From positions 1 to 64,000 of IMG/VR virus record IMGVR_UViG_3300042520_001980: 64,000 nt of DNA; one strand, written 5' to 3'. A model generated the notes under the pieces. That model made no database searches. It was given only the letters and a program-made list of their open reading frames with translations, and was not told where the DNA came from. A program made the position numbers and the translations under genes. Shown in pieces: positions 1 through 64,000 of the stretch (position 1 is the first letter of the stretch; each line of letters starts with the position of its first letter). This stretch comes from a virus.

Positions 1-3000
1 ACCAGATTCTGGGCTTGCATATGTTCTGATAGACGCTGCCCCGACAGGAGTAGGTCTATTAAAATAGCGAGGAGTCCCAGATACGCTTAAAAATACCGTA
101 TTGGAGCCGAGATAGTATACGTAAGCTCCCGCGCTTGTAGTTATGCTCAAAGCGTTTTGAGGCTCTACAATCTGAAGCACTCTCGGGCCTATGTATATAT
201 TGTTTTGTAGCGAAGCTTCTCCTGCTCTAGTCAAGTAAGAGCTACCAAGTGGATTCGTTCCAGCTTCAATTAAGTCTATCCCTAATTGTTTGCCGTAGCC
301 TACGTAGCTATAAATGTTATTAAGGTTGAAGGCAGAGCTGTCCTCTACAGGAGTAGGATTAATATCAGGGCCTACGCTTGCCGACAAATTTTCGGTGCCA
401 GGATAATATTGCGTATACGAGTTAGAATCTAGAGACTCCGCCCAAGCTATTGGATTTCCCCACCCTACAAACAATCTATTGAGGCCTACCGAAATAGCAT
501 CTGCCGTTGCGTAGTCTACTCCGAGATACTCTCCAGTCGTAGTTGCAGTAGCGTAAGATATAAATCCTGTGACTTCGTCTACAACAGCCCTCCAAGCAGG
601 CGTACCAGAGAGCGCATCCCAGCCTATATAGAATTGCCTAGATATATTGTAAAATGGAGACGAAGTTAAAACTTGATACGGATCATAAGTATCTTTATTA
701 AACTCTACCGTAGTCCAATTTGTAGGACTTGTAGGGCTCGACTCTACTGTGACAGTAGCTGCAGAAACGTTCCAAACTATCCTATATTTGGTACCAGAGA
801 CGGTTACTGAAGCAGATGCGTATACTCCACTACCTGCAGCGGTCTCGTTAAGAACATAGGTCTCTCCGGTTGAGCTCCTAGCGAAATAGACATTAGGAAC
901 AGGTGGATCTGAATCCTCGATGGCCAGATAGCGCAAGCAAGGGAATATCGTAGTTCCACCGCTGTGCTTAAACGGTAATTTAATAGCGTATCTGTTAGTC
1001 AGCCTATTTAACTCTGCATGCTGGAACCATCTGGAAGGAACGTCGTCTTTGCGAATTCCTATTGCGTGATCCCAACCGCACTTTACACCCCAGAAGCGCA
1101 TTCTGTACTTGTGGACAGACGGATTGTAAGACGCTCCTTCGCAGACAGGAGGTGTGCATTGGCCCTGGGTGTTGTCCCCCCAGCAGGCGACAGTGTCCTC
1201 TATTTCGTCATCAACGACGGAGCCGACCGTTCCCGATACGTCTGTAGCAAAGCCGTTACGCACAGCTATGGAGAAGTTGCCTCCCGCAGCTATGCTCTTT
1301 GCCTGCAGTCCAGCTGGAACAGTAGCTTGCCCCAGGTGGTTTCTACCCCAGCAAACGATGGTGCCATCGTTCTTTATGGCTATGGTGTGATCGTCACCTG
1401 CGTCTATGCCAATAACTCCGGACAAGCCAACAGGGACGGTGCATTGGCCGTACGTATTGTTGCCCCAACACACCACGGTATTGTCGCTCTTTAGCAGCAC
1501 TGCATGGTTTTTTCCGCATGCTAGTATCTTTCCTGCATAAACGGTTTGTCCTGCAAGACCTTCAGTCCAAACTACGGTTGGAGTGGCTGCAGTTACTCCG
1601 ACGGGCACGCTGGCAATAGACGGAGAGTTGCCGTATTGCTCGATTACCTTGATGGGCGTGCTAGGAGATGCCGAGTTGTAGCGATCAACTATAGCCACGG
1701 AGAAGTTCTCTCCTATAGCCATATGCGATATGGGAGAAGTTGCCCCTGCCTGCCATACCGTAGATTGAGTGCAACCCCAGCTATGAAGCTGACCGTTGTC
1801 AAGGATTACGGCTATGTGACCAGAGTTAAAATCAAATTCCTTGACGTTACTGATATAGCCTTGAGTCAGGAACGAAGCGTCTACAGCAGCAGGTACGTCG
1901 AGCTGACCATAGGTATTGTAGCCCCACAGGAATAGCTTTCTGGAACTTGCTCCGCTGGATAGCAGGGCAATGATGCTTTCTCCTACCTTGACCTGAGAGA
2001 ACAGTCCGCCGTTAGTAATAAACTCCCTTACAGCTATAGGAAGTATTGGATTGGGATCGGTGCTGACCTCGAGACCGTTGTAGGCAGTAAGGACGCGACG
2101 GCAGCCTAGCGATCCATCTGACTTTATGAACAAATGCAGAGAGTTGGGATCAAAGGAAGAAACTTTGGAGGCCGGAATTGAGGCGGAGTCGTAGACCTCC
2201 AGGGCCGTATTAGGGGCTGCTTCGACATTGACCTTAAGTGCCGTATCAAATACGGTCGAAGGCCGAGATATGGCTACGGAGAATTCTCCAAGCAACAGGT
2301 TTCTGTCGTTGGCAAAAGACAAAAGGTTTTGATTGGATTCTCCCTGGTCTCCGCTGATGTCGACTACGGGCCGAGTAACTGCCAAGACCGCACGGGTAGT
2401 CAGACTTGGAGCGCTGTTGGGAGCTGTGTAAAAATCCTTCAACACACGGACTGTGTGAGTGTCGGCATAAGCTCCGCCGAGCAGGCACTGCTCGACAAAC
2501 CATCTATAGGAAGAATCTATGACTACTCTGGAGGGATTATTTACCGATATTCCCAGTACGGGAACGTCTACGTACACAAATGACTGCAGGCCGGAATCTG
2601 TATAAGGGGCGATCAGAAGCCGCAATACACAATCGGCATCTGGACTGTAGATGGAGCTGGGATCCAATGGGAAGCCGTTAGCCACAAGCTCTACGGTGAA
2701 CTCCAGAGGATTTGAGCTAGGCGGGCCACCAAGGAAGGACGCCGCCCCTACGATGGAAGTTCCTGGCACCGTAGACGGACGATAACGAGAGTACGAGTAT
2801 CTTGCTCCTTGCTTTATCGGCAGGAACGAGATCATCGAATCTGATCCGTGAATGTTGGCCGACGACGAAGTAGTTCCGTCCTGAGCCAGAACCGCTGCGT
2901 TTATCTGGAAGCTTTGACCGCCTTGAGAGTACAGCCCATATTCGCTAGGGCTCAGCAGTCTAAAGGCCGAGGAGCTATAGATTGGGGATAAGCCTTCGCT

Positions 3001-5109
3001 ATAGTTTCCAACCGTGGTTTCCACTCTTGCCTTAGCCAGCTTTCTGGAATTAGACTGAGGGTAGTAATAGTCAGACACCAGCGAAGATGGCTTGGAGATG
3101 CTGGCGCTTTGATTGTAGTTATGTCGTAGAAGCGCTGATCCAAAGAATAGAACTGGAGTCGTTGGAGCAGAATACGTTCCAGTTACCTCAGTTTGGGCAG
3201 AAGCAAGAGTGGTAGTTCCTCCGGCTCCCATAGATGCCACTGAAGACACATAGGATCTTGGCAGTGAGGAATAGGTAGCCACTCTGCTGACATTTGGCCC
3301 TACAGCCTGATTGCCAAATATTGCTCTTTGAGTCGAAGAGGTATCAAGTATGGAGGTACGCAACAACACCAGAGTGCTGTTGTAGTCTGGAGGGAAAGAG
3401 TACTGAGTAGGTAGGCCTATCTGCGTAGCCTTCAGGCGAAGTCCTACTGCCGTCGTAGAAGATCCAGTAGGAGTAAGTCTGATCAGCGTACTGCCGAATA
3501 TCGAATGAGAATACGGCACGGGAGAGCCGTCGTCATCGACAGGGCTGGCTGCAGATGTAGCAGTAGGCAGCGGATAACGAACATACTCCTGGACCTGATC
3601 TGGATAATCAACAGCGCCCAGCACTAACAAACTGGTATTCAAGCTGCTGATAGCGGAAGCGCATTGAACTACAGGTGCTGACAGAGAGATAGGCCCAGAT
3701 ATAGTTGCAGTAGTGCCAAGTTGGGCATTGGCTATAGCTGGCTTGATTGTCGGATAGCCAATAGCAAAAATACCATTAAGTCCAGCAATTCCTGAACTGG
3801 CAATAGGAATCAGTAGAGATTGCGTCTGTCCAAAATAAACAGTTTGCCCAAGCAAAGGCCTAGAGCTGCTTGGTTGATCTGAGATAGCTCGTACTATTGG
3901 CACATTGTTAGGAGCAATAATTCCAAATTTTGCAGTCCCAACACTTGTACTAGAAGCACAAACTATGTTAGATAGGGCAATACCGGTTTTAATAGCGGTA
4001 GAATTGGCGTCTAGTGTTCCGGCAACAATAGCCTTTAAAGCAAAATAACCCTTCAGGCTTGCGGAGGAAACTGTATTAGCCGATGTAACTACGTAGGTCT
4101 CAAGTAGTGCTGCCTTGCCGACAATAAATTTGCCAACAGGTATCTGGGATACGATTGAGTTACAATTAACTACGGTAGATCTAAGAGTAATATTAAGTAG
4201 TGATGCTTGCGTATTAAAGGCAGCAGTTGCAGAGCCGGCACAGGCCTTCTCAAATACCTGAGAGCTAAAACTTCCTTGGAGATTTTGTACTGCAGAAATA
4301 GTAAATGTCGATCCCGATACAGCTCTAAATATTGTAAGTAAAGAGCCTACCGGTAAAACAGCGCTAGCTGACGTTATATTGGGAGTCTTATCTACTATTA
4401 CACGCGACTCAAAATTAGCCTGAGATATCGCATTTACTAAGGAGCGACAAGTTATGTTAGCTATAAGGCTAGCAAAAAGATTTGCAGCACTTACTGCACC
4501 AGCAACCTGTATTGAAGGAGCTCCTAGTAAATTAAAAGCATTAAGTTCTAGGGCTGTGCCACCAGTAGAGGCAACCGCTGCTGCATCAGTTAGGTCTATT
4601 TGAAAGGCTAGCTTATTTGTGGGTATTGCAAATACTGTGCTACTACTGTTTAAAACAGTCCCATTCAGCTGCCCTCCTGTAATTAGATTAGCTGAGACAT
4701 CTAATGCTGCTGTGGAACTGCCGCTGCTTAGGCCCTTAGTAGCTAGAGTAAAACTACTTGCATTCCTTATAGTCGTATTAGAAATGCAAGAATTTACTAA
4801 AGATTTTAAACTAGTAATAACGTCTAAATTGTATTCAACAAATGGAGTAGGTCTAGTAATTTCAACCTTACTAATGCCTACTACTCCAACTCCTGTCGAT
4901 TTATTTAAGTATATATTTAGTACAGCAGATTGGACTTGTGCCTTAAAAACATTAGTCTCTGCAGAATAATTGAGTAGAAATGTACCCGTTAGATTCTTGG
5001 TGGCAGTTACTGTTGATACTGCTGCTACATCAATAAGATTAGTGTCTAGCGCTGGTTCACCAAGAGCCGCACTATTTACCGTGAGAGTAGCTAGATTACA
5101 AATAGGCAT
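1..5109 (-). CDS. Giant RCC1-repeat protein, partial (3' end beyond left edge)
   Basis: An uninterrupted frame runs from an ATG at 5109 to the left edge, at least 1,703 codons; I read the triplets from position 1 to about 1500 and again from the start codon and found no stop. The first 1,000 residues are Ser/Thr/Val/Ala-rich and look beta-structured. Residues of about 1060-1330 carry RCC1-like propeller repeats, for example LWGYNTYGQL, CWGNNTYGQC, CWGRNHLGQA and CWGDNTQGQC, each followed by a GxxH/FSxAI-type strand. The ATG lies 1 nt after the stop of the upstream giant gene, so the two are probably co-translated. A virion surface, fibre or baseplate role is inferred from size and pairing; no catalytic motif is visible. 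Confidence 0.85.
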   Translation of the reverse strand, partial: MPICNLATLTVNSAALGEPALDTNLIDVAAVSTVTATKNLTGTFLLNYSAETNVFKAQVQSAVLNIYLNKSTGVGVVGISKVEITRPTPFVEYNLDVITSLKSLVNSCISNTTIRNASSFTLATKGLSSGSSTAALDVSANLITGGQLNGTVLNSSSTVFAIPTNKLAFQIDLTDAAAVASTGGTALELNAFNLLGAPSIQVAGAVSAANLFASLIANITCRSLVNAISQANFESRVIVDKTPNITSASAVLPVGSLLTIFRAVSGSTFTISAVQNLQGSFSSQVFEKACAGSATAAFNTQASLLNITLRSTVVNCNSIVSQIPVGKFIVGKAALLETYVVTSANTVSSASLKGYFALKAIVAGTLDANSTAIKTGIALSNIVCASSTSVGTAKFGIIAPNNVPIVRAISDQPSSSRPLLGQTVYFGQTQSLLIPIASSGIAGLNGIFAIGYPTIKPAIANAQLGTTATISGPISLSAPVVQCASAISSLNTSLLVLGAVDYPDQVQEYVRYPLPTATSAASPVDDDGSPVPYSHSIFGSTLIRLTPTGSSTTAVGLRLKATQIGLPTQYSFPPDYNSTLVLLRTSILDTSSTQRAIFGNQAVGPNVSRVATYSSLPRSYVSSVASMGAGGTTTLASAQTEVTGTYSAPTTPVLFFGSALLRHNYNQSASISKPSSLVSDYYYPQSNSRKLAKARVETTVGNYSEGLSPIYSSSAFRLLSPSEYGLYSQGGQSFQINAAVLAQDGTTSSSANIHGSDSMISFLPIKQGARYSYSRYRPSTVPGTSIVGAASFLGGPPSSNPLEFTVELVANGFPLDPSSIYSPDADCVLRLLIAPYTDSGLQSFVYVDVPVLGISVNNPSRVVIDSSYRWFVEQCLLGGAYADTHTVRVLKDFYTAPNSAPSLTTRAVLAVTRPVVDISGDQGESNQNLLSFANDRNLLLGEFSVAISRPSTVFDTALKVNVEAAPNTALEVYDSASIPASKVSSFDPNSLHLFIKSDGSLGCRRVLTAYNGLEVSTDPNPILPIAVREFITNGGLFSQVKVGESIIALLSSGASSRKLFLWGYNTYGQLDVPAAVDASFLTQGYISNVKEFDFNSGHIAVILDNGQLHSWGCTQSTVWQAGATSPISHMAIGENFSVAIVDRYNSASPSTPIKVIEQYGNSPSIASVPVGVTAATPTVVWTEGLAGQTVYAGKILACGKNHAVLLKSDNTVVCWGNNTYGQCTVPVGLSGVIGIDAGDDHTIAIKNDGTIVCWGRNHLGQATVPAGLQAKSIAAGGNFSIAVRNGFATDVSGTVGSVVDDEIEDTVACWGDNTQGQCTPPVCEGASYNPSVHKYRMRFWGVKCGWDHAIGIRKDDVPSRWFQHAELNRLTNRYAIKLPFKHSGGTTIFPCLRYLAIEDSDPPVPNVYFARSSTGETYVLNETAAGSGVYASASVTVSGTKYRIVWNVSAATVTVESSPTSPTNWTTVEFNKDTYDPYQVLTSSPFYNISRQFYIGWDALSGTPAWRAVVDEVTGFISYATATTTGEYLGVDYATADAISVGLNRLFVGWGNPIAWAESLDSNSYTQYYPGTENLSASVGPDINPTPVEDSSAFNLNNIYSYVGYGKQLGIDLIEAGTNPLGSSYLTRAGEASLQNNIYIGPRVLQIVEPQNALSITTSAGAYVYYLGSNTVFLSVSGTPRYFNRPTPVGAASIRTYASPESG

Positions 5110-5110
5110 T

Positions 5111-8100
5111 TTAAGAACAGTTCGTTGAGTGTAGACTTACTCGAACATTCAAGTTTTTATTTGCGGACATTGAGCAATTTGCACCGCAAGCTATGGCAGG
5201 AGCCCTTAGGACTTTATTGTACAAGATAGCTGAGTTTGTTAAAAGCCCACCTCGAACATTGGTGTTTGTTACTGTTAAAGCTCTTCTAAAGTTAGCTTTA
5301 TCTGCAGGTATTGCGGTTGTAGTTAACGCTGAAGCAGCCCCTGCCACTAAGCTGTATTGACTTCCGGTGGATATAAACGCACCTGTTGGCAGCACCTGCA
5401 GACTGGGATTCAGCGTTCCTATCTGATCCTTAATACCTAAAAATGGTCTATGGGGAAGAGTGGTAAATACGCTAAAGAAGTTGGCAGTGACTCTCTCTTT
5501 GAGTATTGCTTTGCGCAATAGAGTAAAGTCAAAGGGGGTATAGTAATCCTCTAAAGTTTGAGCTGCAGCAGTTTCTCTGTTTCCGGCAGGGCCGTACTTC
5601 TTTGTACCACATATAAACTTGGAGTCAGCTAGAAAGCCGACAGGGTGTTTTCGACTTAATAATAATGAATCTATTTCGCATGGGCAGTTTAGTAGCCAGC
5701 GAGATTTAATATTAGGACCATTATAGACGTCGTCATATTCATTAAAAGCTGATATATCTGCTCCAAATGAAGGCCCTTGTCCTGGAAGTTCGTTCCATAC
5801 TCCGGACTTGTTTGGACCATATAGAACATATGGCAATTCTCCGTCGTCTACTTCCACCTCAAGCGTTATGTTTACACTGCAGTTTGCATAACTGCTAGCA
5901 CTAGTATAGTCTTTAATGTTAACATTTATTGTAGGCTCATTGAATGGAAGCACGACTTCAGGCGTAGTAGGGCTAGTTAAATTCCAAAAATTAGCAGTTA
6001 CTACATTGCTTGTATCTACGCTGACTGGGTAGTAGCAGCCTTGTTTGGATAGCGCAGGAACTGCAGCGGCAGTGTCTATAGGCCGTAGGAAATAAGGCGA
6101 AGTACCAGAATAGGCAGCAGTGACAGTGGGATTTATGCCCTGCTCATCGTATACGTCAACGGTGCCATACGTATAACCGACTGTCGGATGGAATCTATCA
6201 GAAAATCTATAAGTGGCAGCTGTGGTTGAAGCTTGTAGAAAAGAGTCTGCTGCTGCCGTATCTAGGTTTGCTTTAAGTTTGCTAAATACAGTCCAGGTGT
6301 TGTTCTTGTACGGTATCGTCACTTCCCAGGAGGACAGAGGCAGATTTACCGTGCCCGAGGACGTGACAACAGATATGCGCACGTCCAAGCCTCTAATTTG
6401 TTTTGAATAAGCAGAAGCAGGAATAGTAATAGGAATAGTTTGAGTGCTGTAGCCGGATCCAGAATCCAGAAGACTCAAAGCAACGTTACCACTACTGGCT
6501 TCGACTATACGAATGGGATTAGTGACAAGAGTGTAGGACTCGCCACAGTAGACTTTAGCGTCAGGGGCAAACAATCTCGGGACCAATGGCGCTATGGAGC
6601 CGTCTGTAAGAATGCGTTCGGCACCTGCCGTCTGGCCCTCACAGCCGTAGCCTACTATTCCCAGCTTGCATACTTTGCGCTGACCGAAGTGTATGTTGCC
6701 AACGGCATCTACCTTGAAGTGCGTATTAAACGCAGTAATATTAGCTAGATGAGCACCTGCGCTAATCTGGCTCCAGCTCGGACAGCTAGATCTGAATAGC
6801 ACCGCACTATGCATGCTGCCTGCTGCGTAGTCTATAACGTAATCAGTATACGTCTGTCGAGTGTAGCCAAGAGGAGAGTGGTATTCCAGCAAGGAGTTAA
6901 GAGACTCAAAGTTTACTGCCTCCTCTGCCGCAGTTGCACAACATCTAACAGCCAGGCTGGATTGTGCGGAAGAGCTTACAAATGGGCGAAAGGCTGCAGC
7001 CGGAATAGCCGCAACTTGGTTTCCGTTGAGTAGATCTCTAGCTCCTAGTGCAGGATTGGTAAAGGTACTAGGATACAGCTGAGGCTGGAATCCCAACAGA
7101 GATTGCATGGCCTCTACGGCATGGTGTCCAGGGGGTCCAAATATTGCACCAGACACTGTTCCACCAGTACTACCTATAGAGGTAGTTAGACTAGGAGGAG
7201 TGAAGCTTCTGTCGTAGGTGCTATTTACATTCCAGCGATAATGTCCGTAATAATTCTCCCAGGCATCAGTATTAACTGCCAATCCCTGCACCGATCCCCC
7301 TGCATAGGTTGCATCGTAGCGAGAGACTGCATGAGTATCGAGGAAGCCAAGACCAAATACGCTGTCTGTACCTGATCCAATGCCGTAAATGGTGGTACCT
7401 GGAGGCGCTAGAGATACCAGCGTGGTTCCGTATTCACGTCCATCTCCTGCTCCCCAGGAAATTAATGTCGGCCTAGAGTAGCGAGAACCTTCATTTGTAA
7501 TCAGCCCAGGGGCAACTAATGCCGTAGGAACAACACCAGTGAATAATTGTGTTCCAAGCTCGCTAACGATCTTAGGAGCTCTTGCAATAGTCCCCAAGCC
7601 TACTGCTACAGGCCAATCTCCATCGGTCACGGCCATTATGTGAGCCTTACCTACTTTAAAGCTCTGTAGTGGCACGCTGGGCAACAAAGACAGATCGATA
7701 GGAGCCTGGTAGTTGTCGCTAAACCAGCTACCCAGCCAAGCTACAGGCCTATTGTCCATATTAACAATGGCCACAGTGAGATTGGCGCTTGCCAATGCAG
7801 TAGTCGGCAGTATGTACTCTATGGTGCGATCTGTAGAGTCTCCACTAAGCCTACCCACTACTCCGTTAGCAATACGCTTTATTGGACCAAAGTGAAAGGA
7901 CCTTGTCTTCATTGGCATAGCCGTAGAGCCAGGCCATAAGTACTCTTGTCCTACTCCCGTAGTGTCTTGTCTATTTCTGCGTGCTACCAAATTTCCAGAA
8001 TAAGGACTGTTGGCTTCAAACCTTCCGTGAAGTTGATATGGCGCAAGTAAACTCGTTCTATATACGTCGTTGCCTGTAAAAAATACAGAGGCTTCATAGT

Positions 8101-11100
8101 CGTAAGTAGCGCCAGACCCGAGAGTCTCTGTACTCGTATCTGCAGGAGTTACCTTTTCTGGGCTTCTAGAAAACGTATTTAAGAACCCTATGTATACAGA
8201 GAAATCTCCGCAACAGGCCATATCTTTGACCTTAAAGCGGCTTATAGTTACCGGGCAGTCAGTAAAAAAGTTTGGACTTCCTTGTGTGGTAGCATTGTTG
8301 CCAACAACACCTACTGATGGCGAGGAGGCTATTGAACTATTTGGAGAAGGTGAGCCTACTAAATTCGATGTGCCGACATAAACTCCAAAATTAGTGCCAA
8401 TTGAACGATTTAGAATCTCAAAATATCTTGGAGTTGCAGTTGTTATCTGCGCGGTGGCCCCCATACCAGAAAGGGTACCTGCAGGATTGTTTGCCGGATC
8501 TGTATTGTAGCCGGTAGTTCCACCGCTTACTGGCTGATATCTACTGCCAAGTATTCCAGTACACCCAGTCCCCTGTGTTTGAAAGTACCGGGGGCTAAAT
8601 GCGCAACCCCAGGAAACTACTCTGCCGTGAAGGTATACCTTGTCGTCTATTAAAAATTGATCTGTTGTGGTGCCTCTTGATACGGAAAAAACTATTCCGT
8701 GTGTCGAGAAAGGCCCGCACACTACCTTTTTAAACTGTAGATCCTGAAAATACCTGGACTTATAAGGTGAGTTGACTGAACCCGAAAATCTGAATAATTG
8801 CGGAGCTGTTTCAACAATAGTATTAGTAGAAAGTGGAGCTCTGTACTGGCTTAAGCCCTGGCAAAAATGCGGATAAGTATCGGCGCCGTATAGAACGTCA
8901 TTGTTGGTGTAGCTGGTACCCCAAACTACAGCACTGCCTAAAGCAGGCACAAAGCCATTTTGAACAGAGGTCCTCTGGTTTGTGGCTCCACGACCTGCGC
9001 CTATGCACTGAATTTTAAGCTGTTGATCTATGATTGCGGTATGAAATGCACCTGCAGCGATCATGCCCTTCATTCTGGTTGCGCCAGTAGGTTCCGCTAC
9101 TGAAAATCCAGCCGCTGTCTTTTGACCTATGTTTACGGTGCCTCCAGTAGTCACCTGCTTAGATATAGTGGTAACGCTCGTATATACGGAAAACGTAGTA
9201 TAGCTTTCTGAGCTCTGAGAGCTAGTTCCCGGAGGATCTTTTGCGGGAGTAGCCAAGTGGGCAAAGCCAGTTGTAGCATCCCCAGAAGCGTACAGTAAAC
9301 TTTGACCAAAGTGAACTGACTTGTACTGTGCTGGCACAGCTGGAGGAATTACATCTCCGGCAGTTTGAACTCTACCGGTGGTGCTTACCCATGGTCCTCC
9401 TGCACCCCATACGTATACAACCCCTGCTTTAGATCTAGCCACCGTATGGAATGCTCCAGCGGAAACTTCCATAATAGGATCGGTGGCAGCAGTTGTTCTT
9501 ACAGTCCCTGTGCTGTCCAACAAGCTAATTTCGTCAGGCACTTCACATTGATAGTAAAGATTATTGCCCCAAGCGTACACCCAACCTTGATTAGTAACTA
9601 CGACAACATGGCCTGGTAGATTGGAATAATTGATATGGTTTCCGTATCGGCTAGACCACGAATGTGGATATCTGTAGCTATAGATATCTGTGTCGGCATC
9701 ATTGGTTGGGTTAAACCTTCTAGCCTGGAGTTCAGCTACTTCATCCGAGTACACACCGTGGTGTATATAGCTCCAACCGGACTGCGGTAATACTGGCGGC
9801 GAGTTAGATACCGCCACGTCTGAAATTGTTACGTTTACATCGCGCATTGGGTCAGGCAGTATCAACTGACCCCATCTATTGCTGCCCCAGACTACAACCT
9901 TTCCTCCAGTAACTATGGCGCCGTTGAAAGTACCTAGGGCCATAACGTGCCCTCCACCTCCATGTAAAATCTGATCGCTTACAAAGGCAGTTTTTACACT
10001 GGCGGTAGAGGTATTGTATAGCGATGACGAAGTAGTGGAAGTACGAGGGTCTACTCCCAGCAACATGTTAGAGGCAGGAATAAAGTCTGCACTCCTGGGA
10101 GGAGCATGCATTATCTTGTTTATGACCTGAGATTCGCCCGATTGTATTGTCGGATCTGCGTGGGCTGTGAACATAAACTCGAGATGCTTTGTGTCTTTAT
10201 TTAAAAACACATAGCCGTACTGCATTGCCTTTACGTCTTCGTATCGGCTGGATCTTAATCCCTGTGGATATGCTGCGCTCCAAAAAGCATTACTTGCCGT
10301 AACTACAGATTGGTCAGTCTTTACGCTAGTCCAGTTGCTATTAAAAAACAAAGACGGCTTACATGCCGCATTATCTTTAAGGGGGGAGCCATAGGCAAGA
10401 TACGAGTGAAAGAAATATGTCGGCCAGTCTGTACCGGGAGCTACATTGGCTGCGCTTCCAAACATACCTATGAAGGCCGTGTAGTTACCTTTAGTACCTA
10501 CAAAAGAAAACTCGCCATAGCTGTCCGTCTGAGTAGATAGAGCTGCAAACGATCTAACGTAATTAGGCGTTGTCTGAGTGCCAAATGCAGAAGCAGACAT
10601 AGCTCCGGTAGTGGCATTAAATCCACCTAAAGTTGGAGCGTTGGTAGAGGCCTGCAACATGGCCAAAGATCTTCTGTGTCTCTCAAGGTAGTTACCCCCA
10701 AACTCATCAAGATCAGATACCTGATTACCGACTATTGTCGGATACTTGACTACAACGGGTGTATAGTATGGGAGTTTGCTTGAACTAACATCAGCCAATA
10801 AGTACGCATAGCCGCTGCCTGCGCTTGGTATACTGATCCCAGAGGCGCTGAAACTTACAGGCACACTCCCAACTACAGAAGATGTCCAAAGGGCATTTAG
10901 GCGTTCGGACAGTTGCGCAGAACCAAAGTTATAAGTAAATCCGTCCTTTTTAAAAACGTAATTTAAAGGATCGTTTGGATTATTGGCAGTCCCGCCAATA
11001 TTGAGGGCAAACACAGGCGATACGTTTGAGGTCGAGAGCTCTGCAGGCAAGCCATTTAAAGAGATACTATTAAGAACAACGCCGTCTACATAATATGGTT

Positions 11101-11440
11101 TTAAGATGGGGTTAGGTGTTGCAAAGCCCTCTATATACGTACCGCCTACAACCTTTACGTTTCTATTTCTGGCCTCAACGCGTACTCTGTTGCCAGCACT
11201 AGGAATACTGTCGTGTAGAAACTCTCTTATGACCAGATGGTTTGGTCCGGCATATACAGAATCTACAGTGACTGCGGAGTTTCCTCTCACAGAACTCTTC
11301 GCTGCGATGAGGCATGGAAAAACTCCAGGACAGGGCTGAATCTGCCCAAGAGGTCCTCCTGAGGTAGAATCAATAGATCCCTGAGATGTTATGCCGGACG
11401 AAGAGTAGTCTCGGTTTACGCCTAGATAGACCGTAGGCAT
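5111..11440 (-). CDS. Giant 2109-aa RCC1-repeat protein
   Basis: A 2,109-residue protein with no recognised enzymatic motif. WG-type RCC1-like repeats are spread over about residues 500-1350 (WGSNRWGQL, AWGNNLYYQC, VWGAGGPW, VVWGTSY, VSWGCAF, SWGAGDGREYG), with companion GAFHTV/GAFHTAI strands, so a beta-propeller or several propeller-like domains are likely. The N-terminus lacks a signal peptide. It is followed after 1 nt by a second RCC1-repeat giant, and both share low-complexity Ser/Thr/Gly composition. RCC1 repeats in general mediate protein or carbohydrate contacts; here a long fibre or adsorption structure is the best guess. The start has an AAGG element upstream. Confidence 0.85.
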   Translation of the reverse strand: MPTVYLGVNRDYSSSGITSQGSIDSTSGGPLGQIQPCPGVFPCLIAAKSSVRGNSAVTVDSVYAGPNHLVIREFLHDSIPSAGNRVRVEARNRNVKVVGGTYIEGFATPNPILKPYYVDGVVLNSISLNGLPAELSTSNVSPVFALNIGGTANNPNDPLNYVFKKDGFTYNFGSAQLSERLNALWTSSVVGSVPVSFSASGISIPSAGSGYAYLLADVSSSKLPYYTPVVVKYPTIVGNQVSDLDEFGGNYLERHRRSLAMLQASTNAPTLGGFNATTGAMSASAFGTQTTPNYVRSFAALSTQTDSYGEFSFVGTKGNYTAFIGMFGSAANVAPGTDWPTYFFHSYLAYGSPLKDNAACKPSLFFNSNWTSVKTDQSVVTASNAFWSAAYPQGLRSSRYEDVKAMQYGYVFLNKDTKHLEFMFTAHADPTIQSGESQVINKIMHAPPRSADFIPASNMLLGVDPRTSTTSSSLYNTSTASVKTAFVSDQILHGGGGHVMALGTFNGAIVTGGKVVVWGSNRWGQLILPDPMRDVNVTISDVAVSNSPPVLPQSGWSYIHHGVYSDEVAELQARRFNPTNDADTDIYSYRYPHSWSSRYGNHINYSNLPGHVVVVTNQGWVYAWGNNLYYQCEVPDEISLLDSTGTVRTTAATDPIMEVSAGAFHTVARSKAGVVYVWGAGGPWVSTTGRVQTAGDVIPPAVPAQYKSVHFGQSLLYASGDATTGFAHLATPAKDPPGTSSQSSESYTTFSVYTSVTTISKQVTTGGTVNIGQKTAAGFSVAEPTGATRMKGMIAAGAFHTAIIDQQLKIQCIGAGRGATNQRTSVQNGFVPALGSAVVWGTSYTNNDVLYGADTYPHFCQGLSQYRAPLSTNTIVETAPQLFRFSGSVNSPYKSRYFQDLQFKKVVCGPFSTHGIVFSVSRGTTTDQFLIDDKVYLHGRVVSWGCAFSPRYFQTQGTGCTGILGSRYQPVSGGTTGYNTDPANNPAGTLSGMGATAQITTATPRYFEILNRSIGTNFGVYVGTSNLVGSPSPNSSIASSPSVGVVGNNATTQGSPNFFTDCPVTISRFKVKDMACCGDFSVYIGFLNTFSRSPEKVTPADTSTETLGSGATYDYEASVFFTGNDVYRTSLLAPYQLHGRFEANSPYSGNLVARRNRQDTTGVGQEYLWPGSTAMPMKTRSFHFGPIKRIANGVVGRLSGDSTDRTIEYILPTTALASANLTVAIVNMDNRPVAWLGSWFSDNYQAPIDLSLLPSVPLQSFKVGKAHIMAVTDGDWPVAVGLGTIARAPKIVSELGTQLFTGVVPTALVAPGLITNEGSRYSRPTLISWGAGDGREYGTTLVSLAPPGTTIYGIGSGTDSVFGLGFLDTHAVSRYDATYAGGSVQGLAVNTDAWENYYGHYRWNVNSTYDRSFTPPSLTTSIGSTGGTVSGAIFGPPGHHAVEAMQSLLGFQPQLYPSTFTNPALGARDLLNGNQVAAIPAAAFRPFVSSSAQSSLAVRCCATAAEEAVNFESLNSLLEYHSPLGYTRQTYTDYVIDYAAGSMHSAVLFRSSCPSWSQISAGAHLANITAFNTHFKVDAVGNIHFGQRKVCKLGIVGYGCEGQTAGAERILTDGSIAPLVPRLFAPDAKVYCGESYTLVTNPIRIVEASSGNVALSLLDSGSGYSTQTIPITIPASAYSKQIRGLDVRISVVTSSGTVNLPLSSWEVTIPYKNNTWTVFSKLKANLDTAAADSFLQASTTAATYRFSDRFHPTVGYTYGTVDVYDEQGINPTVTAAYSGTSPYFLRPIDTAAAVPALSKQGCYYPVSVDTSNVVTANFWNLTSPTTPEVVLPFNEPTINVNIKDYTSASSYANCSVNITLEVEVDDGELPYVLYGPNKSGVWNELPGQGPSFGADISAFNEYDDVYNGPNIKSRWLLNCPCEIDSLLLSRKHPVGFLADSKFICGTKKYGPAGNRETAAAQTLEDYYTPFDFTLLRKAILKERVTANFFSVFTTLPHRPFLGIKDQIGTLNPSLQVLPTGAFISTGSQYSLVAGAASALTTTAIPADKANFRRALTVTNTNVRGGLLTNSAILYNKVLRAPAIACGANCSMSANKNLNVRVSLHSTNCS

Positions 11441-11451
11441 TTAAACACACC

Positions 11452-11661
11452 TTAGAATGCGGTAGGTACTGTCTTACCAGCGTTTTTATCGAGAGGTTGA
11501 GCAGCAGGCTCCTCAACAACAATAGGGGCTTCTACAGCAGGTTCAGGTAGATGAGCAGCCTCAGGCTCAACTGAGGCAGACTCAACAACTTCTACAACGT
11601 GCTCAGGAGTAGGCTCTGGAGCTGTATCTTCATTCATGTTGTTTCTCTTTTTCTTAGCCAT
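11452..11661 (-). CDS. Small Pro/Glu-rich acidic protein
   Basis: 69 aa. A basic start (MAKKKRNN) is followed by a tail dominated by Pro, Glu, Ala and Val, probably disordered. No family recognised. It lies 11 nt upstream of the 2,109-aa gene and could be a chaperone-like or virion accessory peptide, but nothing in the sequence proves this. Confidence 0.6.
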   Translation of the reverse strand: MAKKKRNNMNEDTAPEPTPEHVVEVVESASVEPEAAHLPEPAVEAPIVVEEPAAQPLDKNAGKTVPTAF

Positions 11662-11680
11662 ATAGGGCTTTCTAAAAGTA

Positions 11681-11707
11681 TAGGGCCGTCTCTTCAGACG
11701 GCCCTAT
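11681..11707 (-). terminator. GC-rich hairpin, possible terminator
   Basis: A 9-10 bp perfect stem (AGGGCCGTCT with its complement, 4-nt loop) lies between the 42-aa membrane ORF and the acidic protein. On the minus strand it is followed by TACTTTTAG, a poor U-run, so attenuation or RNA processing is as likely as full termination. Confidence 0.5.
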
Positions 11708-11735
11708 TATAGCTGGAATTTCCAGAACTCTCTAG

Positions 11736-11864
11736 TTACTTCTTATTCCAGGGAAGCTTGGGTGCAACCCAGTCCCAAAGAGGCTTGCCGATCAGTGCGC
11801 CGGCTACGAAAACCATTGCGGTGTAGAAAACGGTGCCGAGAAACGAAGAGAAAAATAGTTCCAT
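11736..11864 (-). CDS. 42-aa single-span membrane protein
   Basis: ORF starting MELFFSSFLG with one hydrophobic segment (residues about 4-26, containing TVFYTAMVFVAGALIG) and a short C-terminus ending PWNKK. An AAGGAAG ribosome site 6-8 nt upstream lies within the end of the preceding gene, which supports translation. Position next to a membrane-anchored coiled-coil protein suggests a membrane or lysis accessory role; the family is not recognised. Confidence 0.6.
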   Translation of the reverse strand: MELFFSSFLGTVFYTAMVFVAGALIGKPLWDWVAPKLPWNKK

Positions 11865-11866
11865 AT

Positions 11867-12274
11867 TTATACTTCCTTTTTGATGCAGTTCTCTAACTCA
11901 ACTCTTAGGTGATTGTTTTCCTTAATTAAGACACTACAGGTTCTTTCAAGATCGTCGTTTTGTCTTTTAAGGGCTTCTATTTCACGCAAAAGATTTATAT
12001 TAGAGAGACGTAGTTCAGACAGTTCGTGTTCCAATTTCAAGTTTTTACGAGCAAGATCTTCAGTCTTATCCTCTAGGCTCTTAAGAGAGTTCTGAAGCTT
12101 ATCCGTCATTTTCATTGCCATCTCAACGAGAGATATTTCTCCTTCGACGGCAATCTTCTTTGCCTCAGCCTTGGTCTTATTCTTGTCTACCAGCGCTTTG
12201 ACCACCATGGTGAGGATTCCTCCAGCCGCCAAGGCCGTAAGCAATTCCAGCACCTTGGACAGGTCTAAAGACAT
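11867..12274 (-). CDS. Membrane-anchored coiled-coil protein
   Basis: 135 aa. An N-terminal hydrophobic segment (about residues 8-27, LLTALAAGGILTMVVKALV) is followed by a lysine-rich stretch (KNKTKAEAKK) and a long heptad-like coiled coil to the end. This layout is common for small phage holin-adjacent or internal membrane proteins. It directly precedes the 42-aa membrane ORF and follows a virion-type protein by 5 nt. Function unknown. Confidence 0.7.
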   Translation of the reverse strand: MSLDLSKVLELLTALAAGGILTMVVKALVDKNKTKAEAKKIAVEGEISLVEMAMKMTDKLQNSLKSLEDKTEDLARKNLKLEHELSELRLSNINLLREIEALKRQNDDLERTCSVLIKENNHLRVELENCIKKEV

Positions 12275-12279
12275 TGGTA

Positions 12280-12981
12280 TTACTCAAGCGTAATGGTGAT
12301 TGCTTGCGTTGCAAATACGGGAGTGTCGCCTTCGTTCAACAATCTAGAGGCAGACAAATCTCCATAAGCAATAATTAATGGAGCTCCGCCGTTATTACTG
12401 GCCACAAGCTGACTGGCAGGATTAGTGGCGCTAGGAGCAGCATCAGTTCCCTGAGCAGTAATTACAAAGCCATAAACACTCATAGCTCCTGAAGTAGCTC
12501 CCAATGCAGGGAATCCAATTTGAAGATTGCTTTGCGCCTGGCCTTTACTACTAGTTTCCGATAGTGACCAACCTTGCCAAGTGTGAGTAGTGCCGCCGCT
12601 AGCAACCATTGCCTTTCCAGTGTATCCAAAGTAGTTACCAGCAGCACCTGTTCCAAAAGAGGGGGTTCCGCCAACGTTAGCAAAAGAGCCAGAAATAGTG
12701 CCTAACGAAGGAGTTCCTTGAAAGTTTGAATCGTTAAGATTATTAGCAGCAATGTTAGCACCGGTTGCTGCAACACTTCCAAATACAAGATGGCACGTGT
12801 GAACTACGTTAGCCCCTGCAGAAAAAATACCCCATTGGCTTCCTGCAGCAACATGGCTATTGTAGATTCTAAAGTTTGCTGCAGTAGTAGTAGTAGCTGT
12901 TATTGGAGCTAGTGCTGTAGTAGAGCTGGGAAACACTGCTCGCATGATTTGAAGCGCTACGTTTGAAGTAAATGAACCCAT
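12280..12981 (-). CDS. Putative virion/decoration protein
   Basis: 233 aa, rich in Gly, Ala, Ser and Thr, without charged clusters. The C-terminus (PLIIAYGDLSASRLLNEGD then PVFATQAITITLE) resembles a widespread phage structural-protein ending in which a strand pair closes with xTxTLD/E. Preceded by AGGAG and by a sigma70-like promoter at 13016-13044, so it probably heads the transcript running to the giant genes. A structural role is inferred from composition and position. Confidence 0.6.
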   Translation of the reverse strand: MGSFTSNVALQIMRAVFPSSTTALAPITATTTTAANFRIYNSHVAAGSQWGIFSAGANVVHTCHLVFGSVAATGANIAANNLNDSNFQGTPSLGTISGSFANVGGTPSFGTGAAGNYFGYTGKAMVASGGTTHTWQGWSLSETSSKGQAQSNLQIGFPALGATSGAMSVYGFVITAQGTDAAPSATNPASQLVASNNGGAPLIIAYGDLSASRLLNEGDTPVFATQAITITLE

Positions 12982-13015
12982 AAGTAAGGTCTCCTAGAGT
13001 GATCTTGAAAAGCGG

Positions 13016-13044
13016 ATTGTACCAAAAGGACAGTGGAGTAACAA
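13016..13044 (-). promoter_or_regulatory. Sigma70-like promoter (TTGTTA-17-TACAAT)
   Basis: On the minus strand TTGTTA (13039-13044) and TACAAT (13016-13021) are 17 nt apart, upstream of the 233-aa virion-type gene and downstream of a terminator. This is a host-type promoter, unlike the CTAAAAATA family elsewhere in the window. Confidence 0.6.
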
Positions 13045-13050
13045 CTGATA

Positions 13051-13074
13051 GCTAAAAAAGCTCCTAGGCGGAGC
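13051..13074 (-). terminator. Rho-independent terminator after the deaminase-like gene
   Basis: GCTCC-GCCTA-GGAGC followed by TTTTTT on the minus strand; the stem overlaps the stop codon of the deaminase-like gene. It closes the long small-gene operon above it. Confidence 0.75.
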
Positions 13075-13537
13075 CTGCATGACCGGGTAACACCAGTCCT
13101 ACGGCAGAATTATGCGCTAACTGGACATTGCTGTCAAGCTGACGCACATAGCCGTCCGGACAAGTATAGTATATTTCATCAAAAAGAGCTGAACACCAGG
13201 GCAAGCACAATGCACAAGGTCTAGCCATACGCATTTGTTCGTTTTTATTAAAACGAATATTAATCAGCGTAAGTTTATCTTTGTGCGAGCATTTAAGAAA
13301 TGCATTTAATTCACTGTGCTGCTCTCCGAAGCGGTAGCCGATCTTACTGGCTATGGGATGCCCTTTAAAAGCATTTGTACCCATAGCCAGCAACCGACCT
13401 TTTCTGATAATCAGAGATACATGTTTTTTAGTTCTAGGGATATCCAAGCACGCCGGCAAGGCCTGCTCTATAAACCTATGTATTCTGGGATCCTTGCAAA
13501 CAAGATCCAGCTCCATGTCTCTGAATATGGCGGTCAT
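13064..13537 (-). CDS. Cytidine deaminase-fold zinc protein
   Basis: 157 aa. Shows the two zinc-binding elements of the deaminase superfamily: HSE at residues 74-76 (histidine ligand and catalytic glutamate, in HSELNA) and PCALC at 107-111 (two cysteine ligands). The spacing of 31 residues fits CDA/dCMP-deaminase-like folds. Nucleotide or nucleic-acid deamination is therefore possible, but substrate is unknown and the protein is divergent. The start overlaps the upstream stop (ATGA). Confidence 0.65.
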   Translation of the reverse strand: MTAIFRDMELDLVCKDPRIHRFIEQALPACLDIPRTKKHVSLIIRKGRLLAMGTNAFKGHPIASKIGYRFGEQHSELNAFLKCSHKDKLTLINIRFNKNEQMRMARPCALCLPWCSALFDEIYYTCPDGYVRQLDSNVQLAHNSAVGLVLPGHAGSA

Positions 13538-13875
13538 CTGGGTCTGGGTGCAAACTTCTCGACAATCACTTCGTGCAGAATGTCGATCGTGCGCTGGATA
13601 TTGGAAAGAACTTCCTGATCCTCGCCGGAGACCTTGGAGTTATCGTCTCGCTCCAAAGCCACTCGAAGTAAGTCCACCGATCCGAACAACTGGTTCACAA
13701 TGGAATACTGAGTAAGCAGGTCTTCCAGTGTCTGACCGTAGATCTCAGCCTTGTCTACAGGAGCCTTGGACAGGTTCTTGTAGGGGCTGAGATCTACGCC
13801 CTGGTTATCGTAAAAGTACAGCTTTGCGCCAAAGGCGCTTAGTGGAGTACTTTGATTGATCGGCACTTCAGGCAT
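13534..13875 (-). CDS. Hypothetical small protein
   Basis: 113 aa from the ATG at 13875 (MPEVPINQ), which overlaps the upstream stop and has GAGAGG upstream; a GTG at 13884 is an alternative. The second half is helical and charged. Family not recognised. Confidence 0.65.
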   Translation of the reverse strand: MPEVPINQSTPLSAFGAKLYFYDNQGVDLSPYKNLSKAPVDKAEIYGQTLEDLLTQYSIVNQLFGSVDLLRVALERDDNSKVSGEDQEVLSNIQRTIDILHEVIVEKFAPRPR

Positions 13876-14209
13876 TGTGAACACCTCTCTTGGGGCCGCC
13901 CTTCTTGAGGGCCTGATCTACCATCTTCCAGTTTATAAATTCCGAGACTATCTGATCCGCACGAACCATGTGGTTGTGCTGATCCTCGGGATTTAGATTC
14001 TGAAATGGTACAAACAACTTCATCAGATTTTCTACCTCGGTAGAAACGATGTAGCCTTGGTCAATCATGCTCATGGCCCATTCGCACCACTGCTGATGCA
14101 GCTTAGCGGCGATGGTCTGAGTCAGGACTTGAGCGTATAGCCTCCGGTAGATGTGAGGATCTCGGGGGTCGTATACAGCTTTGGAATCGAAGTTATCTGC
14201 TTGAGCCAT
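13868..14209 (-). CDS. Hypothetical helical protein
   Basis: 113 aa starting MAQADNFDSK; a TTG 12 codons upstream is in frame but less likely. Mostly alpha-helical with conserved-looking WCEWAMSM and several Trp/Tyr. The last 8 nt overlap the next gene. No family recognised. Confidence 0.6.
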   Translation of the reverse strand: MAQADNFDSKAVYDPRDPHIYRRLYAQVLTQTIAAKLHQQWCEWAMSMIDQGYIVSTEVENLMKLFVPFQNLNPEDQHNHMVRADQIVSEFINWKMVDQALKKGGPKRGVHNA

Positions 14210-14219
14210 GTGCGGGAGC

Positions 14220-14543
14220 TTAATCGATGACCGGACGGCGGTCAAGTTGTGCTGTGAAAAAAGCTTCGACAGTTTCCTTGATGTGCTTGAGACGAGCCTC
14301 GCTCTCGTTCAGCTTTTCGCGATCCTGTTCCATTCGGTGCATGAGCTTCTCGACATCCTGCTGAAGCAGATCAATGACCTCGGTCAAGGCCTTGATCTCC
14401 TCCTGCAGCGACTCTGGATCCGAGAAGTGCAGATTGTGCTGTACTGCCTGAACAGCCTCCTTGGCCAGTAACTCCTGGTCCTCTGGGGACAGGGAGTACT
14501 TCTTGCAGACTTCCTTCAGTTCGACTAATAACGTGCTTCTCAT
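14220..14543 (-). CDS. Coiled-coil protein
   Basis: 107 aa starting MRSTLLVEL at 14543, an ATGA overlap with the gene before it. Residues about 45-95 form a charged coiled coil. Probably a scaffold-like or structural helper; not recognised. Confidence 0.65.
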   Translation of the reverse strand: MRSTLLVELKEVCKKYSLSPEDQELLAKEAVQAVQHNLHFSDPESLQEEIKALTEVIDLLQQDVEKLMHRMEQDREKLNESEARLKHIKETVEAFFTAQLDRRPVID

Positions 14544-14890
14544 CTTTGTTCTTTCGTGTGAATTACCACGGCGAGCCAATTTTCCTTCTGTAGCTCTTGT
14601 GGCATTTCCAACTCAATGATTTTAAAACGTCCTCTGGTCCTTTTACCAGGAAGGCCCGGATAGTAGTAGGAGGTAACGTGGAGGTCTGGGCCTCCTTCGA
14701 AATCCACCATGGCTATACAGTCTGGGCTTAGGCCTAGCTCTATCACATCGGATGGAGCAGGTCCGCTGAATCTACTGAATGTGCTGTGGCCTTCCAACAG
14801 GTATTTACCTACTCCCAAGTAGGTTTCGTATCTGGGCCGGCCGTATCTAGACATCTCTTTGCATATCCGATGCGAAACATGCTCATCCAT
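14540..14890 (-). CDS. Hypothetical protein
   Basis: 116 aa, mixed alpha/beta, with a YETYLGVGKYLLEG segment. It overlaps both neighbours by a few bases (ATGGATGA at the start, ATGA at the end), indicating translational coupling. No family recognised. Confidence 0.65.
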   Translation of the reverse strand: MDEHVSHRICKEMSRYGRPRYETYLGVGKYLLEGHSTFSRFSGPAPSDVIELGLSPDCIAMVDFEGGPDLHVTSYYYPGLPGKRTRGRFKIIELEMPQELQKENWLAVVIHTKEQR

Positions 14891-15260
14891 TCAGCGCCCT
14901 TCTGTATTCCTCTCGAAGATCCTTGAGTCGCTGCAGCTCGTCATGCTCGAGCTCCTCCAAGGACATGTGAGAAAGGTCGAACATCTTGGAGCTCCTCATC
15001 CGCATTGCTGCAAGCTTTGCACGAACCTCGAGTTCGGGCTCCGACGCTTCCAGCAAATCTTCAATAGGCCTCACGTGGTCCTGTAGTCGACGAGCCATCT
15101 CCAGAACAAATGGCAATGGCAGGGATACGCTCATCTGCAGATCCAGGCCAAAATTCACGTCCAGAGAAACCATGTCGCTGAAGCACTGGCTGTACATGTG
15201 CAACCGCACTCCTCCTGGAATCTGGCTTTCAAACATACAGATTGTTGCCTTGCTGCTCAT
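14883..15260 (-). CDS. Hypothetical protein with helical C-terminus
   Basis: 125 aa from MSSKATIC at 15260 (ATGA overlap with the upstream HExxH gene). N-terminal half beta-rich, C-terminal half charged and helical, ending EEYRRALNG. Unknown function. Confidence 0.65.
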   Translation of the reverse strand: MSSKATICMFESQIPGGVRLHMYSQCFSDMVSLDVNFGLDLQMSVSLPLPFVLEMARRLQDHVRPIEDLLEASEPELEVRAKLAAMRMRSSKMFDLSHMSLEELEHDELQRLKDLREEYRRALNG

Positions 15261-15556
15261 TCGTCGTCCTCTATTTGTCTGTAGCCGCACTTCCACAGGA
15301 GCTGCGCCAGCTCCTTGCCGTGACGGCTGATTGTTTCCTCTGAGTCCTCGGGCCACTGTGCGTGCAAAGCCTCATGGAGTATGGTCTCCAGTCGGGCCTT
15401 GCCCCGCAATACTTGTCTGACTCTGATGCCTCTCTTGGGGTCGTCCGGAGGGCTGCAGTCAGCCCAGCGGTCGTTTGGTATCTCGCTGCTGCGTACAAAC
15501 CGAAACCTCCAGCGAAGATTGCCTAGATATACCCAGAACGAGCTGAAGGGTTTCAT
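15257..15556 (-). CDS. HExxH putative metallopeptidase-like protein
   Basis: 99 aa. Carries HEALH at residues 61-65 inside LETILHEALHAQWPED, a zinc-binding HExxH motif as in small SprT-like phage proteins; a second conserved block (RHGKELAQLLWKCGYRQ) follows about 15 residues later. Such short proteins occur in many phages and no substrate is known. Catalysis is plausible but not shown. Part of the ATGA-linked operon. Confidence 0.6.
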   Translation of the reverse strand: MKPFSSFWVYLGNLRWRFRFVRSSEIPNDRWADCSPPDDPKRGIRVRQVLRGKARLETILHEALHAQWPEDSEETISRHGKELAQLLWKCGYRQIEDDE

Positions 15557-15565
15557 GGGTAGTCC

Positions 15566-15856
15566 TCAGGGTTTTACCCTGATCTTGCGTTGAAAGTAAA
15601 ACAGAATCAGAGATCCAGCAAAGACCAGGATGGCTATCGGATACATGGTAGCCAACCAGTTTACTGGAGTTGTCTCGATTGGTTCGACTACTGCAGGCAT
15701 GAGCTCTGCCGAGTTCTGCTCCGAAGTAACCACTGTCTCCGGCTCCGCTGTTGGCTCACTAGAGACAATAATTGGAGTTGGAGCGCTGAGCTCCGACAGC
15801 TTGGGACTACAGCACGCAGACAGGCCTAGAACAAGAACTAACAAGAATCTGGACAT
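15566..15856 (-). CDS. Candidate unimolecular spanin (lipoprotein with C-terminal TM)
   Basis: 96 aa. An N-terminal signal with lipobox (VLGLSAC, Cys at about 15) predicts outer-membrane lipidation. A Pro/Glu/Thr-rich linker of about 50 residues follows, then a C-terminal transmembrane segment (YPIAILVFAGSLILFYF) and a basic tail QRKIRVKP. Lipoprotein plus C-terminal inner-membrane anchor is the defining layout of u-spanins such as T1 gp11, which fuse the outer and inner membranes at the end of lysis. The periplasmic part is short. An ordinary membrane lipoprotein is the alternative. It implies a Gram-negative host. Confidence 0.55.
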   Translation of the reverse strand: MSRFLLVLVLGLSACCSPKLSELSAPTPIIVSSEPTAEPETVVTSEQNSAELMPAVVEPIETTPVNWLATMYPIAILVFAGSLILFYFQRKIRVKP

Positions 15857-15907
15857 AGTGGCTCCTATGTTTTGATTTTAACTTGTAAGTATTTATTCTG
15901 TAGACTG

Positions 15908-16171
15908 TCAGTCTGCATATTGCTGCTTGGCGCATATCGAACAATCATTGTGGCTATTTACGGGAACATCCATGCAGCCACAAAGACCGCACCTTTTATA
16001 TCCTATTTTTTCGCCCTCCAGCTCCTCTATATATCTTTTAAGCTGCTCAATCTTGTCATGAGCTCGCCTGTAAATGTTTGCCTTAAAAGGAGTTCCGTGA
16101 ATTCGATCCTCTAAGTCAGCAAGGCGCTTCATGACTTTAGAGATGTCTTCAGTTTCGAACGGGTTTGACAT
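15908..16171 (-). CDS. Coiled-coil protein with C-terminal cysteine cluster
   Basis: 87 aa. A charged coiled coil (about residues 10-55) is followed by CGLCGCMDVP and a later CSIC, a likely small zinc-binding knot. Start overlaps the preceding stop (TGATG). Function unknown. Confidence 0.65.
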   Translation of the reverse strand: MSNPFETEDISKVMKRLADLEDRIHGTPFKANIYRRAHDKIEQLKRYIEELEGEKIGYKRCGLCGCMDVPVNSHNDCSICAKQQYAD

Positions 16172-16452
16172 CAGCTTCCCTCAAGCTCTTCGTCCAGCTG
16201 CATGATTCTGGCAATAGCGGACTCTCGGTCGGCTTCGAACAGCGCCATGGGCAGTACGGGCTTGTCGGCCGCCTGCTCCATGTTTCTTACAATTCTAAGT
16301 ATTTCTTCTACGGTCTCACCCATGACTTGAGCAGGGTGCGTAGTACATGCACGAGGATTGCCTTCGCTGTCGTAGTAGACCTCGAAGATTCCAATAATGC
16401 CCGTGTTGGACTTGACCAGACGGTAGTTCCAAGTTCTAGGATCGTTTGACAT
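16171..16452 (-). CDS. Small conserved phage-type protein
   Basis: 93 aa. The N-terminus (TWNYRLVKS then FEVYYDSEGNPRACT) matches a recurring small family in phages and bacteria in which a strand pair ending YYDxxGNP is followed by a helix starting ETVEEI. No biochemical function is known. Confidence 0.65.
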   Translation of the reverse strand: MSNDPRTWNYRLVKSNTGIIGIFEVYYDSEGNPRACTTHPAQVMGETVEEILRIVRNMEQAADKPVLPMALFEADRESAIARIMQLDEELEGS

Positions 16453-16903
16453 CTACTTTTCCGTGAATGAGGTCGTTGAGCAAAATGCCCATATCTACTA
16501 TTGCTTTTTCTTTTTGGTAGAGCACCTTTCGGAGCTCAACCAATAGAGCAGACAGCTTGGGATCTGTTTTCTTAAGTCTGTTGGTCTCTTTGGTCAGCCG
16601 GTTAAGCAGCGTCTCCTCGTTAGACGGAGGAGGTGGAAGTTGGAACGTGCGGCGAGAGTCACCTTCGTACAGATAGAACTCGTTGACCTCCATTGGGTAC
16701 ACTTCTAGTTCTTCGTCCGCATCGACCGAGACGTAGTTGTGAGTTTCCAGCATTATCCAAAGCTTGTTGTAGTCCAGATCGTCCCACTTCATGTTTACTA
16801 TCTGGATAAGCGTCGGAGTCTTTGATTCTCCTAGGAAGCAGTTCATACCCCAGTAATAGGGTTTAATGTCCCTAGCTCTTATCTTCTTGGGTTCGGATTG
16901 CAT
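16436..16903 (-). CDS. Hypothetical protein
   Basis: 155 aa; N-terminal half with many aromatic residues and acidic patch (VSVDADEELEV), C-terminal half helical and lysine-rich. Overlaps the next gene by 17 nt and the previous by 32 nt. Not recognised. Confidence 0.6.
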   Translation of the reverse strand: MQSEPKKIRARDIKPYYWGMNCFLGESKTPTLIQIVNMKWDDLDYNKLWIMLETHNYVSVDADEELEVYPMEVNEFYLYEGDSRRTFQLPPPPSNEETLLNRLTKETNRLKKTDPKLSALLVELRKVLYQKEKAIVDMGILLNDLIHGKVDVKRS

Positions 16904-17069
16904 GCTCCTCCTCTTTACTCCTTATCTGAGCATTTAGCTTACGAATTTCTGCCTCCATGCGAGACATTTCCGCATAGGTTGCGGACAGAAGTTCGATTAT
17001 CTCCGGAGGTAGGTCGTCACGTTTGGTGGCGTAGCGGACCTCCAGGATTACGTCCCAGTGTTTTGGCAC
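16872..17069 (-). CDS. Small helical protein (GTG start)
   Basis: 65 aa starting at GTG 17069, with AAGGA six bases upstream, giving M(V)PKHWDVILEV. A coiled coil occupies about residues 30-58. It overlaps both neighbours. Not recognised. Confidence 0.55.
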   Translation of the reverse strand: MPKHWDVILEVRYATKRDDLPPEIIELLSATYAEMSRMEAEIRKLNAQIRSKEEEHAIRTQEDKS

Positions 17070-17290
17070 GGTGTGTCCTTTGGCGGATCTCGCCAGCTTC
17101 TACCCTGCAGGTATCGGAATGCTTCCTCAACAAGCTCTGCTAGTTTTTCTGTGTTGCCGGTTTTGGTATCGGGATTGTAGTAACCGTCCCAGTCAGCCAA
17201 GAGCATAGAGGCATATCGTATCCGCGTCTCCAGATCCTTTATGTACGCCGACTGTTTCTCCAGGCTCTGGCCTTGCTCATCCATAGACAT
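17048..17290 (-). CDS. Small hypothetical protein
   Basis: 80 aa, start ATG at 17290 with GGAG five bases upstream. Helical N-terminus and a YYNPDTKTGN turn, then a helix ELVEEAFRYLQG. Overlaps the upstream gene by 52 nt. Unknown. Confidence 0.55.
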   Translation of the reverse strand: MSMDEQGQSLEKQSAYIKDLETRIRYASMLLADWDGYYNPDTKTGNTEKLAELVEEAFRYLQGRSWRDPPKDTPCQNTGT

Positions 17291-17460
17291 AGTCGCTCCA
17301 TTTCAGAGATGCTGGGAATACTACACCCCGAGTCGTAGATCCTACCGCAATCAGTAAGCCTGATTGTACGCCTGCCATCAAACTCCTCCACAGCTCTGGC
17401 AAATATATGCTCAGTGCGTAAAGGATGAGGCTTAGCAACCTTCTTTTTCTTAGGACTCAA
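17239..17460 (-). CDS. Small basic protein (TTG start)
   Basis: 73 aa if it begins at TTG 17460 (MSPKKKKVAKP), which has AAGGAG five bases upstream and a TTGA overlap with the preceding stop. Basic N-terminus and two internal Cys. Unknown; an upstream TTG would extend it by 8 residues. Confidence 0.55.
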   Translation of the reverse strand: MSPKKKKVAKPHPLRTEHIFARAVEEFDGRRTIRLTDCGRIYDSGCSIPSISEMERLCLWMSKARAWRNSRRT

Positions 17461-17774
17461 GAATTCTCCTTGAAGCAGTCCCAACCGAAGTCCTTTGCCA
17501 CCCGCCTTGCTGCCTGTTCAAGACTCAGATGGTCATGCTTGGGATTAGGGCAAAAGTCGGTAAATCCACGGCAATACTGACGCCGCGCATCGTCACGTTC
17601 GGTGGTGAGGCGTTCCGCCAACTGTTCAAGTGCATCGATACGTCTTGCCATGTACTCCAGTTCATCCACGGCTCCTCGGATAGCTTTTGGGTGCAAATGA
17701 TCTTCGTTCTCCCGCAGCGTTTCGATGATCTTCGGCAGATGCGGATTCAGTTTCATGTATGGTACCCGGATCAC
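17457..17774 (-). CDS. Small protein with C-terminal WDCFK motif (GTG start)
   Basis: 105 aa from GTG 17774, positioned after GGAGG and overlapping the upstream stop (GTGA). Contains a coiled coil (YMARRIDALEQLAERL) and a CRGFTDFCPNPKHDH segment, and ends GWDCFKENS. The ending is shared with the next two upstream genes, suggesting a paralogous set. Confidence 0.6.
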   Translation of the reverse strand: MIRVPYMKLNPHLPKIIETLRENEDHLHPKAIRGAVDELEYMARRIDALEQLAERLTTERDDARRQYCRGFTDFCPNPKHDHLSLEQAARRVAKDFGWDCFKENS

Positions 17775-17983
17775 TTGGTGTCCTCCTGTTGGAAGCAATT
17801 CCAGCCTCTCTCTACTGCTTCTCGCGTAGCTGAGTCTATCGAGCCATTGCCAGAAAGCTCACAGACTTCCCAGCGAAGGCGTTCAATCTCATTGGCCGCT
17901 TCAGCTCGTTCGTCGTTCTGCTTGTCAGTCATGGACGTCCACGATATACGTAGACGATCTACGATGTCAATGTCGTTACTCAT
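17771..17983 (-). CDS. Small protein with C-terminal WNCFQ motif
   Basis: 70 aa starting MSNDIDIVDRL at 17983 (ATGA overlap; GGAG upstream). A helix (AEAANEIERLRWEV) is followed by the ending GWNCFQQEDTK, related to the endings of its neighbours. Function unknown. Confidence 0.6.
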   Translation of the reverse strand: MSNDIDIVDRLRISWTSMTDKQNDERAEAANEIERLRWEVCELSGNGSIDSATREAVERGWNCFQQEDTK

Positions 17984-18423
17984 CTCGTCTCCTGTTTGAA
18001 GCAATCCCATTGCAGCGCATCTGCAATATCCTCTGGTTTCTTGTCCTGTATGCAGGCTGCTCGATGAGCGCAGACCTCGCGCCGTGCCAGGTCCCGCTGG
18101 GCCAGGATTACGTCGTATTGGTGCTCTACTCGCATCACTGTTCTTTCCAAGGAGACAATTTCCCCCTCTGCTTCACGCCAGGCAGCATGCGATACCCGCA
18201 GCTCGTCCACAGCCCGCAGCAGTAAGTCTTTTAAGAATTTAGGCAGATTGACTGCCTCCTGTTCCAGCTGCTGTATAGTGGAGTTACTGCTGTAGTCCGA
18301 CCGGGACAACATCTGAGCGGCGTCCATCATGAGATGGGCCGACTCCAAAGACATCTGAGCCCAGTTATCCGGAGTCCACGTCCGGGACTCTCTCAGCTTT
18401 TCAATCAGCTCCGCTCTTGTCAT
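17980..18423 (-). CDS. Helical protein with C-terminal WDCFK motif
   Basis: 147 aa; strongly helical. Ends ALQWDCFKQETR, the third copy of the WxCF tail in a row. GAGGAG upstream of the start. Unknown function; probably homologous at least at its C-terminus to the two following genes. Confidence 0.65.
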   Translation of the reverse strand: MTRAELIEKLRESRTWTPDNWAQMSLESAHLMMDAAQMLSRSDYSSNSTIQQLEQEAVNLPKFLKDLLLRAVDELRVSHAAWREAEGEIVSLERTVMRVEHQYDVILAQRDLARREVCAHRAACIQDKKPEDIADALQWDCFKQETR

Positions 18424-18601
18424 TTGTCTCCTCTTTCTTGCGATTGCGAAGGCGAATCAGCTCCTGATTCATTGCGGTCAAAGTGTCGATGGCTTTCCGA
18501 AATGCTCTGGCATTCCGCCCCTCTCCCAGGTACCGTTCGACTTCCTCTAGATGCTGTAGTTCGTCTAATAAGAGCTCTAAGTTTGTCTCGTTTAATGGCA
18601 T
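18401..18601 (-). CDS. Small leucine-rich helical protein nested over the HTH gene end
   Basis: 66 aa (MPLNETNLELLLDELQHLEE...), preceded by GGAGAAATAA, a strong ribosome site. It lies in another frame over the last 182 nt of the HTH gene and overlaps the next gene by 23 nt. Its regular helical composition looks more protein-like than the overlapping tail of the HTH protein, so I consider it a real gene. Confidence 0.55.
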   Translation of the reverse strand: MPLNETNLELLLDELQHLEEVERYLGEGRNARAFRKAIDTLTAMNQELIRLRNRKKEETNDKSGAD

Positions 18602-19040
18602 TTATTTCTCCGGTTGCTACTTTCCAGTCCTCGTAAGCTTGCAAGAATTGCTCTCTGCGAGCGTGGTCAATTTTTACGGATTTGTCCTGCAGGGACACAG
18701 TGCAGTTACCGATTCCAAGGGCATCCCAGGCAATTTTAATGAGTTGTTCAAGACGCTCATAATTAGCATCTTTTATTTTGCTGGCAACGTCGCAGATTTT
18801 TGCAGCTTCTGGAATAGGGAACCTATGTAATTCCATAAACCGCAGTAGCTCCGCAAGATCAACACGTCTATGCGGATTCTTGGCCCCAGAAGGAATTACA
18901 TGTCCCTTCAGTTTTCCGTGTTCCAGCCAGCCGGTGACTGTGCGAGACGATACTCTGCATAGTTGAGCTACATCTCCAGTGGTAAGTACAGTCTGGGAAA
19001 AGAGCTGCTCAATGGACTTAGGTTCACGCTTGTATGCCAT
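18420..19040 (-). CDS. Helix-turn-helix DNA-binding protein
   Basis: 206 aa. Residues about 17-75 form a MerR/excisionase-type winged HTH: LTTGDVAQLCRVSSRTVTGW, then a wing with HRRVDLAELLRFM. Likely a phage regulator; it sits immediately downstream of the sigma-like gene. The last 60 residues overlap another ORF and are Ser/Arg-rich, as expected when a frame reads through a different gene. Confidence 0.75.
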   Translation of the reverse strand: MAYKREPKSIEQLFSQTVLTTGDVAQLCRVSSRTVTGWLEHGKLKGHVIPSGAKNPHRRVDLAELLRFMELHRFPIPEAAKICDVASKIKDANYERLEQLIKIAWDALGIGNCTVSLQDKSVKIDHARREQFLQAYEDWKVATGEINAIKRDKLRALIRRTTASRGSRTVPGRGAECQSISESHRHFDRNESGADSPSQSQERGDK

Positions 19041-19044
19041 GCTA

Positions 19045-19605
19045 CTACTGCCTCTTTAGATTAGGGATATCGAAGTACAACTCTACACCGCTGCTCTTGG
19101 CGAGATTCCTAAACGTCGTGTGTACGCACGAACTCTGAATTCCGTACATGCGACCTATTTGAGTTAGAGTCATGCCTTTAAATACATACAGCAGAAGCAT
19201 CTGTTTTACCTTTGGAGAGGCCTGCAAATTTTTGATGGCCTCCTCTGTGTATTTAGTTTGGCAGTATCCGGAGTAGGCAGGACTTACCAGGAGGCGTTGA
19301 AAGTACGGGATCTCCGGACCCATGTTGACTGGGTTTTTTGCGTTCTTAACTTTTCTTACGTATTCCTCGCTTCCACGAGTGCGGTAGCCTGTCTCGGTTC
19401 TTAAGACGTCTATGAGTCTTTTGTCTGCAACTTGCTTAAACATCTTGGGATGAATCTTCTTAGAACTCATCTCCAGCAAGACGATTTGTCTTATATCGTC
19501 TAAACCGTGGCCAGGAAGTACCCACTTCTTGTATTTGAAGTTTAGGTACCTACTCACTACTTTGGATAAAGTACTAAGTGCTTTATCGTTGTATTCGTAG
19601 GTCAT
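19045..19605 (-). CDS. Sigma-factor-like protein
   Basis: 186 aa. Residues about 33-75 (LDDIRQIVLLEM then VADKRLIDVLRTETGYR) resemble sigma70 region 2, and 128-172 (KVKQMLLLYVFKGMTLTQIG then SSCVHTTFRNLAK) a region 4 helix-turn-helix. This is the size and domain order of small group-4 sigma factors. A phage-encoded sigma could direct the phage or host RNA polymerase; the phage beta/beta-prime fusion lies 12 kb away. It overlaps the next gene by 4 nt and is followed by an HTH regulator. Confidence 0.65.
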   Translation of the reverse strand: MTYEYNDKALSTLSKVVSRYLNFKYKKWVLPGHGLDDIRQIVLLEMSSKKIHPKMFKQVADKRLIDVLRTETGYRTRGSEEYVRKVKNAKNPVNMGPEIPYFQRLLVSPAYSGYCQTKYTEEAIKNLQASPKVKQMLLLYVFKGMTLTQIGRMYGIQSSCVHTTFRNLAKSSGVELYFDIPNLKRQ

Positions 19606-19982
19606 TGATGTCCAGGCCCAGTGTTATGGGATATCCAAGGTTGAGGCCATGGAAATGGAGCAGTGGGATACGGCCGTAGGAGATCACGCTGCAGCTCGGC
19701 ACTTTGACGCTGCAGTTCTGCCAGTTCCTTGGTCAGACTTTCAATCTGTTGCCGGGCCGCCTGGAGGTCCTGTATAAGATATGGAAGCTTAGTCCAGGTG
19801 TCCTGGTTATCCTGCTCCATATGCCTGACCACAGATTCAAGTTGCTCTATCTTCTGATCCTTGATTCGTAGAGCAGTCATGGCAGCATCGTGCCAAGCCT
19901 TGAACTGCTCTATCTGGTCAAAGGGAAACACGGTGTCCGGGGCGAGCTTGGTATAGGTACGAGTGGGATCTGTCATGGTCAT
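19602..19982 (-). CDS. Coiled-coil protein
   Basis: 126 aa from ATG 19982 (overlaps the upstream stop); ATG 19976 is equally possible. A coiled coil spans about residues 35-105, followed by a Pro/Trp-rich tail (YPTAPFPWPQPW). Unknown. Confidence 0.6.
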   Translation of the reverse strand: MTMTDPTRTYTKLAPDTVFPFDQIEQFKAWHDAAMTALRIKDQKIEQLESVVRHMEQDNQDTWTKLPYLIQDLQAARQQIESLTKELAELQRQSAELQRDLLRPYPTAPFPWPQPWISHNTGPGHQ

Positions 19983-20092
19983 CTCTTGGTGATTGAATCT
20001 ATCACGTAGCATACGACTACTATCACGCCTACGGCTACAGCTAAGGCAATTACGATTAAAGCGCTAAAAGCGTTTAACAACCAGTCACTCAT
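19979..20092 (-). CDS. 37-aa single-span membrane protein
   Basis: MSDWLLNAFSALIV..., one transmembrane segment over about residues 5-30, ending DSITKR. Its start overlaps the previous stop by 8 nt and its stop overlaps the next start, fitting this operon. Function unknown. Confidence 0.55.
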   Translation of the reverse strand: MSDWLLNAFSALIVIALAVAVGVIVVVCYVIDSITKR

Positions 20093-20372
20093 CGTGAACG
20101 TCTTCTTCCTCAAAGTCTTCTCCGTAAAACTGCTTTTCTGCGTCTGAAAGACGACATCTCTTTAGAAATGCAGGAGTGCCGGCACCTACCCAGGCGCCCA
20201 CTACATTGAACTCCAGGTATTCCATTGCCTCATCCATAGACATTTTGTCTCTGGTCATGAGCAGCCGAACCGCCAGAGAGTAGTCATACACAAAGATCGT
20301 AGGCTGTCCACAACGATCTATGGTGCCTAGAAACGCTGACTCAAACCCATCTGCTTTGAGAGTCGGATCCAT
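20085..20372 (-). CDS. Conserved small phage protein
   Basis: 95 aa. The core FVYDYSLAVRLLMTRD then SMDEAMEYLEFNVVGAWVG matches a recurring phage/bacterial small family (YDxxKxxExLM ... EAxEYLEFNVVGAYVGE). No function known. Acidic C-terminus. Confidence 0.7.
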   Translation of the reverse strand: MDPTLKADGFESAFLGTIDRCGQPTIFVYDYSLAVRLLMTRDKMSMDEAMEYLEFNVVGAWVGAGTPAFLKRCRLSDAEKQFYGEDFEEEDVHDE

Positions 20373-20450
20373 AAATCCTCTTAGACTATTTTAACAACAT
20401 TACTTATGTATTTGAATGCTAAATGGAACGCACAGGCGTACCCTTGCTGA

Positions 20451-20861
20451 TCACCACCAGCCAACTACTACGCCACCATTGTCCGCCACTACTCTGAACC
20501 ATGCGGTCAGAGCTTCTAGTTCGGCAGGACTGATGTCGTGTAGTCGGCATTTTTTGTTGTTAAATCCTCTAGCAGTAGCGGAAGCAAAGGCATCCGCTAT
20601 CTCTCGCACTATCTCGTTTGGTATCTCCTCTTGGTACAACGTTTCGTTGGCAATACTTTGAACCACGTCGTCGTACACCTTGCCTCTGAAGCTGTGGCCT
20701 GCTCCGTTGCCGGAGAACATTCCGCCACACAGGCAGTTGGGAACATCCTTGAACAGCTCATCCTCCATCGGAATGTACTGGTATTCCCGATCAGGAGTGT
20801 CCTCTGGAACGGTTGGATCGAACTTCGGATTGTGTCTCATGGCATAGGTGTCTAGGCCCAT
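20451..20861 (-). CDS. MGLDxYA-family phage protein
   Basis: 136 aa beginning MGLDTYAMRHN, the signature start of a widespread phage protein family of unknown function. Contains CLCGGMFSGNGAGHSFRGK, a Gly/Cys turn region, and ends in an NGGVVVGWW strand. Overlaps the upstream gene by 10 nt. Confidence 0.7.
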   Translation of the reverse strand: MGLDTYAMRHNPKFDPTVPEDTPDREYQYIPMEDELFKDVPNCLCGGMFSGNGAGHSFRGKVYDDVVQSIANETLYQEEIPNEIVREIADAFASATARGFNNKKCRLHDISPAELEALTAWFRVVADNGGVVVGWW

Positions 20862-21226
20862 ATGGAACCTCCCTTGTATAGGGGCTCGGGTAAGGTGCGT
20901 CCTTTGACCTTTAGGTCGTGCGTATATTGCATTGGATAATGCTTAGATATACGGAACGCCAGATCTCGTACGTCTCCAGGAACTCTAGGAGTCTTTACGG
21001 GATCCAAAAGATTAAGCAGAAAATCTCTACCGGCATTCAAACCGGCAACCTTGTCAGCATGGCTGCATGCCGGCTCTGTTTCCAGCCTATCCACCATCTG
21101 ATAGACGGTATAGGCCGTATTCCTAACAGCTCTTGGAACCTTGGGAAAGAGTCTTGTGTCTAGTAGGTCCATGAAAAACTTTCTGGCCCACATCAATGAT
21201 CTTATTTCTTCTTCCTTTGTGCTCAT
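20852..21226 (-). CDS. BPSL0761-like protein, two tandem copies
   Basis: 124 aa. Both halves look like the short BPSL0761-type phage family (RxxMWARxFLxxLLD...VPxxVRxxAxxxxxHYP): WARKFFMDLLDTRLFPKVP in the first half and AGRDFLLNLLDPVKTPRVP with RISKHYP in the second. An internal duplication is likely. Function unknown. Confidence 0.6.
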   Translation of the reverse strand: MSTKEEEIRSLMWARKFFMDLLDTRLFPKVPRAVRNTAYTVYQMVDRLETEPACSHADKVAGLNAGRDFLLNLLDPVKTPRVPGDVRDLAFRISKHYPMQYTHDLKVKGRTLPEPLYKGGSIWA

Positions 21227-21870
21227 AGTCTTCCTGCTACATGTATGGACTTGGCAGCCAATTGATCGATGAGCATCATTGCATCTAGATCCGGAGAATC
21301 ATTTTTAAATGCTATTCCCAGATCCTTGCATCCTCTCCAGAACCAGTGCGGCAGCGTATTGACGTCCTTCCAATACGCAAACCGAGACTTTGCCCGAATG
21401 TAGTAGTTTCTGTAACTCTCCACCTGCCCTGTCAGCTTGTACTCGTCTGGCATCGCTACTGCGAATGCCTCCAGAGCTCCGGTCTGAATCTTGCCAGGAG
21501 GATATCGCAACAGAGACATTACCGGTTCGGACCGATGCACCTTGCCGTACCGACGAGTGTACTCCCGGCACATGGCAGCACCATGCCGATGCAGCCATAG
21601 GTAGTTCTCATGGGTGCTCCTGGCCCAGACGGAGCATGGATGATTTACGTAGCTGGCCAGATACAGCTGTGTCTCCAGTACGGGATCCGGCAGAGTCCAG
21701 CGCTTTACGTTTCTGTTGGTCAGGGTGAGACCCTGGCCCTGAACGCCGTCGATCAGTCTGTGTGCGGTGCATAGCAGCTGCGTGGTCTCGACGATCATCT
21801 TCGGTATGTGCTTGTCGCACAGAGTATGTGCGGCAATCTCAGGATCGCAGTGGGTGGCAAAAATGTTCAT
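21223..21870 (-). CDS. Conserved MNIF-type phage protein
   Basis: 215 aa. The blocks HIPKMIVETTQLLCTAHR, VNHPCSVWARSTHENYLWL and CREYTRRYGKVHRSE match a family common in large and T4-like phages, often found near nucleotide-metabolism genes, whose activity I cannot name with certainty. No signal peptide. Overlaps the next gene at its end. Confidence 0.7.
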   Translation of the reverse strand: MNIFATHCDPEIAAHTLCDKHIPKMIVETTQLLCTAHRLIDGVQGQGLTLTNRNVKRWTLPDPVLETQLYLASYVNHPCSVWARSTHENYLWLHRHGAAMCREYTRRYGKVHRSEPVMSLLRYPPGKIQTGALEAFAVAMPDEYKLTGQVESYRNYYIRAKSRFAYWKDVNTLPHWFWRGCKDLGIAFKNDSPDLDAMMLIDQLAAKSIHVAGRL

Positions 21871-22196
21871 GACTCTTCCTTTATTCCGTAGCTTATCTCT
21901 TTGTCCTTCATGGCCTTGTCTATGAGTTCCTCCAGTCTTTGTTTGGTTACGTCTGCAGGCGGGTCTTTTTCTAGGTAGTACTTCAGAGCCCTGGCCAGCT
22001 CCCGCATGTCCTTATGGATCTTGTTGTTCTGCTCCCACAGTGAAGATTCCAGTCTACGTTGAGACTCAACGTACTTCTGTTGCAGTAGGACTAAATCCAA
22101 CGCTTGATGCGTCAGCTCCGCTAGCTTGGACCACTGTACGGCGGCAGGCAGACTGTTCAGCTCGTGCCTTAACAATCTTACTAAGGTCTTGTGCAT
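21867..22196 (-). CDS. Helical hypothetical protein
   Basis: 109 aa from MHKTLVRLL at 22196; an upstream TTG-type extension is unlikely because it crosses a terminator hairpin. Coiled-coil over about residues 35-80. Unknown. Confidence 0.6.
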   Translation of the reverse strand: MHKTLVRLLRHELNSLPAAVQWSKLAELTHQALDLVLLQQKYVESQRRLESSLWEQNNKIHKDMRELARALKYYLEKDPPADVTKQRLEELIDKAMKDKEISYGIKEES

Positions 22197-22230
22197 AAAA
22201 GAACCTGCCTCCGTTAAGAGACAGGTTCCA
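22197..22230 (-). terminator. Terminator hairpin upstream of 21867-22196 gene
   Basis: GAACCTGTCTC and GAGGCAGGTTC pair around a short loop and are followed by TTTTAT on the minus strand. It separates the CsrA-like/tmRNA segment from the early-type operon below. Confidence 0.6.
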
Positions 22231-22388
22231 AAGAGGGATCCTCTGAGCATTCAGAGTTTTCGAGACACCCAATAGGTGTAGAGAGCCAGGTAGATCTTCA
22301 GTAGTGTCATAGGAGTGCCTTTGGACTTGAACCAAATTACTGGTGTTATCAGACGAACTGGAATGAACCCTGTGTCTGTTTATAGCAT

Positions 22389-22649
22389 TTACGCCAGCCG
22401 CGTCTTTTCAACGCTGCGTGTTCCCGCCACGCCGGGCACTCGGGTTTTCCGTGTTACCGGCTCTCGGACTATGCCAATGTCCTTTGGAGCCTGGATGAGA
22501 ATGCGAATAATGGCGTCTTCTCCGTGACGCTCGTTGATCAGAATCCGAGCGATGACGTTTCCCTCCGCGTCTTTGAGCACGGCAGCTTCCTTGCAGCCGA
22601 TGCTGAGTGCGAGATTGCCAAACTTAACGCTATCCTTAGCCTTCGTCAT
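22389..22649 (-). CDS. CsrA-like RNA-binding protein (divergent)
   Basis: 86 aa from ATG 22649 (GGAAG upstream). The stretch IIRILIQAPKDIGIVRE matches the C-terminal half of CsrA/RsmA (VRIGIxAPKxVxVHREE), preceded by LALSIG resembling the LMIGD strand. CsrA proteins bind GGA loops and repress translation, and CsrA-like proteins are known in phages. This one has an insertion between the strands and a basic tail (TRKTRVPG), so RNA binding is plausible but unproven. Confidence 0.5.
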   Translation of the reverse strand: MTKAKDSVKFGNLALSIGCKEAAVLKDAEGNVIARILINERHGEDAIIRILIQAPKDIGIVREPVTRKTRVPGVAGTRSVEKTRLA

Positions 22650-22722
22650 GTACTTGCTTCCATACAAGTGATGTGAAAATTGCGTTATCTGGGAATGCGC
22701 AAACCCTCCCTGATTGAGACAA

Positions 22723-23088
22723 TGGACCTGGGGGGAGTCGAACCCCCGTGCTGAATGACGTATTGAAAGAGCAACTACAAGCTTATCCCACAATTGCAGT
22801 TCGGATTTGCTCGACCCCATGGGCAGGGTTTGCAGATCCTATCCGACTTCGATTCTCAACGGGGTTGGCTCGGAAGCCTCCACCGCCATACCCTGCTGGG
22901 TTTTATCCTGAGCGTCTAGCAGGAGTCCTGCTCAGGATTCCAAGTCAGGCCGCTGCGAGAGCGGGGGACTCAGAGGGGACGTACCATTCGTTGGCAGTCT
23001 TGATTTAGTCGACTTTTTACGGAGCCTTTCGACCAACTCCGGCTTGCTCTCTATCGCAACAATCACCAGTCGAAACCTGGTCAGGCCC
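22723..23088 (-). ncRNA. ssrA: tmRNA
   Basis: 366 nt transfer-messenger RNA. The 5' end GGGCCUG pairs perfectly (one G-U) with CAGGUCC at the 3' end to form a 7-bp acceptor stem with discriminator A; CCA is not encoded. A T-arm GGGGG-TTCGACT-CCCCC and the 5' TTCGACTGG of the D-like region are present, as is the helix ending CTCCGTAAAAAGTCG that precedes the mRNA part in bacterial tmRNAs. The tag frame at 22995-22945 reads ANEWYVPSESPALAAA then TGA. tmRNA rescues stalled ribosomes with SmpB; a phage copy would use host SmpB or a phage one not seen here. Confidence 0.92.
22945..22995 (-). other. tmRNA tag-peptide reading frame
   Basis: Seventeen codons starting with resume codon GCC: ANEWYVPSESPALAAA and stop TGA. 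The hydrophobic AL-AAA end is of the kind recognised by ClpXP-type proteases; the middle VPSESP part is unusual for a tag. Confidence 0.85.
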
Positions 23089-23123
23089 TAAGACTGGAAG
23101 CATATCTCAGCTTCCAGCGAAAG

Positions 23124-23342
23124 TCAAAGGCAGTCTTCCGTCGAGGGAACCTTTCCTTTGCTTTCAAAGAATTTCCAAGCACGGCAAAGCACACAATCTG
23201 AATCCCAGCTTTTGCACCTAGGCCCCCACAGACGCTCCATGGTGCGCTTGGTGTGCTCTCTAGGAGAACACAATTCGCATATTTTGTGCCCATGGTCCGA
23301 ATCGGACATTGAGAGTGGATCTGCACAAACTAGGCATCTCAT
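23124..23342 (-). CDS. Small cysteine-rich zinc-binding protein
   Basis: 72 aa from ATG 23342 (AAGGA upstream). Cysteine pairs CLVC, CELC and CVLC plus another Cys form likely zinc knots. It lies 35 nt upstream of the tmRNA and 10 nt after the larger zinc-ribbon gene. No family recognised; RNA or protein binding is possible. Confidence 0.6.
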   Translation of the reverse strand: MRCLVCADPLSMSDSDHGHKICELCSPREHTKRTMERLWGPRCKSWDSDCVLCRAWKFFESKGKVPSTEDCL

Positions 23343-23352
23343 TGATGTATCC

Positions 23353-23901
23353 TTACTCAAGAGTTACGTAGCCAGTACCTGAGCCATCCGCAGGCCAACG
23401 GGGATCCTGCTCATGCATGTACTGGTGAAATCGATAGGCTGTTCCCTTTCGCACCAGGATCAGTTCACGGCACTGCTCGTGAGCGCAGTTCATCGTGGAG
23501 TTGTCCGCATCGCTGACGGACTTCAAGTCCGGCAGAAAGAAAGCCTGCTGGCATTTAGGACACTTGACTCCCACCATTACTTTGTTCATTTGTGGTCTTT
23601 CGATGTGCAAAAGAGGCAAAAACTCAGAACTTATCTCAAGATTAGGGCTTTCCCAATCTAAGCCGGCCTCTATAAGCCATTTGTCGAATTTGCTGCAAGT
23701 GACAGCCCCTATGTTTTTCTGAGCCATCCAAAAGCCTCTAGAGAAATGGGCTAGATCGTTGAGTATCAAGTGGTCTACATGGCGCCGCTCTATTTTTAAT
23801 TTGTAAGCAGCAGAGCCGCGAAGCCATACGGCTCGTACAGCATTTTTGGCTTTTGTGTTTGGCTCTAGTAAGTCTAGAATTTTTGATGTTGCTGTAACCA
23901 T
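23353..23901 (-). CDS. Zinc-ribbon protein
   Basis: 182 aa. C-terminal half contains CPKCQQAFF and CAHEQCREL, a four-cysteine zinc ribbon at about residues 113-145; the N-terminal half is helical with basic residues. Unknown function; paired with a second Cys-rich gene. Confidence 0.65.
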   Translation of the reverse strand: MVTATSKILDLLEPNTKAKNAVRAVWLRGSAAYKLKIERRHVDHLILNDLAHFSRGFWMAQKNIGAVTCSKFDKWLIEAGLDWESPNLEISSEFLPLLHIERPQMNKVMVGVKCPKCQQAFFLPDLKSVSDADNSTMNCAHEQCRELILVRKGTAYRFHQYMHEQDPRWPADGSGTGYVTLE

Positions 23902-23924
23902 GGTTTAAATTCGTGCCAGGAATC

Positions 23925-24128
23925 CGTTATGACCTGGCTTGACCCTACGGGTCCTTTGAAGCCTCGACAGCTAATCTGCCACCTTCAGCGAGGGGATGGG
24001 ACTGCATCCTCTAGGGATTGTGCTTCCGGCCTTATTACTGGCTGTGACTTGGCAGGATTCCAGCGGGTACCTGCATTCTCCGGTTTATCCTCCGGTGCTT
24101 TTGGTCTGTTAAGCTACAAGTCACAGAG
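23925..24128 (-). ncRNA. Structured non-coding segment 3' of the tRNA-like RNA
   Basis: No convincing ORF. On the minus strand a 10-bp stem pairs CTGTGACTTG (24117-24126) with CAAGTCACAG (24042-24051) and encloses two hairpins: CCGG/CCGG at 24080-24095 and GCAGG/CCTGC at 24052-24074. Further hairpins follow (GACCC/GGGTC at 23941-23953, GAGGATG/CATCCCCTC near 23990-24011). Could be a separate RNA or the 3' part of the RNA that starts at 24334. Confidence 0.5.
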
Positions 24129-24334
24129 TGGAGTCGACGGGAGTTGAACCCGCATATGATTGTATAGAACAAGGTTCTTCCGAAGGAACACTGACATAGA
24201 TGACAGCACGGTGATAATGCTGGTCTTCCATATTCCGCGATAAAATATGGAATAGTCATACAATGCTTTGATCTTTGCAATCATATCTTTCGATACTTCG
24301 TAATATCGAGACAGCAACCGGCTGTAGCGACCCC
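24129..24334 (-). ncRNA. 206-nt tRNA-like RNA with large internal domain
   Basis: The ends form a tRNA-like domain: GGGGTCG (24328-24334) pairs with CGACTCC (24130-24136), discriminator A at 24129, and a T-arm GCGGG-TTCAACT-CCCGT at 24137-24153. A D-like arm with GG in its loop lies at 24311-24325 and a small hairpin at 24291-24308. A 9-bp helix (24278-24286 with 24154-24162) abuts the T-arm directly and encloses about 115 nt containing three hairpins (24226-24252, 24204-24222, 24174-24189). This resembles tmRNA architecture, but no tag frame is evident and a complete tmRNA lies 1 kb away. Alternatives: an intron-bearing tRNA or a degenerate tRNA. Confidence 0.6.
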
Positions 24335-24340
24335 ATGAAA

Positions 24341-24427
24341 CGGACAGGGTGGGATTCGAACCCACGGTAGGATTGCTCCTACACAGCATTTCCAATGCTG
24401 CTCCTTCAACCGCTCGGACACCTGTCC
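24341..24427 (-). tRNA. tRNA-Ser (GGA)
   Basis: 87 nt cloverleaf: GGACAGG/CCTGTCC acceptor, anticodon loop TTGGAAA in a CAGCA/TGCTG stem, long variable arm typical of Ser, T-loop TTCGAAT. Discriminator G. Confidence 0.95.
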
Positions 24428-24489
24428 AAACCGCAGGCCTGGAGCAGCGCAGAGCATACTCCAGGCCTGGGTAACACGCCCGCACGCTC

Positions 24490-24741
24490 TCAGCGGGGCT
24501 TGGTGGAGGAGCAGCGGCTGATGCGATCGTCCTGATCAGCGACTACTCTCTCGATTTCGTCTGTACGACGCAGCGTGTCTCGGCGCAGGTCTTCAACTGC
24601 TTCCCACAGGTCCCTACGAACGGACTCAAACTCCCCCTCTTGTGCCTTACGGGCAGCCTTGGAAAGCTCGTGCCAGTAGAGAGCGCCCATGATTGCAGTG
24701 GTGCAGGCAAATGCGATTACGGCGATTTCGGTAAATGTCAT
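24490..24741 (-). CDS. Membrane-anchored coiled-coil protein
   Basis: 83 aa. One N-terminal membrane segment (about residues 5-23, IAVIAFACTTAIMGALYW) then a charged coiled coil rich in Glu/Arg. AAAGGAA lies upstream of the start. Possible lysis accessory or membrane scaffold; unknown. Confidence 0.65.
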   Translation of the reverse strand: MTFTEIAVIAFACTTAIMGALYWHELSKAARKAQEGEFESVRRDLWEAVEDLRRDTLRRTDEIERVVADQDDRISRCSSTKPR

Positions 24742-24774
24742 TCGATTCCTTTTCTTAGGTTTCAGTCGCGAAGT

Positions 24775-24793
24775 GCGACCCTACAGGGTCGCA
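24775..24793 (-). other. Hairpin in the 5' leader of 24490-24741
   Basis: GCGACCC-TGTA-GGGTCGC forms a 7-bp perfect stem with a tetraloop between two genes. No U-run follows closely, so RNA processing or leader structure is more likely than termination. Confidence 0.4.
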
Positions 24794-24816
24794 GTCTAGC
24801 AAAGAAACTTCAAGTG

Positions 24817-25176
24817 TCAAACAAGAGCGTAATGTGATTTACGAGCGCATTCTGTACATAGCACTCGCAACCATTTATTTCTTTTGTGCATTGCGCTGGG
24901 ATAGTAACCGCAGTCCTGGCAGGTTCTGGAAGCCTGTAGGGAGAACCCCTTTACAATGTTTACAGATATCAACGTAGGATTAACCAACTTTACATCCAGG
25001 GTTCCGTACAACTCCTTCATGCTTTGCACGGTGAAATCTCTGGAGACTAGCTGCTGCTGTCTAAGAGTATTGAACTCATGTAGCAGATCTATTCCCAGCA
25101 TTACCCAGCCTTTTGGAAGCTGAATGTTCATCACGTCTACAAAGTCATAATTGGGATAAATTGGGAATGGTTGCAT
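24817..25176 (-). CDS. Zinc-ribbon phage protein
   Basis: 119 aa. The C-terminus has CQDCGYYP and LCTEC, a four-Cys ribbon, preceded by QSMKELYGTLDVKL. This order matches a common phage family in which QxKEKFGxLRFY precedes a TCExCG...LCDEC ribbon. No function is established. Confidence 0.65.
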   Translation of the reverse strand: MQPFPIYPNYDFVDVMNIQLPKGWVMLGIDLLHEFNTLRQQQLVSRDFTVQSMKELYGTLDVKLVNPTLISVNIVKGFSLQASRTCQDCGYYPSAMHKRNKWLRVLCTECARKSHYALV

Positions 25177-25208
25177 GGTGCTAATCAGCGGTAGATTATG
25201 TTAACGCG

Positions 25209-25391
25209 TTAAAGCACCTTTTGCAGTAGACGAGAAATGGTGTGCAGCAGAGACCAGATCAGCAGGCCAAGCATGGCCCACCAACCTCCTTGCCACATCA
25301 AAGCCACAGGAATGGCCAATAGGACCAGTACAAGGGCCAGTAGACCCACAATCATGGTAACGGCAAGCAGCGCCGCAAGCCAGCCTCTCAT
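25209..25391 (-). CDS. 60-aa membrane protein, holin-like size
   Basis: Starts MRGWLAALLAV at 25391 in an ATGA overlap with the preceding stop. Two hydrophobic segments (about residues 5-28 and 32-50) separated by a short GGWW turn, and a basic tail. Size and topology resemble small class II holins, but no cassette context supports it. A longer in-frame start would read through the upstream gene. Confidence 0.5.
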   Translation of the reverse strand: MRGWLAALLAVTMIVGLLALVLVLLAIPVALMWQGGWWAMLGLLIWSLLHTISRLLQKVL

Positions 25392-25663
25392 AGGACTGTA
25401 GACCGCAGTTTCTTTGCAGCTGTCTTTAGTGCAGCAATTTGCCTTAGAGTGTCCTTGTGCATTGTTTTCTTTGGTGACCATTCTTGCTCCAACAATACTA
25501 CTAGCGCTTCGTAGGTGTTTATCAGCTTCTCCAAACGCTCTATCTCTGCCAGCGAGCGCATGTTTATCTCGACAACGCGCTGCTCGAACACCGGGGTAGG
25601 TACTCCTTTGTATCCAGGGACTGGTTTTACTAGAGTTACTTTAAGTTCTTTCTTTTTAGGCAT
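25388..25663 (-). CDS. Hypothetical lysine-rich helical protein
   Basis: 91 aa from MPKKKELKV at 25663 (AGG upstream). Basic N-terminus, then helices with RSLAEIERLEKLINTYEAL. Unknown. Confidence 0.6.
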   Translation of the reverse strand: MPKKKELKVTLVKPVPGYKGVPTPVFEQRVVEINMRSLAEIERLEKLINTYEALVVLLEQEWSPKKTMHKDTLRQIAALKTAAKKLRSTVL

Positions 25664-25700
25664 TTGATACCTAGGGGAAAAGCAGGCAGGTAAGCTCTGC

Positions 25701-25979
25701 TTAAACAACTACATCCGATAAGGCACTGGGATTGGCATAAGGCCCCAGATACTCCATTACCGGATGACTTTTTATTCCAATTGTAATTTTCATGTGCTCG
25801 ACCACTCTTATCAACCAACGCCAGTCTGTGCTCTCCAGGACTAGTTTGTATGTGTCGTCTTCAAGCTGCTCAACGTAGACCACGCTGGGCCAGTTGGGCT
25901 TTTGATCTTTGTTCAAGCACGCTTTACTGACCAGCACGGTCATTCGAAACGGCTTTTGTTTCTTTATTTTTGGTTTCAT
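25701..25979 (-). CDS. Hypothetical protein next to tRNA-Leu
   Basis: 92 aa from MKPKIKKQK at 25979, only 2 nt past the 3' end of tRNA-Leu(CAA). Mixed alpha/beta with WRWLIRVVEHM. Upstream in-frame starts lie inside the tRNA and are rejected. Unknown. Confidence 0.6.
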   Translation of the reverse strand: MKPKIKKQKPFRMTVLVSKACLNKDQKPNWPSVVYVEQLEDDTYKLVLESTDWRWLIRVVEHMKITIGIKSHPVMEYLGPYANPSALSDVVV

Positions 25980-25981
25980 AA

Positions 25982-26066
25982 TGGCTTTGGTGGGAATCGA
26001 ACCCACACGCCTTTAGAGGGCGTCGGATTTTGAATCCGATGCGTCTGCCAGTTCCGCCACAAAGCC
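25982..26066 (-). tRNA. tRNA-Leu (CAA)
   Basis: 85 nt: GGCTTTG/CAAAGCC acceptor, anticodon loop TTCAAAA in TCGGA/TCCGA, long variable arm, T-loop TTCGATT, discriminator A. Decodes UUG. Confidence 0.95.
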
Positions 26067-26069
26067 TAA

Positions 26070-26151
26070 TGCCCTGAGTGGGAATCGAACCCACACGCCT
26101 TTCGGCTGCAGATTTTAAGTCTGCTACGTCTGCCAGTTTCGTCATCAGGGC
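26070..26151 (-). tRNA. tRNA-Leu (UAA)
   Basis: 82 nt: GCCCTGA/TCAGGGC acceptor, anticodon loop CTTAAAA in GCAGA/TCTGC, long variable arm, T-loop TTCGATT. Four bases separate it from the next tRNA-Leu, with which it shares the T-arm sequence. Confidence 0.95.
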
Positions 26152-26156
26152 GGGAC

Positions 26157-26191
26157 AGGTATTATGGCTGGTCCTTAAACACATAATACCT
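26157..26191 (-). other. Hairpin between tRNA-Leu and tRNA-Lys
   Basis: AGGTATTATG and CATAATACCT form a 10-bp perfect stem around a 15-nt loop; a likely processing signal in the tRNA transcript, or a weak terminator without a U-run. Confidence 0.45.
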
Positions 26192-26212
26192 GCGAGGCCA
26201 ACACGACCTCAA

Positions 26213-26285
26213 TGCGCTCGGTGGGACTTGAACCCACGACTTACGGATTAAAAGTCCGCTACTCTACCAACTGAGTTACGAGCGC
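26213..26285 (-). tRNA. tRNA-Lys (UUU)
   Basis: 73 nt: GCGCTCG/CGAGCGC acceptor, D-arm AACTCAGTTGGTAGAGT, anticodon loop CTTTTAA, T-loop TTCAAGT, discriminator A. Confidence 0.96.
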
Positions 26286-26291
26286 AACTTG

Positions 26292-26954
26292 TCATTTACG
26301 CCGGGGCAGTACATATGCACCTATGCCATCCACTCGATCCTTTGAAGTATAGGACCGGTATTCGACATCATGCATGTGTTTTGTAACTATGTCAAGCGAT
26401 GGATTCCGAACATCGTATTTTTCATCGACCGCCACCTTGGCGATCATATGATCGCATCTCGGTATGCCCAACGGAAAGTTGGCGTTCTTAATTCTGCACG
26501 GTCCACGCCACACCCAGGTGTCCTGACAGTACTTGCCCAGGGGATCTAGAGACCAAAGGCCTTCGTAGGCAGAAGGTATCCATCGGGTGAGACAGAGAAA
26601 CATGTCTCCAGTTACGTATTGGTCGAGTTCTTCCAACACATCAGGCTCTATCAGTATGTCTGAGTTTGCCAGAATGTACAAATCTTCCGTCGTACCCCGA
26701 TTAGAATAATCAAAGAAGTCCTGATAGGTCGGGCGAACACTTGATTCCGCGAGCCGTACACATCCAACTTTTTGTTTTCTAATTTCAGAAAAACGAACAT
26801 AGGCCTCAGGAGTAAACTCGCTAAAGAGCACTAATTCTGCGGTTGGATTGGATGAAAAACAGCTTCTGCTGTTTTTTGTCAAACACTTTCCAAGTTCGTC
26901 ATAGCGATCGGGATTCGGACAGTCGTACCAGAATGGCGTCATAAAGTAAATCAT
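26292..26954 (-). CDS. Glycosyltransferase-like protein
   Basis: 220 aa. YILANSDILIEPDVLEEL resembles the DxD region of GT-A glycosyltransferases of the type found in large phages, followed by FLCLTRW and CQDTWVWRG, and a late HMHDVEYRS. Sugar transfer to DNA, virion or host glycans is possible; donor and acceptor are unknown. It overlaps the upstream gene by 4 nt. Confidence 0.5.
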   Translation of the reverse strand: MIYFMTPFWYDCPNPDRYDELGKCLTKNSRSCFSSNPTAELVLFSEFTPEAYVRFSEIRKQKVGCVRLAESSVRPTYQDFFDYSNRGTTEDLYILANSDILIEPDVLEELDQYVTGDMFLCLTRWIPSAYEGLWSLDPLGKYCQDTWVWRGPCRIKNANFPLGIPRCDHMIAKVAVDEKYDVRNPSLDIVTKHMHDVEYRSYTSKDRVDGIGAYVLPRRK

Positions 26955-27298
26955 GATTCAAAGACTATGGTCACATAGTCTGCCTTCTTAAGGACGATCT
27001 CGGTCCACCTAGGCGCATTGATTTCCTTGGAGTTCTTGACCCCCATAAATATCGCTTTTCCGCAAACCTGGTAGCTGACTCCTCTGCATATCAGCATCAG
27101 CTTACTAGCCAGTTCGTTGTGTTTTCCAGGCTCGTCTTTTTCCGGCACAAACATCATCAGGCCATCTCCCAGGTCTATGGCCATCGGCCAGGATTCCAGA
27201 ATAGACGGTATCTCTGCGGTGTTAATCGAGGTTCTCTCCACCTTTTGAACCGAGTCTTTGCCGGCGGGATGAAGTATGACTACTTCTAACTTTTTCAT
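26951..27298 (-). CDS. Hypothetical alpha/beta protein
   Basis: 115 aa from MKKLEVVILHPAGK at 27298, an ATGA overlap with the 42-aa ORF. Contains AIDLGDGLMMFVP and a strand ending YVTIVFES. Unknown function. Confidence 0.6.
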   Translation of the reverse strand: MKKLEVVILHPAGKDSVQKVERTSINTAEIPSILESWPMAIDLGDGLMMFVPEKDEPGKHNELASKLMLICRGVSYQVCGKAIFMGVKNSKEINAPRWTEIVLKKADYVTIVFES

Positions 27299-27423
27299 CT
27301 GTGCTGTCCTACGAAGAAGGTGTCCAGAGTCTTGTAATACGCAGTCCAGAACAGCTTGGGCTGCATCCAATTTGGAGTGTGGGCCAGCCACCACTCCATT
27401 ACGAATTCTATTTTTCTTAGCAT
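27295..27423 (-). CDS. 42-aa aromatic small protein
   Basis: MLRKIEFVMEWWLAHTPNWM..., rich in Trp/Phe/Tyr, stop overlapping the next ATG. It begins 4 nt after a terminator hairpin; translation is supported mainly by coupling. Possibly membrane-associated. Confidence 0.45.
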   Translation of the reverse strand: MLRKIEFVMEWWLAHTPNWMQPKLFWTAYYKTLDTFFVGQHR

Positions 27424-27426
27424 TTG

Positions 27427-27463
27427 AAAAGGGCCTGGCCACTTTTGAAGTGTGACCAGGCCC
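27427..27463 (-). terminator. Terminator after tRNA-Arg
   Basis: GGGCCTGGTCAC and GTGGCCAGGCCC pair, followed by TTTTC on the minus strand, 14 nt after the 3' end of tRNA-Arg. Confidence 0.7.
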
Positions 27464-27476
27464 CATGAAAGAGGAA

Positions 27477-27550
<74 letters not shown>

Positions 27551-27557
27551 TCCTTGT

Positions 27558-28097
27558 TTAGCTGCTGCAGAGTTCTAGGACTGGAGCCAGCTTGCCCCAC
27601 TTGATTCTGCGCTTCAGGAACTTGTACAGGGCCCAGGTGACCCTGCAGTCCTGCATGCAGTAGGAAGCCATCTTAGGGGATTGACGACTCCAGTCAATAG
27701 GAGGTTTGTCCTTGTGCACTCCTAGTCTATAGCCCCAGGCTTCCAGAGAGTTAGACAACTTACGATCGGGATTCCGGATTCGTTTTTCCCGAAATCCATT
27801 TGGAAACATCGACTTAGCCCGACGGTAAGTGCAGAACACCCGGGGAGTTTTCAAAGTTTTCTGTGTCCAGGTCTGCAGAACGTTGACGTCGAACTCCGCA
27901 TTATGGGCGATGATCTCGTCTGCGGTGTACACCATCCACATTCCGAATGACAGATTGTCGCCTTCGAAGGTGTATTCGTATCCGGTGTCTGCATCAATGG
28001 CGCACAGGCAATGCAGCTTGGTAAGAGAGGATCGGTCTCCCTTGTTCCAGGCATTGAAGTCGATGGCGTTGGTCTCGGTGTCTATCACCAGCTTCAT
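27558..28097 (-). CDS. DEDD-type 3'-5' exonuclease
   Basis: 179 aa. Exo I motif LVIDTET at residues 3-9, Exo II IIAHNAEFDVNVL at about 61-73, and Exo III with MASYCMQDCRVTW near 145-157 (DEDDy-like), as in the proofreading domain of family A polymerases of the T7 type. No polymerase domain is attached, so it is a stand-alone exonuclease or a split proofreading subunit. Lies between two tRNA genes. Confidence 0.85.
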   Translation of the reverse strand: MKLVIDTETNAIDFNAWNKGDRSSLTKLHCLCAIDADTGYEYTFEGDNLSFGMWMVYTADEIIAHNAEFDVNVLQTWTQKTLKTPRVFCTYRRAKSMFPNGFREKRIRNPDRKLSNSLEAWGYRLGVHKDKPPIDWSRQSPKMASYCMQDCRVTWALYKFLKRRIKWGKLAPVLELCSS

Positions 28098-28114
28098 GAC
28101 GGTCCTTTCTTGAA

Positions 28115-28186
28115 AGCGGACGACGGGATTCGAACCCGCAACAGCTAGCTTGGAAGGCTAGCACTCTACCGTTGAGTTACATCCGC
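28115..28186 (-). tRNA. tRNA-Gly (UCC)
   Basis: 72 nt: GCGGATG/CGTCCGC acceptor (one G-U), anticodon loop CTTCCAA in CTAGC/GCTAG, T-loop TTCGAAT, discriminator U. Decodes GGA/GGG. Confidence 0.95.
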
Positions 28187-28286
28187 AAAAGCCGATTATT
28201 CCAGTTCGGCAAACACTGGCAGTACGCCTTGTCGTATGCTGCGCTGCAGGGCATCTAGAACCCATACAGACATCTTCAGGGCAGCC

Positions 28287-28637
28287 TTAGCCTCTTATAG
28301 CGGTCTTGTCGCATGCCGCAGATGCATGCAGACCGGCCGGACTATCTGGATAGCTGAGCTCGGCATCTCCAGACGCATTACCCTCAGGTTGATGTTCGCT
28401 TATGTAGAACTGAATTCTAGCGAATCCCGGCACCAGGCTTTCGGCCTGCCGATCCACCACTTTGTAGGAGAGGTGCTTTTTCCCTGCCCAGCACTTCCAC
28501 CGGTACGGTTCGGATATATAGTACCTGTGTGCGGAGAACAGCTGCCTGAACTGCCACAAGGCCTCCTCCAAAGCCTGTTGTTCTGTATCGAACAGCACTG
28601 GCCAAACCCATACGCCCATCTTCAGTTGATACTTCAT
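28287..28637 (-). CDS. Hypothetical protein
   Basis: 116 aa from MKYQLKMGVWVWP at 28637, 4 nt after the 3' end of a tRNA. First half has many aromatic residues (WPVLFD, HRYYISEPYRWKCW). Unknown. Confidence 0.6.
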   Translation of the reverse strand: MKYQLKMGVWVWPVLFDTEQQALEEALWQFRQLFSAHRYYISEPYRWKCWAGKKHLSYKVVDRQAESLVPGFARIQFYISEHQPEGNASGDAELSYPDSPAGLHASAACDKTAIRG

Positions 28638-28640
28638 GAA

Positions 28641-28738
28641 TGCACCCGGTGGGATTCGAACCCACATTATCCGGCTTATCTGGCCGGTGCTTTAACCTGA
28701 TTATAAGGCAGGCTGCTTAACCATTTAGCTACGGGTGC
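28641..28738 (-). tRNA. Atypical tRNA, apparent anticodon UAU, long variable arm
   Basis: 98 nt. Acceptor GCACCCG/CGGGTGC, T-arm GTGGG-TTCGAAT-CCCAC and a GG-containing D-loop are good. The anticodon arm is CCTGC-CTTATAA-TCAGG (last pair C-U) or GCCTG/CAGGT with a 9-nt loop; both place TAT in the middle (Ile, AUA). A 30-nt variable region holds a perfect CCGGC/GCCGG hairpin, which Ile tRNAs normally lack. The identity is therefore uncertain. Confidence 0.7.
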
Positions 28739-28745
28739 TAAAAGA

Positions 28746-29192
28746 TTAGCTAGGCTGCGAGGCTATGAACTCGCATTGGACCTGATGTATTTGCTGCGCT
28801 AGATGCTCTAGCTGCTGCAATACATAGGTCCGAGTTCTGAAACGGTGTGCTCCGGACAACTTAATGTCCAGAGCTGCCTTGGGGTAGTAGTTGAAGCTGA
28901 AGCAACCCATGCCTGTACGATAGTCACAGCTATGGGCGCAGTCAAACCCCAACTCCCAATTTCCATCAACAAGACTTGGTTCGCTGTAGGTGATCCCCCC
29001 GTGGACCTCGAACATGTACTCCAAGGTCTGCTCTTTATCGTGCTTGATCGTCTGGAAGAGCCCGTGGTCTGCAGGAACAGTGAGATATCCGCAGTAATGG
29101 CCGAATGCGTTGAAGCTGACTCTACCCAGATAGATCCACTCTCTGCCGGCTGGATCAGTGTGCGTCACGGCAAAGGTTGCAACCGTGCCCAT
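28746..29192 (-). CDS. GFDCAHS-motif phage protein
   Basis: 148 aa. Contains WELGFDCAHSCDYR, the signature of a phage protein family of unknown function (FGFDCAHxGD), with upstream beta strands (YLTVPADHG, GGITYSE) and a helical C-terminus. Its promoter is likely the CTAAATAAA-type element at 29224-29259. Confidence 0.65.
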   Translation of the reverse strand: MGTVATFAVTHTDPAGREWIYLGRVSFNAFGHYCGYLTVPADHGLFQTIKHDKEQTLEYMFEVHGGITYSEPSLVDGNWELGFDCAHSCDYRTGMGCFSFNYYPKAALDIKLSGAHRFRTRTYVLQQLEHLAQQIHQVQCEFIASQPS

Positions 29193-29223
29193 AAATGCTC
29201 CTTTTTGAGTGCGAAAGACTGTA

Positions 29224-29259
29224 CTTAGTTATTGTAACTAGGTATAGGCCTTTATTTAG
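29224..29259 (-). promoter_or_regulatory. Phage promoter-family member
   Basis: Minus-strand CTAAATAAA, GGCCT, 9 nt, then TACAATAA: the same 14-nt spacing between the two boxes as the CTAAAAATA elements near 54-55 kb. Located between a strong terminator and the 148-aa gene. Confidence 0.5.
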
Positions 29260-29266
29260 TTATGAA

Positions 29267-29297
29267 AACCCCCGTTAGTTTTGAGGCTAACGGGGGT
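29267..29297 (-). terminator. Strong terminator after the virion-protein operon
   Basis: ACCCCCGTTAG and CTAACGGGGGT pair perfectly with a 7-nt loop and are followed by TTTTC on the minus strand, about 20 nt past the stop at 29319. It ends the 29-43 kb operon. Confidence 0.85.
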
Positions 29298-29318
29298 CTA
29301 AGGATGCGTTCAGTACAC

Positions 29319-29723
29319 TCAGTCTTTGGCTTTGGTGGGCTTGTTATCCATCATACTTAGTAGTTTGTCTACAAGCAAGTAGCCGCCTACTCCTCCACCG
29401 CCTGCTCCCACCAAACCTCCCAAAGCGCCATAAGTAGCAACATCCTTTACTCTATTGCTGATATCGGTGCTTAGTCCGTACAACGCATTGGTAGTACCTG
29501 CTCCAAGAGCTGCTCCATTCCACGCACCCAAAAGAGCGCCTACGTCAGCACCTAGGCCTTTTGCAGCGCCTCTAAGTATCCTGGACATGCGAACCTTGTC
29601 CTCAGGAGCAGTCAGGCCGTGAGCCAACGCACTGATGGTAGTGGCTATCAAAGCCTGCTTGGTAAAGTCGCTTTGAGTCTGGTGTGCCTTAAGGGCCTGA
29701 AGATTGTTCGCCAGTTTAATCAT
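29319..29723 (-). CDS. Glycine-zipper protein with MIKLANNL leader
   Basis: 134 aa. Begins MIKLANNLQALKA, shared with the 363-aa gene upstream, then a helical part and a Gly-zipper region (GALGGLVGAGGGGVGGYLL) that could insert in a membrane. Context with the phage RNA polymerase suggests an internal virion or DNA-ejection protein. Function not recognised. Confidence 0.65.
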   Translation of the reverse strand: MIKLANNLQALKAHQTQSDFTKQALIATTISALAHGLTAPEDKVRMSRILRGAAKGLGADVGALLGAWNGAALGAGTTNALYGLSTDISNRVKDVATYGALGGLVGAGGGGVGGYLLVDKLLSMMDNKPTKAKD

Positions 29724-30247
29724 TCTTCTTGTGCGTACATGTCCGGATTGAGGTAGGGCATCTCCAATCCGCTTGCTGCGCCTCCGCCTGCTCCAAGCAG
29801 AGCTCCAAGGCCAAGACCGATCAGGGCCTTATCTACTCCGGGAGTTCCGCCCTGACCTTCCATAGCATCAAGGCCTAAACCAGCCAGTGCGCCTATTGGA
29901 GCTGCTGTGAAGCCTCCCTTCAATGCGCCCATCAAAGCTCTTCTCAAATAGTTTGGTTTATCAGAACGAGTAATGATGTCTTCGTTTTCGTAACCCGCCA
30001 GAGCATTACCTAAGGCTCCGCCGACACCGCCAATTAAACCGCCTGCTCCTGCACCCAGTAAGCCCGTCGCCAATGCGTTCGGCACATTGCCAGACGAACC
30101 AGCTGCGCCAAGCAGAGCACCATATAGGCCTCCAGCTAAAGCTCCGCCGCCACCGCCAACTAGGGCGCCTCTAGCAAGACGCTTTTTATAATCTACTTCG
30201 CGAGCAGCCTGTTTAAATGAAGGAACGTAATGAGAGTATGGTGTCAT
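29720..30247 (-). CDS. Glycine-zipper protein with MTPYSHY leader
   Basis: 175 aa. Leader MTPYSHYVPSFKQAA, then three Gly/Ala zipper blocks (GALVGGGGGALAGGLYG, LGAGAGGLIGGVGGALG, GLGLGALLGAGGGAASG). Likely membrane-active or self-assembling. The leader recurs in several neighbours. Confidence 0.65.
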   Translation of the reverse strand: MTPYSHYVPSFKQAAREVDYKKRLARGALVGGGGGALAGGLYGALLGAAGSSGNVPNALATGLLGAGAGGLIGGVGGALGNALAGYENEDIITRSDKPNYLRRALMGALKGGFTAAPIGALAGLGLDAMEGQGGTPGVDKALIGLGLGALLGAGGGAASGLEMPYLNPDMYAQEE

Positions 30248-30260
30248 GCTTAATATCCTT

Positions 30261-31352
30261 TTATTGAGTTAGAGATGAATTATAGCTATTAGCGTTATTT
30301 CTAGCTAATGTGCCAGCTGGTGGCTTAGGCCCTAGAGTGGAAGTTAGTCCATAGTGCGTAGCAATTGGAGCAAAGTCATCTCCATAATAGTTTCTCATAC
30401 TGGCATAGAATCGCGAGTTATTGACGGCGTCTTGCGCAGACTGCACCGCATTAGGAGAATATGCGGCAGTTGGCAATTGTGTCATAGCCTGCTGTACGGT
30501 TCCCTGTATAGCTCCAGGTATGGACTTTAACTGGTTTATGGCGCCGTAGCCCAGAGTCTTGCCTACAGCCCCTATAGGACCAGAGGATAAAACTTTGGCT
30601 GCTTCTGTAGCGGCAGTAAAGGCATTATGCGGTTTAGGACTGCCCATGGAACTGGCGAATCTTGCATCTATGGGATTGCTGCCACCTTGACGATATATGT
30701 AGTGGTAGGGGCTGGAGAGATATTCTTTTCCAGCGTGCAAAACTCCGCCCCAGCCCATCTTGTAGGCCAGTCTATATGCATCTTCAGGAGAGTATCCAGC
30801 GTCTAATAAAGACTGTATGGCCTCGACTTGGTAGTTATTTATATTCTGCACTGCTGAAGCCGCTGCACCAATAGTATCTCCAATTACTTTAGGTACGGTT
30901 AAAGCAGCAGCAGGACGTGCTACAGTTTTAAATACTTGTCCTGCCCTAGCTGCCGTAGGCAGGGCATAGCGAGCAGCCCCTGTAGGCGCTGCTACAAAGC
31001 GAAGAGCATGTGGGGCTACGGGAGCTGCAAGGGCCAATCCTGCTCCTCCAGCTGCAGCTCCGCTGACTCCCAAAGACGCAGCTGCTGCATCTAACAGAGG
31101 GTCTTTATATTGAAGCTCTAGCTGATTTGGACCTGGTAGCGCGTTGTATACTCGACGTACAGTATCTACCCATGGGGAATCATCAGCATAATCTGAGCCA
31201 ATACGCCCACCGGTCCAGTAGTGTGCTGCTCCACTAAATGGCTCTACCAGCTGAGAACCAAATGCCTTTACACCTTCCCATAAAGGATTCTCCTCCGCAC
31301 GCTTGATGCGGAAGGAGTGCAAGGCAGAAAGATTGTTGGCCAACTTTATCAT
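30261..31352 (-). CDS. Putative internal virion protein (LELQYxDPLLD paralog)
   Basis: 363 aa with the MIKLANNLSALHSFRIKRAEE leader. An Ala/Gly-rich central part (about 95-180) follows the motif LELQYKDPLLD, which is shared with the 656-aa protein at 40779-42749. No enzymatic motif. Probably a virion or ejection protein. Confidence 0.65.
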   Translation of the reverse strand: MIKLANNLSALHSFRIKRAEENPLWEGVKAFGSQLVEPFSGAAHYWTGGRIGSDYADDSPWVDTVRRVYNALPGPNQLELQYKDPLLDAAAASLGVSGAAAGGAGLALAAPVAPHALRFVAAPTGAARYALPTAARAGQVFKTVARPAAALTVPKVIGDTIGAAASAVQNINNYQVEAIQSLLDAGYSPEDAYRLAYKMGWGGVLHAGKEYLSSPYHYIYRQGGSNPIDARFASSMGSPKPHNAFTAATEAAKVLSSGPIGAVGKTLGYGAINQLKSIPGAIQGTVQQAMTQLPTAAYSPNAVQSAQDAVNNSRFYASMRNYYGDDFAPIATHYGLTSTLGPKPPAGTLARNNANSYNSSLTQ

Positions 31353-31996
31353 TATTCAAATTTGTTGTATTTATCTATTATAGCTTTAAACTTAGGATTT
31401 TTCATGGCGCGCTGCTTGGCAACATGTTGGCCAGCCAGACTGCCTAGTAACGATGCCAAGCTTGCTGCAGCTCCACCCTCAAGAATTGGAGTAAGCGTCT
31501 TGCCAAATCTATCATGACCAGCAAGATAGCCGGCGCCTCCAGCACCTAGTCCAGCAAGCAAAGCTGCAGTAATCCCCCAGTTTCTACCAGAGCGATTTAT
31601 ATCATTTAGCAGTTGCTTTTCTGTTTTATTAAAAGTATTTAAAGCAGCATCGACTCGTTCTCGCTCTTTGGAGAACAGATGTAGTTGGCCCAACAGTTTA
31701 CCTATACCTAAACCTGCAAACATGCCGGCAGGCCCTGCAGTCAATCCACCTATGGCAGCACTAGGCAAACCGTAGGCTCCTTGATAAAGAGCGGTATCTC
31801 CAAGCTCCCACAGTCTTTGTTTGTTTAAAAGCGTAGGCCCAAAGAACTGCTGTTTAAGATCTTCGTATCCTCTGAACGGAGTTTGTTCGGGGCTGTGATC
31901 CTGTACCGCTACTGTTTCAAGTACATCTCCTGGCAGATGAGATAACTGAGCTACCTGTTCTACAGCTTTGGAGATGTTGTTAGGCTTCTTGGCCAC
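31352..31996 (-). CDS. Putative virion membrane-active protein (GTG start)
   Basis: 214 aa starting at GTG 31996, 2 nt after the RNA polymerase stop, with AGG upstream. Hydrophobic Gly/Ala segments at about 75-105 and 140-200. It carries no polymerase bridge-helix or trigger-loop motif, so it does not supply the missing beta-prime half. Confidence 0.65.
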   Translation of the reverse strand: MAKKPNNISKAVEQVAQLSHLPGDVLETVAVQDHSPEQTPFRGYEDLKQQFFGPTLLNKQRLWELGDTALYQGAYGLPSAAIGGLTAGPAGMFAGLGIGKLLGQLHLFSKERERVDAALNTFNKTEKQLLNDINRSGRNWGITAALLAGLGAGGAGYLAGHDRFGKTLTPILEGGAAASLASLLGSLAGQHVAKQRAMKNPKFKAIIDKYNKFE

Positions 31997-31998
31997 GA

Positions 31999-34900
31999 TT
32001 ACTTACCTAGTATCTTTACGGTATCTGTTGGGCTTAGCTCACCGCGATTAAACGCCTTTATGACATCGTCCTTGGTTTGGAAGACCTTGACGTTGTCTTT
32101 ATCGGGAGCCTTTTTGCTAGCTAAATAAAGACCGTATAGGAATTCGTTCTTTATGAACGGCTGCGCTTGGAACGTAGCAGCGGACATTAGGTTACGGCTA
32201 GGCAGCATGCGCTCGTAGGCTTCGGCTACTGCCTTCTCAGAACTAGGTACGTGCAATCGCATCTGGTCTCCGTCGAAGTCTGCGTTAAAGCCTACGACTA
32301 CGGAAGGAGACAACCTTAGCGTACTGCCAGTGGTAAGCTTGGGGCGTGCTGCCATGAAGTTGTACTTGTGCAGAACCGGAGCACGAGTGATCATCACCGG
32401 GCGGCGTTCCATCTCCGAAAGCAAGGCTCGACGGGCCGTAGGAGTACGGCTCTCCACCTGCTTCATGGCTTCCAAGGGATTGGCTCCAGAAGCCACCAAT
32501 GCCCTTACTACATATGGACGGAAGACAGAGAAAGCCATGTCTTCCGGTACTCCAACGTGGTCCATGTCCAGCGAAGGATCAGGGGTAATTACAGCATTTC
32601 CTACGCCTTCTACCGTGGAGCTCAGTACCTTGCGCTGGAACATCGAGAACTTGGGATTGCTGCCCAGAATATGCCGAATAAGGCCGTTGACGTTCTTCTG
32701 CTTCAGCTTAGCGCTGGCAGGATCGGCAAGACCTACGGTTGCCTTTAACATCTTATACAGAGCCAGGCGCTCCTTGCCTGTAGCTTCCTGGCCCAGCTCA
32801 GACTGCAGCTCCTTCAAGTTGCCGTTCATGCTGAACAGCTCCTTGTATAGGTAGTTCATATCCGAGACCATCTGCATGTTGCCGGTATCGGTAATGGGTC
32901 TAAAGCGAGGAGGCAGCACAGGCATGTCTTCCCAGAGGAAGTCACTAGGCTTCAGCTTGCGCTTCTGCATTCCTTCCAGATATGAAAGCTTGGAAATAGC
33001 ATTGCTGCGCTTCTGGCCCTTCGATGCCGTGATCTCCCGACGAGTCTGGTCTATCTCGTTGGGAATATCCAGAGTTGCAAGCTTGGCCTCCAAGCCCTGC
33101 ATGCCCTTGATGCCCTTTACGGTCTCGCCTGAAACGACGGACTCAAAGTCCTTCTTGGTCAAACCAGTCAAGGAACGAACCACGTCCTCCATGACTGGAT
33201 TGACCATCTTGGCAGCAAGAGGAAAGTGTCCGAATGAAGACTGATTGACTCCGAAGATCTTCTCGTCGAAGAAGCCGCCGTCATAGGCCTTACCGGTTTT
33301 GAAGTCTATATCTCGGAAGTCCTTTACTTCTCCTCCAGACATCTTCTTAACATCGGAGCCACTCATGCCATAGATGTTTACAGCTCCGCCTTGGCGTTCG
33401 ACATTTACTCCAGAGCCCTTGAGCTGAGCTACGAACTTGTCCCAAACAAATGGAACGTTGACCGAAGGAACTGGAGTTCCGGTCTTGATAGCTCTCCAGT
33501 ACTCGTCGTTCTTCTGGCCACGGATAAGTCGGGCGTCCTTCAAGACCTCGATTGCACCGTGGGCCAGAATGGCATTCATGTCAGAGATCGAGATGCGCTT
33601 GGCGCCTTCTTCTCCGCCCTTGACTGGAGCTTCTTCGGTGCTGTAGCCGCCGGTGTCACGAGCGCTCAGCTTCTTCTCTGCCTGGTGGTGCAGGTTCATG
33701 AAGTAACGAGTGCCGGTAAACACATTGTCTACATTTCGGTTCAACCGAGGATCATAGATCGTCTCGGTATCCGCCATGCCGGCTTTCTTCAGCTCTCGCT
33801 GAGCGAAATCGATGAAGCTCTCGTCCATGAACGCCGGAAGTTTGACGGGCTGCCCGTTCTTAGCGGCAATCTTGCCCATTGCGGCTTCCACGGCCTGCAC
33901 AGGGTTAACGCGAGTGACAAGAGCCAGGGGATTATAGATGACTTCATACGAGTTACCGTCCTTATCCTTTGGCATGTCTGCGTCAGGAATAATAGTGGAA
34001 ATTACACCCTTGTCTCCGTATCGACCTACCAGCTTGTCTCCAACGGACATCGGCTTGTAGGACTTTACCGCTACTTGGTATCCACTGCGAGTCTTGGTTA
34101 CGTTGGTAACTACTCCTGGCTGGCTGTGGTCCCAGGTCTGAGCACGGTTGGTATAGCTTGGCCGAGCCTTCTTCATCAGGCCGAACGTATCAGACTTACG
34201 CTCACCTACGCCTAGGATAATAGGATCGCCAGGATTAAGCACGGTGCCCGGCTTGACCACACCTGTTGCGGAGTCAAGGTTCTTGAGCTGATCCTTGTTG
34301 TACTGGCCGGGAAATAGAGATACAAACTTGCTAAAGTTGGCTTCGTAGTCGTCCTTGCCGTCATAGCCGACGGTGTACATGTGCTCGGAGGACATCTTCT
34401 TTGCGGCGGATTCAGACATTACCACGCCGTCTTCGAAGTTGGAGCCTCCAAGCTCCGGATCTCCCCATACCGTATAGGCCACCTTCAGATTGCGACCCAT
34501 GGCCATTCTGCCCTGATCGTCAGAATAGTTGGACTTAGCCAACAGCTGTCCGGGCTTGATCTGGTCTCCGATCTTGACCATCGGAGTGTTATGGATATAG
34601 GTCTTGCGATTGAACGGAAAGTTGTTGTACAGCTCGTAGCGACGCTTTTCCTTGCCGTGCTTTACTTCGACGTAGTCCGGAGTTACCGCAGTAACCAAAC
34701 CGTTGCCGAATTCCGGCTCCGACTGTACTGCGCCAAGGTGAGGAACCAGTTGCTCCTCAAACGACTTGCCTTCCGGATCATTGGGATCTAATCCCTGTAC
34801 CAGGGGCGCTTCGGCCTCCTGGACAGGTAACGCTTGGGTAAAGTACTTGGAGCCCATGAGCAGTCGGCCACCCTTGATTCCAGAAATACCTGGAACAAGA

Positions 34901-36921
34901 TTGGAGTTGACGTTGAACATGTTGCTGTAGGCAGGCACCTCGTACTCGACCTCTGCAGGATCGACATAGGAAATGCGGCCACGCACCATGGCTCTTACAG
35001 GATCTCCGGTCTTTGCCGAGCGTGCGAGTTCTCCTGGAAATGCGACTATAGAGTCGGTCAGTGTACGGGCAGCCACAGGTTCCATGGCTCCTGTCTTGAC
35101 CTTGCGCATCTTGGAGTAAATCTGACCATCAGCTCCCTTGTAGGAGCCTACGGTAAGTCTAAGGTCGATACCTACTTTATCGGATTCCGGAGTACGTACC
35201 GGATCCAGGAAGCCTAAGTGAGAGGGCTGCACCGAACGGCTATCTACTGGAATGCCGTGTGCAGCGGAGCCTATGCCGCCTTCTCCGGTGCGGATAACTC
35301 TCATGTTCTGGTCCAGGATCTCCATCGGATTGACTTCCTCGATGGGAGCTCCCAGTCCGGAACCAAGCAATACGCCATTCAGTACAGGAGTGAATACTCC
35401 GTTCTTGAAGGCATTGAGATTACCCTTGTTGGTAGCCTTGAACATGGCGGTGCGTAGAGTTGCACCTGCGTCCTTTTCAATGCGCTCTGAGAAGAAGTCC
35501 TCTGCGCTCAGGAACTTCTGATAGGCCAAGGAGTCACGGTCGTCCTGATCCTCAAAACCCTTTTGAGCATTTAGAATCTTCTGAGATGCCCGCAGCAGAG
35601 TATTGCCGGTAATACGGCCGAAGTCCTCTTCATTCAGCTGAAGCTGTTCGTAATCTGCGGCATCAAAGCCGGCAGTTTGCGGTGCTGCCTGCTTTTCGGT
35701 TAATAGGTCATTGATGTCAGAGGCGACCTTTACACCTACTGCCAACCGGAATCCACCGCGAGGCTTGGCCTCCAACAGGAGACTTCTGCGCAACTGCTCA
35801 AGTTCCGGGCACTCGATATCGATGCAGTACTCTCCGTTGCTTGGAGGCAGCACTCCACGGATCTGATAGGTGAATCTACGGCCGGAGCCACAGGTGGCCT
35901 CAAAGCTCTTCTTGAATACTTTCTTCAGCTGACGAATCTCGTCACTAGTGATTACTATCAGCCGGCCCTTGTCGTTGACTGGGGCAATTGCCGGAGATTT
36001 ATCGGAATCTCGCAGGGCATAGAACACTCCGTCAACCAGACCGGCAGGTACGGTTATGTACCCGGTGTCTTCTATCTTGAGCGTTCCGCGAATAGGCACA
36101 TCTGCCTTTTTGCGAAGGGCTCCGGCATAGCTCAGAGTGCGTCGGGTAACCTCAGGATCAAGCTCCGTGGAATTCAACGCATCTTTGATTCCCTGGTAGA
36201 TAGTATTGTCATCTAGTCCCTTGGAGGGATTGTTAGTAAGACGCTCATATATACGTGCTGCGTCATAGCTGGAGCCGAGCTTATTGGATTCCAGCAATTC
36301 CTTGCCCCAGGTTCTCTCCAGCACCGAATCATCGACGCCTAAAGCCTTGAACATGGGATAAGCTGGAGCAACGGACTGGCCTATCTCAGCAACAAACTTT
36401 CCCGTATCAGGCATGAATGCAACGCGAAAACCACGACCCTTGCCGGGCATGGTGTTGAAGTGCGCCTCAAACTCACCGGACTTTCTCTTGCGGACATATG
36501 GTCCTGCAAGAAGACGAGACTGATTAGCAACAGTGTATTCGCTGCCAGCATTTATGAAAGTACCACGGTCCGTAAGATAGGGAACACGAGCCAAGGTTAT
36601 GGATCTGTCCGTCTGGTCCATTACCTGACCAGTGGCATTGTCCTTCATTACAAGCCTGCCTCTAAGAGGAACAAAGAGGCTTTGATTTTGCATCAAGGCC
36701 TCTTGCTGTTCTTTTAGAGAATACGGCTCTTCTCTGCCGTAATGAAGATCCGCAGCCTCAATTGTGTAGCGGGCATTCTGAAGCGGGAACTTCTTCGCCA
36801 CCGCATTACGCACTCCATCAAATATGTTTTTACGAGTAGTGCGATAATCGCTAAAACCCCTCAGCACCGGGGCAAGAGGGGTTACGAGTTGGTTTAAGTC
36901 GTCTGCGCCGGGCGTAGGCAT
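31999..36921 (-). CDS. RNA polymerase beta / beta-prime N-terminal fusion
   Basis: 1,640 aa. Beta-type motifs in order: GTFINAGSEYTVANQ (about 120), SVQPSHLGFLDPVRTPESD (about 563), GSNFEDGVVMSE (about 827), VGDKLVGRYGDKGV (about 960, both conserved lysines), YNPLALVTRVNPVQ (about 995), then MNAILAHGAIEVL. Beta-prime follows from about 1187: SGGEVKDFRDIDFKTGKAYD, GFFDEKIFG, WEDMPVLPPRFRPI (about 1331), MVSDMNYLYKEL, and catalytic NADFDGDQM at 1546-1554 (Asp 1548, 1550, 1552). The chain ends about 90 residues later, where cyanobacterial RpoC1 ends, without bridge helix or trigger loop. It also lacks the beta-prime Cys4 zinc site. A separate C-terminal subunit must be encoded elsewhere. Surroundings suggest a virion polymerase. 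Confidence 0.93.
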   Translation of the reverse strand: MPTPGADDLNQLVTPLAPVLRGFSDYRTTRKNIFDGVRNAVAKKFPLQNARYTIEAADLHYGREEPYSLKEQQEALMQNQSLFVPLRGRLVMKDNATGQVMDQTDRSITLARVPYLTDRGTFINAGSEYTVANQSRLLAGPYVRKRKSGEFEAHFNTMPGKGRGFRVAFMPDTGKFVAEIGQSVAPAYPMFKALGVDDSVLERTWGKELLESNKLGSSYDAARIYERLTNNPSKGLDDNTIYQGIKDALNSTELDPEVTRRTLSYAGALRKKADVPIRGTLKIEDTGYITVPAGLVDGVFYALRDSDKSPAIAPVNDKGRLIVITSDEIRQLKKVFKKSFEATCGSGRRFTYQIRGVLPPSNGEYCIDIECPELEQLRRSLLLEAKPRGGFRLAVGVKVASDINDLLTEKQAAPQTAGFDAADYEQLQLNEEDFGRITGNTLLRASQKILNAQKGFEDQDDRDSLAYQKFLSAEDFFSERIEKDAGATLRTAMFKATNKGNLNAFKNGVFTPVLNGVLLGSGLGAPIEEVNPMEILDQNMRVIRTGEGGIGSAAHGIPVDSRSVQPSHLGFLDPVRTPESDKVGIDLRLTVGSYKGADGQIYSKMRKVKTGAMEPVAARTLTDSIVAFPGELARSAKTGDPVRAMVRGRISYVDPAEVEYEVPAYSNMFNVNSNLVPGISGIKGGRLLMGSKYFTQALPVQEAEAPLVQGLDPNDPEGKSFEEQLVPHLGAVQSEPEFGNGLVTAVTPDYVEVKHGKEKRRYELYNNFPFNRKTYIHNTPMVKIGDQIKPGQLLAKSNYSDDQGRMAMGRNLKVAYTVWGDPELGGSNFEDGVVMSESAAKKMSSEHMYTVGYDGKDDYEANFSKFVSLFPGQYNKDQLKNLDSATGVVKPGTVLNPGDPIILGVGERKSDTFGLMKKARPSYTNRAQTWDHSQPGVVTNVTKTRSGYQVAVKSYKPMSVGDKLVGRYGDKGVISTIIPDADMPKDKDGNSYEVIYNPLALVTRVNPVQAVEAAMGKIAAKNGQPVKLPAFMDESFIDFAQRELKKAGMADTETIYDPRLNRNVDNVFTGTRYFMNLHHQAEKKLSARDTGGYSTEEAPVKGGEEGAKRISISDMNAILAHGAIEVLKDARLIRGQKNDEYWRAIKTGTPVPSVNVPFVWDKFVAQLKGSGVNVERQGGAVNIYGMSGSDVKKMSGGEVKDFRDIDFKTGKAYDGGFFDEKIFGVNQSSFGHFPLAAKMVNPVMEDVVRSLTGLTKKDFESVVSGETVKGIKGMQGLEAKLATLDIPNEIDQTRREITASKGQKRSNAISKLSYLEGMQKRKLKPSDFLWEDMPVLPPRFRPITDTGNMQMVSDMNYLYKELFSMNGNLKELQSELGQEATGKERLALYKMLKATVGLADPASAKLKQKNVNGLIRHILGSNPKFSMFQRKVLSSTVEGVGNAVITPDPSLDMDHVGVPEDMAFSVFRPYVVRALVASGANPLEAMKQVESRTPTARRALLSEMERRPVMITRAPVLHKYNFMAARPKLTTGSTLRLSPSVVVGFNADFDGDQMRLHVPSSEKAVAEAYERMLPSRNLMSAATFQAQPFIKNEFLYGLYLASKKAPDKDNVKVFQTKDDVIKAFNRGELSPTDTVKILGK

Positions 36922-36938
36922 AGAACTTGTACTCTAGC

Positions 36939-37946
36939 TTAAAGCTTGAACTTTGGCTTACCTTCTTCAGACTCTTCGAGATCAATGCCAGAAGACAAAG
37001 CACCAGAGGCAATGTCTCGCTTTAGCATGCTTTGCAACGTCTTCAGTTTTGCCTTCTCAGGATCGTCCTTCATCTTGTTGTTCATCATCCACCAACCAAG
37101 CAATGCCCCGACACCAGGAGCAAGACCCAAGGCATAAGCAGCACCTGGAATGCTGAAACCTGGACCGTGAGGATCCTTCTCTGTAACTATTCTATCGGGA
37201 GAAATTGGATCGAATGCAACCTTGGTAAGTGCGTCGATCTGGGCTTGAAGATCAGAAGACTGCTTTGAAAGAACCTTTTCAAATTCTTTTTTAGCCTTAT
37301 CAATCTTCTTATCCATCTTAGCTTTGCGCTGCTGATCCACTAAACGAGTACCCAGCATAAAAGTAAGAATACCTGGAGCCAGCACGGCTGCAGGAGTAGC
37401 CATACCATACAGCATAGGTTCCGTAAGATACTCTCCGAGAGTTGTAGCTGACTTGTCGGCAGAGGATTTCGGAGACTCCATGTCTTCAATCACATCGGCA
37501 GAAAGATCTGAGGTTAGCTCATCTGCCTTTTCCGGAAGCATGTCTGCTGGATTGGAGGCCTGCTGTTCAGAAAGCAGATCTTCCAACTTATGGCTCTTTG
37601 GAATAGCTATACGCTTTTCCATGCGCTTGGCTCTGCCCTCTTGGCCAGGCAAACCAAACATGGATTCGTCGTGGAGGTATTTTGAAAGACCGTAAAGACC
37701 TGCGCCGCCTAATCCAATACCTGCGCTAATTGCAGCATAGTTAAGAAGTTGTCTTACGTTGGGATCCATAGATTCCTTCTTGCTTTCAGGCAGGTCTTCA
37801 TGCTTGGTTCCGGCAAAATCTCGTACGTCCTGTTCAGACATACTAGCAGCAGCCTCTTCAGCCTTTCCAGAGCCGATAGCTTTGCCTTCTTGAATGGCTT
37901 TAACCAAGCCAAAAAAGCGTTGTTGCTTTTTGCTTTGAGCAGGCAT
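36939..37946 (-). CDS. DUF3008-type N-terminus fused to a membrane-associated region
   Basis: 335 aa. Residues 1-60 (MPAQSKKQQRFFGLVKAIQE, MSEQDVRDFAGTKHEDLPE) match the DUF3008 family, normally a free 60-70-aa protein. It is followed by Gly-rich hydrophobic segments (about 70-90, 180-205, 265-285) and charged linkers. Immediately upstream of the polymerase gene (17 nt). Likely a virion or membrane component. Confidence 0.7.
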   Translation of the reverse strand: MPAQSKKQQRFFGLVKAIQEGKAIGSGKAEEAAASMSEQDVRDFAGTKHEDLPESKKESMDPNVRQLLNYAAISAGIGLGGAGLYGLSKYLHDESMFGLPGQEGRAKRMEKRIAIPKSHKLEDLLSEQQASNPADMLPEKADELTSDLSADVIEDMESPKSSADKSATTLGEYLTEPMLYGMATPAAVLAPGILTFMLGTRLVDQQRKAKMDKKIDKAKKEFEKVLSKQSSDLQAQIDALTKVAFDPISPDRIVTEKDPHGPGFSIPGAAYALGLAPGVGALLGWWMMNNKMKDDPEKAKLKTLQSMLKRDIASGALSSGIDLEESEEGKPKFKL

Positions 37947-37949
37947 TAA

Positions 37950-38480
37950 TTAAATTCCTAGTTTGCTTGAAAGCGAGTCTCTTAGTGCAGCTAGAAGATC
38001 TTGCTGCTCAGCCTTATTTAGCCGGCTTTCGTATCTACGCTCAAAAGCCATTGGAGTGTTGCTTGTGTTCAAGGCCGATAGAGCATCTGCAGCATCTACA
38101 AACTGAGAGAGGTAAGGACTACGCGCAGGAGAAAGATATCCTTCTCCGGTTCGCATGGGGAAATCTGCTCTTAGTTTTGCTAAGTCAGCCTTAGTACCCT
38201 CGATATTAGCCTTCTGATCGGCTAGAGAATAATCTCCCAGGGCCTTGGCTCCAGCGCCCAATCCAGCACCTACTCCTCCGCCGATAAGAGCACCCTTAAG
38301 CTTAGATTCTCCGCGCAATGCGTTAATCAAAGCACCAACGCCAGCACCGGCAAGACCTCCGCCACCTGCATAGATTGCGTAGTCCTTAAGCAAGCTGTCT
38401 GTTGGGTTAAGTGCAGCAAGAGCATCCTGCACAGTAATGTTGGATTGCTTGAGAGTCGGCAGATAATGGGAGTAGGTCAT
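37950..38480 (-). CDS. Glycine-zipper protein with MTYSHYLP leader
   Basis: 176 aa. Leader MTYSHYLPTLKQSN resembles that of 29720-30247. Gly-zipper stretches (YAGGGGLAGAGVGALI, ALIGGGVGAGLGAGAKAL) precede a helical C-terminus ending DSLSSKLGI. Its last codon overlaps the next gene's start by 1 nt. Confidence 0.65.
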   Translation of the reverse strand: MTYSHYLPTLKQSNITVQDALAALNPTDSLLKDYAIYAGGGGLAGAGVGALINALRGESKLKGALIGGGVGAGLGAGAKALGDYSLADQKANIEGTKADLAKLRADFPMRTGEGYLSPARSPYLSQFVDAADALSALNTSNTPMAFERRYESRLNKAEQQDLLAALRDSLSSKLGI

Positions 38481-38887
38481 TAGGTAGATTCCTTTACATT
38501 GTTCGCATTTGTGTTAATGCGCATTATATCCATTTCATACAGATAGAGGTGCATTTCTTCAGCCGGAATTTGCAATAGAGCGTAGTACTTTATCCACGAA
38601 GTCCAGTTTTCTTTGGACTCAACCCACTCTGCAACCTCCGTAAAATCACACCATCCTCTGTCTTTCCATTTTACCAAAACATCCACTAATTGGTTGTACT
38701 GAGCCAGCTCCCCATCTTTCCAGAGGCAGAACTGTCTAGAATTAAAAAATGGAGTTTCTTGTGGTCGTTTGTCTTGGCTGTCGTTTTCTTTAACTATTGG
38801 CGACACCGAGCCAAAGAATGGCGGGTCACTCAAGTTCTGGTGCTTAAAGTTAAATAACGGTACGTCAGCAGGGGATCCAATAGTCAT
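38480..38887 (-). CDS. Hypothetical protein
   Basis: 135 aa, rich in Trp and charged residues (LVDVLVKWKDRGWCDFTEVAEW), without Gly zipper, unlike its neighbours. Overlaps both adjacent genes. Unknown. Confidence 0.6.
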   Translation of the reverse strand: MTIGSPADVPLFNFKHQNLSDPPFFGSVSPIVKENDSQDKRPQETPFFNSRQFCLWKDGELAQYNQLVDVLVKWKDRGWCDFTEVAEWVESKENWTSWIKYYALLQIPAEEMHLYLYEMDIMRINTNANNVKEST

Positions 38888-39183
38888 GGAGGAGACTGTA
38901 CCTTATCAATCTCTTCTTGTACCTTTTTACCTATTTCTTTTGCTTTAGCGGCTGCTGCTTCGCTCATGGCGGCTCTAGTAGCCCGGTATTCGTTGGAGCC
39001 GAGGTATCCCAGACTTCCTCCGGCCAATGCACCTAGAGCTCCAGAGCCTAGACCTAAGCCTAAAGTTTGTTTAGTTTTGGGGGTTAAAAGTTTGTATAAA
39101 CCATAACCGCCAGCGCCACCAATGCCGGCACCTAATAAAGCATACAATAGATCGTTAGAGTCCAAGGCAGACAGCTTTTGCAT
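38884..39183 (-). CDS. Two-span glycine-zipper membrane protein
   Basis: 99 aa. Leader MQKLSALDSNDL, then two hydrophobic Gly-rich segments (LLGAGIGGAGGYGLYKLL and LGSGALGALAGGSLGYLG) and a charged helical tail. Likely membrane-inserting; virion context. Confidence 0.65.
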   Translation of the reverse strand: MQKLSALDSNDLLYALLGAGIGGAGGYGLYKLLTPKTKQTLGLGLGSGALGALAGGSLGYLGSNEYRATRAAMSEAAAAKAKEIGKKVQEEIDKVQSPP

Positions 39184-39530
39184 TACGCTAGTCCAGACTG
39201 TACCAATTTCTTGGCATTGCGATATTTGGCCAATAGGTGCAACTTCTTGGCTTCTTCTACGGCGCTATAGTTAGGAAGAATAGAGTCGTCGGGATCCAAC
39301 TCAAACTTAGCCTTATTGTAAAGGTAGTTGCTAAGAGCTCCCGCTGCAGTACCTCCAAGCAGACCCAAAGAGCCAAGGAGTAGCCCAGTATGCAGGGTAT
39401 TCTTAGCTACATCGTCTACTCCGGATTGCTTATAGCCAGAAAAAGACATTAGTTCCGAAGGGAGGATTCCTAGTTCGGCAGCCTTTTCGCAAAAGCCTTG
39501 TCTAAATTCTTGTAGTTCTTCGTTGGTCAT
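39183..39530 (-). CDS. Small phage protein with FRQGFCEKAAELG motif
   Basis: 115 aa. FRQGFCEKAAELGILPSEL near the N-terminus resembles a motif found at termini of several large-phage virion proteins (FxxGFxEKCAExG). One hydrophobic Gly-rich segment (LLLGSLGLLGGTAAGAL). Function unknown. Confidence 0.6.
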   Translation of the reverse strand: MTNEELQEFRQGFCEKAAELGILPSELMSFSGYKQSGVDDVAKNTLHTGLLLGSLGLLGGTAAGALSNYLYNKAKFELDPDDSILPNYSAVEEAKKLHLLAKYRNAKKLVQSGLA

Positions 39531-39561
39531 AGTGTAATTCTACCTTAGTTAATAAAATTGC

Positions 39562-40782
39562 TCAAAAGGACAGCTTGCCTAGATTGATCAATGTACCTAG
39601 GGCTGCTCCTGTGCCTTGCATTAGTTTCTGCTCATTTGGCTTAAGATTAACAAACATACCTATGCCTTTGGCTGCGGCGGTTCCAGCAACAGCGCCTGCA
39701 CCAGCTCCAATAGCAGCATGAGCGATATCCCTCACCGTAAACCAGGGCTTGTTGGATTCCCGGCTTGCACGAAGCATAAGTCCAGCAGCCTGGCCGTAGT
39801 CGACATACCCTGAGCGCATCTGTTCGCTGACCACGTCGGCTAAGTGAGTCCTAGCTATCTGCATGTCCATAGGTATATAGGAACCATTCTTAGTGGAACC
39901 CTTACCTTCAGCAACAAGAGCATTAGACCCGGTCGGAATTATACCTGAGCGCCTGCGAGAATCTTGCTGCATATTTTGCTTGTCTGCTTCGGTATAGTTT
40001 TCGTTCTTCGGCAAAGACATTCTGGAGATGTCTGCCATGGTAGAAGGAGCGTTAACAAGCCACGGTGCACTCATACCGCCCAAAGCAGCCAAAGCCATCA
40101 TGGCCTTTTCCTTGCCTCTAAAACGCTCCGGGAACATGTACTTAAGTACAGGAATTGCAGCTAAACCTAAACCTGTAAGCCCTACACCTGAAACAAGGTT
40201 TCCAAATCGAGTCTGTGCAGCAGGAGTAAAGCTGCCCTCGTTGTACCAAAGCCCTGGGCTATAACCCAATGCCCGTGATAGATCCGATGTCAGTGCGGCA
40301 TTCTTATATGCAAATGGAGTTGGGCTCATCTTTTTACGCATATAGTCTGCCGTGGCGGGATACAGCTTTTCAGCAGCAGTGCCGCCGACAGGCGTTTGTT
40401 GTTTGCTCTTTTCTCCCACCTGTTTTGTTGCTTTGGTAAGGTCTGCCTTCATGCTGCCAAACAAAGAGGGAAGTTTGACATAGCTGCCATCGCCACCTCC
40501 AGAAATGTTAGGCATTCCAAATCCAGCGCCAATGCTAGTCGCAGCAGCAGACTCTTTGCTAGGAGCCTGACCTAGCTCTAAGTTGCCTATTACGTTCTTA
40601 GGAACGTGAATCTTGAAGTTGGTGGCGCTATGCGTCAAACCTACAATTCCATCCTTCTCAGAGTCTACGTAGAACTCTTTTGGAGCCTTGAGCACCAAAT
40701 CGTGAATCAAGTCATGCTTCTGAGAGTACTGTTTGGCATCAGAAAACTGCTTTGCTCTTTTAAGGTCTTTAAGTACGCTCAT
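39562..40782 (-). CDS. Putative internal virion protein
   Basis: 406 aa. N-terminal basic helical part, central hydrophobic segment (VSGVGLTGLGLAAIPVL, about 200-216) and C-terminal Gly/Ala region (AAIGAGAGAVAGTAAAKG). No enzymatic motif. Stop/start overlap with the upstream 656-aa gene (ATGA). Confidence 0.65.
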   Translation of the reverse strand: MSVLKDLKRAKQFSDAKQYSQKHDLIHDLVLKAPKEFYVDSEKDGIVGLTHSATNFKIHVPKNVIGNLELGQAPSKESAAATSIGAGFGMPNISGGGDGSYVKLPSLFGSMKADLTKATKQVGEKSKQQTPVGGTAAEKLYPATADYMRKKMSPTPFAYKNAALTSDLSRALGYSPGLWYNEGSFTPAAQTRFGNLVSGVGLTGLGLAAIPVLKYMFPERFRGKEKAMMALAALGGMSAPWLVNAPSTMADISRMSLPKNENYTEADKQNMQQDSRRRSGIIPTGSNALVAEGKGSTKNGSYIPMDMQIARTHLADVVSEQMRSGYVDYGQAAGLMLRASRESNKPWFTVRDIAHAAIGAGAGAVAGTAAAKGIGMFVNLKPNEQKLMQGTGAALGTLINLGKLSF

Positions 40783-42749
40783 GGAGAGGTCTCCTCGGCA
40801 GGCTGCATGTTTTTGTACACTTCGCTCATTATTGGTTGTAGCTCAGCTAGCGTCTCCGTAAACGGAACCTGCCCAGAAGACGGATTTTGCTGAGCGGCGC
40901 TCAAGCGACGAGCCCCTTCGAGCAACTCCTGATATCCGCTAGGAGCTTGACCTGTTTGCCGGTAGCTGTCATGCATCGCAGACAACATCACGTTAAGGTT
41001 GGCCAGCTGAGCAGTAGCTCCAACTACCGCTTCCGGATTACCTCCGACCAAGCTTGCGACTGGAGACTGCATAAGGTGACGGCCTAGTGGAGAGGACTCT
41101 ACTTGTGAAGGATCTTGCTGCAGAGCACTCAAAGCATCGTACAGCCTAGGATCCTGCATAGCTGCCCCAGGAAGGTTCAACATTCCGCCAGTCAGTTCGG
41201 GGGCCAGGCTGCCCATTCGGAACGTAAGGCTCTGCTGCATTTTCTGTCTAGCCTCAGGAGAAGCTTTTGCTAAAGCCTCTTGAACGTTTGGATCCTGCAT
41301 CGGGTCCTTGCCTGTCGCAAACGCCTCTGCAAATGGAGCCCAGGCAGTTCCTGCCGCTATTTCGTCCTGGTTTAAGTCCTCTGAGTAACTGCGAGCACCT
41401 AAAGCTCGGAAGGGATTAAATGAAGTGCCTTCCGCAAGTCCAGACACGTAAGAGTATGAAGGATTGGCGGAGTTAAACGCATCTGTAACTTCAGTTCTTA
41501 TTTGATTCAAAGCCGCGGGATTCTCTTGCACTAAAGCTTGATCCTCAGGAGACAAAGAAGCTACCCGATTAGCTACAGCCTGATCTATAGCTGCAGAACC
41601 TTGCTGAGCCAATCCGGGCATAAAGGCACTCGCCCCTATTCCGTATGGGTTTAGCGAAGTAGGATCAAATGAAAAGCCTCCTGCAGCAAGGGACTCGGCA
41701 AAACGTCTAGCAGAGGCAGGAGTGCCCGCTAGCTCTGGATTAACTTGATTGAAAGACTGCACATCTCTTATAGCATTGGCGTAGTTTCTTGCTGCTCCTT
41801 GAGTAGCCAGGTGTGCTCCTAATTGACTAAACGGCAACGCCCAACTAGATCCAGCAGTAGCGGCGCCAGTTAGCAAGGGAACCGGATTTATTCCAGATAC
41901 GGCATAATTTAAACTTGATGGAACCGACCTACCTGCAAATCTAACAACAGGACTTGCAGCAGTCTGCATTACCGGCTGAAATCCTTGACTCAAAGCTTGG
42001 CCGGTTGCTCTAAGAGCACTGGGCGCTACGCTCTTAGCGCCTTGTACTCCAGCCTGGCCAGTTGCTCTAAGAGCACTGGGCGCTACGCTCTTAGCGCCTT
42101 GTACTCCAGCCTGAGCAGCAGCGCTTCCTCCTGCCGTTCCAGCCATCATCAAAAAACTTGGAGCAGCCTCAAGCGCGTAGCTGGAATAATCCAAAAGAGG
42201 ATCGTTGTACTGCAGCTCAAAATTTCCACCCCAACGATTTGCAACTCGCTTTCCAGCATCTGCAAGCATGCTGCCATACACGGCATCAGACTTAGCCTTA
42301 TCGGCAGATGCCTGGTTGAATCCCTTCGTAGCGACGTCGTAGCCATACATAAACGGAGCTGTAGGCATGACAGGAGATCTAGCCAGGTCTCCAATAAAGG
42401 CTCCTGTTGCACTAGGACTTGGAGCAACAGCGTTAGGGTTTACTGGAGCAGCACCTCTAGCTTGTGCCTCGTAAAGTCTAAATCGATTTCTTAAATCAAT
42501 CTGCTCCTGAGACATCCCTGTTCGTTCAGAGCCTTTATAACCCCAACCTTTAGTGCTGTAAGTGTAATCCCCGTAAGGAAAAGCACGAGCATACTCAGAC
42601 TCCAAAGCCTTACCTTGAGCGGCAAGCTGAGGATCTATATTAGGCCGGTTGTAATAACCAGGCGGCTGAAACGCCTTGCCTGCGGTCTCCGTAGCGGAGG
42701 TGTACCCAGGAGCCTGAGCTTTCTTTATGTAGGAACTGTACGGAGTCAT
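40779..42749 (-). CDS. Putative internal virion protein with tandem repeat
   Basis: 656 aa. Leader MTPYSSYIKKAQAPG. The motif FELQYNDPLLD is shared with the 363-aa protein. Two exact 19-residue copies of AGVQGAKSVAPSALRATGQ follow (57-bp DNA repeat at 42004-42117). Remaining sequence Ala/Gln/Pro-rich. Probably assembled in the virion; no catalytic motif. Confidence 0.65.
   Translation of the reverse strand: MTPYSSYIKKAQAPGYTSATETAGKAFQPPGYYNRPNIDPQLAAQGKALESEYARAFPYGDYTYSTKGWGYKGSERTGMSQEQIDLRNRFRLYEAQARGAAPVNPNAVAPSPSATGAFIGDLARSPVMPTAPFMYGYDVATKGFNQASADKAKSDAVYGSMLADAGKRVANRWGGNFELQYNDPLLDYSSYALEAAPSFLMMAGTAGGSAAAQAGVQGAKSVAPSALRATGQAGVQGAKSVAPSALRATGQALSQGFQPVMQTAASPVVRFAGRSVPSSLNYAVSGINPVPLLTGAATAGSSWALPFSQLGAHLATQGAARNYANAIRDVQSFNQVNPELAGTPASARRFAESLAAGGFSFDPTSLNPYGIGASAFMPGLAQQGSAAIDQAVANRVASLSPEDQALVQENPAALNQIRTEVTDAFNSANPSYSYVSGLAEGTSFNPFRALGARSYSEDLNQDEIAAGTAWAPFAEAFATGKDPMQDPNVQEALAKASPEARQKMQQSLTFRMGSLAPELTGGMLNLPGAAMQDPRLYDALSALQQDPSQVESSPLGRHLMQSPVASLVGGNPEAVVGATAQLANLNVMLSAMHDSYRQTGQAPSGYQELLEGARRLSAAQQNPSSGQVPFTETLAELQPIMSEVYKNMQPAEETSP
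42004..42117 (-). repeat. 57-bp tandem duplication within the 656-aa gene
   Basis: Two nearly identical 57-bp units (starting at 42004 and 42061), in frame (19 codons). Differences are confined to the unit edge, so the duplication is recent or under gene conversion. Confidence 0.85.
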
Positions 42750-43174
42750 GCTAATGCAGTGCTTCCAGGTACTTTAGGTTCTATTTGCGAAGAGCTATGG
42801 AATACTTCAGAGTCAGGCAAAAGAGACTTGTAGTCCTGCGTGGACTTGTTTATATCTGGAACATATTTATCAACAAGCGATTTAGACTCCGATTCAGGCA
42901 CCACAGGCTGCTCATATACAGTTACTAAGTTTGGAGCTACTTTTAGACCGTAGGAAACCAATCTTCTAATCAGGTCCGAGTTTGCGCTTTCCTTAACTAC
43001 CGTAATCTCGACAACTTTGTCTGCAACAGGAGCGCTGTGCTCCAGCTCTGGCTTATTCATTGATGCCAGCATGGACTCCAACTTATCTATTAACATACTT
43101 TCTGTGTCGGTAGCCGACATAGACTCACAGGCACAACAGGCGTATTTGACCAAGTAAGCTTTAAATAAGTTCAC
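42746..43174 (-). CDS. Hypothetical protein with N-terminal cysteines
   Basis: 142 aa beginning MNLFKAYLVKYACCACES, then a mainly acidic, Ser-rich sequence that may be disordered. First gene of the long minus-strand operon, divergent from the plus-strand block. Unknown. Confidence 0.6.
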   Translation of the reverse strand: MNLFKAYLVKYACCACESMSATDTESMLIDKLESMLASMNKPELEHSAPVADKVVEITVVKESANSDLIRRLVSYGLKVAPNLVTVYEQPVVPESESKSLVDKYVPDINKSTQDYKSLLPDSEVFHSSSQIEPKVPGSTALA

Positions 43175-43243
43175 AGATTGCTCCTGAGATCACTGCAAAT
43201 TATAGCTAAAAAGAAAGTAGGATTCCAACAGTAAATGCCGTTT

Positions 43244-43358
43244 AAAAAAGTGTATCCACGTTGCGTATGTTTCTTGTTGCTGTATTCTAATTCTATATAC
43301 AAGGAAATACTTATTAGTGAAGAGGTTAGTAACTTTCGCAACGTGGAGGCACTTTTTT
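43244..43358. repeat. Long imperfect inverted repeat in the divergent intergenic region
   Basis: A 22-nt arm at 43244-43265 and its complement at 43337-43358 match at 19 of 22 positions (AAAAAAGTG and CCACGTTGCG blocks, differing only in 3 central bases), separated by 71 bp. An RNA from either strand would fold with a terminal U-run. It may be a bidirectional terminator, a small RNA gene or a mobile-element remnant. Confidence 0.7.
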
Positions 43359-43409
43359 TGAAGGTTCTATGTCGACATTTGAAACAAGGTTTTGCTAAAA
43401 TGCAGTTCC

Positions 43410-43835
43410 ATGATTCCATACGCTCATTGTAAACAGGCGGCTCTATTTGAGGGAGCCAACTCCGACGGACTGCAAGGTCTTAGGGCATTAATTGGAGCTG
43501 GACTTGGCGGAGTACTAGGAGCAGGTTTAGGTGCAGGTGGAGGGTTACTTAAAGAAACTTTCTTTACTCCTGCAGATCAAGCTCAGTATCTTCGCAGAGC
43601 TTTACAAGGTATGAGCCTTGGAGGTTTGGCAGGTGCGGGTATTGGAGCAGGAGTGGGTGCAAGCAATATAGGTAAGGGTGTACAAAATGCTTTAGAGGAT
43701 TCTGCGGCTAGAGCCAACACTAAAATGTTGCAATATGTTGTTGACGCTCTTAATGCCGTTGAAGTAAAAGGCCTAAGTCCACTTGTAGGTACCCCTACGT
43801 TTGGGATTAAAGAAAAGGAAACGACTAATGAATAA
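43410..43835 (+). CDS. Glycine-zipper protein with MIPYAH leader
   Basis: 141 aa from ATG 43410; the leader MIPYAHCKQAALFEG matches those of minus-strand neighbours, which is why I prefer it over the TTG at 43392. Gly-zipper regions (LIGAGLGGVLGAGLGAGGG and GLAGAGIGAGVGA) indicate membrane insertion or assembly. First gene of the plus block; overlaps the next by 8 nt (ATGAATAA). Confidence 0.65.
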   Translation: MIPYAHCKQAALFEGANSDGLQGLRALIGAGLGGVLGAGLGAGGGLLKETFFTPADQAQYLRRALQGMSLGGLAGAGIGAGVGASNIGKGVQNALEDSAARANTKMLQYVVDALNAVEVKGLSPLVGTPTFGIKEKETTNE

Positions 43836-44583
43836 ATCCGCACAGTACAACCTACTTCGTTATTATCTAATGCAAAAGCTTGCTGCAGAATGTGACTGCG
43901 GTATGGATGAAGAAAGTTGCGACTGCGAGGAGTGCAGCAAAAAAGCCTTTCTAGGCTTATTTAGCAGCGATCCCAGTCCTAACGAAATCTCTATTCCTGA
44001 CCCTTCTGATAGTGACGATCCTGACGTTGAAGTAGAGAAGTCCCTTAAAAATTTAGGCTTTACCGATATTCAACGCCACATGTTTACTCCTTACGTGAAT
44101 CCATTTACGGCGAAGGGCCCGGATGGAAAATACTACACGATAGATTTAGATGAAGATGAAAATGTTTGGAGGTCTAAATCTATCAGCGATATGTACGGAG
44201 TAGATTCTGTTGCAGATCTTCCCGATCCGTACAATAGATCTGAGCCTAGATTGGTGCGTTATGCAAGTAAAAAAGCAGATACTTCTTTATTGACTGCTAG
44301 TCTTTTAAAGTGGGCGGCCTCTTCTCCAGCCTGGCAGCGTTCCGAGGGTAAGAACCCGGAGGGTGGTCTCAACGCCAAGGGCAGAGCTAGCTACAACAAG
44401 GCTACTGGTGGCAACCTGAAGCCTCCGGTGAGCGCTGAGGCTGCCGATAAGAGTCCAGCCAAGGCCAAGCGTCGTAGCAGCTTCTGTGCCCGTTCTGACG
44501 GCCAGCGTCGCATGCACAACATCGATTGCTCCAAGACTCCAGACAAGAGAATCTGCTTGGCCAGAAAGAAATGGGACTGCTGA
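43828..44583 (+). CDS. DUF6321-like C-terminal domain protein
   Basis: 251 aa from ATG 43828 (AAAAGGAA upstream). N-terminus has leader-like MNKSAQYNLLRYYLMQKLAA and a Cys cluster (CDCGMDEESCDCEEC). The C-terminal 85 residues (AWQRSEGKNPEGGLNAKGR, LKPPVS, RRSSFCARSDGQ, ending KKWDC) match a small domain common in phages (DUF6321-type). The C-terminal domain also has higher GC in its codons than the N-terminal part, suggesting a fusion. Function unknown. Confidence 0.7.
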   Translation: MNKSAQYNLLRYYLMQKLAAECDCGMDEESCDCEECSKKAFLGLFSSDPSPNEISIPDPSDSDDPDVEVEKSLKNLGFTDIQRHMFTPYVNPFTAKGPDGKYYTIDLDEDENVWRSKSISDMYGVDSVADLPDPYNRSEPRLVRYASKKADTSLLTASLLKWAASSPAWQRSEGKNPEGGLNAKGRASYNKATGGNLKPPVSAEAADKSPAKAKRRSSFCARSDGQRRMHNIDCSKTPDKRICLARKKWDC

Positions 44584-44608
44584 TAGTTTTAAAAATTTCA
44601 GCACTTGA

Positions 44609-44640
44609 CAGCCAGCTCTTTGAAGCTGGCTGCTCTTTAT
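44609..44640 (+). terminator. Terminator after 43828-44583
   Basis: CAGCCAGCT and AGCTGGCTG form a 9-bp stem with a 6-nt loop followed by CTCTTTAT. It may only attenuate, because the protease gene starts 12 nt later. Confidence 0.65.
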
Positions 44641-44652
44641 AGGGGTTTACTC

Positions 44653-45702
44653 ATGGCTATATTAAAGACATATATTCCAACCGTACACGACATTCACACT
44701 TACGCCTATCCTGCTACTTTAAATCCCAGACTGGATGCAAGTCCGTTTGGCTTAAATTCAAAATGCCACGCTGCTCATATTCTGTGGAACGGCGTAAGCA
44801 TACGTCCTAGAGCATTCTGCAGAACGATAGGCACTGTATTTCAAACTGGTTGGACTGCCCCATACGAAGCAGAGAACATTAACTTCTGGAATACCTGCAA
44901 TCCCACAGCTGTTTTGATATCCCCTAAGCATGCTTTGATATGCCAGCACTATAGAGGTACTCATGACAGACCCGAGGAGTACTACACCTTCTTAGGACGC
45001 TCAGGTACCTTCTACACAGGCAGAGTCTCAAAGGCTTATTTAAACATAGGCCCAGACCATACTCTCATCGAGTTTCAAGAGCCGTTTATTACTGACGTCC
45101 CGTGCTATTCAAAAATTGCCGATATAAAGTACATTCCAGCAGGCACTCCTCTTTGGATTCATGAGTGCAACGGCAAAGCTTACAAGATGCTTTTTGGTCA
45201 GGCTCAACTTAGCACTGCCGGATCTGCAGTTCAGTACACGTACAATCCTAGCCTTGATCCGATTAACATCGGTATTACTGCAAACGGGTGGCCTGCTATA
45301 TTTGGAGGAGACAGCGGATCGCCAACCTTTATTGACTACAACGGTACTACTATTTTTGTAGGTCTATTGCACGGCGGCATGCAGGTAAACGATGTAGAGC
45401 TAGCTGCTATAAACGCAGTATTGCAGCCTCAAGGTTATTCCGTAGAGCATTTTAAAATTTCTGCTAAGCCTGCTGATTTAAATCAGGATGGATTAGTGGA
45501 TGGCTCTGATCTTGCTCAGATCATTGGCGCCTGGGGCAATGGATCTGCCCTTGCTGATTTAAATAAAGATGGAGTGGTAGACTCTGCTGACCTATCCGAG
45601 TTGCTTGCGTCATGGGGAGCGTACGTCATGCAGACAAATTTCTTCAAACCTCCGACTACTGTTCAGCCTGACAACAGCACGAATACCAAACCTAAATCTT
45701 AA
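44653..45702 (+). CDS. Trypsin-like serine protease with C-terminal dockerin
   Basis: 349 aa from ATG 44653. A chymotrypsin-fold triad is readable: His99 (ALICQHY, replacing AAHC), Asp135 (GPDHTLIEF) and Ser221 (GGDSGSPTF). Residues 275-295 and 302-322 are two type I dockerin (EF-hand-like) repeats, DLNQDGLVDGSDLAQIIGAW and DLNKDGVVDSADLSELLASW. Dockerins bind cohesins; the gene two places downstream encodes cohesin-like modules. No signal peptide is obvious, which is odd for an exported enzyme but fine for a virion protein or one freed at lysis. Confidence 0.8.
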   Translation: MAILKTYIPTVHDIHTYAYPATLNPRLDASPFGLNSKCHAAHILWNGVSIRPRAFCRTIGTVFQTGWTAPYEAENINFWNTCNPTAVLISPKHALICQHYRGTHDRPEEYYTFLGRSGTFYTGRVSKAYLNIGPDHTLIEFQEPFITDVPCYSKIADIKYIPAGTPLWIHECNGKAYKMLFGQAQLSTAGSAVQYTYNPSLDPINIGITANGWPAIFGGDSGSPTFIDYNGTTIFVGLLHGGMQVNDVELAAINAVLQPQGYSVEHFKISAKPADLNQDGLVDGSDLAQIIGAWGNGSALADLNKDGVVDSADLSELLASWGAYVMQTNFFKPPTTVQPDNSTNTKPKS

Positions 45703-45752
45703 ACGTTCGCTTACATACACAACATGCCTATACTTTTTGAGGTACCGGGCTG

Positions 45753-45780
45753 TTGCACGACTTCTATGAACTGTTACAAT
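45753..45780 (+). promoter_or_regulatory. Sigma70-like promoter (TTGCAC-16-TACAAT)
   Basis: TTGCAC at 45753-45758 and TACAAT at 45775-45780, upstream of the holin-like gene. A TAGTCAC/GTGACTA hairpin follows in the leader. Confidence 0.6.
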
Positions 45781-45884
45781 GCTACTAGTCACCTTGAGTA
45801 AAGTAAGTGACTAATTAGCTTATGTCGCGCTTGCATTAGGCAAGGCAGCAAGACTCAAGCAATTTAAATTAAATAGGAGGTTTT

Positions 45885-46082
45885 ATGGAAGTAAAACCAG
45901 GTACCAAAACTACTGAGTTTTGGGTGGCCTTGGCTCCGGTCCTTGCTGGACTGGTAGAGGGTGTACGTGGAGACCCCGTCAATAACCGCTATCTAATGGT
46001 ATGCGGAACTGTACTTGGCGCTTTATACATATGCAGCCGCACTGTCGTAAAGTATATTTCAAATAAATCGGAGTCAAAATGA
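45885..46082 (+). CDS. Holin-like small membrane protein
   Basis: 65 aa with TAGGAGG upstream of the start. KPGTKTTEFWVALAPVLAGL resembles the N-terminus of a phage holin-like family (KPGYKTTEFWLTL...), and two hydrophobic segments (about 12-27 and 36-55) fit a pore-forming lysis protein. The short lysine/serine tail ends KSESK. Overlaps the next gene by ATGA. No endolysin is adjacent (it is at 49.1-49.5 kb). Confidence 0.6.
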   Translation: MEVKPGTKTTEFWVALAPVLAGLVEGVRGDPVNNRYLMVCGTVLGALYICSRTVVKYISNKSESK

Positions 46083-47329
46083 TTAGACTGTTTTCTTTAC
46101 TGTTGGTTTTAGCTGTTTCTTTTTCTTCGTACGGACAGACTCTTACTGAAAACGCCAATGGCACATCTACTTTGTCTCAGGGTACGACGTCCTACGTAAT
46201 AGATTCTGCCAAGAAGTTTAAAGTTACCCTGAGTAGTGATTACAGCAACGAGACTCAAGCTGGACTTAAGCGCAACGGAATTATTGCATATAGAGATGCT
46301 TTTATAGAAGTCTCAGTGCAGATGGCGGCTTTGCCATCTACTCCTACTGGTAGTGCTCCTTATCAAGTATGGAGATCTTCTGATATTTTGATCTCCTACG
46401 ATGCACAAAAGTTAGAGTTTGTATCGTGGTCATCTGATCACTTTATGACTGATAAGTCCGTAATAGATGTGGCTAAGTCAGGTGCCTCTGAATGGATTCC
46501 TGGGCTAGTGCAAGTTCACGCACAGTGTCTAAAGGCTCCGGAATCTAGAATTCCTGCCTTACGACGTCAGCCCTTTCAATGGAATTTTGGAGGCTTTATC
46601 TGGAGAGAGCAGAACAGCCGACAATTAGGCAGACTTAAATTTAAAGTAAAGGGTGATTTCTATTACCCCGAGTCTTTGGCTACTCACATCACTGCTGTAG
46701 CCCAGGCGCAATTGCCAGACGGCTCGTCTGTTAACTCCAAGATCGACGGAGGTATCAGTACAGGCAACAACGTAATTGGGCCAATTCAAAACGACGTCAA
46801 TAAAATTGCGTTTGGGCCAAGCCCTGAATCAAAAGTAAATCTTACTCTTAAGGGTCCTGCTACTCCCGTCAAGGCAGGAGATGATTTTGCAGTTCAAATA
46901 ATCACTACTCCGGATTCCGCCCCTCAAGTAATTTGGAGCGTGTCCTCTATCTTCATTTGGGACTCTTCCAAACTTGCTTTATTAGGAATGGATAAGACGG
47001 GAGCCAAGGCGTCTATCTTCTCTAAGTTCATGCCTGGGGGTTTAAACGAATCCGAGGTTCCTCAGGATGGAAACGCTCAGCATTTGTTTGGAGCTCAGCT
47101 TGGAGATAAACGCCCTATAGCAGGAGATACTTTGATTGTCACCCTAAGATTCAAGGCTCTGCAGGATTTTACAGACACTAAAATTGAGCTGGTGTCTAGA
47201 TCTGATCCTAGGCTATCAGGCGTATCTATTATCGACGAATGCGGAGTCATAGGTAGCGTAGTGGCCGGAAAGTCTGTTACCGGAACTTTGACTTCGGCTG
47301 TCATTCGCGGTGTAGCTGCCCAGCCATGA
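46079..47329 (+). CDS. Secreted protein with two cohesin-like modules
   Basis: 416 aa. Signal peptide MIRLFSLLLVLAVSFSSYG, cut near residue 20. Two beta-rich modules resemble cohesins: about 55-215 (SSDILISYDAQKLEFVSW) and about 250-400 (VKAGDDFAVQIITTP, IFIWDSSKLALLGMD, AGDTLIVTLRFKALQD). Cohesins bind dockerins, and a dockerin-bearing protease lies two genes upstream. It overlaps both neighbours (ATGA), so it belongs to the same operon. The cohesin call rests on pattern recognition only. Confidence 0.6.
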   Translation: MIRLFSLLLVLAVSFSSYGQTLTENANGTSTLSQGTTSYVIDSAKKFKVTLSSDYSNETQAGLKRNGIIAYRDAFIEVSVQMAALPSTPTGSAPYQVWRSSDILISYDAQKLEFVSWSSDHFMTDKSVIDVAKSGASEWIPGLVQVHAQCLKAPESRIPALRRQPFQWNFGGFIWREQNSRQLGRLKFKVKGDFYYPESLATHITAVAQAQLPDGSSVNSKIDGGISTGNNVIGPIQNDVNKIAFGPSPESKVNLTLKGPATPVKAGDDFAVQIITTPDSAPQVIWSVSSIFIWDSSKLALLGMDKTGAKASIFSKFMPGGLNESEVPQDGNAQHLFGAQLGDKRPIAGDTLIVTLRFKALQDFTDTKIELVSRSDPRLSGVSIIDECGVIGSVVAGKSVTGTLTSAVIRGVAAQP

Positions 47330-47715
47330 CTCCTTATCACTACAACGTACTTCAGGTCATGCGAGTAGTAGACGGAGATACTGTCGATATGCTGTTGGAT
47401 CTGGGCTTCTCTATTTCCATTAAACAAAGAGTAAGGTTGAAAGGAGTCGACGCTCCTGAGATACTTACTAAAGATGCGACCGAGCGCAAGATGGGCTACG
47501 AAGCCAAGGCATTTTTGGAAAGAAAGCTAATGCAGAATGGCAAACTTAAAGTAAGCACCTTCAAAGATGACAAGTATGGGCACCCTCTTGCCGTCATCTA
47601 CATGGAAGGTGAGGAAGCCTCGATCAATCAGCAGATGCTTGAACTTGGCTACGTATGGGCCTATGACGGGGGCAGCAAGATAAAAGACCTGGAATCTCTA
47701 AGAAAACCCGAATAA
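47326..47715 (+). CDS. Staphylococcal-nuclease-like (thermonuclease) protein
   Basis: 129 aa. VVDGDTVDML (Asp residues of the calcium site), VRLKGVDAPEI (catalytic Arg and Asp/Glu), and YGHPLAVIYMEG then QQMLELGYVWAYDGG are in the order of the SNase fold. No signal peptide, so it may act inside the host, perhaps on host or superinfecting nucleic acid, or leave at lysis. ATGA overlap with the cohesin-like gene. Confidence 0.85.
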   Translation: MTPYHYNVLQVMRVVDGDTVDMLLDLGFSISIKQRVRLKGVDAPEILTKDATERKMGYEAKAFLERKLMQNGKLKVSTFKDDKYGHPLAVIYMEGEEASINQQMLELGYVWAYDGGSKIKDLESLRKPE

Positions 47716-47741
47716 GGAATCTTAGATATCTAAAAAAAAGA

Positions 47742-47772
47742 CAGGAGGGCGGGTGCGCCCTCCTGCTTTTTT
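47742..47772 (+). terminator. Terminator ending the plus-strand block
   Basis: CAGGAGGGCG-GGTG-CGCCCTCCTG followed by CTTTTTTAA. The upstream A-run makes it bidirectional, so it may also stop minus-strand readthrough. Confidence 0.85.
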
Positions 47773-47828
47773 AACCCCATACAAACCCGTTAAGAACATA
47801 TGGGGTTAAGTCGGGGCGGGGTTGGTTG

Positions 47829-48362
47829 TTACTGGACAGTGATCAGGTCTCCGTCAACGACGACCTTCTTAGCATCGTCCAGGAGGCGGAGGGCCTGGCC
47901 GACTTGGTACGGGGTCAGCCGTTGCTTTGCAGCATGGCGTCGTAGATCTGTCCGGGCGATCTTCCCCTTGGCCGCATGGGCTTGGATCAGACCTAAAACA
48001 GCCTCGCTAACAGAGACCCGGGCGCTTGCACGCTTCTTATTGCTGGAGAGGACTCCCAGCAGCCGGAGCAGGTTGCCGACGGTGAGAGGAGATGTGCCGA
48101 GCTCTTCGGCTATATCGACTGCTGTTTTGCCTGCCTTGTACTGAGCCTTGACCCAGTTCTTCTGAGCGGCGCTCCAGCGGTATGGCCGGTGTCGGGTGTT
48201 CAACTTTCCTGGAAAGTCACTAGCAGCCTTGGCAGTTGACTGCTTGGGCTTGTCGTCCACGTCCTTCAGCAAAGACCGCAGGCACAGACCTGCGGCTTTG
48301 CATCTTGCGGACAAAGACTCGATCTCATTTAGGATCGACCTCAATTCTTTAAAAGTCGTCAT
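47829..48362 (-). CDS. HTH DNA-binding protein
   Basis: 177 aa from ATG 48362 (AAGGAA upstream). Residues about 70-115 (WSAAQKNWVKAQYKAGKT then IAEELGTSPLTVGNLLR) form a resolvase/GcrA-type HTH. A second winged-helix-like part follows at 125-177 (LRRHAAKQRLTPYQVGQAL). Probably a phage regulator or recombination accessory. Confidence 0.6.
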   Translation of the reverse strand: MTTFKELRSILNEIESLSARCKAAGLCLRSLLKDVDDKPKQSTAKAASDFPGKLNTRHRPYRWSAAQKNWVKAQYKAGKTAVDIAEELGTSPLTVGNLLRLLGVLSSNKKRASARVSVSEAVLGLIQAHAAKGKIARTDLRRHAAKQRLTPYQVGQALRLLDDAKKVVVDGDLITVQ

Positions 48363-48502
48363 AACGGGTTCCTTATCTGCAGACGTTTTCGTCGCTGTAA
48401 GCACCTGCTTACAACGCCGTGCCTCCTCGTCTGCCAGAAGGAGGACTATGAAAGAAGCCGACAGAGCTTTCGCCCTGCCGACTTCGGAAACAAATGCGCC
48501 GG

Positions 48503-48733
48503 TTACCTGCGCTCCAACAGCTTGAGCAGCAGGTCTTTTTCAATCTCAAGGCGTTCGATGCGCTTTCGAAGCCTGGCTATCTCCTCCCGAGAACGAGCGA
48601 CTTCGTCGCTGTACTCACGGAGGAGTGGGTTTATGGGACGTACAGGTTCTAGGTCCTGCTCTACCTCTATCTGCTTAGGCTGCACTGCTGCCTCCTTCAG
48701 ATCGGTAATCGTGCCAGAACGGATCGTCTCCAT
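48503..48733 (-). CDS. Small coiled-coil protein
   Basis: 76 aa with a C-terminal coiled coil (residues about 45-76, EIARLRKRIERLEIEKDLLL). It overlaps the upstream gene by 59 nt. Unknown. Confidence 0.55.
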   Translation of the reverse strand: METIRSGTITDLKEAAVQPKQIEVEQDLEPVRPINPLLREYSDEVARSREEIARLRKRIERLEIEKDLLLKLLERR

Positions 48734-49073
48734 TGAAGGGATCGTTCTCTCCCATCAAGTGCTTGGTTGACTCCGTGGGTGTGTTCGGAGTGTTCTCCGC
48801 ATTGGGTTCCAACAGGCCCATAAGCCTCAGGAGATCCTCCTGGAAGATGATCGGCCTATAGCACTTCATCAGCATTGCGGTCCTCTTCTTGGCCTGCTCG
48901 TATGAGCATCTGTGAATTACGCCATCCACCACGATTGCCGAAGATGCCTGAGGATCCTTCGACAGTAGCGTCTTCAGCCCTGGTGTTCGAATTGCGCACG
49001 CCAGATCTGTATGGTGGACTAAACGCCATCCGCGAGGTCCATCGCCATGGTTGAGAGTTAGGCAGATGTACAT
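48675..49073 (-). CDS. Hypothetical protein
   Basis: 132 aa. N-terminal strands MYICLTLNHGDG and a VVDGVIHRCSYEQAKKRT region, C-terminal tail rich in Asn/Pro/Thr. Shares its last base with the endolysin stop region (TAATG-type overlap). Unknown. Confidence 0.55.
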   Translation of the reverse strand: MYICLTLNHGDGPRGWRLVHHTDLACAIRTPGLKTLLSKDPQASSAIVVDGVIHRCSYEQAKKRTAMLMKCYRPIIFQEDLLRLMGLLEPNAENTPNTPTESTKHLMGENDPFNGDDPFWHDYRSEGGSSAA

Positions 49074-49498
49074 TACTCTGCCTCCTTCAGCTTCGCCTGC
49101 ACCTTGGCCCAGTAGGCCTTGGTGCTGCTCTTACGGTGACCCTTGGGGCCACCGTTATGGATACGGGCCATGTCCTCCCAGCTGGCTCCCTTGGGAGCAT
49201 AGCGGGCCATGTAGGCCTTGATGACCTCTCTCGCGTAGGCAGGATCCTTGACTGCCTGGTAGCCTCTGGCCTTGAGATCCTGGCGGTGTTCCACCGCGTC
49301 GAGCCAGTAGCTATGCCAGATCTGATAGGCTCCAAGGGCTTTGCCCTTGTCGCCAACCGCATTGTTGGGGTCCTTTTCGGACCCAGTCTCCACCTTCTGG
49401 ATGGCGTCCAGGAAGGTGTCCCAGGTCTGAGCCTGGGCGGTGGTGGGAACGGCGAGGTACAGCATCATCGCCACGATGATTCCAATAACAGGCTTCAT
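49073..49498 (-). CDS. Secreted endolysin (transglycosylase/lysozyme-like)
   Basis: 141 aa from MKPVIGIIV at 49498. A signal peptide ends at TAQA (about residue 22), so export by Sec is likely, as for signal-peptide or SAR endolysins. Glu in KVETGSE is the probable catalytic acid, followed by GKALGAYQI and a C-terminal WEDMARIHNGGPKGHRKSST, as in SLT/GH-type phage lysozymes that cleave the peptidoglycan glycan chain. It needs no holin to leave the cytoplasm, though a holin can time lysis. Confidence 0.75.
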   Translation of the reverse strand: MKPVIGIIVAMMLYLAVPTTAQAQTWDTFLDAIQKVETGSEKDPNNAVGDKGKALGAYQIWHSYWLDAVEHRQDLKARGYQAVKDPAYAREVIKAYMARYAPKGASWEDMARIHNGGPKGHRKSSTKAYWAKVQAKLKEAE

Positions 49499-49558
49499 TG
49501 CATTTGTTTCCTGTTGCTGATGAGAAGTCCTGTCGGAACGCCCGACAGGTAAAACCCG
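49499..49558 (-). other. Endolysin leader with hairpin (repeat of 49807-49866)
   Basis: Minus-strand order: GGGTTTT, ACCTGTCGGGC / CCGACAGG hairpin, then CAACAGGAAACAAATG before the start. The same order and bases recur upstream of the next gene, so the leaders are paralogous. Confidence 0.6.
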
Positions 49559-49560
49559 AA

Positions 49561-49806
49561 CTACTTCAAGTAGTCTGGGGAATATACGTACCATCCCGCG
49601 TCGGGGATCTGTTCATCCCCAGGCGGAAACACTTCCGCATAGAACTGCAGTTTGGGACTTTCTCCCAAAAGCGGGTATCCGTCTCTCACTCCTAATCGGG
49701 GAGAGAGATGCCGTACTCGCTGCAAATGCCTTTTCGCACCCCTTCCAGTGCGAAATAGCAAATTGATTCGTCCGTCGTCCTTGTCTTTGAATTGAACGCA
49801 ATACAT
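49561..49806 (-). CDS. Small hypothetical protein
   Basis: 81 aa (MYCVQFKDKDDGRINLLF...), with CAACAGGAAAC upstream, the same ribosome site region as the endolysin. Basic middle and Tyr/Pro-rich end (YAEVFPPG, GWYVYSPDYLK). Unknown function. Confidence 0.6.
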   Translation of the reverse strand: MYCVQFKDKDDGRINLLFRTGRGAKRHLQRVRHLSPRLGVRDGYPLLGESPKLQFYAEVFPPGDEQIPDAGWYVYSPDYLK

Positions 49807-49866
49807 GTTTTTTGTTTCCTGTTGCTGTTGAAAATCCTGTCGTAACGGTCGACAGGTAAAAACCCA
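49807..49866 (-). other. Paralogous leader hairpin
   Basis: CCTGTCGACCGTTACGACAGG forms a stem as in the endolysin leader, preceded by GGGTTTTT and followed by CAACAGGAAACAAA. Could be a terminator-antiterminator or an RNA-processing site. Confidence 0.55.
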
Positions 49867-50011
49867 AACTCCTTACCTCGCGGAGCCTGGGTCGAGGGGG
49901 AAAAGATGCGGTTTAATAAGCCTCCCGCTGGAGTTCAACACTCAACAGCGGGGGCCTTGGGGGTTCTGAAAAGACCCACAACCCCCACCGGGATTGCAGG
50001 CCGTAGATGTA

Positions 50012-50085
50012 TGGGCCGGGTGGGATTCGAACCCACGCCTTATCGATTATGAGTCGACGGCTCTAGACCGCTGAGCTACCAGCCC
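50012..50085 (-). tRNA. tRNA-Met (CAU)
   Basis: 74 nt: GGGCTGG/CCGGCCC acceptor (one G-U), D-arm AGCTCAGCGGTCTAGAGC, anticodon loop CTCATAA in GTCGA/TCGAT, T-loop TTCGAAT, discriminator A. It could be elongator Met or a lysidine-modified Ile2; I cannot separate these. It lies directly 3' of the giant structured RNA. Confidence 0.93.
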
Positions 50086-50094
50086 AAAGTTGAA

Positions 50095-50812
50095 GGTTGC
50101 TAGGCGCCGGCCGGACGCTTTGCTCAGATAGACCTTCCGCTACCCCACACTATCCCGCAGTGGAGCGTCGATTGTTTCCTATGCAATTGCTCCATGTGCC
50201 GGTATCGCTCCGGTCCGTTATATACATGGACTGCCGCAGGTAGAAGAGAGTCGGTGTTACCCGGCCCCACAGGGGCCCTTCTCCCAATGCCTAGTATACT
50301 TGGCATCGGTTTGCTTGCGACAGCTGCTGTGGTTTAGTGCCAAGATTCCAGATCTGACTTGGCGTTTGTAGAGGTGTACCTTAGATAATAAGGCTCTACA
50401 CTTTGTTGCGTTTCAAGGGGGATCAGCCAACCTTTGGTACCGAGGTGCAACTGGCTTCGGCAGACTTGACAGAGTGCGCAATCCGACGGGTTGCGCCAAC
50501 GTCTACTCAACCACATTAGCCTGTCTTCATGTGGTAGCCTGAGCAAGCTTCAACGGGCCTAAACCCTCCACTGGCTCAAGACGGTTAATTTACGATTCAG
50601 GTTCCGTAGTCCTGAATCCCGGAGATGTGTTCGTCTCCGACCCAGACTCCTATTAACCCGGAAGTCGCGAGTTGCCATTCTCGTATGGCTGCCACTCGAG
50701 CGGAGTGACGTGTACGGAGGAGCTCAGGTGCACCTAGCCCTCAAGTAATGCTCCTACTGAAGAAGCATAGCTTGAGGGCCAGGCCGTAGTCGTCCTACGG
50801 CCTGGTTCCTCT
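50095..50812 (-). ncRNA. Giant structured non-coding RNA (GOLLD/ROOL-like candidate)
   Basis: About 700 nt without a credible ORF. At least eleven perfect hairpins can be read: 50779-50805 (11 bp), 50738-50778, 50620-50639, 50594-50618 (8 bp), 50511-50534, 50476-50496, 50367-50400 with an inner stem at 50379-50393, 50339-50363, 50287-50306, 50263-50277 and 50192-50229 with an inner stem. This density is far above chance. It lies between a small gene and tRNA-Met; GOLLD and ROOL RNAs are large ornate RNAs of phages often found beside tRNAs. I did not compare it with their consensus, so membership is a hypothesis. Confidence 0.7.
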
Positions 50813-51154
50813 TCAGTTAGCAGAAACTGCAGCGGCAGCGGCATCCAGATCTCGGATGTCTCGCAGCCTAGTTTCCAGCATTTGCAGCGAGTACTGAATG
50901 TCTGAGCCTCGCGCTTCTCGCGCTTCTGGAGTCAGCTCCAGCCATTTCTTGACAGCTTCCTTGGAGCCGAATGCAGACATAGGCAGACAATACTGCACTA
51001 GGTCCACAATCTCTTCAAGGCATTGCCAGTTGTAGCTGTCCAGGCTGCGCTTGGCCTGGAATAGATCCCCTTCTAGTACAGCTCGAATGCCGGATCCGGG
51101 GGAAATACCGTTCTTGACATAACGCATCAGACCCTCAACTATCGCTACTCGCAT
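50813..51154 (-). CDS. Hypothetical protein upstream of the giant RNA
   Basis: 113 aa from ATG 51154 (AAGGAG eight bases upstream). Helical, with SYNWQCLEEIVDLVQYC and an Ala-rich end. Its stop abuts the first hairpin of the structured RNA, so both are on one transcript. Unknown. Confidence 0.6.
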   Translation of the reverse strand: MRVAIVEGLMRYVKNGISPGSGIRAVLEGDLFQAKRSLDSYNWQCLEEIVDLVQYCLPMSAFGSKEAVKKWLELTPEAREARGSDIQYSLQMLETRLRDIRDLDAAAAAVSAN

Positions 51155-51387
51155 GCATTTATCTCCTTTCAATGAAGATCGTAGGAGGTCCAAGCGTGTG
51201 CCTGGGCCTCGTGGCGAACCACATCGATGGGTTTCAACCTACGCAGATGCCTAATACCACCTGCAGTAAGCTCCGTTCTCGTAGGAGGCTACTCGGACCG
51301 TAGCTGGTCGTATGCTTCAACACCCACTATCGATTAGATAAAATGGGCTGTAAGCGGCCCTCTGAAAAGCTACTGAAGAGGACTATG
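51155..51387 (-). other. Long 5' leader, apparently structured
   Basis: About 230 nt between the promoter at 51388-51420 and the 113-aa gene. No ORF of note. Several local inverted repeats (GGTTTCAACC, palindromic ATCGAT twice, TAGGAGGCTACT region) suggest RNA structure; it might be the 5' domain of the giant RNA or a regulatory leader. Confidence 0.45.
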
Positions 51388-51420
51388 TCATGTTACCCCA
51401 TATATGCTGTATTTTTAGCG
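51388..51420 (-). promoter_or_regulatory. Phage promoter-family member upstream of the giant RNA
   Basis: Minus strand: GCTAAAAATA, 14 nt, then TAACATGA, with GGGG just before the second box. Same box spacing as the copies at 54-55 kb. It lies directly after a terminator and would drive the leader, the 113-aa gene and the structured RNA. Confidence 0.55.
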
Positions 51421-51435
51421 TATAAAATGAGGTAT

Positions 51436-51464
51436 AAAAAAGCCCTTCTTTTGATCGAAGGGCT
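51436..51464 (-). terminator. Rho-independent terminator
   Basis: AGCCCTTC-GATCAAAA-GAAGGGCT followed by TTTTTTA on the minus strand, 12 nt past the stop of the 64-aa gene. Confidence 0.9.
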
Positions 51465-51475
51465 AACTTGCAAGC

Positions 51476-51670
51476 CTAGTCATCGTCAGATTCGTCAAAC
51501 TCGTCCAGGTCAAGTTCTACAAATTGCTTAAAGCCGGGCTCTAATGTGCCGTTGGCCTTCAAGTTATTCGAGTATGCGAGTTGGGCTTTGACGTAGTCGT
51601 TGTTTTTAACGTAGGTAGATATGACAATATCTACATACGAAAAGCCAGTTTCTTTTTTTCGACGTCCCAT
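51476..51670 (-). CDS. Small acidic-tailed protein
   Basis: 64 aa with basic N-terminus (MGRRKKETG) and strongly acidic C-terminus (LDLDEFDESDDD). Unknown; last gene before a terminator. Confidence 0.6.
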   Translation of the reverse strand: MGRRKKETGFSYVDIVISTYVKNNDYVKAQLAYSNNLKANGTLEPGFKQFVELDLDEFDESDDD

Positions 51671-51736
51671 TAGGCAATACCTAACTTGAAAGCTCTGATG
51701 AACTCTTTATAAATCATGTTAACCTGCTTTATTTGT

Positions 51737-52417
51737 TTATTTAGCGCGAGTATTTCCGCCTAAATCCATGGTCTCTATGAACGGATCTCCATCGATGACC
51801 ACTCCGCAGCTCACAATTGGCTTCTTAAGGAACGCCGCACCGTACTGCATGCTCCAGTGGTTGCGATCCACGCCGCATCCAACGTTCATTCCCCATACCT
51901 TTGCCGTAGGTCCGGCCTGGTACCATATGCCGCAGGCGCTATGGTAGTGTCCGATGACCGTATTTTGCATGCGCATCTTGGCTGCATTGAATGCAGGATG
52001 CTGACCTCCGCATCCTTCTCCGTGGTAATAGTACACTCCATCCAACTCTACGTGCTCAACCCACTTCCAGTTGTCGGTGGCGTATAGTTCATTAAATCCC
52101 TTCAGATACATCTTGGGAATACCCATTTTGGCATTTAATCTCAAGACTCGCATGTCGTGATTTCCAACCGTAACCACGGCATCAGGGAATTCTTTGTACA
52201 ACTTTTGAATCTGATTGTATGCCTGAGTGTATTCGTCTCTTGCTCCCGGGCTATCCGGATGCTTGTCGTGAAAGCTGATGCAATGATGATCCACCACGTC
52301 TCCTACGTGTATGACCTTGTCGGTCTTCCACTTCTTGGCTACGTTCTTCAGGAACTGTATGTAGCCTTTATGCATCGCCGGAGCGTGCGTATCACCGATT
52401 ACCAGGACTCTGCTCAT
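51737..52417 (-). CDS. Calcineurin-like metallophosphoesterase
   Basis: 226 aa from MSRVLVIGDTH at 52417. All metal-ligand motifs are present in order: GDTH, GDVVDHH, GNHD and GHYH, so it should bind two metal ions and hydrolyse phosphoesters. Phage members act on nucleotides, DNA ends or RNA 2',3'-cyclic phosphates; the substrate here is unknown. An upstream in-frame ATG would add 17 unlikely residues. Confidence 0.85.
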   Translation of the reverse strand: MSRVLVIGDTHAPAMHKGYIQFLKNVAKKWKTDKVIHVGDVVDHHCISFHDKHPDSPGARDEYTQAYNQIQKLYKEFPDAVVTVGNHDMRVLRLNAKMGIPKMYLKGFNELYATDNWKWVEHVELDGVYYYHGEGCGGQHPAFNAAKMRMQNTVIGHYHSACGIWYQAGPTAKVWGMNVGCGVDRNHWSMQYGAAFLKKPIVSCGVVIDGDPFIETMDLGGNTRAK

Positions 52418-52499
52418 ATGTTCTCCTGTGGCTGCGGAGTGCAGCGCACGGAGCATAAGCATAGACATCGAGGCTTGTCAACTGTTGATACCTAAAAGA

Positions 52500-52523
52500 A
52501 AGCCAGGGTTTTACCCCTGACTC
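52500..52523 (-). terminator. Terminator after 52544-52810
   Basis: AGTCAGGGG-TAAA-ACCCTGGCT (near-perfect) followed by TTCTTTTAG on the minus strand. Confidence 0.7.
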
Positions 52524-52543
52524 TCTTAGGCACCGCCAACGGG

Positions 52544-52810
52544 TCAGTAGTTCCTGTACCCGTTGCCAGAACGTGCCGCCGTCAGTGCGCTCTGTCGCCG
52601 CTCCATTTCTTGGCGCTTGCGGACGATCTCCGCAACCATAGCCTGGAGCACCGTCTCGGTCTTCTTCAGCTCAGCGATCTGGGCCGCCAAGTGAAGTTCC
52701 TCCGAGATCATCGTGTTCTGGTACTGCGTAGCACCCGTGAGGGTGGCCAAGGCACCAGCGATGACGGACGCAGCTTCCGGCTGCACGATAACGATGTTGT
52801 TGTCAGACAT
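52544..52810 (-). CDS. Helical hypothetical protein
   Basis: 88 aa from MSDNNIVIVQP at 52810 (AGGAG upstream). Coiled coil over about residues 35-75, basic end. Unknown. Confidence 0.6.
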   Translation of the reverse strand: MSDNNIVIVQPEAASVIAGALATLTGATQYQNTMISEELHLAAQIAELKKTETVLQAMVAEIVRKRQEMERRQSALTAARSGNGYRNY

Positions 52811-52907
52811 GACAACTCCTTTCTGCCACTGAGTGGCAAAGCCAGCCAGGATGCAATTAAGCAAGCCTGGCAGCGAGATCTTTAAGTCTCAAAAGGAAAA
52901 ACGTCTT

Positions 52908-52928
52908 GAGCAGTTTTAGGACCTGCTC
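52908..52928 (-). terminator. Terminator-like hairpin after the P-loop kinase
   Basis: GAGCAGGTCCTAAAACTGCTC folds with a 6-bp stem; a near copy lies at 53376-53396. The U-run is displaced by a few bases. Confidence 0.5.
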
Positions 52929-52938
52929 AGGTCCAGGT

Positions 52939-53358
52939 TCACGGTCTTTTGCTGAGCTCCCAGTCCAGCCGTACGTCCGGCTGCATCGGCTCCCAGCGTT
53001 TCGCCATTCGCAGCATGGCCTCGTCGGGAACGCCGTGAATGTTCCCGAAGCTGTTCTCGCATGCGAGAATAAATACGCTATAGCCGAACTCCAGGGCGAG
53101 CTCCTGGTACGGCCGGAGTTCCCAGGCCTGGGTAAATGTATTGCTCACCCCGACCTTCTCTAGGCCAAACTCCAAGTCCTTTCGGACTTGGTCGAGGCAC
53201 CACGCATGTGCCTCCTTGAGCTTGGAGGGATCGAACCTATAGACCCCTCCCTCCATAAAGTATTGGTCCGCTTCATGGAAGTCATGCCCGCACAAACTGC
53301 GGGCAAGGGTGCTCTTGCCAGATCCGGGCAACCCTCGGATGATGTACAGTGTTTTCAT
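52939..53358 (-). CDS. P-loop kinase (polynucleotide-kinase-like)
   Basis: 139 aa. Walker A GLPGSGKST at residues 9-17; then HEADQYFMEGGVYRFDPSKL and AHAWCLDQV, the order seen in NEDD4-binding protein 2/PNK-type small kinases of phages. Likely ATP-dependent phosphorylation of a nucleic acid end or small substrate. With the nearby phosphoesterase it could form an end-repair pair, but the two are not adjacent. Confidence 0.7.
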   Translation of the reverse strand: MKTLYIIRGLPGSGKSTLARSLCGHDFHEADQYFMEGGVYRFDPSKLKEAHAWCLDQVRKDLEFGLEKVGVSNTFTQAWELRPYQELALEFGYSVFILACENSFGNIHGVPDEAMLRMAKRWEPMQPDVRLDWELSKRP

Positions 53359-53367
53359 GCGCCTCCT

Positions 53368-53396
53368 AAAAAAAAGAGCAGTTTTAGGACTTGCTC
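53368..53396 (-). terminator. Terminator after 53422-54084
   Basis: GAGCAAGTCCTAAAACTGCTC followed by eight U on the minus strand, just before the ribosome site of the kinase gene. Confidence 0.75.
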
Positions 53397-53421
53397 AGGT
53401 CCCCGGGAACCCCGGCTCGTA

Positions 53422-54084
53422 TTACGACTTCCACCACCACTTGACAGTGGTCCAGAACCCTGGGTTCTCCAGGGCCTCGACCGCCTGCTCATCCTTCAGT
53501 CGTTCCTGCTGGATGGTTTCAAGAACCACCTCGTTCCGAGGAGCCTGCTTCAGCAGCTGGCTGTACTCGGGGATGTGCAGGGCGTCCTGGTCAAGGACCT
53601 GCTTCGTGTGTGCTTCCTGGAGGCGTTCCACCACAGCCACCTTCACGGCAGCGACAGCGGGGTCTTCGGCCTCAGCCTTGGTCATGGCCTTGGCATAGGT
53701 GGCGCCGAAGCCGGAAGGACGCTCCACCTCGTTTCCGGCGTACACCGGAACGAGATCTGAGAATTCCTGTCCAGCCTTTTGGACGTAGGAGCGAGTATCG
53801 GGCTGGGCCACGACAGCCTGAGGCTGCTGTTGAATCAGCATGGCCTTCACCTCTTCAAACTTCGAGATGAGCGTTGCGGTAGCCATCTTCTGGCTGAGGC
53901 TGTCAGCCTCAGCGAGAGTCTTCTTGGCCTCTGCGATGTCCTTGTTGAGCTTTTCGACCAGCTCAGACTGAATCTGCTGTTCGGACTTCTGCTCAACCTG
54001 AGTTGCCGAGCAACTCTTGGTGAGGCCGAAGGTGCAGATGACAAGGGCGAGACCGACGACAACGATGTTCTTGATGTTACGCAT
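53422..54084 (-). CDS. Exported or membrane-anchored helical protein
   Basis: 220 aa from ATG 54084 (AGAGGAAAC upstream). N-terminal signal/anchor IVVVGLALVICTFGLTKSC with a cysteine that could be a poor lipobox. The rest is charged and helical with two coiled-coil stretches and ends in WTTVKWWWKS, an aromatic tail possibly touching a membrane. A promoter and leader shared with 54291-54782 precede it. Confidence 0.65.
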   Translation of the reverse strand: MRNIKNIVVVGLALVICTFGLTKSCSATQVEQKSEQQIQSELVEKLNKDIAEAKKTLAEADSLSQKMATATLISKFEEVKAMLIQQQPQAVVAQPDTRSYVQKAGQEFSDLVPVYAGNEVERPSGFGATYAKAMTKAEAEDPAVAAVKVAVVERLQEAHTKQVLDQDALHIPEYSQLLKQAPRNEVVLETIQQERLKDEQAVEALENPGFWTTVKWWWKS

Positions 54085-54151
54085 TTGTTTCCTCTTTCGT
54101 GGATCTATATTGTTAAGGTGGTCCAGCGACATTGCTGGAATACCTATAGAT
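54085..54151 (-). other. Conserved 5' leader, copy 1
   Basis: After the promoter comes TCTATAGGTATTCCA, a small hairpin, ACAATATAGATCC and GAAAGAGGAAACAAATG. The leader of 54291-54782 (54783-54848) has the same blocks in the same order. Confidence 0.65.
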
Positions 54152-54192
54152 CCTCTATATATGTATACCGCAATAGAGGCCTATTTTTAGGC
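54152..54192 (-). promoter_or_regulatory. Phage promoter-family member
   Basis: Minus strand: GCCTAAAAATA, GGCCT, CTATTGCGG, then TATACATA and TATAGAGG. Fits CTAAAAATA-N14-TATATATA. Upstream of 53422-54084. Confidence 0.65.
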
Positions 54193-54211
54193 ATATCTTC
54201 TATAGCTAAAG

Positions 54212-54241
54212 AAAACCCCTGCCGCCATACGACGGCAGGGG
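54212..54241 (-). terminator. Terminator after 54291-54782
   Basis: CCCCTGCCG-TCGTATGG-CGGCAGGGG followed by TTTTC on the minus strand. Confidence 0.8.
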
Positions 54242-54290
54242 GCCCTGGCACCCGGGCAGGGGTAACGCCTACCGGGTACCCGGTGAGGAA

Positions 54291-54782
54291 TTACTTCTTG
54301 CCTGCCTTTCGAGCAGGCTCTCCGGCGAGAACAGCGTCTCGCTCGTCCGCTGTCGCAACTTCGACACTGACATTCCCCTCGGTAATAACGTAGGGCTTCT
54401 GTGCCGGATCGGGCGTACGAACGTTGTCCTCCGCCTTGGTCTTCGCCTTGGTCTCCGCCTTGGTCTCCGCCTTGGCGATGTGTCCACGCTGGACGCCAGC
54501 GATCAGGCCGATCGCCACGAGGGCGCTAACGCCTGCCCCCAGAATGAACAGCACCTGGCTGTAGCTGATGCTATTCGCCTGCGCAGCATTGGCCTGCTGC
54601 GTCGCATGCGCAGCAGACTCGTCCAGGGCCCAGGAGATCGGATTCCACCACGTTTCGCCGGTCTCCGCAATCGCAGCAACCGGGGCCGGAGTGCCGATGA
54701 CGAACTGGCCGACGAGGGCCAGGCCGACGATCAGCATGAAAGGGACGACCACGTACATACCGACGTTCTTCAAAAGGTTCAT
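54291..54782 (-). CDS. Two-span membrane protein with KAETK repeats
   Basis: 163 aa. Membrane segments at about residues 9-30 and 75-98. A repeat (KAETKAETKAKTKAED) near 103-118 arises from tandem DNA repeats. Ribosome site AGAGGAAAC as in the neighbouring gene. Possibly virion membrane or envelope-spanning; unknown. Confidence 0.65.
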   Translation of the reverse strand: MNLLKNVGMYVVVPFMLIVGLALVGQFVIGTPAPVAAIAETGETWWNPISWALDESAAHATQQANAAQANSISYSQVLFILGAGVSALVAIGLIAGVQRGHIAKAETKAETKAKTKAEDNVRTPDPAQKPYVITEGNVSVEVATADERDAVLAGEPARKAGKK

Positions 54783-54848
54783 TTGTTTCCTCTTTCAGGG
54801 GTCTATATTGTTACGGCATTCCAACAACATAGTTGGAATACCTATAAA
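54783..54848 (-). other. Conserved 5' leader, copy 2
   Basis: TTTATAGGTATTCCA, a hairpin, ACAATATAGACCC and GAAAGAGGAAACAAATG; paralogous to 54085-54151. Confidence 0.65.
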
Positions 54849-54890
54849 CCCTCTATTTATATATACCCCAAAACAGGCCTACCTTTAGCC
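54849..54890 (-). promoter_or_regulatory. Phage promoter-family member
   Basis: Minus strand: GCTAAAGGTA, GGCCT, GTTTTGGGG, TATATATA, AATAGAGGG. Same spacing; drives 54291-54782. Confidence 0.65.
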
Positions 54891-54908
54891 CTATAAGGCC
54901 AATTGCAG

Positions 54909-54951
54909 CCTGCAAGTATATATAACGCAAAAAAGGGGTATTTTTAGGCCC
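54909..54951 (-). promoter_or_regulatory. Phage promoter-family member (tandem)
   Basis: Minus strand: CCTAAAAATA, CCCCT, TTTTTGCGT, TATATATA. About 60 bp upstream of the previous copy and oriented the same way, so 54291-54782 may have two promoters. Confidence 0.6.
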
Positions 54952-54973
54952 TATTTAGGGGATCTTTATTAGC

Positions 54974-55004
54974 TAAAAAAAGATTGGTTGTGTATAACCA
55001 ATCT
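54974..55004 (-). terminator. Strong terminator of the small RNA
   Basis: AGATTGGTT-ATACAC-AACCAATCT followed by TTTTTTTA on the minus strand; a textbook rho-independent terminator with no ORF upstream of it for 240 nt. Confidence 0.9.
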
Positions 55005-55205
55005 TCTTTTGGCTGTTTGCGGGTAGCCACCCTTACCCATTTCGGGATACCTGCCACGGGGTACCGTTCCCGTACCGGTGGGATTCCGGTGTTCCTTCAA
55101 AATTTTTGTCACCTACCCCATAGGCAGATCTAGGGTAGTAGGAAAGGGCCCAACGCATCAACAGGATGCATTTACCTTTCTGGGCTTGTTGAAGACCTAC
55201 AAGGC
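54975..55205 (-). ncRNA. Candidate small RNA with own promoter and terminator
   Basis: The interval begins just downstream of a promoter-family element (55204-55246) and ends in a strong terminator. It holds no ORF longer than about 13 codons (one, MHPVDALGPFLLP, has AAAGG upstream). Local hairpins GCATC/GATGC and CCGGTACGGGAACGG/GGTACC are visible. An independently transcribed phage sRNA of about 230 nt is the best reading; a leader peptide is an alternative. Confidence 0.6.
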
Positions 55206-55246
55206 CTCTAAGTATATATACCTCAAAACAGGCCTATTTTTAGCCC
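55204..55246 (-). promoter_or_regulatory. Phage promoter-family member for the small RNA
   Basis: Minus strand: GGGCTAAAAATA, GGCCT, GTTTTGAGG, TATATATA, CTTAGAGGC; the best match to the family. It starts 1 nt after the stop codon of 55247-55618. Confidence 0.7.
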
Positions 55247-55618
55247 TTAAACCCACTCTTTTAGGTACCTATCCGCAGGCTCCTCCAATAGGACCCATCC
55301 AGTCATGGGAACCTTTATGGACATGCCTTTAGGAGTAATTAACTGGCCTCTACTTAACCTCCATCCTCCAGGAATGCATGCATTTATGGCTATTGTCGTA
55401 GTGATAGTATTCCAGCCTGCATAGTTTATACGGAACTCCTGCTCTCCGTTCGGTTTACTTATTCTTGACACTATGTGGTTATCATGCAGCATCGCAGTAA
55501 TAATTGTATTTCCTGTAGTGGAGTCGGTATATACTTGTACTCCTCGATTATCTTTCTTTGAGCGATACTCGTCTCCGTTTATGAAGTGAGAACGAAGCTT
55601 TCGATTCCTGCAGTTCAT
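55247..55618 (-). CDS. Hypothetical protein
   Basis: 123 aa from MNCRNRKLRS at 55618. Beta-rich with TGNTIITAMLHDN and a GWRLSRGQLITPKG segment. No family recognised. Its stop abuts the small-RNA promoter. Confidence 0.6.
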   Translation of the reverse strand: MNCRNRKLRSHFINGDEYRSKKDNRGVQVYTDSTTGNTIITAMLHDNHIVSRISKPNGEQEFRINYAGWNTITTTIAINACIPGGWRLSRGQLITPKGMSIKVPMTGWVLLEEPADRYLKEWV

Positions 55619-55644
55619 GTTTATGTCCTCGTCTATTGACAAAC

Positions 55645-55668
55645 AACCCGGATTGCTCCGGGTTGAAG
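55645..55668 (-). terminator. Terminator-like hairpin after the portal gene
   Basis: AACCCGG-AGCAAT-CCGGGTT followed by GTTTGT on the minus strand, about 20 nt past the portal stop. Confidence 0.6.
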
Positions 55669-55687
55669 GTTCTTTTGATTGTATTGG

Positions 55688-57550
55688 TTATTGCGGAGGA
55701 GGCGCTGGCTGCCGCAACTGATCTTTGCCTTGGTTCTCGGCTTGCTGAGTGATCTGATCCAGCATGCTCTTGACCACGGCATGCATATTGGGATCCTGAC
55801 CCTTGATCTGATCCAGGATCTGCCTGCGTTGCGGAGAACCCAAGGGGGCAGTTGCCATGATCTCATTGACTCTGGCCTGAGCATCGGCAAAGAAGCTGTC
55901 CAGATCTTTGCTTGGACCTGCTGCCATGGGGCCGGCAACTCCATTGATTGGCATTGGCGGAGCTCCGGGAGCACCTCCAAGGCTTGGACCTCCAGGTATG
56001 GCCCCTGCTCCCATAGGAGCACCGGGACCTGCGATCATTGCACCTGGAGGAGCCGACATAATCTGCTCGTTCTCCTCCGCCTTGCGCATCTTGTCCATGT
56101 ACTCCTTCTCGGAGCGCATCTTGAATTCCTGCTCGGACTGGCGCTTCTTGAAGGTATCCTTCCAGTCGAGACCAAAGAGCGTAAGTACATCCTGCTCTGC
56201 GGCCACACCCTGCATCATCATCTGCAACATGAGCATACGGCGCTCGATGTCGTCCGCATGGGTAGGTCTGGTGAGAGCTACTTCGCACGGAATCCAGTTG
56301 AGGATAGCGCTGATGCGATCTACCAGCCACGTAAGCGTAGTCTGTAGCCCGTGCAGGAAGTGAGTTTCTCCTGCTTCGAATAGTCTTGCAGCAAACGGAG
56401 CAGCCTGAGCACTTAGAGTCTTTCTATACAGCTCGACCGGCACTCCTAGCCCGTTGAGGAAGTCGGCCTGGGCTTGTTCCAGCAGCTCTGGAACTACAAA
56501 TGCCTTGCCCTCTCCTCCCAGCAGCTGATAGTTGACCGGGAGCGGCATCCACTGCCAGCCAGTTGGATCTTTTCTGGCTCGTTCTACTGAACGCATTACC
56601 TGTTGGCCGAAGCTTCCTATGTTGACGGACTTCATGAAGTCCCCGCCAACACCTACGGAAGCAGGCGTAACCATTCTAATTGGAAGCATGTGATCCAATG
56701 CGATGCTTTCGTTGTTTCTCTTCAGGATCTGCGCAAGATAGGCATCACGGAATCCTGCGATGACAGGAGGCAGCCCCCAATTGCCCATCTTGATGTCGCT
56801 GAGATTGCCCAACGAGAAGTGGTGCACCATGTTATCGCTGAATTGAAACAACGTTCCTGAACGCACAGATTGCACTAGGCCCCAAGGTACGCTCTCCAGG
56901 TACTTCTTGTTTCCTGCCTGTATCTGCTGTACGTCTTGCGGAGGCACTTCGTAGAAATAGTCTGGCTTTCCGCCGTACTGGTGAGCTACAATGCGCATCT
57001 GCTTGATTGGCCAGCGCTTGATGTAGATCTCGTTCTCCTGTAGCGTAGGCCGATCGTCCGGATTCATGCAGCTGCTGTTCTTGCCGCAGCTTGGGCACTG
57101 GAAATTAAACCCGTGGTTGATGGTAAACTTGTAATCCAGGGTTTGAATCGGTCTGCTGGCACCGCAACTATTGCAAGTAAGGAATCTCTTGAAAGGCGCC
57201 AGGACGGATACGCAGCTGTTTCCGTAGACCTTTACGTCTCGGCCTATCATGAACAGCAACGTCTTCAAGTCCAGTTTTTCAACTAAAAACTTCTTGTACT
57301 GATTGGCCTTTTCCTCGTCATCCGAAACAATGTTTATGTCCGTGCCTGTGAAGTAGCTGACCACATACTCTACAGCTTGCGCAAAAGTACGGTTGCTGTA
57401 GTACATGGTTTCCGCAATCTCAAATGCCTCGTTTAGATTGGTAGGCAGGTGCAGAGATGCGTAGTCCAAAAACGGGCTAGGAGCATGCTCGGCATGCGCT
57501 AGCTGCCTTCTTCCAGACATTTGAACGGACGACGACGAAAAATCAGGCAT
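55688..57550 (-). CDS. Portal-like protein with zinc-ribbon insertion
   Basis: 620 aa. The N-terminal half (VEYVVSYFTGTDINIVSDDE, GRDVKVYGNSCVSVLAPFK) and the middle (FLNGLGVPVELYRKTLS, AARLFEAGETHFL) match large-phage portal patterns, in which subunits form the dodecameric DNA gate at a capsid vertex. Cys126, Cys129, Cys152 and Cys155 (CNSCG, CPSCG) form an inserted zinc ribbon at about 120-160. The C-terminal 120 residues are Gly/Pro/Met/Ala-rich and then helical. Portal assignment is by pattern, not alignment. Confidence 0.65.
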   Translation of the reverse strand: MPDFSSSSVQMSGRRQLAHAEHAPSPFLDYASLHLPTNLNEAFEIAETMYYSNRTFAQAVEYVVSYFTGTDINIVSDDEEKANQYKKFLVEKLDLKTLLFMIGRDVKVYGNSCVSVLAPFKRFLTCNSCGASRPIQTLDYKFTINHGFNFQCPSCGKNSSCMNPDDRPTLQENEIYIKRWPIKQMRIVAHQYGGKPDYFYEVPPQDVQQIQAGNKKYLESVPWGLVQSVRSGTLFQFSDNMVHHFSLGNLSDIKMGNWGLPPVIAGFRDAYLAQILKRNNESIALDHMLPIRMVTPASVGVGGDFMKSVNIGSFGQQVMRSVERARKDPTGWQWMPLPVNYQLLGGEGKAFVVPELLEQAQADFLNGLGVPVELYRKTLSAQAAPFAARLFEAGETHFLHGLQTTLTWLVDRISAILNWIPCEVALTRPTHADDIERRMLMLQMMMQGVAAEQDVLTLFGLDWKDTFKKRQSEQEFKMRSEKEYMDKMRKAEENEQIMSAPPGAMIAGPGAPMGAGAIPGGPSLGGAPGAPPMPINGVAGPMAAGPSKDLDSFFADAQARVNEIMATAPLGSPQRRQILDQIKGQDPNMHAVVKSMLDQITQQAENQGKDQLRQPAPPPQ

Positions 57551-57888
57551 TACTGTTCATCCTCTGAGTCCATGACCTTCATCAATAGACTGCGGCCGAA
57601 TTCATTGCCACCCAGTACCGCCCAGTCATGGGCATTTAGCCCGTCTTCATCCTCTACGTTAGGATCTAGTTTGGGGTTGGCGATGATGAAGAAGGATACC
57701 AGGTAGTTAATGATGCTGGGGTCGCCAAGGTACGCAGCCATCATAAGAAGAGTGCGACCCCTCTTATCCCGCAACTCAATTAGCTTTGGAAACTTATCCA
57801 ACAAGGCATTGACCATCGGTAGATCGCTGTTCATCACAGATACTACCAATACCGGAATTGCCTCTTGAATGTTATTTACTATCTTCAT
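57550..57888 (-). CDS. Ankyrin-repeat protein
   Basis: 112 aa from MKIVNNIQE at 57888 (AAAGGAG upstream). Ankyrin units are visible at about 20-50, 44-78 (DKRGRTLLMMAAYLGDPSII) and 80-105 (DEDGLNAHDWAVLGGN). Protein-protein binding; the target is unknown. Its stop overlaps the portal start. Confidence 0.75.
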   Translation of the reverse strand: MKIVNNIQEAIPVLVVSVMNSDLPMVNALLDKFPKLIELRDKRGRTLLMMAAYLGDPSIINYLVSFFIIANPKLDPNVEDEDGLNAHDWAVLGGNEFGRSLLMKVMDSEDEQ

Positions 57889-58042
57889 TAGCAGCTCCTT
57901 TTTGCTTTGCCTTACAATTACAGCGACAAGTGGGAGTACATGCTCTGACTTTTTCAAAAACTTCGTCAGAGGCAGTTTTCACTGGTTGCGCTTCGGTCTC
58001 GCGCTCCACAACGCCTTTTTTGATGAATTCGGATTCTGACAT
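57872..58042 (-). CDS. 56-aa protein with C-terminal cysteine cluster
   Basis: ORF starting MSESEFIKKG at 58042 and ending GAANEDSK. The cluster CTPTCRCNC near residues 35-43 could bind a metal. The gene overlaps the ankyrin start by 17 nt. Ribosome site weak, so expression is uncertain. Confidence 0.5.
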   Translation of the reverse strand: MSESEFIKKGVVERETEAQPVKTASDEVFEKVRACTPTCRCNCKAKQKGAANEDSK

Positions 58043-58121
58043 AGTATTTAAAGAAAGTTATTTGAGATTTTAAACAAACGATTTAATTTATGCGGTAGAT
58101 TTTTTAGCGTCTAATGTTGTT

Positions 58122-58778
58122 TTAATTAAGCACTCTAAAGACTACCACATACTTTTTCTGAACTCTATCGTAGAGCTCTATGTTCAGGATCTGGCATAGC
58201 AGCTCTTCGCCTTCGACAATACACTTGAACTCAGGCACGGATATTCTACCATCTTGTTGTAGTTCCGCGACGGGTGGAGTCCACGGCGGTCTACTCGTTT
58301 GAGGGTCTAAAGGCATTTCCAGCATTAGCCATTTCTGCCCGCCTCTGGCTAAATTTGCAGGTTGATAAATAACATTTAAACAGTTAAGTACCAGCTTAGC
58401 CCCATACCAATCGAGCTCGACTACTTTTACTGCAGCCGTTTGAGGGGTAAAAGAAAGGCCTTGGGGGGCAGGTTGCCCCCCAAGGTCCTTCTTAGGATGT
58501 TCCGTCTTAGCAGGCTCCTGTCGTACTGCAGGCTCAATAGACGTCTCAGGGTCTGTTTGAGCAGGCACCTTCGCTCCATTTACTAGCACTGGGCTTAAAC
58601 CCAAAGGCTTTTTAAAGTCTCGACTTTCAGAGGAAGGAGGAACAGGAATGTTGGCAACTGCAGCCCAGCCATCACTATTATTAGTTACTTGGTTTGCCTG
58701 CTTAGGCGCACCTGGACCCTTAGCCACTTTTAGGCCTAGGGGTTTACTAGTATTAGGTCTGGGGGAGTTGCTGCTCAT
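58122..58778 (-). CDS. Hypothetical protein, disordered N-terminus
   Basis: 218 aa. Residues 1-115 are Pro/Ser/Lys/Gln-rich and likely disordered; 115-218 form a beta-rich domain (VVELDWYGAKLVLNCLNVIY, YDRVQKKYVVVFRVLN). It lies between the portal cluster and the 482-aa gene. Unknown. Confidence 0.6.
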   Translation of the reverse strand: MSSNSPRPNTSKPLGLKVAKGPGAPKQANQVTNNSDGWAAVANIPVPPSSESRDFKKPLGLSPVLVNGAKVPAQTDPETSIEPAVRQEPAKTEHPKKDLGGQPAPQGLSFTPQTAAVKVVELDWYGAKLVLNCLNVIYQPANLARGGQKWLMLEMPLDPQTSRPPWTPPVAELQQDGRISVPEFKCIVEGEELLCQILNIELYDRVQKKYVVVFRVLN

Positions 58779-58784
58779 TGACGG

Positions 58785-60233
58785 TCAGATGGTTATGCAA
58801 TCTTCTGCGGTGTCGTTAATGGCAGTTTCCAGATCGTCCGGATCTATAGCTGCCAAGTCCTTGCTGCTGGAGCTAATCGAATCCTGAGAGATGCCGTACT
58901 TAGCCAACATCTTACCCACTGTTTGATTAGCTGCATCCAACGGTAGGCAGCATACGACATTTCTGCTCATTTGCAACTGAATCTTGTCCAGGCTGTCCTT
59001 CAAAGACTCTTCATTCTGAGACACCGGACCAAGGACTTTTTCCAAGTCTTCTAGAGAAATTAGCCCAACACTGTACAGTAGCAGCAACGCTTGCTCAGGT
59101 CTACGATCCGACAAGAAGTTAGACGACATCTCGATATAGATCGTCTTTTCATTGGCGTGCAAAGTTCCATTAACTGGTACGAATTTTTGGAACGTTCCTG
59201 ATTCATCAAATGTCGGTAATACTCCGAGGGCCAATGCTGCTTTTACCGGAAACATTTCTGGACTTAGGCGCTTGTGAGAATACCGAGTAGTCGGCCACTC
59301 GAAGTCGTTAAGCATGGAGCAGTAGTGTCCGAACATCGAGCTATGAGGCTGTAGCGTCTGCTTTAGATTGACGAAGAAGTGCTCCAGTAGTTTTCTGCAG
59401 GTCTCCAGGCTGCGGATATTCTGGAATATAGGCAGATTGAGCATCAGCTGATCTCTGTTTCTACCTCCGTCCTTGCTCATCAACGCAGCCATGGTGTGGT
59501 GTGCCATGGCTACAGGAGATTCCTGGCAGGAGAACCAGTGGTGATCCAAAGTATACGGCCACTTGCTGTTCTTGCTGGGCTTGCGCCATTTGATCGTGCA
59601 GTTCTCGTCCACTGGCTGCATGGTGCGGACGATGCCGTAACTCAGTCTGTTGCCGAGATTTCTTTGAGCCCAATGACTTTTTTCACTCGTCTGAAAGTAC
59701 TGAAATACTTCGGCATACACGGCGGTCATCTGATTACGCTTGTCGACAACCCTGGCGTGTAGAGAATATTCCTGAGCTGTGAGGTGGTCCAGGAAGGCTC
59801 GGTCGTCGGCAAACTCCAAATACTTGAAGGCCAGGCACTTAACGGCTTCCTCCGCCTTGCACTTGAAGCCACGAGAGCTCCAGTTGTAGTCCTGCTCGAA
59901 CGCCTTGTTGTTGGCCCTGAGCGTCTTGAGCATCTTCAGGCTTTGGGCAGAGAGCCGTACGCCTGCCTGCTTCAAATCTTCAGCGCCAAGGATAATCCGA
60001 ATCTGATTGTCTCCAAGACTGAGAGTATTGGCAACCTTGGCCTTGACGAAGCCCAGTACGCCTCCGCCTTGATTAAGCCCCATCACCAAAGGCACATGCA
60101 GCAGGTTGCCCAGGAAGAAAGGCTCTGGCTGCGCATAAAAGTTCTTTGGTATGACTGTGCCGCTGTTTGAGGCATTTTGATTGAATAGGCGAACGTCTAC
60201 AAAGTTCTGTTCGAGAGTTATGTAGTACTTCAT
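58785..60233 (-). CDS. Hypothetical 482-aa protein
   Basis: No family recognised. Mixed alpha/beta with several Cys and Trp, an HHWFSCQESPVAMAHHT segment, and an acidic C-terminus (DPDDLETAINDTAED). Being between portal and the MoxR/VWA pair suggests assembly or virion function; this is inference. Confidence 0.6.
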   Translation of the reverse strand: MKYYITLEQNFVDVRLFNQNASNSGTVIPKNFYAQPEPFFLGNLLHVPLVMGLNQGGGVLGFVKAKVANTLSLGDNQIRIILGAEDLKQAGVRLSAQSLKMLKTLRANNKAFEQDYNWSSRGFKCKAEEAVKCLAFKYLEFADDRAFLDHLTAQEYSLHARVVDKRNQMTAVYAEVFQYFQTSEKSHWAQRNLGNRLSYGIVRTMQPVDENCTIKWRKPSKNSKWPYTLDHHWFSCQESPVAMAHHTMAALMSKDGGRNRDQLMLNLPIFQNIRSLETCRKLLEHFFVNLKQTLQPHSSMFGHYCSMLNDFEWPTTRYSHKRLSPEMFPVKAALALGVLPTFDESGTFQKFVPVNGTLHANEKTIYIEMSSNFLSDRRPEQALLLLYSVGLISLEDLEKVLGPVSQNEESLKDSLDKIQLQMSRNVVCCLPLDAANQTVGKMLAKYGISQDSISSSSKDLAAIDPDDLETAINDTAEDCITI

Positions 60234-60239
60234 GCAAAT

Positions 60240-60280
60240 TCAGGGCGGAGGCAAACCACTCGCCTCCGCCCTGCTCCTGT
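60240..60280 (-). terminator. Strong hairpin between the VWA and 482-aa genes
   Basis: CAGGGCGGAGGCGA and a matching TTGCCTCCGCCCTG form a 12-bp GC-rich stem ending in GAATTTG. The poor U-run suggests partial termination or mRNA stabilisation. Confidence 0.6.
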
Positions 60281-61521
60281 CAGGGGTTGTTGATGCGAAT
60301 GGTTTTGCCGTAAGGCGCCTTGACGTCACTGTTGATTACCCAGATGACATCAAAGCCAGGGTCTGACCCAAATTCACCGTAGCCGTCGGTGAAGTACACC
60401 AGCACGTCTATGTCTGGCTTGTTCTGCTTAAGATGGTCCATGACCGGAACAAACGAAGTTCCTCCGCCGCCCTTAAGCGATGGGATCTCCTCGTTGTGCT
60501 GAACCCACTTTGCCCGATGGACAGTGTAGTCTGCCTCCAGCAGATACACCGGCACCTTGTAAAGCTTGCGGATGGCATCCAATTCCGAGACTCCCTTGGA
60601 GATGTCCTGTGGGGACATGGATCCAGAGGTGTCGATGGAGAATGCGATGCTGGGCTTCTTCTTGCCAATGCGGCTGGTCAGGATTACGTCCTGATACAGA
60701 TATCTGCGATTGGGCGGAGTAAAGGTGTGCCGGTTCCTATTGGTCATGCAGAACTTGTTCCGCAGGTAGTAGGCCAGCACATCGTTCCAACTGACCTCCG
60801 GATTAAGCAGCTTATCTATCTGCCGTTCCATGAAGGCAGGACAGCTTCCAGCCATTCGACTGCGGGTAGCAGCCTCAAGACCGGCATCCGCCCACTCCTT
60901 GGCATTCTGAGGAGTATCCTCGGATGCCGTACGAATGTCCTGACCATCCGGACCTTCACCAGGCTCGAAGTCGGCCAGATCGTTGCCGTCCTGGATGCCT
61001 CCTTCTCCCTGGCCGCCACCCTCGCCCTTTGTTCCACGCTTCTTGGGAGGAGAGTTCTTCAGGATAAGTTCGTAAACCTCCTCGGTGGTGATCGTGTTGT
61101 GATCTATGTCTATGTTCAGGCCTCTCGACGTGACATAGCTGGATAGATCCAGACGAGTGCCCTTGGACGTAAAGTGGTCCTGCAGCATCTCGTTGATCAA
61201 CACGTCGCCAGCCACATTCCACAGGAACGCCTGACGACCACCCAGACGATTGTGATGATCCAGCAGCATATGCATCACCTCGTGCGCAAGAACGAAGTGA
61301 ATCATGGTGTCGGACAACGACGTGAAGAAAGTGCGGTTGAAGTAGATGTTGCCGTTCCTGTCGATGCAGGCGGTCGGCACCTTCTTTTCATCCTCGGTAA
61401 GGCGGACATTGCACTTCTCTATCAGAAAGGCCCAGAACGGAAAGTCCTGAAACATGCGAAACATGGACTTGTCTAGTCGTTTCTTGGCCGTCTGAATTAC
61501 AACTGGATCAATTTGCGACAT
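60280..61521 (-). CDS. VWA-domain metallopeptidase-like protein
   Basis: 413 aa. N-terminal DUF2201-type putative metallopeptidase: HEVMHMLLDHHNR at about 81-93 (HExxH), then a Gly-rich linker (about 150-190) and a C-terminal VWA-like domain with MIDAS-type DTSGSMS at about 297-303 and YFTDGYGEFG near 386. VWA proteins partner MoxR ATPases as in the RavA/ViaA and CbbQ/CbbO chaperone systems; the MoxR-like gene directly precedes it (1-nt overlap). Confidence 0.8.
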   Translation of the reverse strand: MSQIDPVVIQTAKKRLDKSMFRMFQDFPFWAFLIEKCNVRLTEDEKKVPTACIDRNGNIYFNRTFFTSLSDTMIHFVLAHEVMHMLLDHHNRLGGRQAFLWNVAGDVLINEMLQDHFTSKGTRLDLSSYVTSRGLNIDIDHNTITTEEVYELILKNSPPKKRGTKGEGGGQGEGGIQDGNDLADFEPGEGPDGQDIRTASEDTPQNAKEWADAGLEAATRSRMAGSCPAFMERQIDKLLNPEVSWNDVLAYYLRNKFCMTNRNRHTFTPPNRRYLYQDVILTSRIGKKKPSIAFSIDTSGSMSPQDISKGVSELDAIRKLYKVPVYLLEADYTVHRAKWVQHNEEIPSLKGGGGTSFVPVMDHLKQNKPDIDVLVYFTDGYGEFGSDPGFDVIWVINSDVKAPYGKTIRINNP

Positions 61522-62546
61522 TATTCCACCTCGAATGGGACCAGGAGACTGCGGTGCTTGGAAAGCCAGTTCTTTGCGTTGGTAGACTTCATCACGGCTA
61601 GCATGAACTTCTCGTTCTTCTGCTGCAGCAAGCCGCCGAAGTACAGAGAGCTAATCTCGGGGCGGATCGACATCATGACGTTGGCGCCCTTGTCGATCAG
61701 GTTGGGATTGCGCAGGGCACGATAGAGGATGTTGCTGACGACCGCATAGGTCACCGACAGCTTGTTTGGCCCGTCCTGGTATGTGGCCTTGCCGTCAAGC
61801 AAGGCGTCGATGTCAGGCATCACCTTGATCTCGTTGCAGTACTGGATGAACCAGTTTGCAGCACCCTTGCCGATGGCACCCTCGATGGCCTCACGCTCCG
61901 TGATGTTGTTGCGCAGGAGTCGGGAAACCATGGTCCAACCACGAGGAGTGGGGAAGTTGCCGTACTCGTCCTGAGGATCGGAGTACAGGTGCTGGCCGCT
62001 GGTGCTGCTCATGAAGCCCAGCACGTTCTCGTGGATGAGATTGTTCATCGCCCAGTTGCGCCACTGGTTGAAGTCCGGCTGCATCTCCAGAATTACAAAG
62101 CGATTGCGGAGAGGAGCAGACAGCGGATTGACGTGAGCCTTGTGGCTGGACTTGTTGCCGCAGGCCACGATCCACCAGCCGTCACCGAGCTTGTGCGGAC
62201 CACAGCGACGATCCAGGATGAACTGCAGTGCCGCATTCTGGACGCTGGGGTCGGCGGTGTTCAGCTCGTCGAAGAGAATGATGCCCTTGCCGTCCTTTGG
62301 CAGGAAGTCGGGCTTGGCCCACTCGACACTGAACTCGGAGCCGTCTCCCTTGCGATTGACGACCGGCATGCCGCGCATGTCGACAGGCTCGAGCATGCTG
62401 AGTCGGACGTCCTTGACCTCGTCGCCATCGGCAGCAGCCTTGCAGATCTCGGACTTGCCGATGCCGGGACCACCGAAGATGAGCAGAGGGACATTTGCGT
62501 TACGATACTGCTTGAGCTTTTCTACGTAGTTGATTGATGCGGCCAT
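61521..62546 (-). CDS. MoxR-family AAA+ ATPase
   Basis: 341 aa. Walker A FGGPGIGKSE near residue 24-33, Walker B IILFDELN at about 88-95, sensor-1 VACGNKSS and arginine finger in LRNRFVI. MoxR proteins remodel or activate partner proteins, usually with a VWA-domain co-factor, which is the next gene. In a phage the pair may act on virion assembly or host protein control (inference). Confidence 0.88.
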   Translation of the reverse strand: MAASINYVEKLKQYRNANVPLLIFGGPGIGKSEICKAAADGDEVKDVRLSMLEPVDMRGMPVVNRKGDGSEFSVEWAKPDFLPKDGKGIILFDELNTADPSVQNAALQFILDRRCGPHKLGDGWWIVACGNKSSHKAHVNPLSAPLRNRFVILEMQPDFNQWRNWAMNNLIHENVLGFMSSTSGQHLYSDPQDEYGNFPTPRGWTMVSRLLRNNITEREAIEGAIGKGAANWFIQYCNEIKVMPDIDALLDGKATYQDGPNKLSVTYAVVSNILYRALRNPNLIDKGANVMMSIRPEISSLYFGGLLQQKNEKFMLAVMKSTNAKNWLSKHRSLLVPFEVE

Positions 62547-62570
62547 TTTCGTGTTTTCCTTGATTTAAAC

Positions 62571-62828
62571 TCAATAGACGTGGTAGGTGAAGTCTTCCGG
62601 AACCCAGTTGGAGGTGGGGATCAACGTCCCCTCTAGCAAGAGGAAGTAGTGCTCTTCGTTCTTTTGTTCTTTGTACTGATCTACGTACTCCTTTGCCTGC
62701 TCCTTGGAGGTCATCGGCAGTATCAGATGAGGAGACTTTTCTTTATCCCAGTGATACGGTATTTGCAGCAGCCACAGGCTACTCTTTTTACTGTTGGTCT
62801 TCGCCGTCGTCGGTTCCGTCATCGTCAT
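62571..62828 (-). CDS. Small hypothetical protein
   Basis: 85 aa with AGGAG upstream of ATG 62828. Lys/Thr-rich N-terminus then a mixed fold with LTSKEQ-like helix (MTSKEQAKEYVDQYKE). Overlaps the preceding gene by 41 nt. Unknown. Confidence 0.55.
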   Translation of the reverse strand: MTMTEPTTAKTNSKKSSLWLLQIPYHWDKEKSPHLILPMTSKEQAKEYVDQYKEQKNEEHYFLLLEGTLIPTSNWVPEDFTYHVY

Positions 62829-63237
62829 TTGCTCCTGTGTCCTTGATGATGGAGATCAGCGTATCGCAGGTCTCCAGGAAATAAGCACATTCTTTGGTGT
62901 AGTTCAGGCTGCTGATCGGAGACTTAGAGGTAGTGGTGTACACTCCTGCCACGTTGATCAGCAGCTGCTCGTCGGTATCCAGACCCTCCCAGGTTTTGTA
63001 CTGCGAGTTGCTGGACACAAATGACTCCTTGACAAAGCCAGAACTGAAGATACCCATGCCAAAGAACTCGACCAGCCGGTCGACGTTCTCTATGCGGATA
63101 TGCTGGCCATTGGTTCCCTGGATGACTCTATCGTAGGTGTGGGGATCCAGGCCGGTCACCTTTTGAATCTGTTCGACCGGCATCACCTTAGCCTTGTCAA
63201 GAGCTCTGATCACGTGTGCAATGTAGTTTGAAAGCAT
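62788..63237 (-). CDS. Hypothetical protein with possible DNA-binding N-terminus
   Basis: 149 aa. Residues 15-60 (VEQIQKVTGLDPHTYDRVIQ then IENVDRLVEFFGMG) resemble a Cro/XRE-type helix-turn-helix. C-terminal half helical with an acidic tail (ANDDDGTDDGED). Unknown. Confidence 0.5.
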   Translation of the reverse strand: MLSNYIAHVIRALDKAKVMPVEQIQKVTGLDPHTYDRVIQGTNGQHIRIENVDRLVEFFGMGIFSSGFVKESFVSSNSQYKTWEGLDTDEQLLINVAGVYTTTSKSPISSLNYTKECAYFLETCDTLISIIKDTGANDDDGTDDGEDQQ

Positions 63238-63293
63238 GATGTCCTTTGATTGCTAAAAGCAGGGTAGTACCTGCGGTTAAGAGACAAAACCTA

Positions 63294-63328
63294 CCCGGGA
63301 CCACCTGTAATCAGCAGGTGGTCCCGGG
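63294..63328 (-). terminator. Strong hairpin terminator
   Basis: CCCGGGACCACCTG-CTGATTA-CAGGTGGTCCCGGG is a 14-bp perfect stem, followed by TAGGTTTTG on the minus strand, 30 nt past the last gene's stop. Confidence 0.8.
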
Positions 63329-63358
63329 ATAGGTGGGGTGTCAATAATCGTGTTAGGA

Positions 63359-64000
63359 TTATGATGTGACAGCTGCCGGCGTCGAGGGTTTGACCTCAAC
63401 TATCTCCGGCGGCTTTTGCCTGGGTGCGGTTTCGGCAGGATGCATCTGCTGCCGAAGTTCATCCAACACAGGCATCTTGAACCCCAGCTGTTCAGCCGGA
63501 ATGTGCTTCTTGTACTTTAGCTGGTAGGTGTCCATCCTACGCGCCATCAAGAAGCATTCCTCATGCTCTGGCACCGAGTAGTTGTCCTGATCGACAACGA
63601 ACCAGGGCACGGAATTCCGGAAGTCTCGCTCTTGCTCACGAGACAACAGCTTAGGCAGGGACTTCTGATCTATTCCCAGCATTTCGAGTGGATGCTCGAT
63701 CATGTCGGAAATGATCTTGATTAGCTGTCCAAGCATACCGCTCTTCTTGCTGATATCCATCATCAGGATATCAGGCCGGCATCCCGCATTGGCGTACATC
63801 TGCCAAGGAGTTAGCCCGTACGCCTTCTGGATCAGATCCCTGACTCTGACATGAGTCGGAGTCATGATTCCGCCCATACCCGAGCAGATGAAGCTCAGGA
63901 AGGGCTCTATGGCATTGGTGGCGGTATCCACCCCCTGCCGAGGAACCCACAACATGGGTTCGTTGCAGTAAAGCCTGTTGTTACAACAGGCCTCGTCGAT
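63359..64000 (-). CDS. Hypothetical protein, partial (5' end beyond right edge)
   Basis: The frame is open to position 64000: 15 more codons (IDEACCNNRLYCNEP) precede the ATG at 63955, so the N-terminus probably lies outside. At least 213 residues here. Segments LIQKAYGLTPWQMYANAGC and SREQERDFRNSVPWFVVDQD, with a Pro-rich tail ending PAAVTS. No family recognised. Confidence 0.65.
   Translation of the reverse strand: MDEACCNNRLYCNEPMLWVPRQGVDTATNAIEPFLSFICSGMGGIMTPTHVRVRDLIQKAYGLTPWQMYANAGCRPDILMMDISKKSGMLGQLIKIISDMIEHPLEMLGIDQKSLPKLLSREQERDFRNSVPWFVVDQDNYSVPEHEECFLMARRMDTYQLKYKKHIPAEQLGFKMPVLDELRQQMHPAETAPRQKPPEIVEVKPSTPAAVTS

Follow-up and report, generated by a model that had tools for sequence, protein, structure and literature searches.

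What is encoded in the gene-free stretch directly upstream of tRNA-Met in this uncultivated phage, and does it belong to a known class of large phage RNA? The window that we analyzed comprises the first 64 kb of a 174,569-base (174.6-kb) IMG/VR virus record. Positions 50087-50812 (minus strand) contain no gene and are flanked by tRNA-Met(CAT), at 50011-50086, and by the stop codon of a gene encoding a 126-amino-acid (126-aa) protein. A sequence-only reading of this locus had described a hairpin-packed block transcribed toward tRNA-Met and had likened it to the GOLLD and ROOL giant RNAs, adding that it could be a new class. Read along the minus strand, the features of the locus are as follows.

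51390-51419, minus strand: promoter-like element GCTAAA-N18-TAACAT, a candidate promoter
51358-51382, minus strand: 5′ stem-loop TCCTCT...AGAGGG, just downstream of the promoter-like element
50813-51193, minus strand: predicted 126-aa gene, function not assigned, directly upstream of the RNA and in the same direction
50087-50812, minus strand: large structured noncoding RNA, whole block as kept in L006; core homologous in L057 and L054
50011-50086, minus strand: tRNA-Met, CAT anticodon; its 5′ end is the proposed RNase P cut that would end the RNA
49073-49594, minus strand: Destabilase (i-type lysozyme) family gene (PF05497; 42.6 bits, cut-off of 26.2)

We gathered related loci by scanning IMG/VR with the neighboring proteins and with RNA patterns. 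Besides identical copies, three contigs (L006, L057, and L054) carry the RNA. The order of promoter-like element, leader, 126-aa gene, RNA, and tRNA-Met is the same in the window, L006, and L057. In L054, the RNA directly follows the promoter-like element, and a different gene lies between the RNA and the tRNA. An RNA block of ~450 to 725 nt sits directly upstream of tRNA-Met, on the tRNA strand, and immediately precedes it in three of the four genomes that carry the RNA; the gap is ~9 nt in L057. We found no intrinsic terminator between the RNA and the tRNA in the window, where the tRNA is intact and has no intron. The product of the 126-aa gene had no Pfam match above the cut-off; homologues identified by sequence are present in L057, L006, and L079 and absent from L054. 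Another locus, L004, encodes a relative of the 126-aa protein and was rejected as a carrier, the RNA being absent. The Destabilase-family gene comes after tRNA-Met, has a start that resembles a signal peptide, and is probably a lysis gene.

Hairpins, folding energy, and reading frames

The block contains 7 perfect, nonoverlapping hairpins (stem of ≥6 bp, loop of ≤14), versus 1.7 ± 1.3 in dinucleotide shuffles. This bears out the description of a gene-free, hairpin-rich block between the 126-aa gene stop codon and tRNA-Met, but the figure of “at least eleven” perfect hairpins in the sequence-only reading requires a shorter stem cut-off. Some other 718-bp tiles of the window have 8 to 11 hairpins. 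The MFE z-score of the block is approximately −5 on either strand, and coding windows of the same phage score −4 to −6. Since coding stretches of this phage fold equally well, folding energy alone is weak evidence, and we rejected it as proof of an RNA.

Mechanical open reading frames (ORFs) of 60 to 79 codons are present in the block. When the frames of the block were compared with the homologues, no full-length ORF was kept. We rejected a conserved-ORF reading, as the frames are short, are of low identity, and merely track nucleotide similarity.

Covariation in the RNA core

The L006 RNA is 99.2% identical to that of the window over 726 nt, with no indels; the adjacent gene is 64.6% identical. 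The RNAs in L057 (7578-8064) and L054 (about 7010-7630) are both diverged from that of the window. A core of ~450 nt (50338-50790) has homologous counterparts at this syntenic position in both L057 and L054, with ~58% identity between the window and L057. The comparative case rests on these three independent sequence lineages. Helices P1 to P3b and P5 to P9, some with subhelices, occur in the same order in the window and L057, and nearly all of them are found in L054. Helix P4 has a match in L057 alone and is not part of the claimed fold. The elements, from 5′ to 3′, are listed below.

50779-50805, minus strand: hairpin CCAGGCCGTAG-GACGA-CTACGGCCTGG, in the window and L006 only
50733-50783, minus strand: helix P1 with internal P1b (50749-50767); compensatory pairs
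50674-50689, minus strand: helix P2; loop ACGNNA common to the window and L057
50594-50639, minus strand: helices P3a (50620-50639) and P3b (50594-50618)
50510-50535, minus strand: helix P5; compensatory changes, conserved AGGC in the loop
50476-50496, minus strand: helix P6; compensatory changes
50405-50451, minus strand: conserved heart, P7 (GUUGC/GCAAC) and P7b (ACCU/AGGU), nearly invariant in the three lineages
50368-50399, minus strand: helices P8 and P8b; P8b compensatory between the window and L057
50339-50363, minus strand: helix P9; conserved loop ends CCAAGUC ... GGAAUCUUGG
50087-50338, minus strand: accessory 3′ module, in the window and L006 only; absent from L057 and L054

The MAFFT alignments used for covariation were built first, with structure imposed only afterward. 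For the core, 88% of cells were paired, compared to 32 to 42% with the partners slid, and there were nine double-sided pair changes; none of 500 shuffles scored as high. For P1/P1b, 96.5% of cells were paired, compared to 38 to 58% with the partners slid, and six pairs had changed on both sides. Most helices of the core have compensatory changes among the window, L057, and L054. A hand-aligned list of helices, a weaker form of evidence because the helices were chosen by eye, had compensatory changes in 40 of 68 pairs. That list contains nine G-U cells and no A-C cells, a pattern that points to the minus (tRNA) strand. The suggestion of a large, structured phage RNA transcribed toward tRNA-Met is supported. 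The sequence-only reading had staked its case on covariation in relatives and on the lack of a conserved translated ORF across the region, and both came out in its favor. We conclude that there is strong support, from comparison of sequences, for a large structured RNA whose fold is kept by compensatory mutation.

Individual elements differ in what they contribute. The P1/P1b helix, followed by invariant GUGCACCUG, is mutually exclusive with the hairpin at 50779-50805 because CCTGG is common to both. The P7/P7b heart has a near-invariant joining sequence, with AAAG next; its pairing is unproven because these pairs show no variation. P9 is the final element ahead of the tRNA in L057. The accessory 3′ module (~250 nt) has an MFE z-score of −0.9 on the minus strand, i.e., like that of shuffles; it has no diverged homologue, its sole support being its identity in L006.

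Comparison with known RNA families

The Infernal-type check with GOLLD and ROOL covariance models that had been proposed for this locus was negative. The GOLLD model (RF02032) had no match at an E value of ≤10 in this record and nine relatives, in a search run without a positive GOLLD control. The ROOL model (RF03087) also had no match at an E value of ≤10 in the record and relatives, and the control genomes gave none either. A permissive scan of 49850-51450 with both models returned no match at the same threshold, and no other Rfam family reached its cut-off in the RNA block. The same Rfam scan picked up tRNA, tmRNA, group I intron, and pistol sequences elsewhere. The group I intron model (RF00028) had no match in the window RNA, and tRNA-Met is not interrupted; the pistol ribozyme model (RF02679) had no match in the window and was matched in relative L053 alone.

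The setting is like that of GOLLD and ROOL. Like GOLLD, this RNA is large, highly structured, phage encoded, and near a tRNA gene; many GOLLD RNAs are longer than 800 nt, and GOLLD env-38 is located downstream of a Met-tRNA (PMC12286853). It is similar in size to ROOL (a 659-nt example has been described), which is likewise encoded by phages or prophages near tRNA islands (PMC12286853), but it lacks an RF03087 match at an E value of ≤10. It also differs in layout from GOLLD, whose 3′ region is described as universally conserved and whose 5′ region is less so: here, the core is 5′/central (50339-50790) and the variable module is 3′ (50087-50338). Other large phage RNAs occur in comparable positions. 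ICP1 makes an ~800-nt abundant transcript adjoining its lysis cluster (PMC7567579), and the RNA described here is also near a lysozyme-family gene; phage K has long noncoding RNAs whose position relative to tRNA genes is like that of GOLLD and ROOL (PMC9241854). We found no sequence relation between the ICP1 or phage K RNAs and this RNA using blastn against the phage collection. GOLLD forms a homo-oligomeric cage and rises in expression at lysis, and the ICP1 and phage K RNAs are expressed as judged by RNA-seq, whereas the RNA described here is known from sequence alone.

Hence, size, phage context, and tRNA neighbor are as in GOLLD and ROOL, but membership in either family is not supported, because there is no match to their models and no Rfam family reaches cut-off. 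The evidence favors the suggestion that it could be a new class. With moderate confidence, we regard it as a separate family outside Rfam that falls within the known category of large ornate phage RNAs and would work in a similar way. RNAs of the GOLLD/ROOL type can form RNA-only cages, and their roles are not known (PMC12286853). The presence of another family in this setting, to all appearances unrelated, would point to more than one origin of such RNAs in phages and would make the setting itself (tRNA, lysis gene) a clue to function.

Distribution of the RNA

The core model R1, which has 159 positions, scored 182, 182, 151, and 148 bits in the window, L006, L054, and L057, respectively, which are its own training sequences. 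Elsewhere in ~0.96 Mb of related loci, the best R1 score was 13.9 bits, and nothing was credible. The RNA is absent from the annotated phage collection, in which blastn with the window, L057, and L054 RNAs gave chance-level matches of ~20 to 30 nt. Two core patterns scanned across 84,980 bacterial and archaeal genomes had no matches. L134 and L178 were considered as homologues and rejected as chance matches within coding sequence. As far as exact-pattern scans can reach, the family looks narrow: four IMG/VR genomes from one group of uncultivated phages, and no cultured phage.

A promoter-like element upstream of the RNA site

An element of the form CTAAA-N18-TANNAT lies ahead of the RNA site in all 10 loci compared, 261 to 390 bases past a phosphoesterase gene, and in these loci a second copy usually lies ahead of the small gene upstream. 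In L006, L055, and L057, as in the window (51358-51382), the element is followed by an equivalent stem-loop. The stricter GCTAAA form occurs at only three sites in the 174.6-kb genome: this locus, 51745 (upstream of a 64-aa gene), and 28729 (within a tRNA-like sequence). We therefore rejected the motif as a general phage promoter. Just upstream of the element, at 51441-51464 (minus strand), a hairpin, AGCCCTTCGATCAAAAGAAGGGCT-TTTTTA, resembles an intrinsic terminator.

Apparent block exchange at the RNA site

L006 has a mosaic makeup. Its 126-aa gene is 84% like that of L057, and the figure is 94 to 96% for the leader, the small gene, and the phosphoesterase gene, but its RNA core is 99.6% like that of the window and 58% like that of L057. 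As read from alignments, the left junction is at about 50834-50860, where the 126-aa gene is in its final codons. The other junction lies within the tRNA, between positions 19 (window-like base) and 28 (L057-like base), and the sequence right after the tRNA is L057-like again. This pattern looks like replacement of the entire RNA, one of the crossovers being within the tRNA; the alternative is a chimeric assembly. The RNA appears to be exchanged between phages as a single block.

The site is a hotspot for RNAs: relatives have unrelated structured, gene-poor stretches there. L053 and L054 are 95.5% identical over the 3′ part of the region, yet they have different RNAs upstream. We tentatively suggest a hypervariable RNA island, i.e., a fixed promoter-to-tRNA slot in which members of the new ornate-RNA family and unrelated structured RNAs, pistol-bearing ones among them, would replace one another as alleles. 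Recombination in the neighboring gene and the tRNA would bring about the swaps, as it does for protein counter-defense genes. Were RNAs to replace one another in this way, their function could be tested by a swap in a laboratory phage.

Several other elements were seen at this site in relatives. A pistol self-cleaving ribozyme lies inside the syntenic RNA island of L053 (7634-7709; 53.6 bits, cut-off of 34.5). A 60-nt sequence that is 77 to 80% like the pistol region occurs in L055 (near 7060) and L104 (near 8045), with no Rfam score at an E value of ≤0.5. Noncoding stretches of these two loci (L055, 7070-7770; L104, 8047-8916) are 85% identical and have hairpins followed by T runs. In L049 (8902-9744; genome G025) and L142 (from about 250), a group I intron that encloses a reading frame interrupts the anticodon loop of tRNA-Met. 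A different structured and conserved 3′ element, CCTGGCCGGC...CCAGGGGAGC...CATGC, with apparent compensatory changes, lies just upstream of tRNA-Met in G025, L062, L142, and L079; between this element and the tRNA, G025 and L142 have a terminator hairpin with a T tail.

Proposed maturation and function

The reading that we favor, with a probability of about 0.62, is a phage noncoding RNA outside Rfam, with an ~450-nt core and an ~250-nt 3′ module, that is cotranscribed, processed, and present as a stable particle in infection. The sequences show ordered helices kept by compensatory mutation, near-invariant loops and joining strands, the lack of a conserved full-length ORF, and conservation or exchange as a block. 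Transcription would start from the element at 51390-51419 and include the 126-aa gene and the tRNA, and RNase P would generate the 3′ end of the RNA by cutting where the tRNA begins. We infer cotranscription and RNase P maturation from the gene order and the lack of a detected terminator between RNA and tRNA; such maturation is not universal, because L054 has a gene between the two. The released RNA might fold into a compact and stable particle, perhaps homo-oligomeric by analogy with GOLLD and ROOL, that would act during infection, beside the lysis gene, possibly as a container, scaffold, decoy, or counter-defense factor.

The exchange seen in L006, where an L057-like upstream half is joined to a window-like RNA and gives way to L057-like sequence again within the tRNA, could instead mark the RNA as an exchangeable cassette for counter-defense or competition, i.e., a decoy or inhibitor directed against nucleases of the host or of rival phages in a hypervariable island by the tRNA. 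The unrelated structured stretches at this site in relatives are consistent with such a role. However, we saw no known target or defense partner, and near-zero divergence in the swapped block also fits constraint plus recent exchange, so we consider this rather unlikely. It is quite improbable that the RNA is a cis-acting element, such as a long structured 3′ UTR or tRNA leader that acts on the 126-aa mRNA, through its stability or timing, or on tRNA maturation. The shared direction of the RNA and both neighbors, with no terminator found between them, and the repetition of this order in L057 and L006 would suit such an element, but in L054 the RNA is present although the 126-aa gene is missing and a different gene precedes the tRNA, and a leader would need neither this size nor a near-invariant heart. 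The group I intron in tRNA-Met of G025 and L142 and the pistol ribozyme at the site in L053 raise the very slight chance that the RNA is what remains of, or is related to, a selfish self-splicing or self-cleaving RNA lodged at the tRNA; the window RNA has no Rfam ribozyme or intron match at an E value of ≤10, and the tRNA of the window is uninterrupted.

Other RNA genes in the window

The window also encodes a tmRNA (22720-23088, minus strand; full Rfam model, 111 bits) with the tag AQDKTQQGMAVEASEPTPLRIEVG, which adjoins a tRNA cluster at 24340-28186. Beyond this cluster, at 28641-28738 (minus strand), lies a 98-nt tRNA that scored 59 bits with Rfam and was not reported by ARAGORN.
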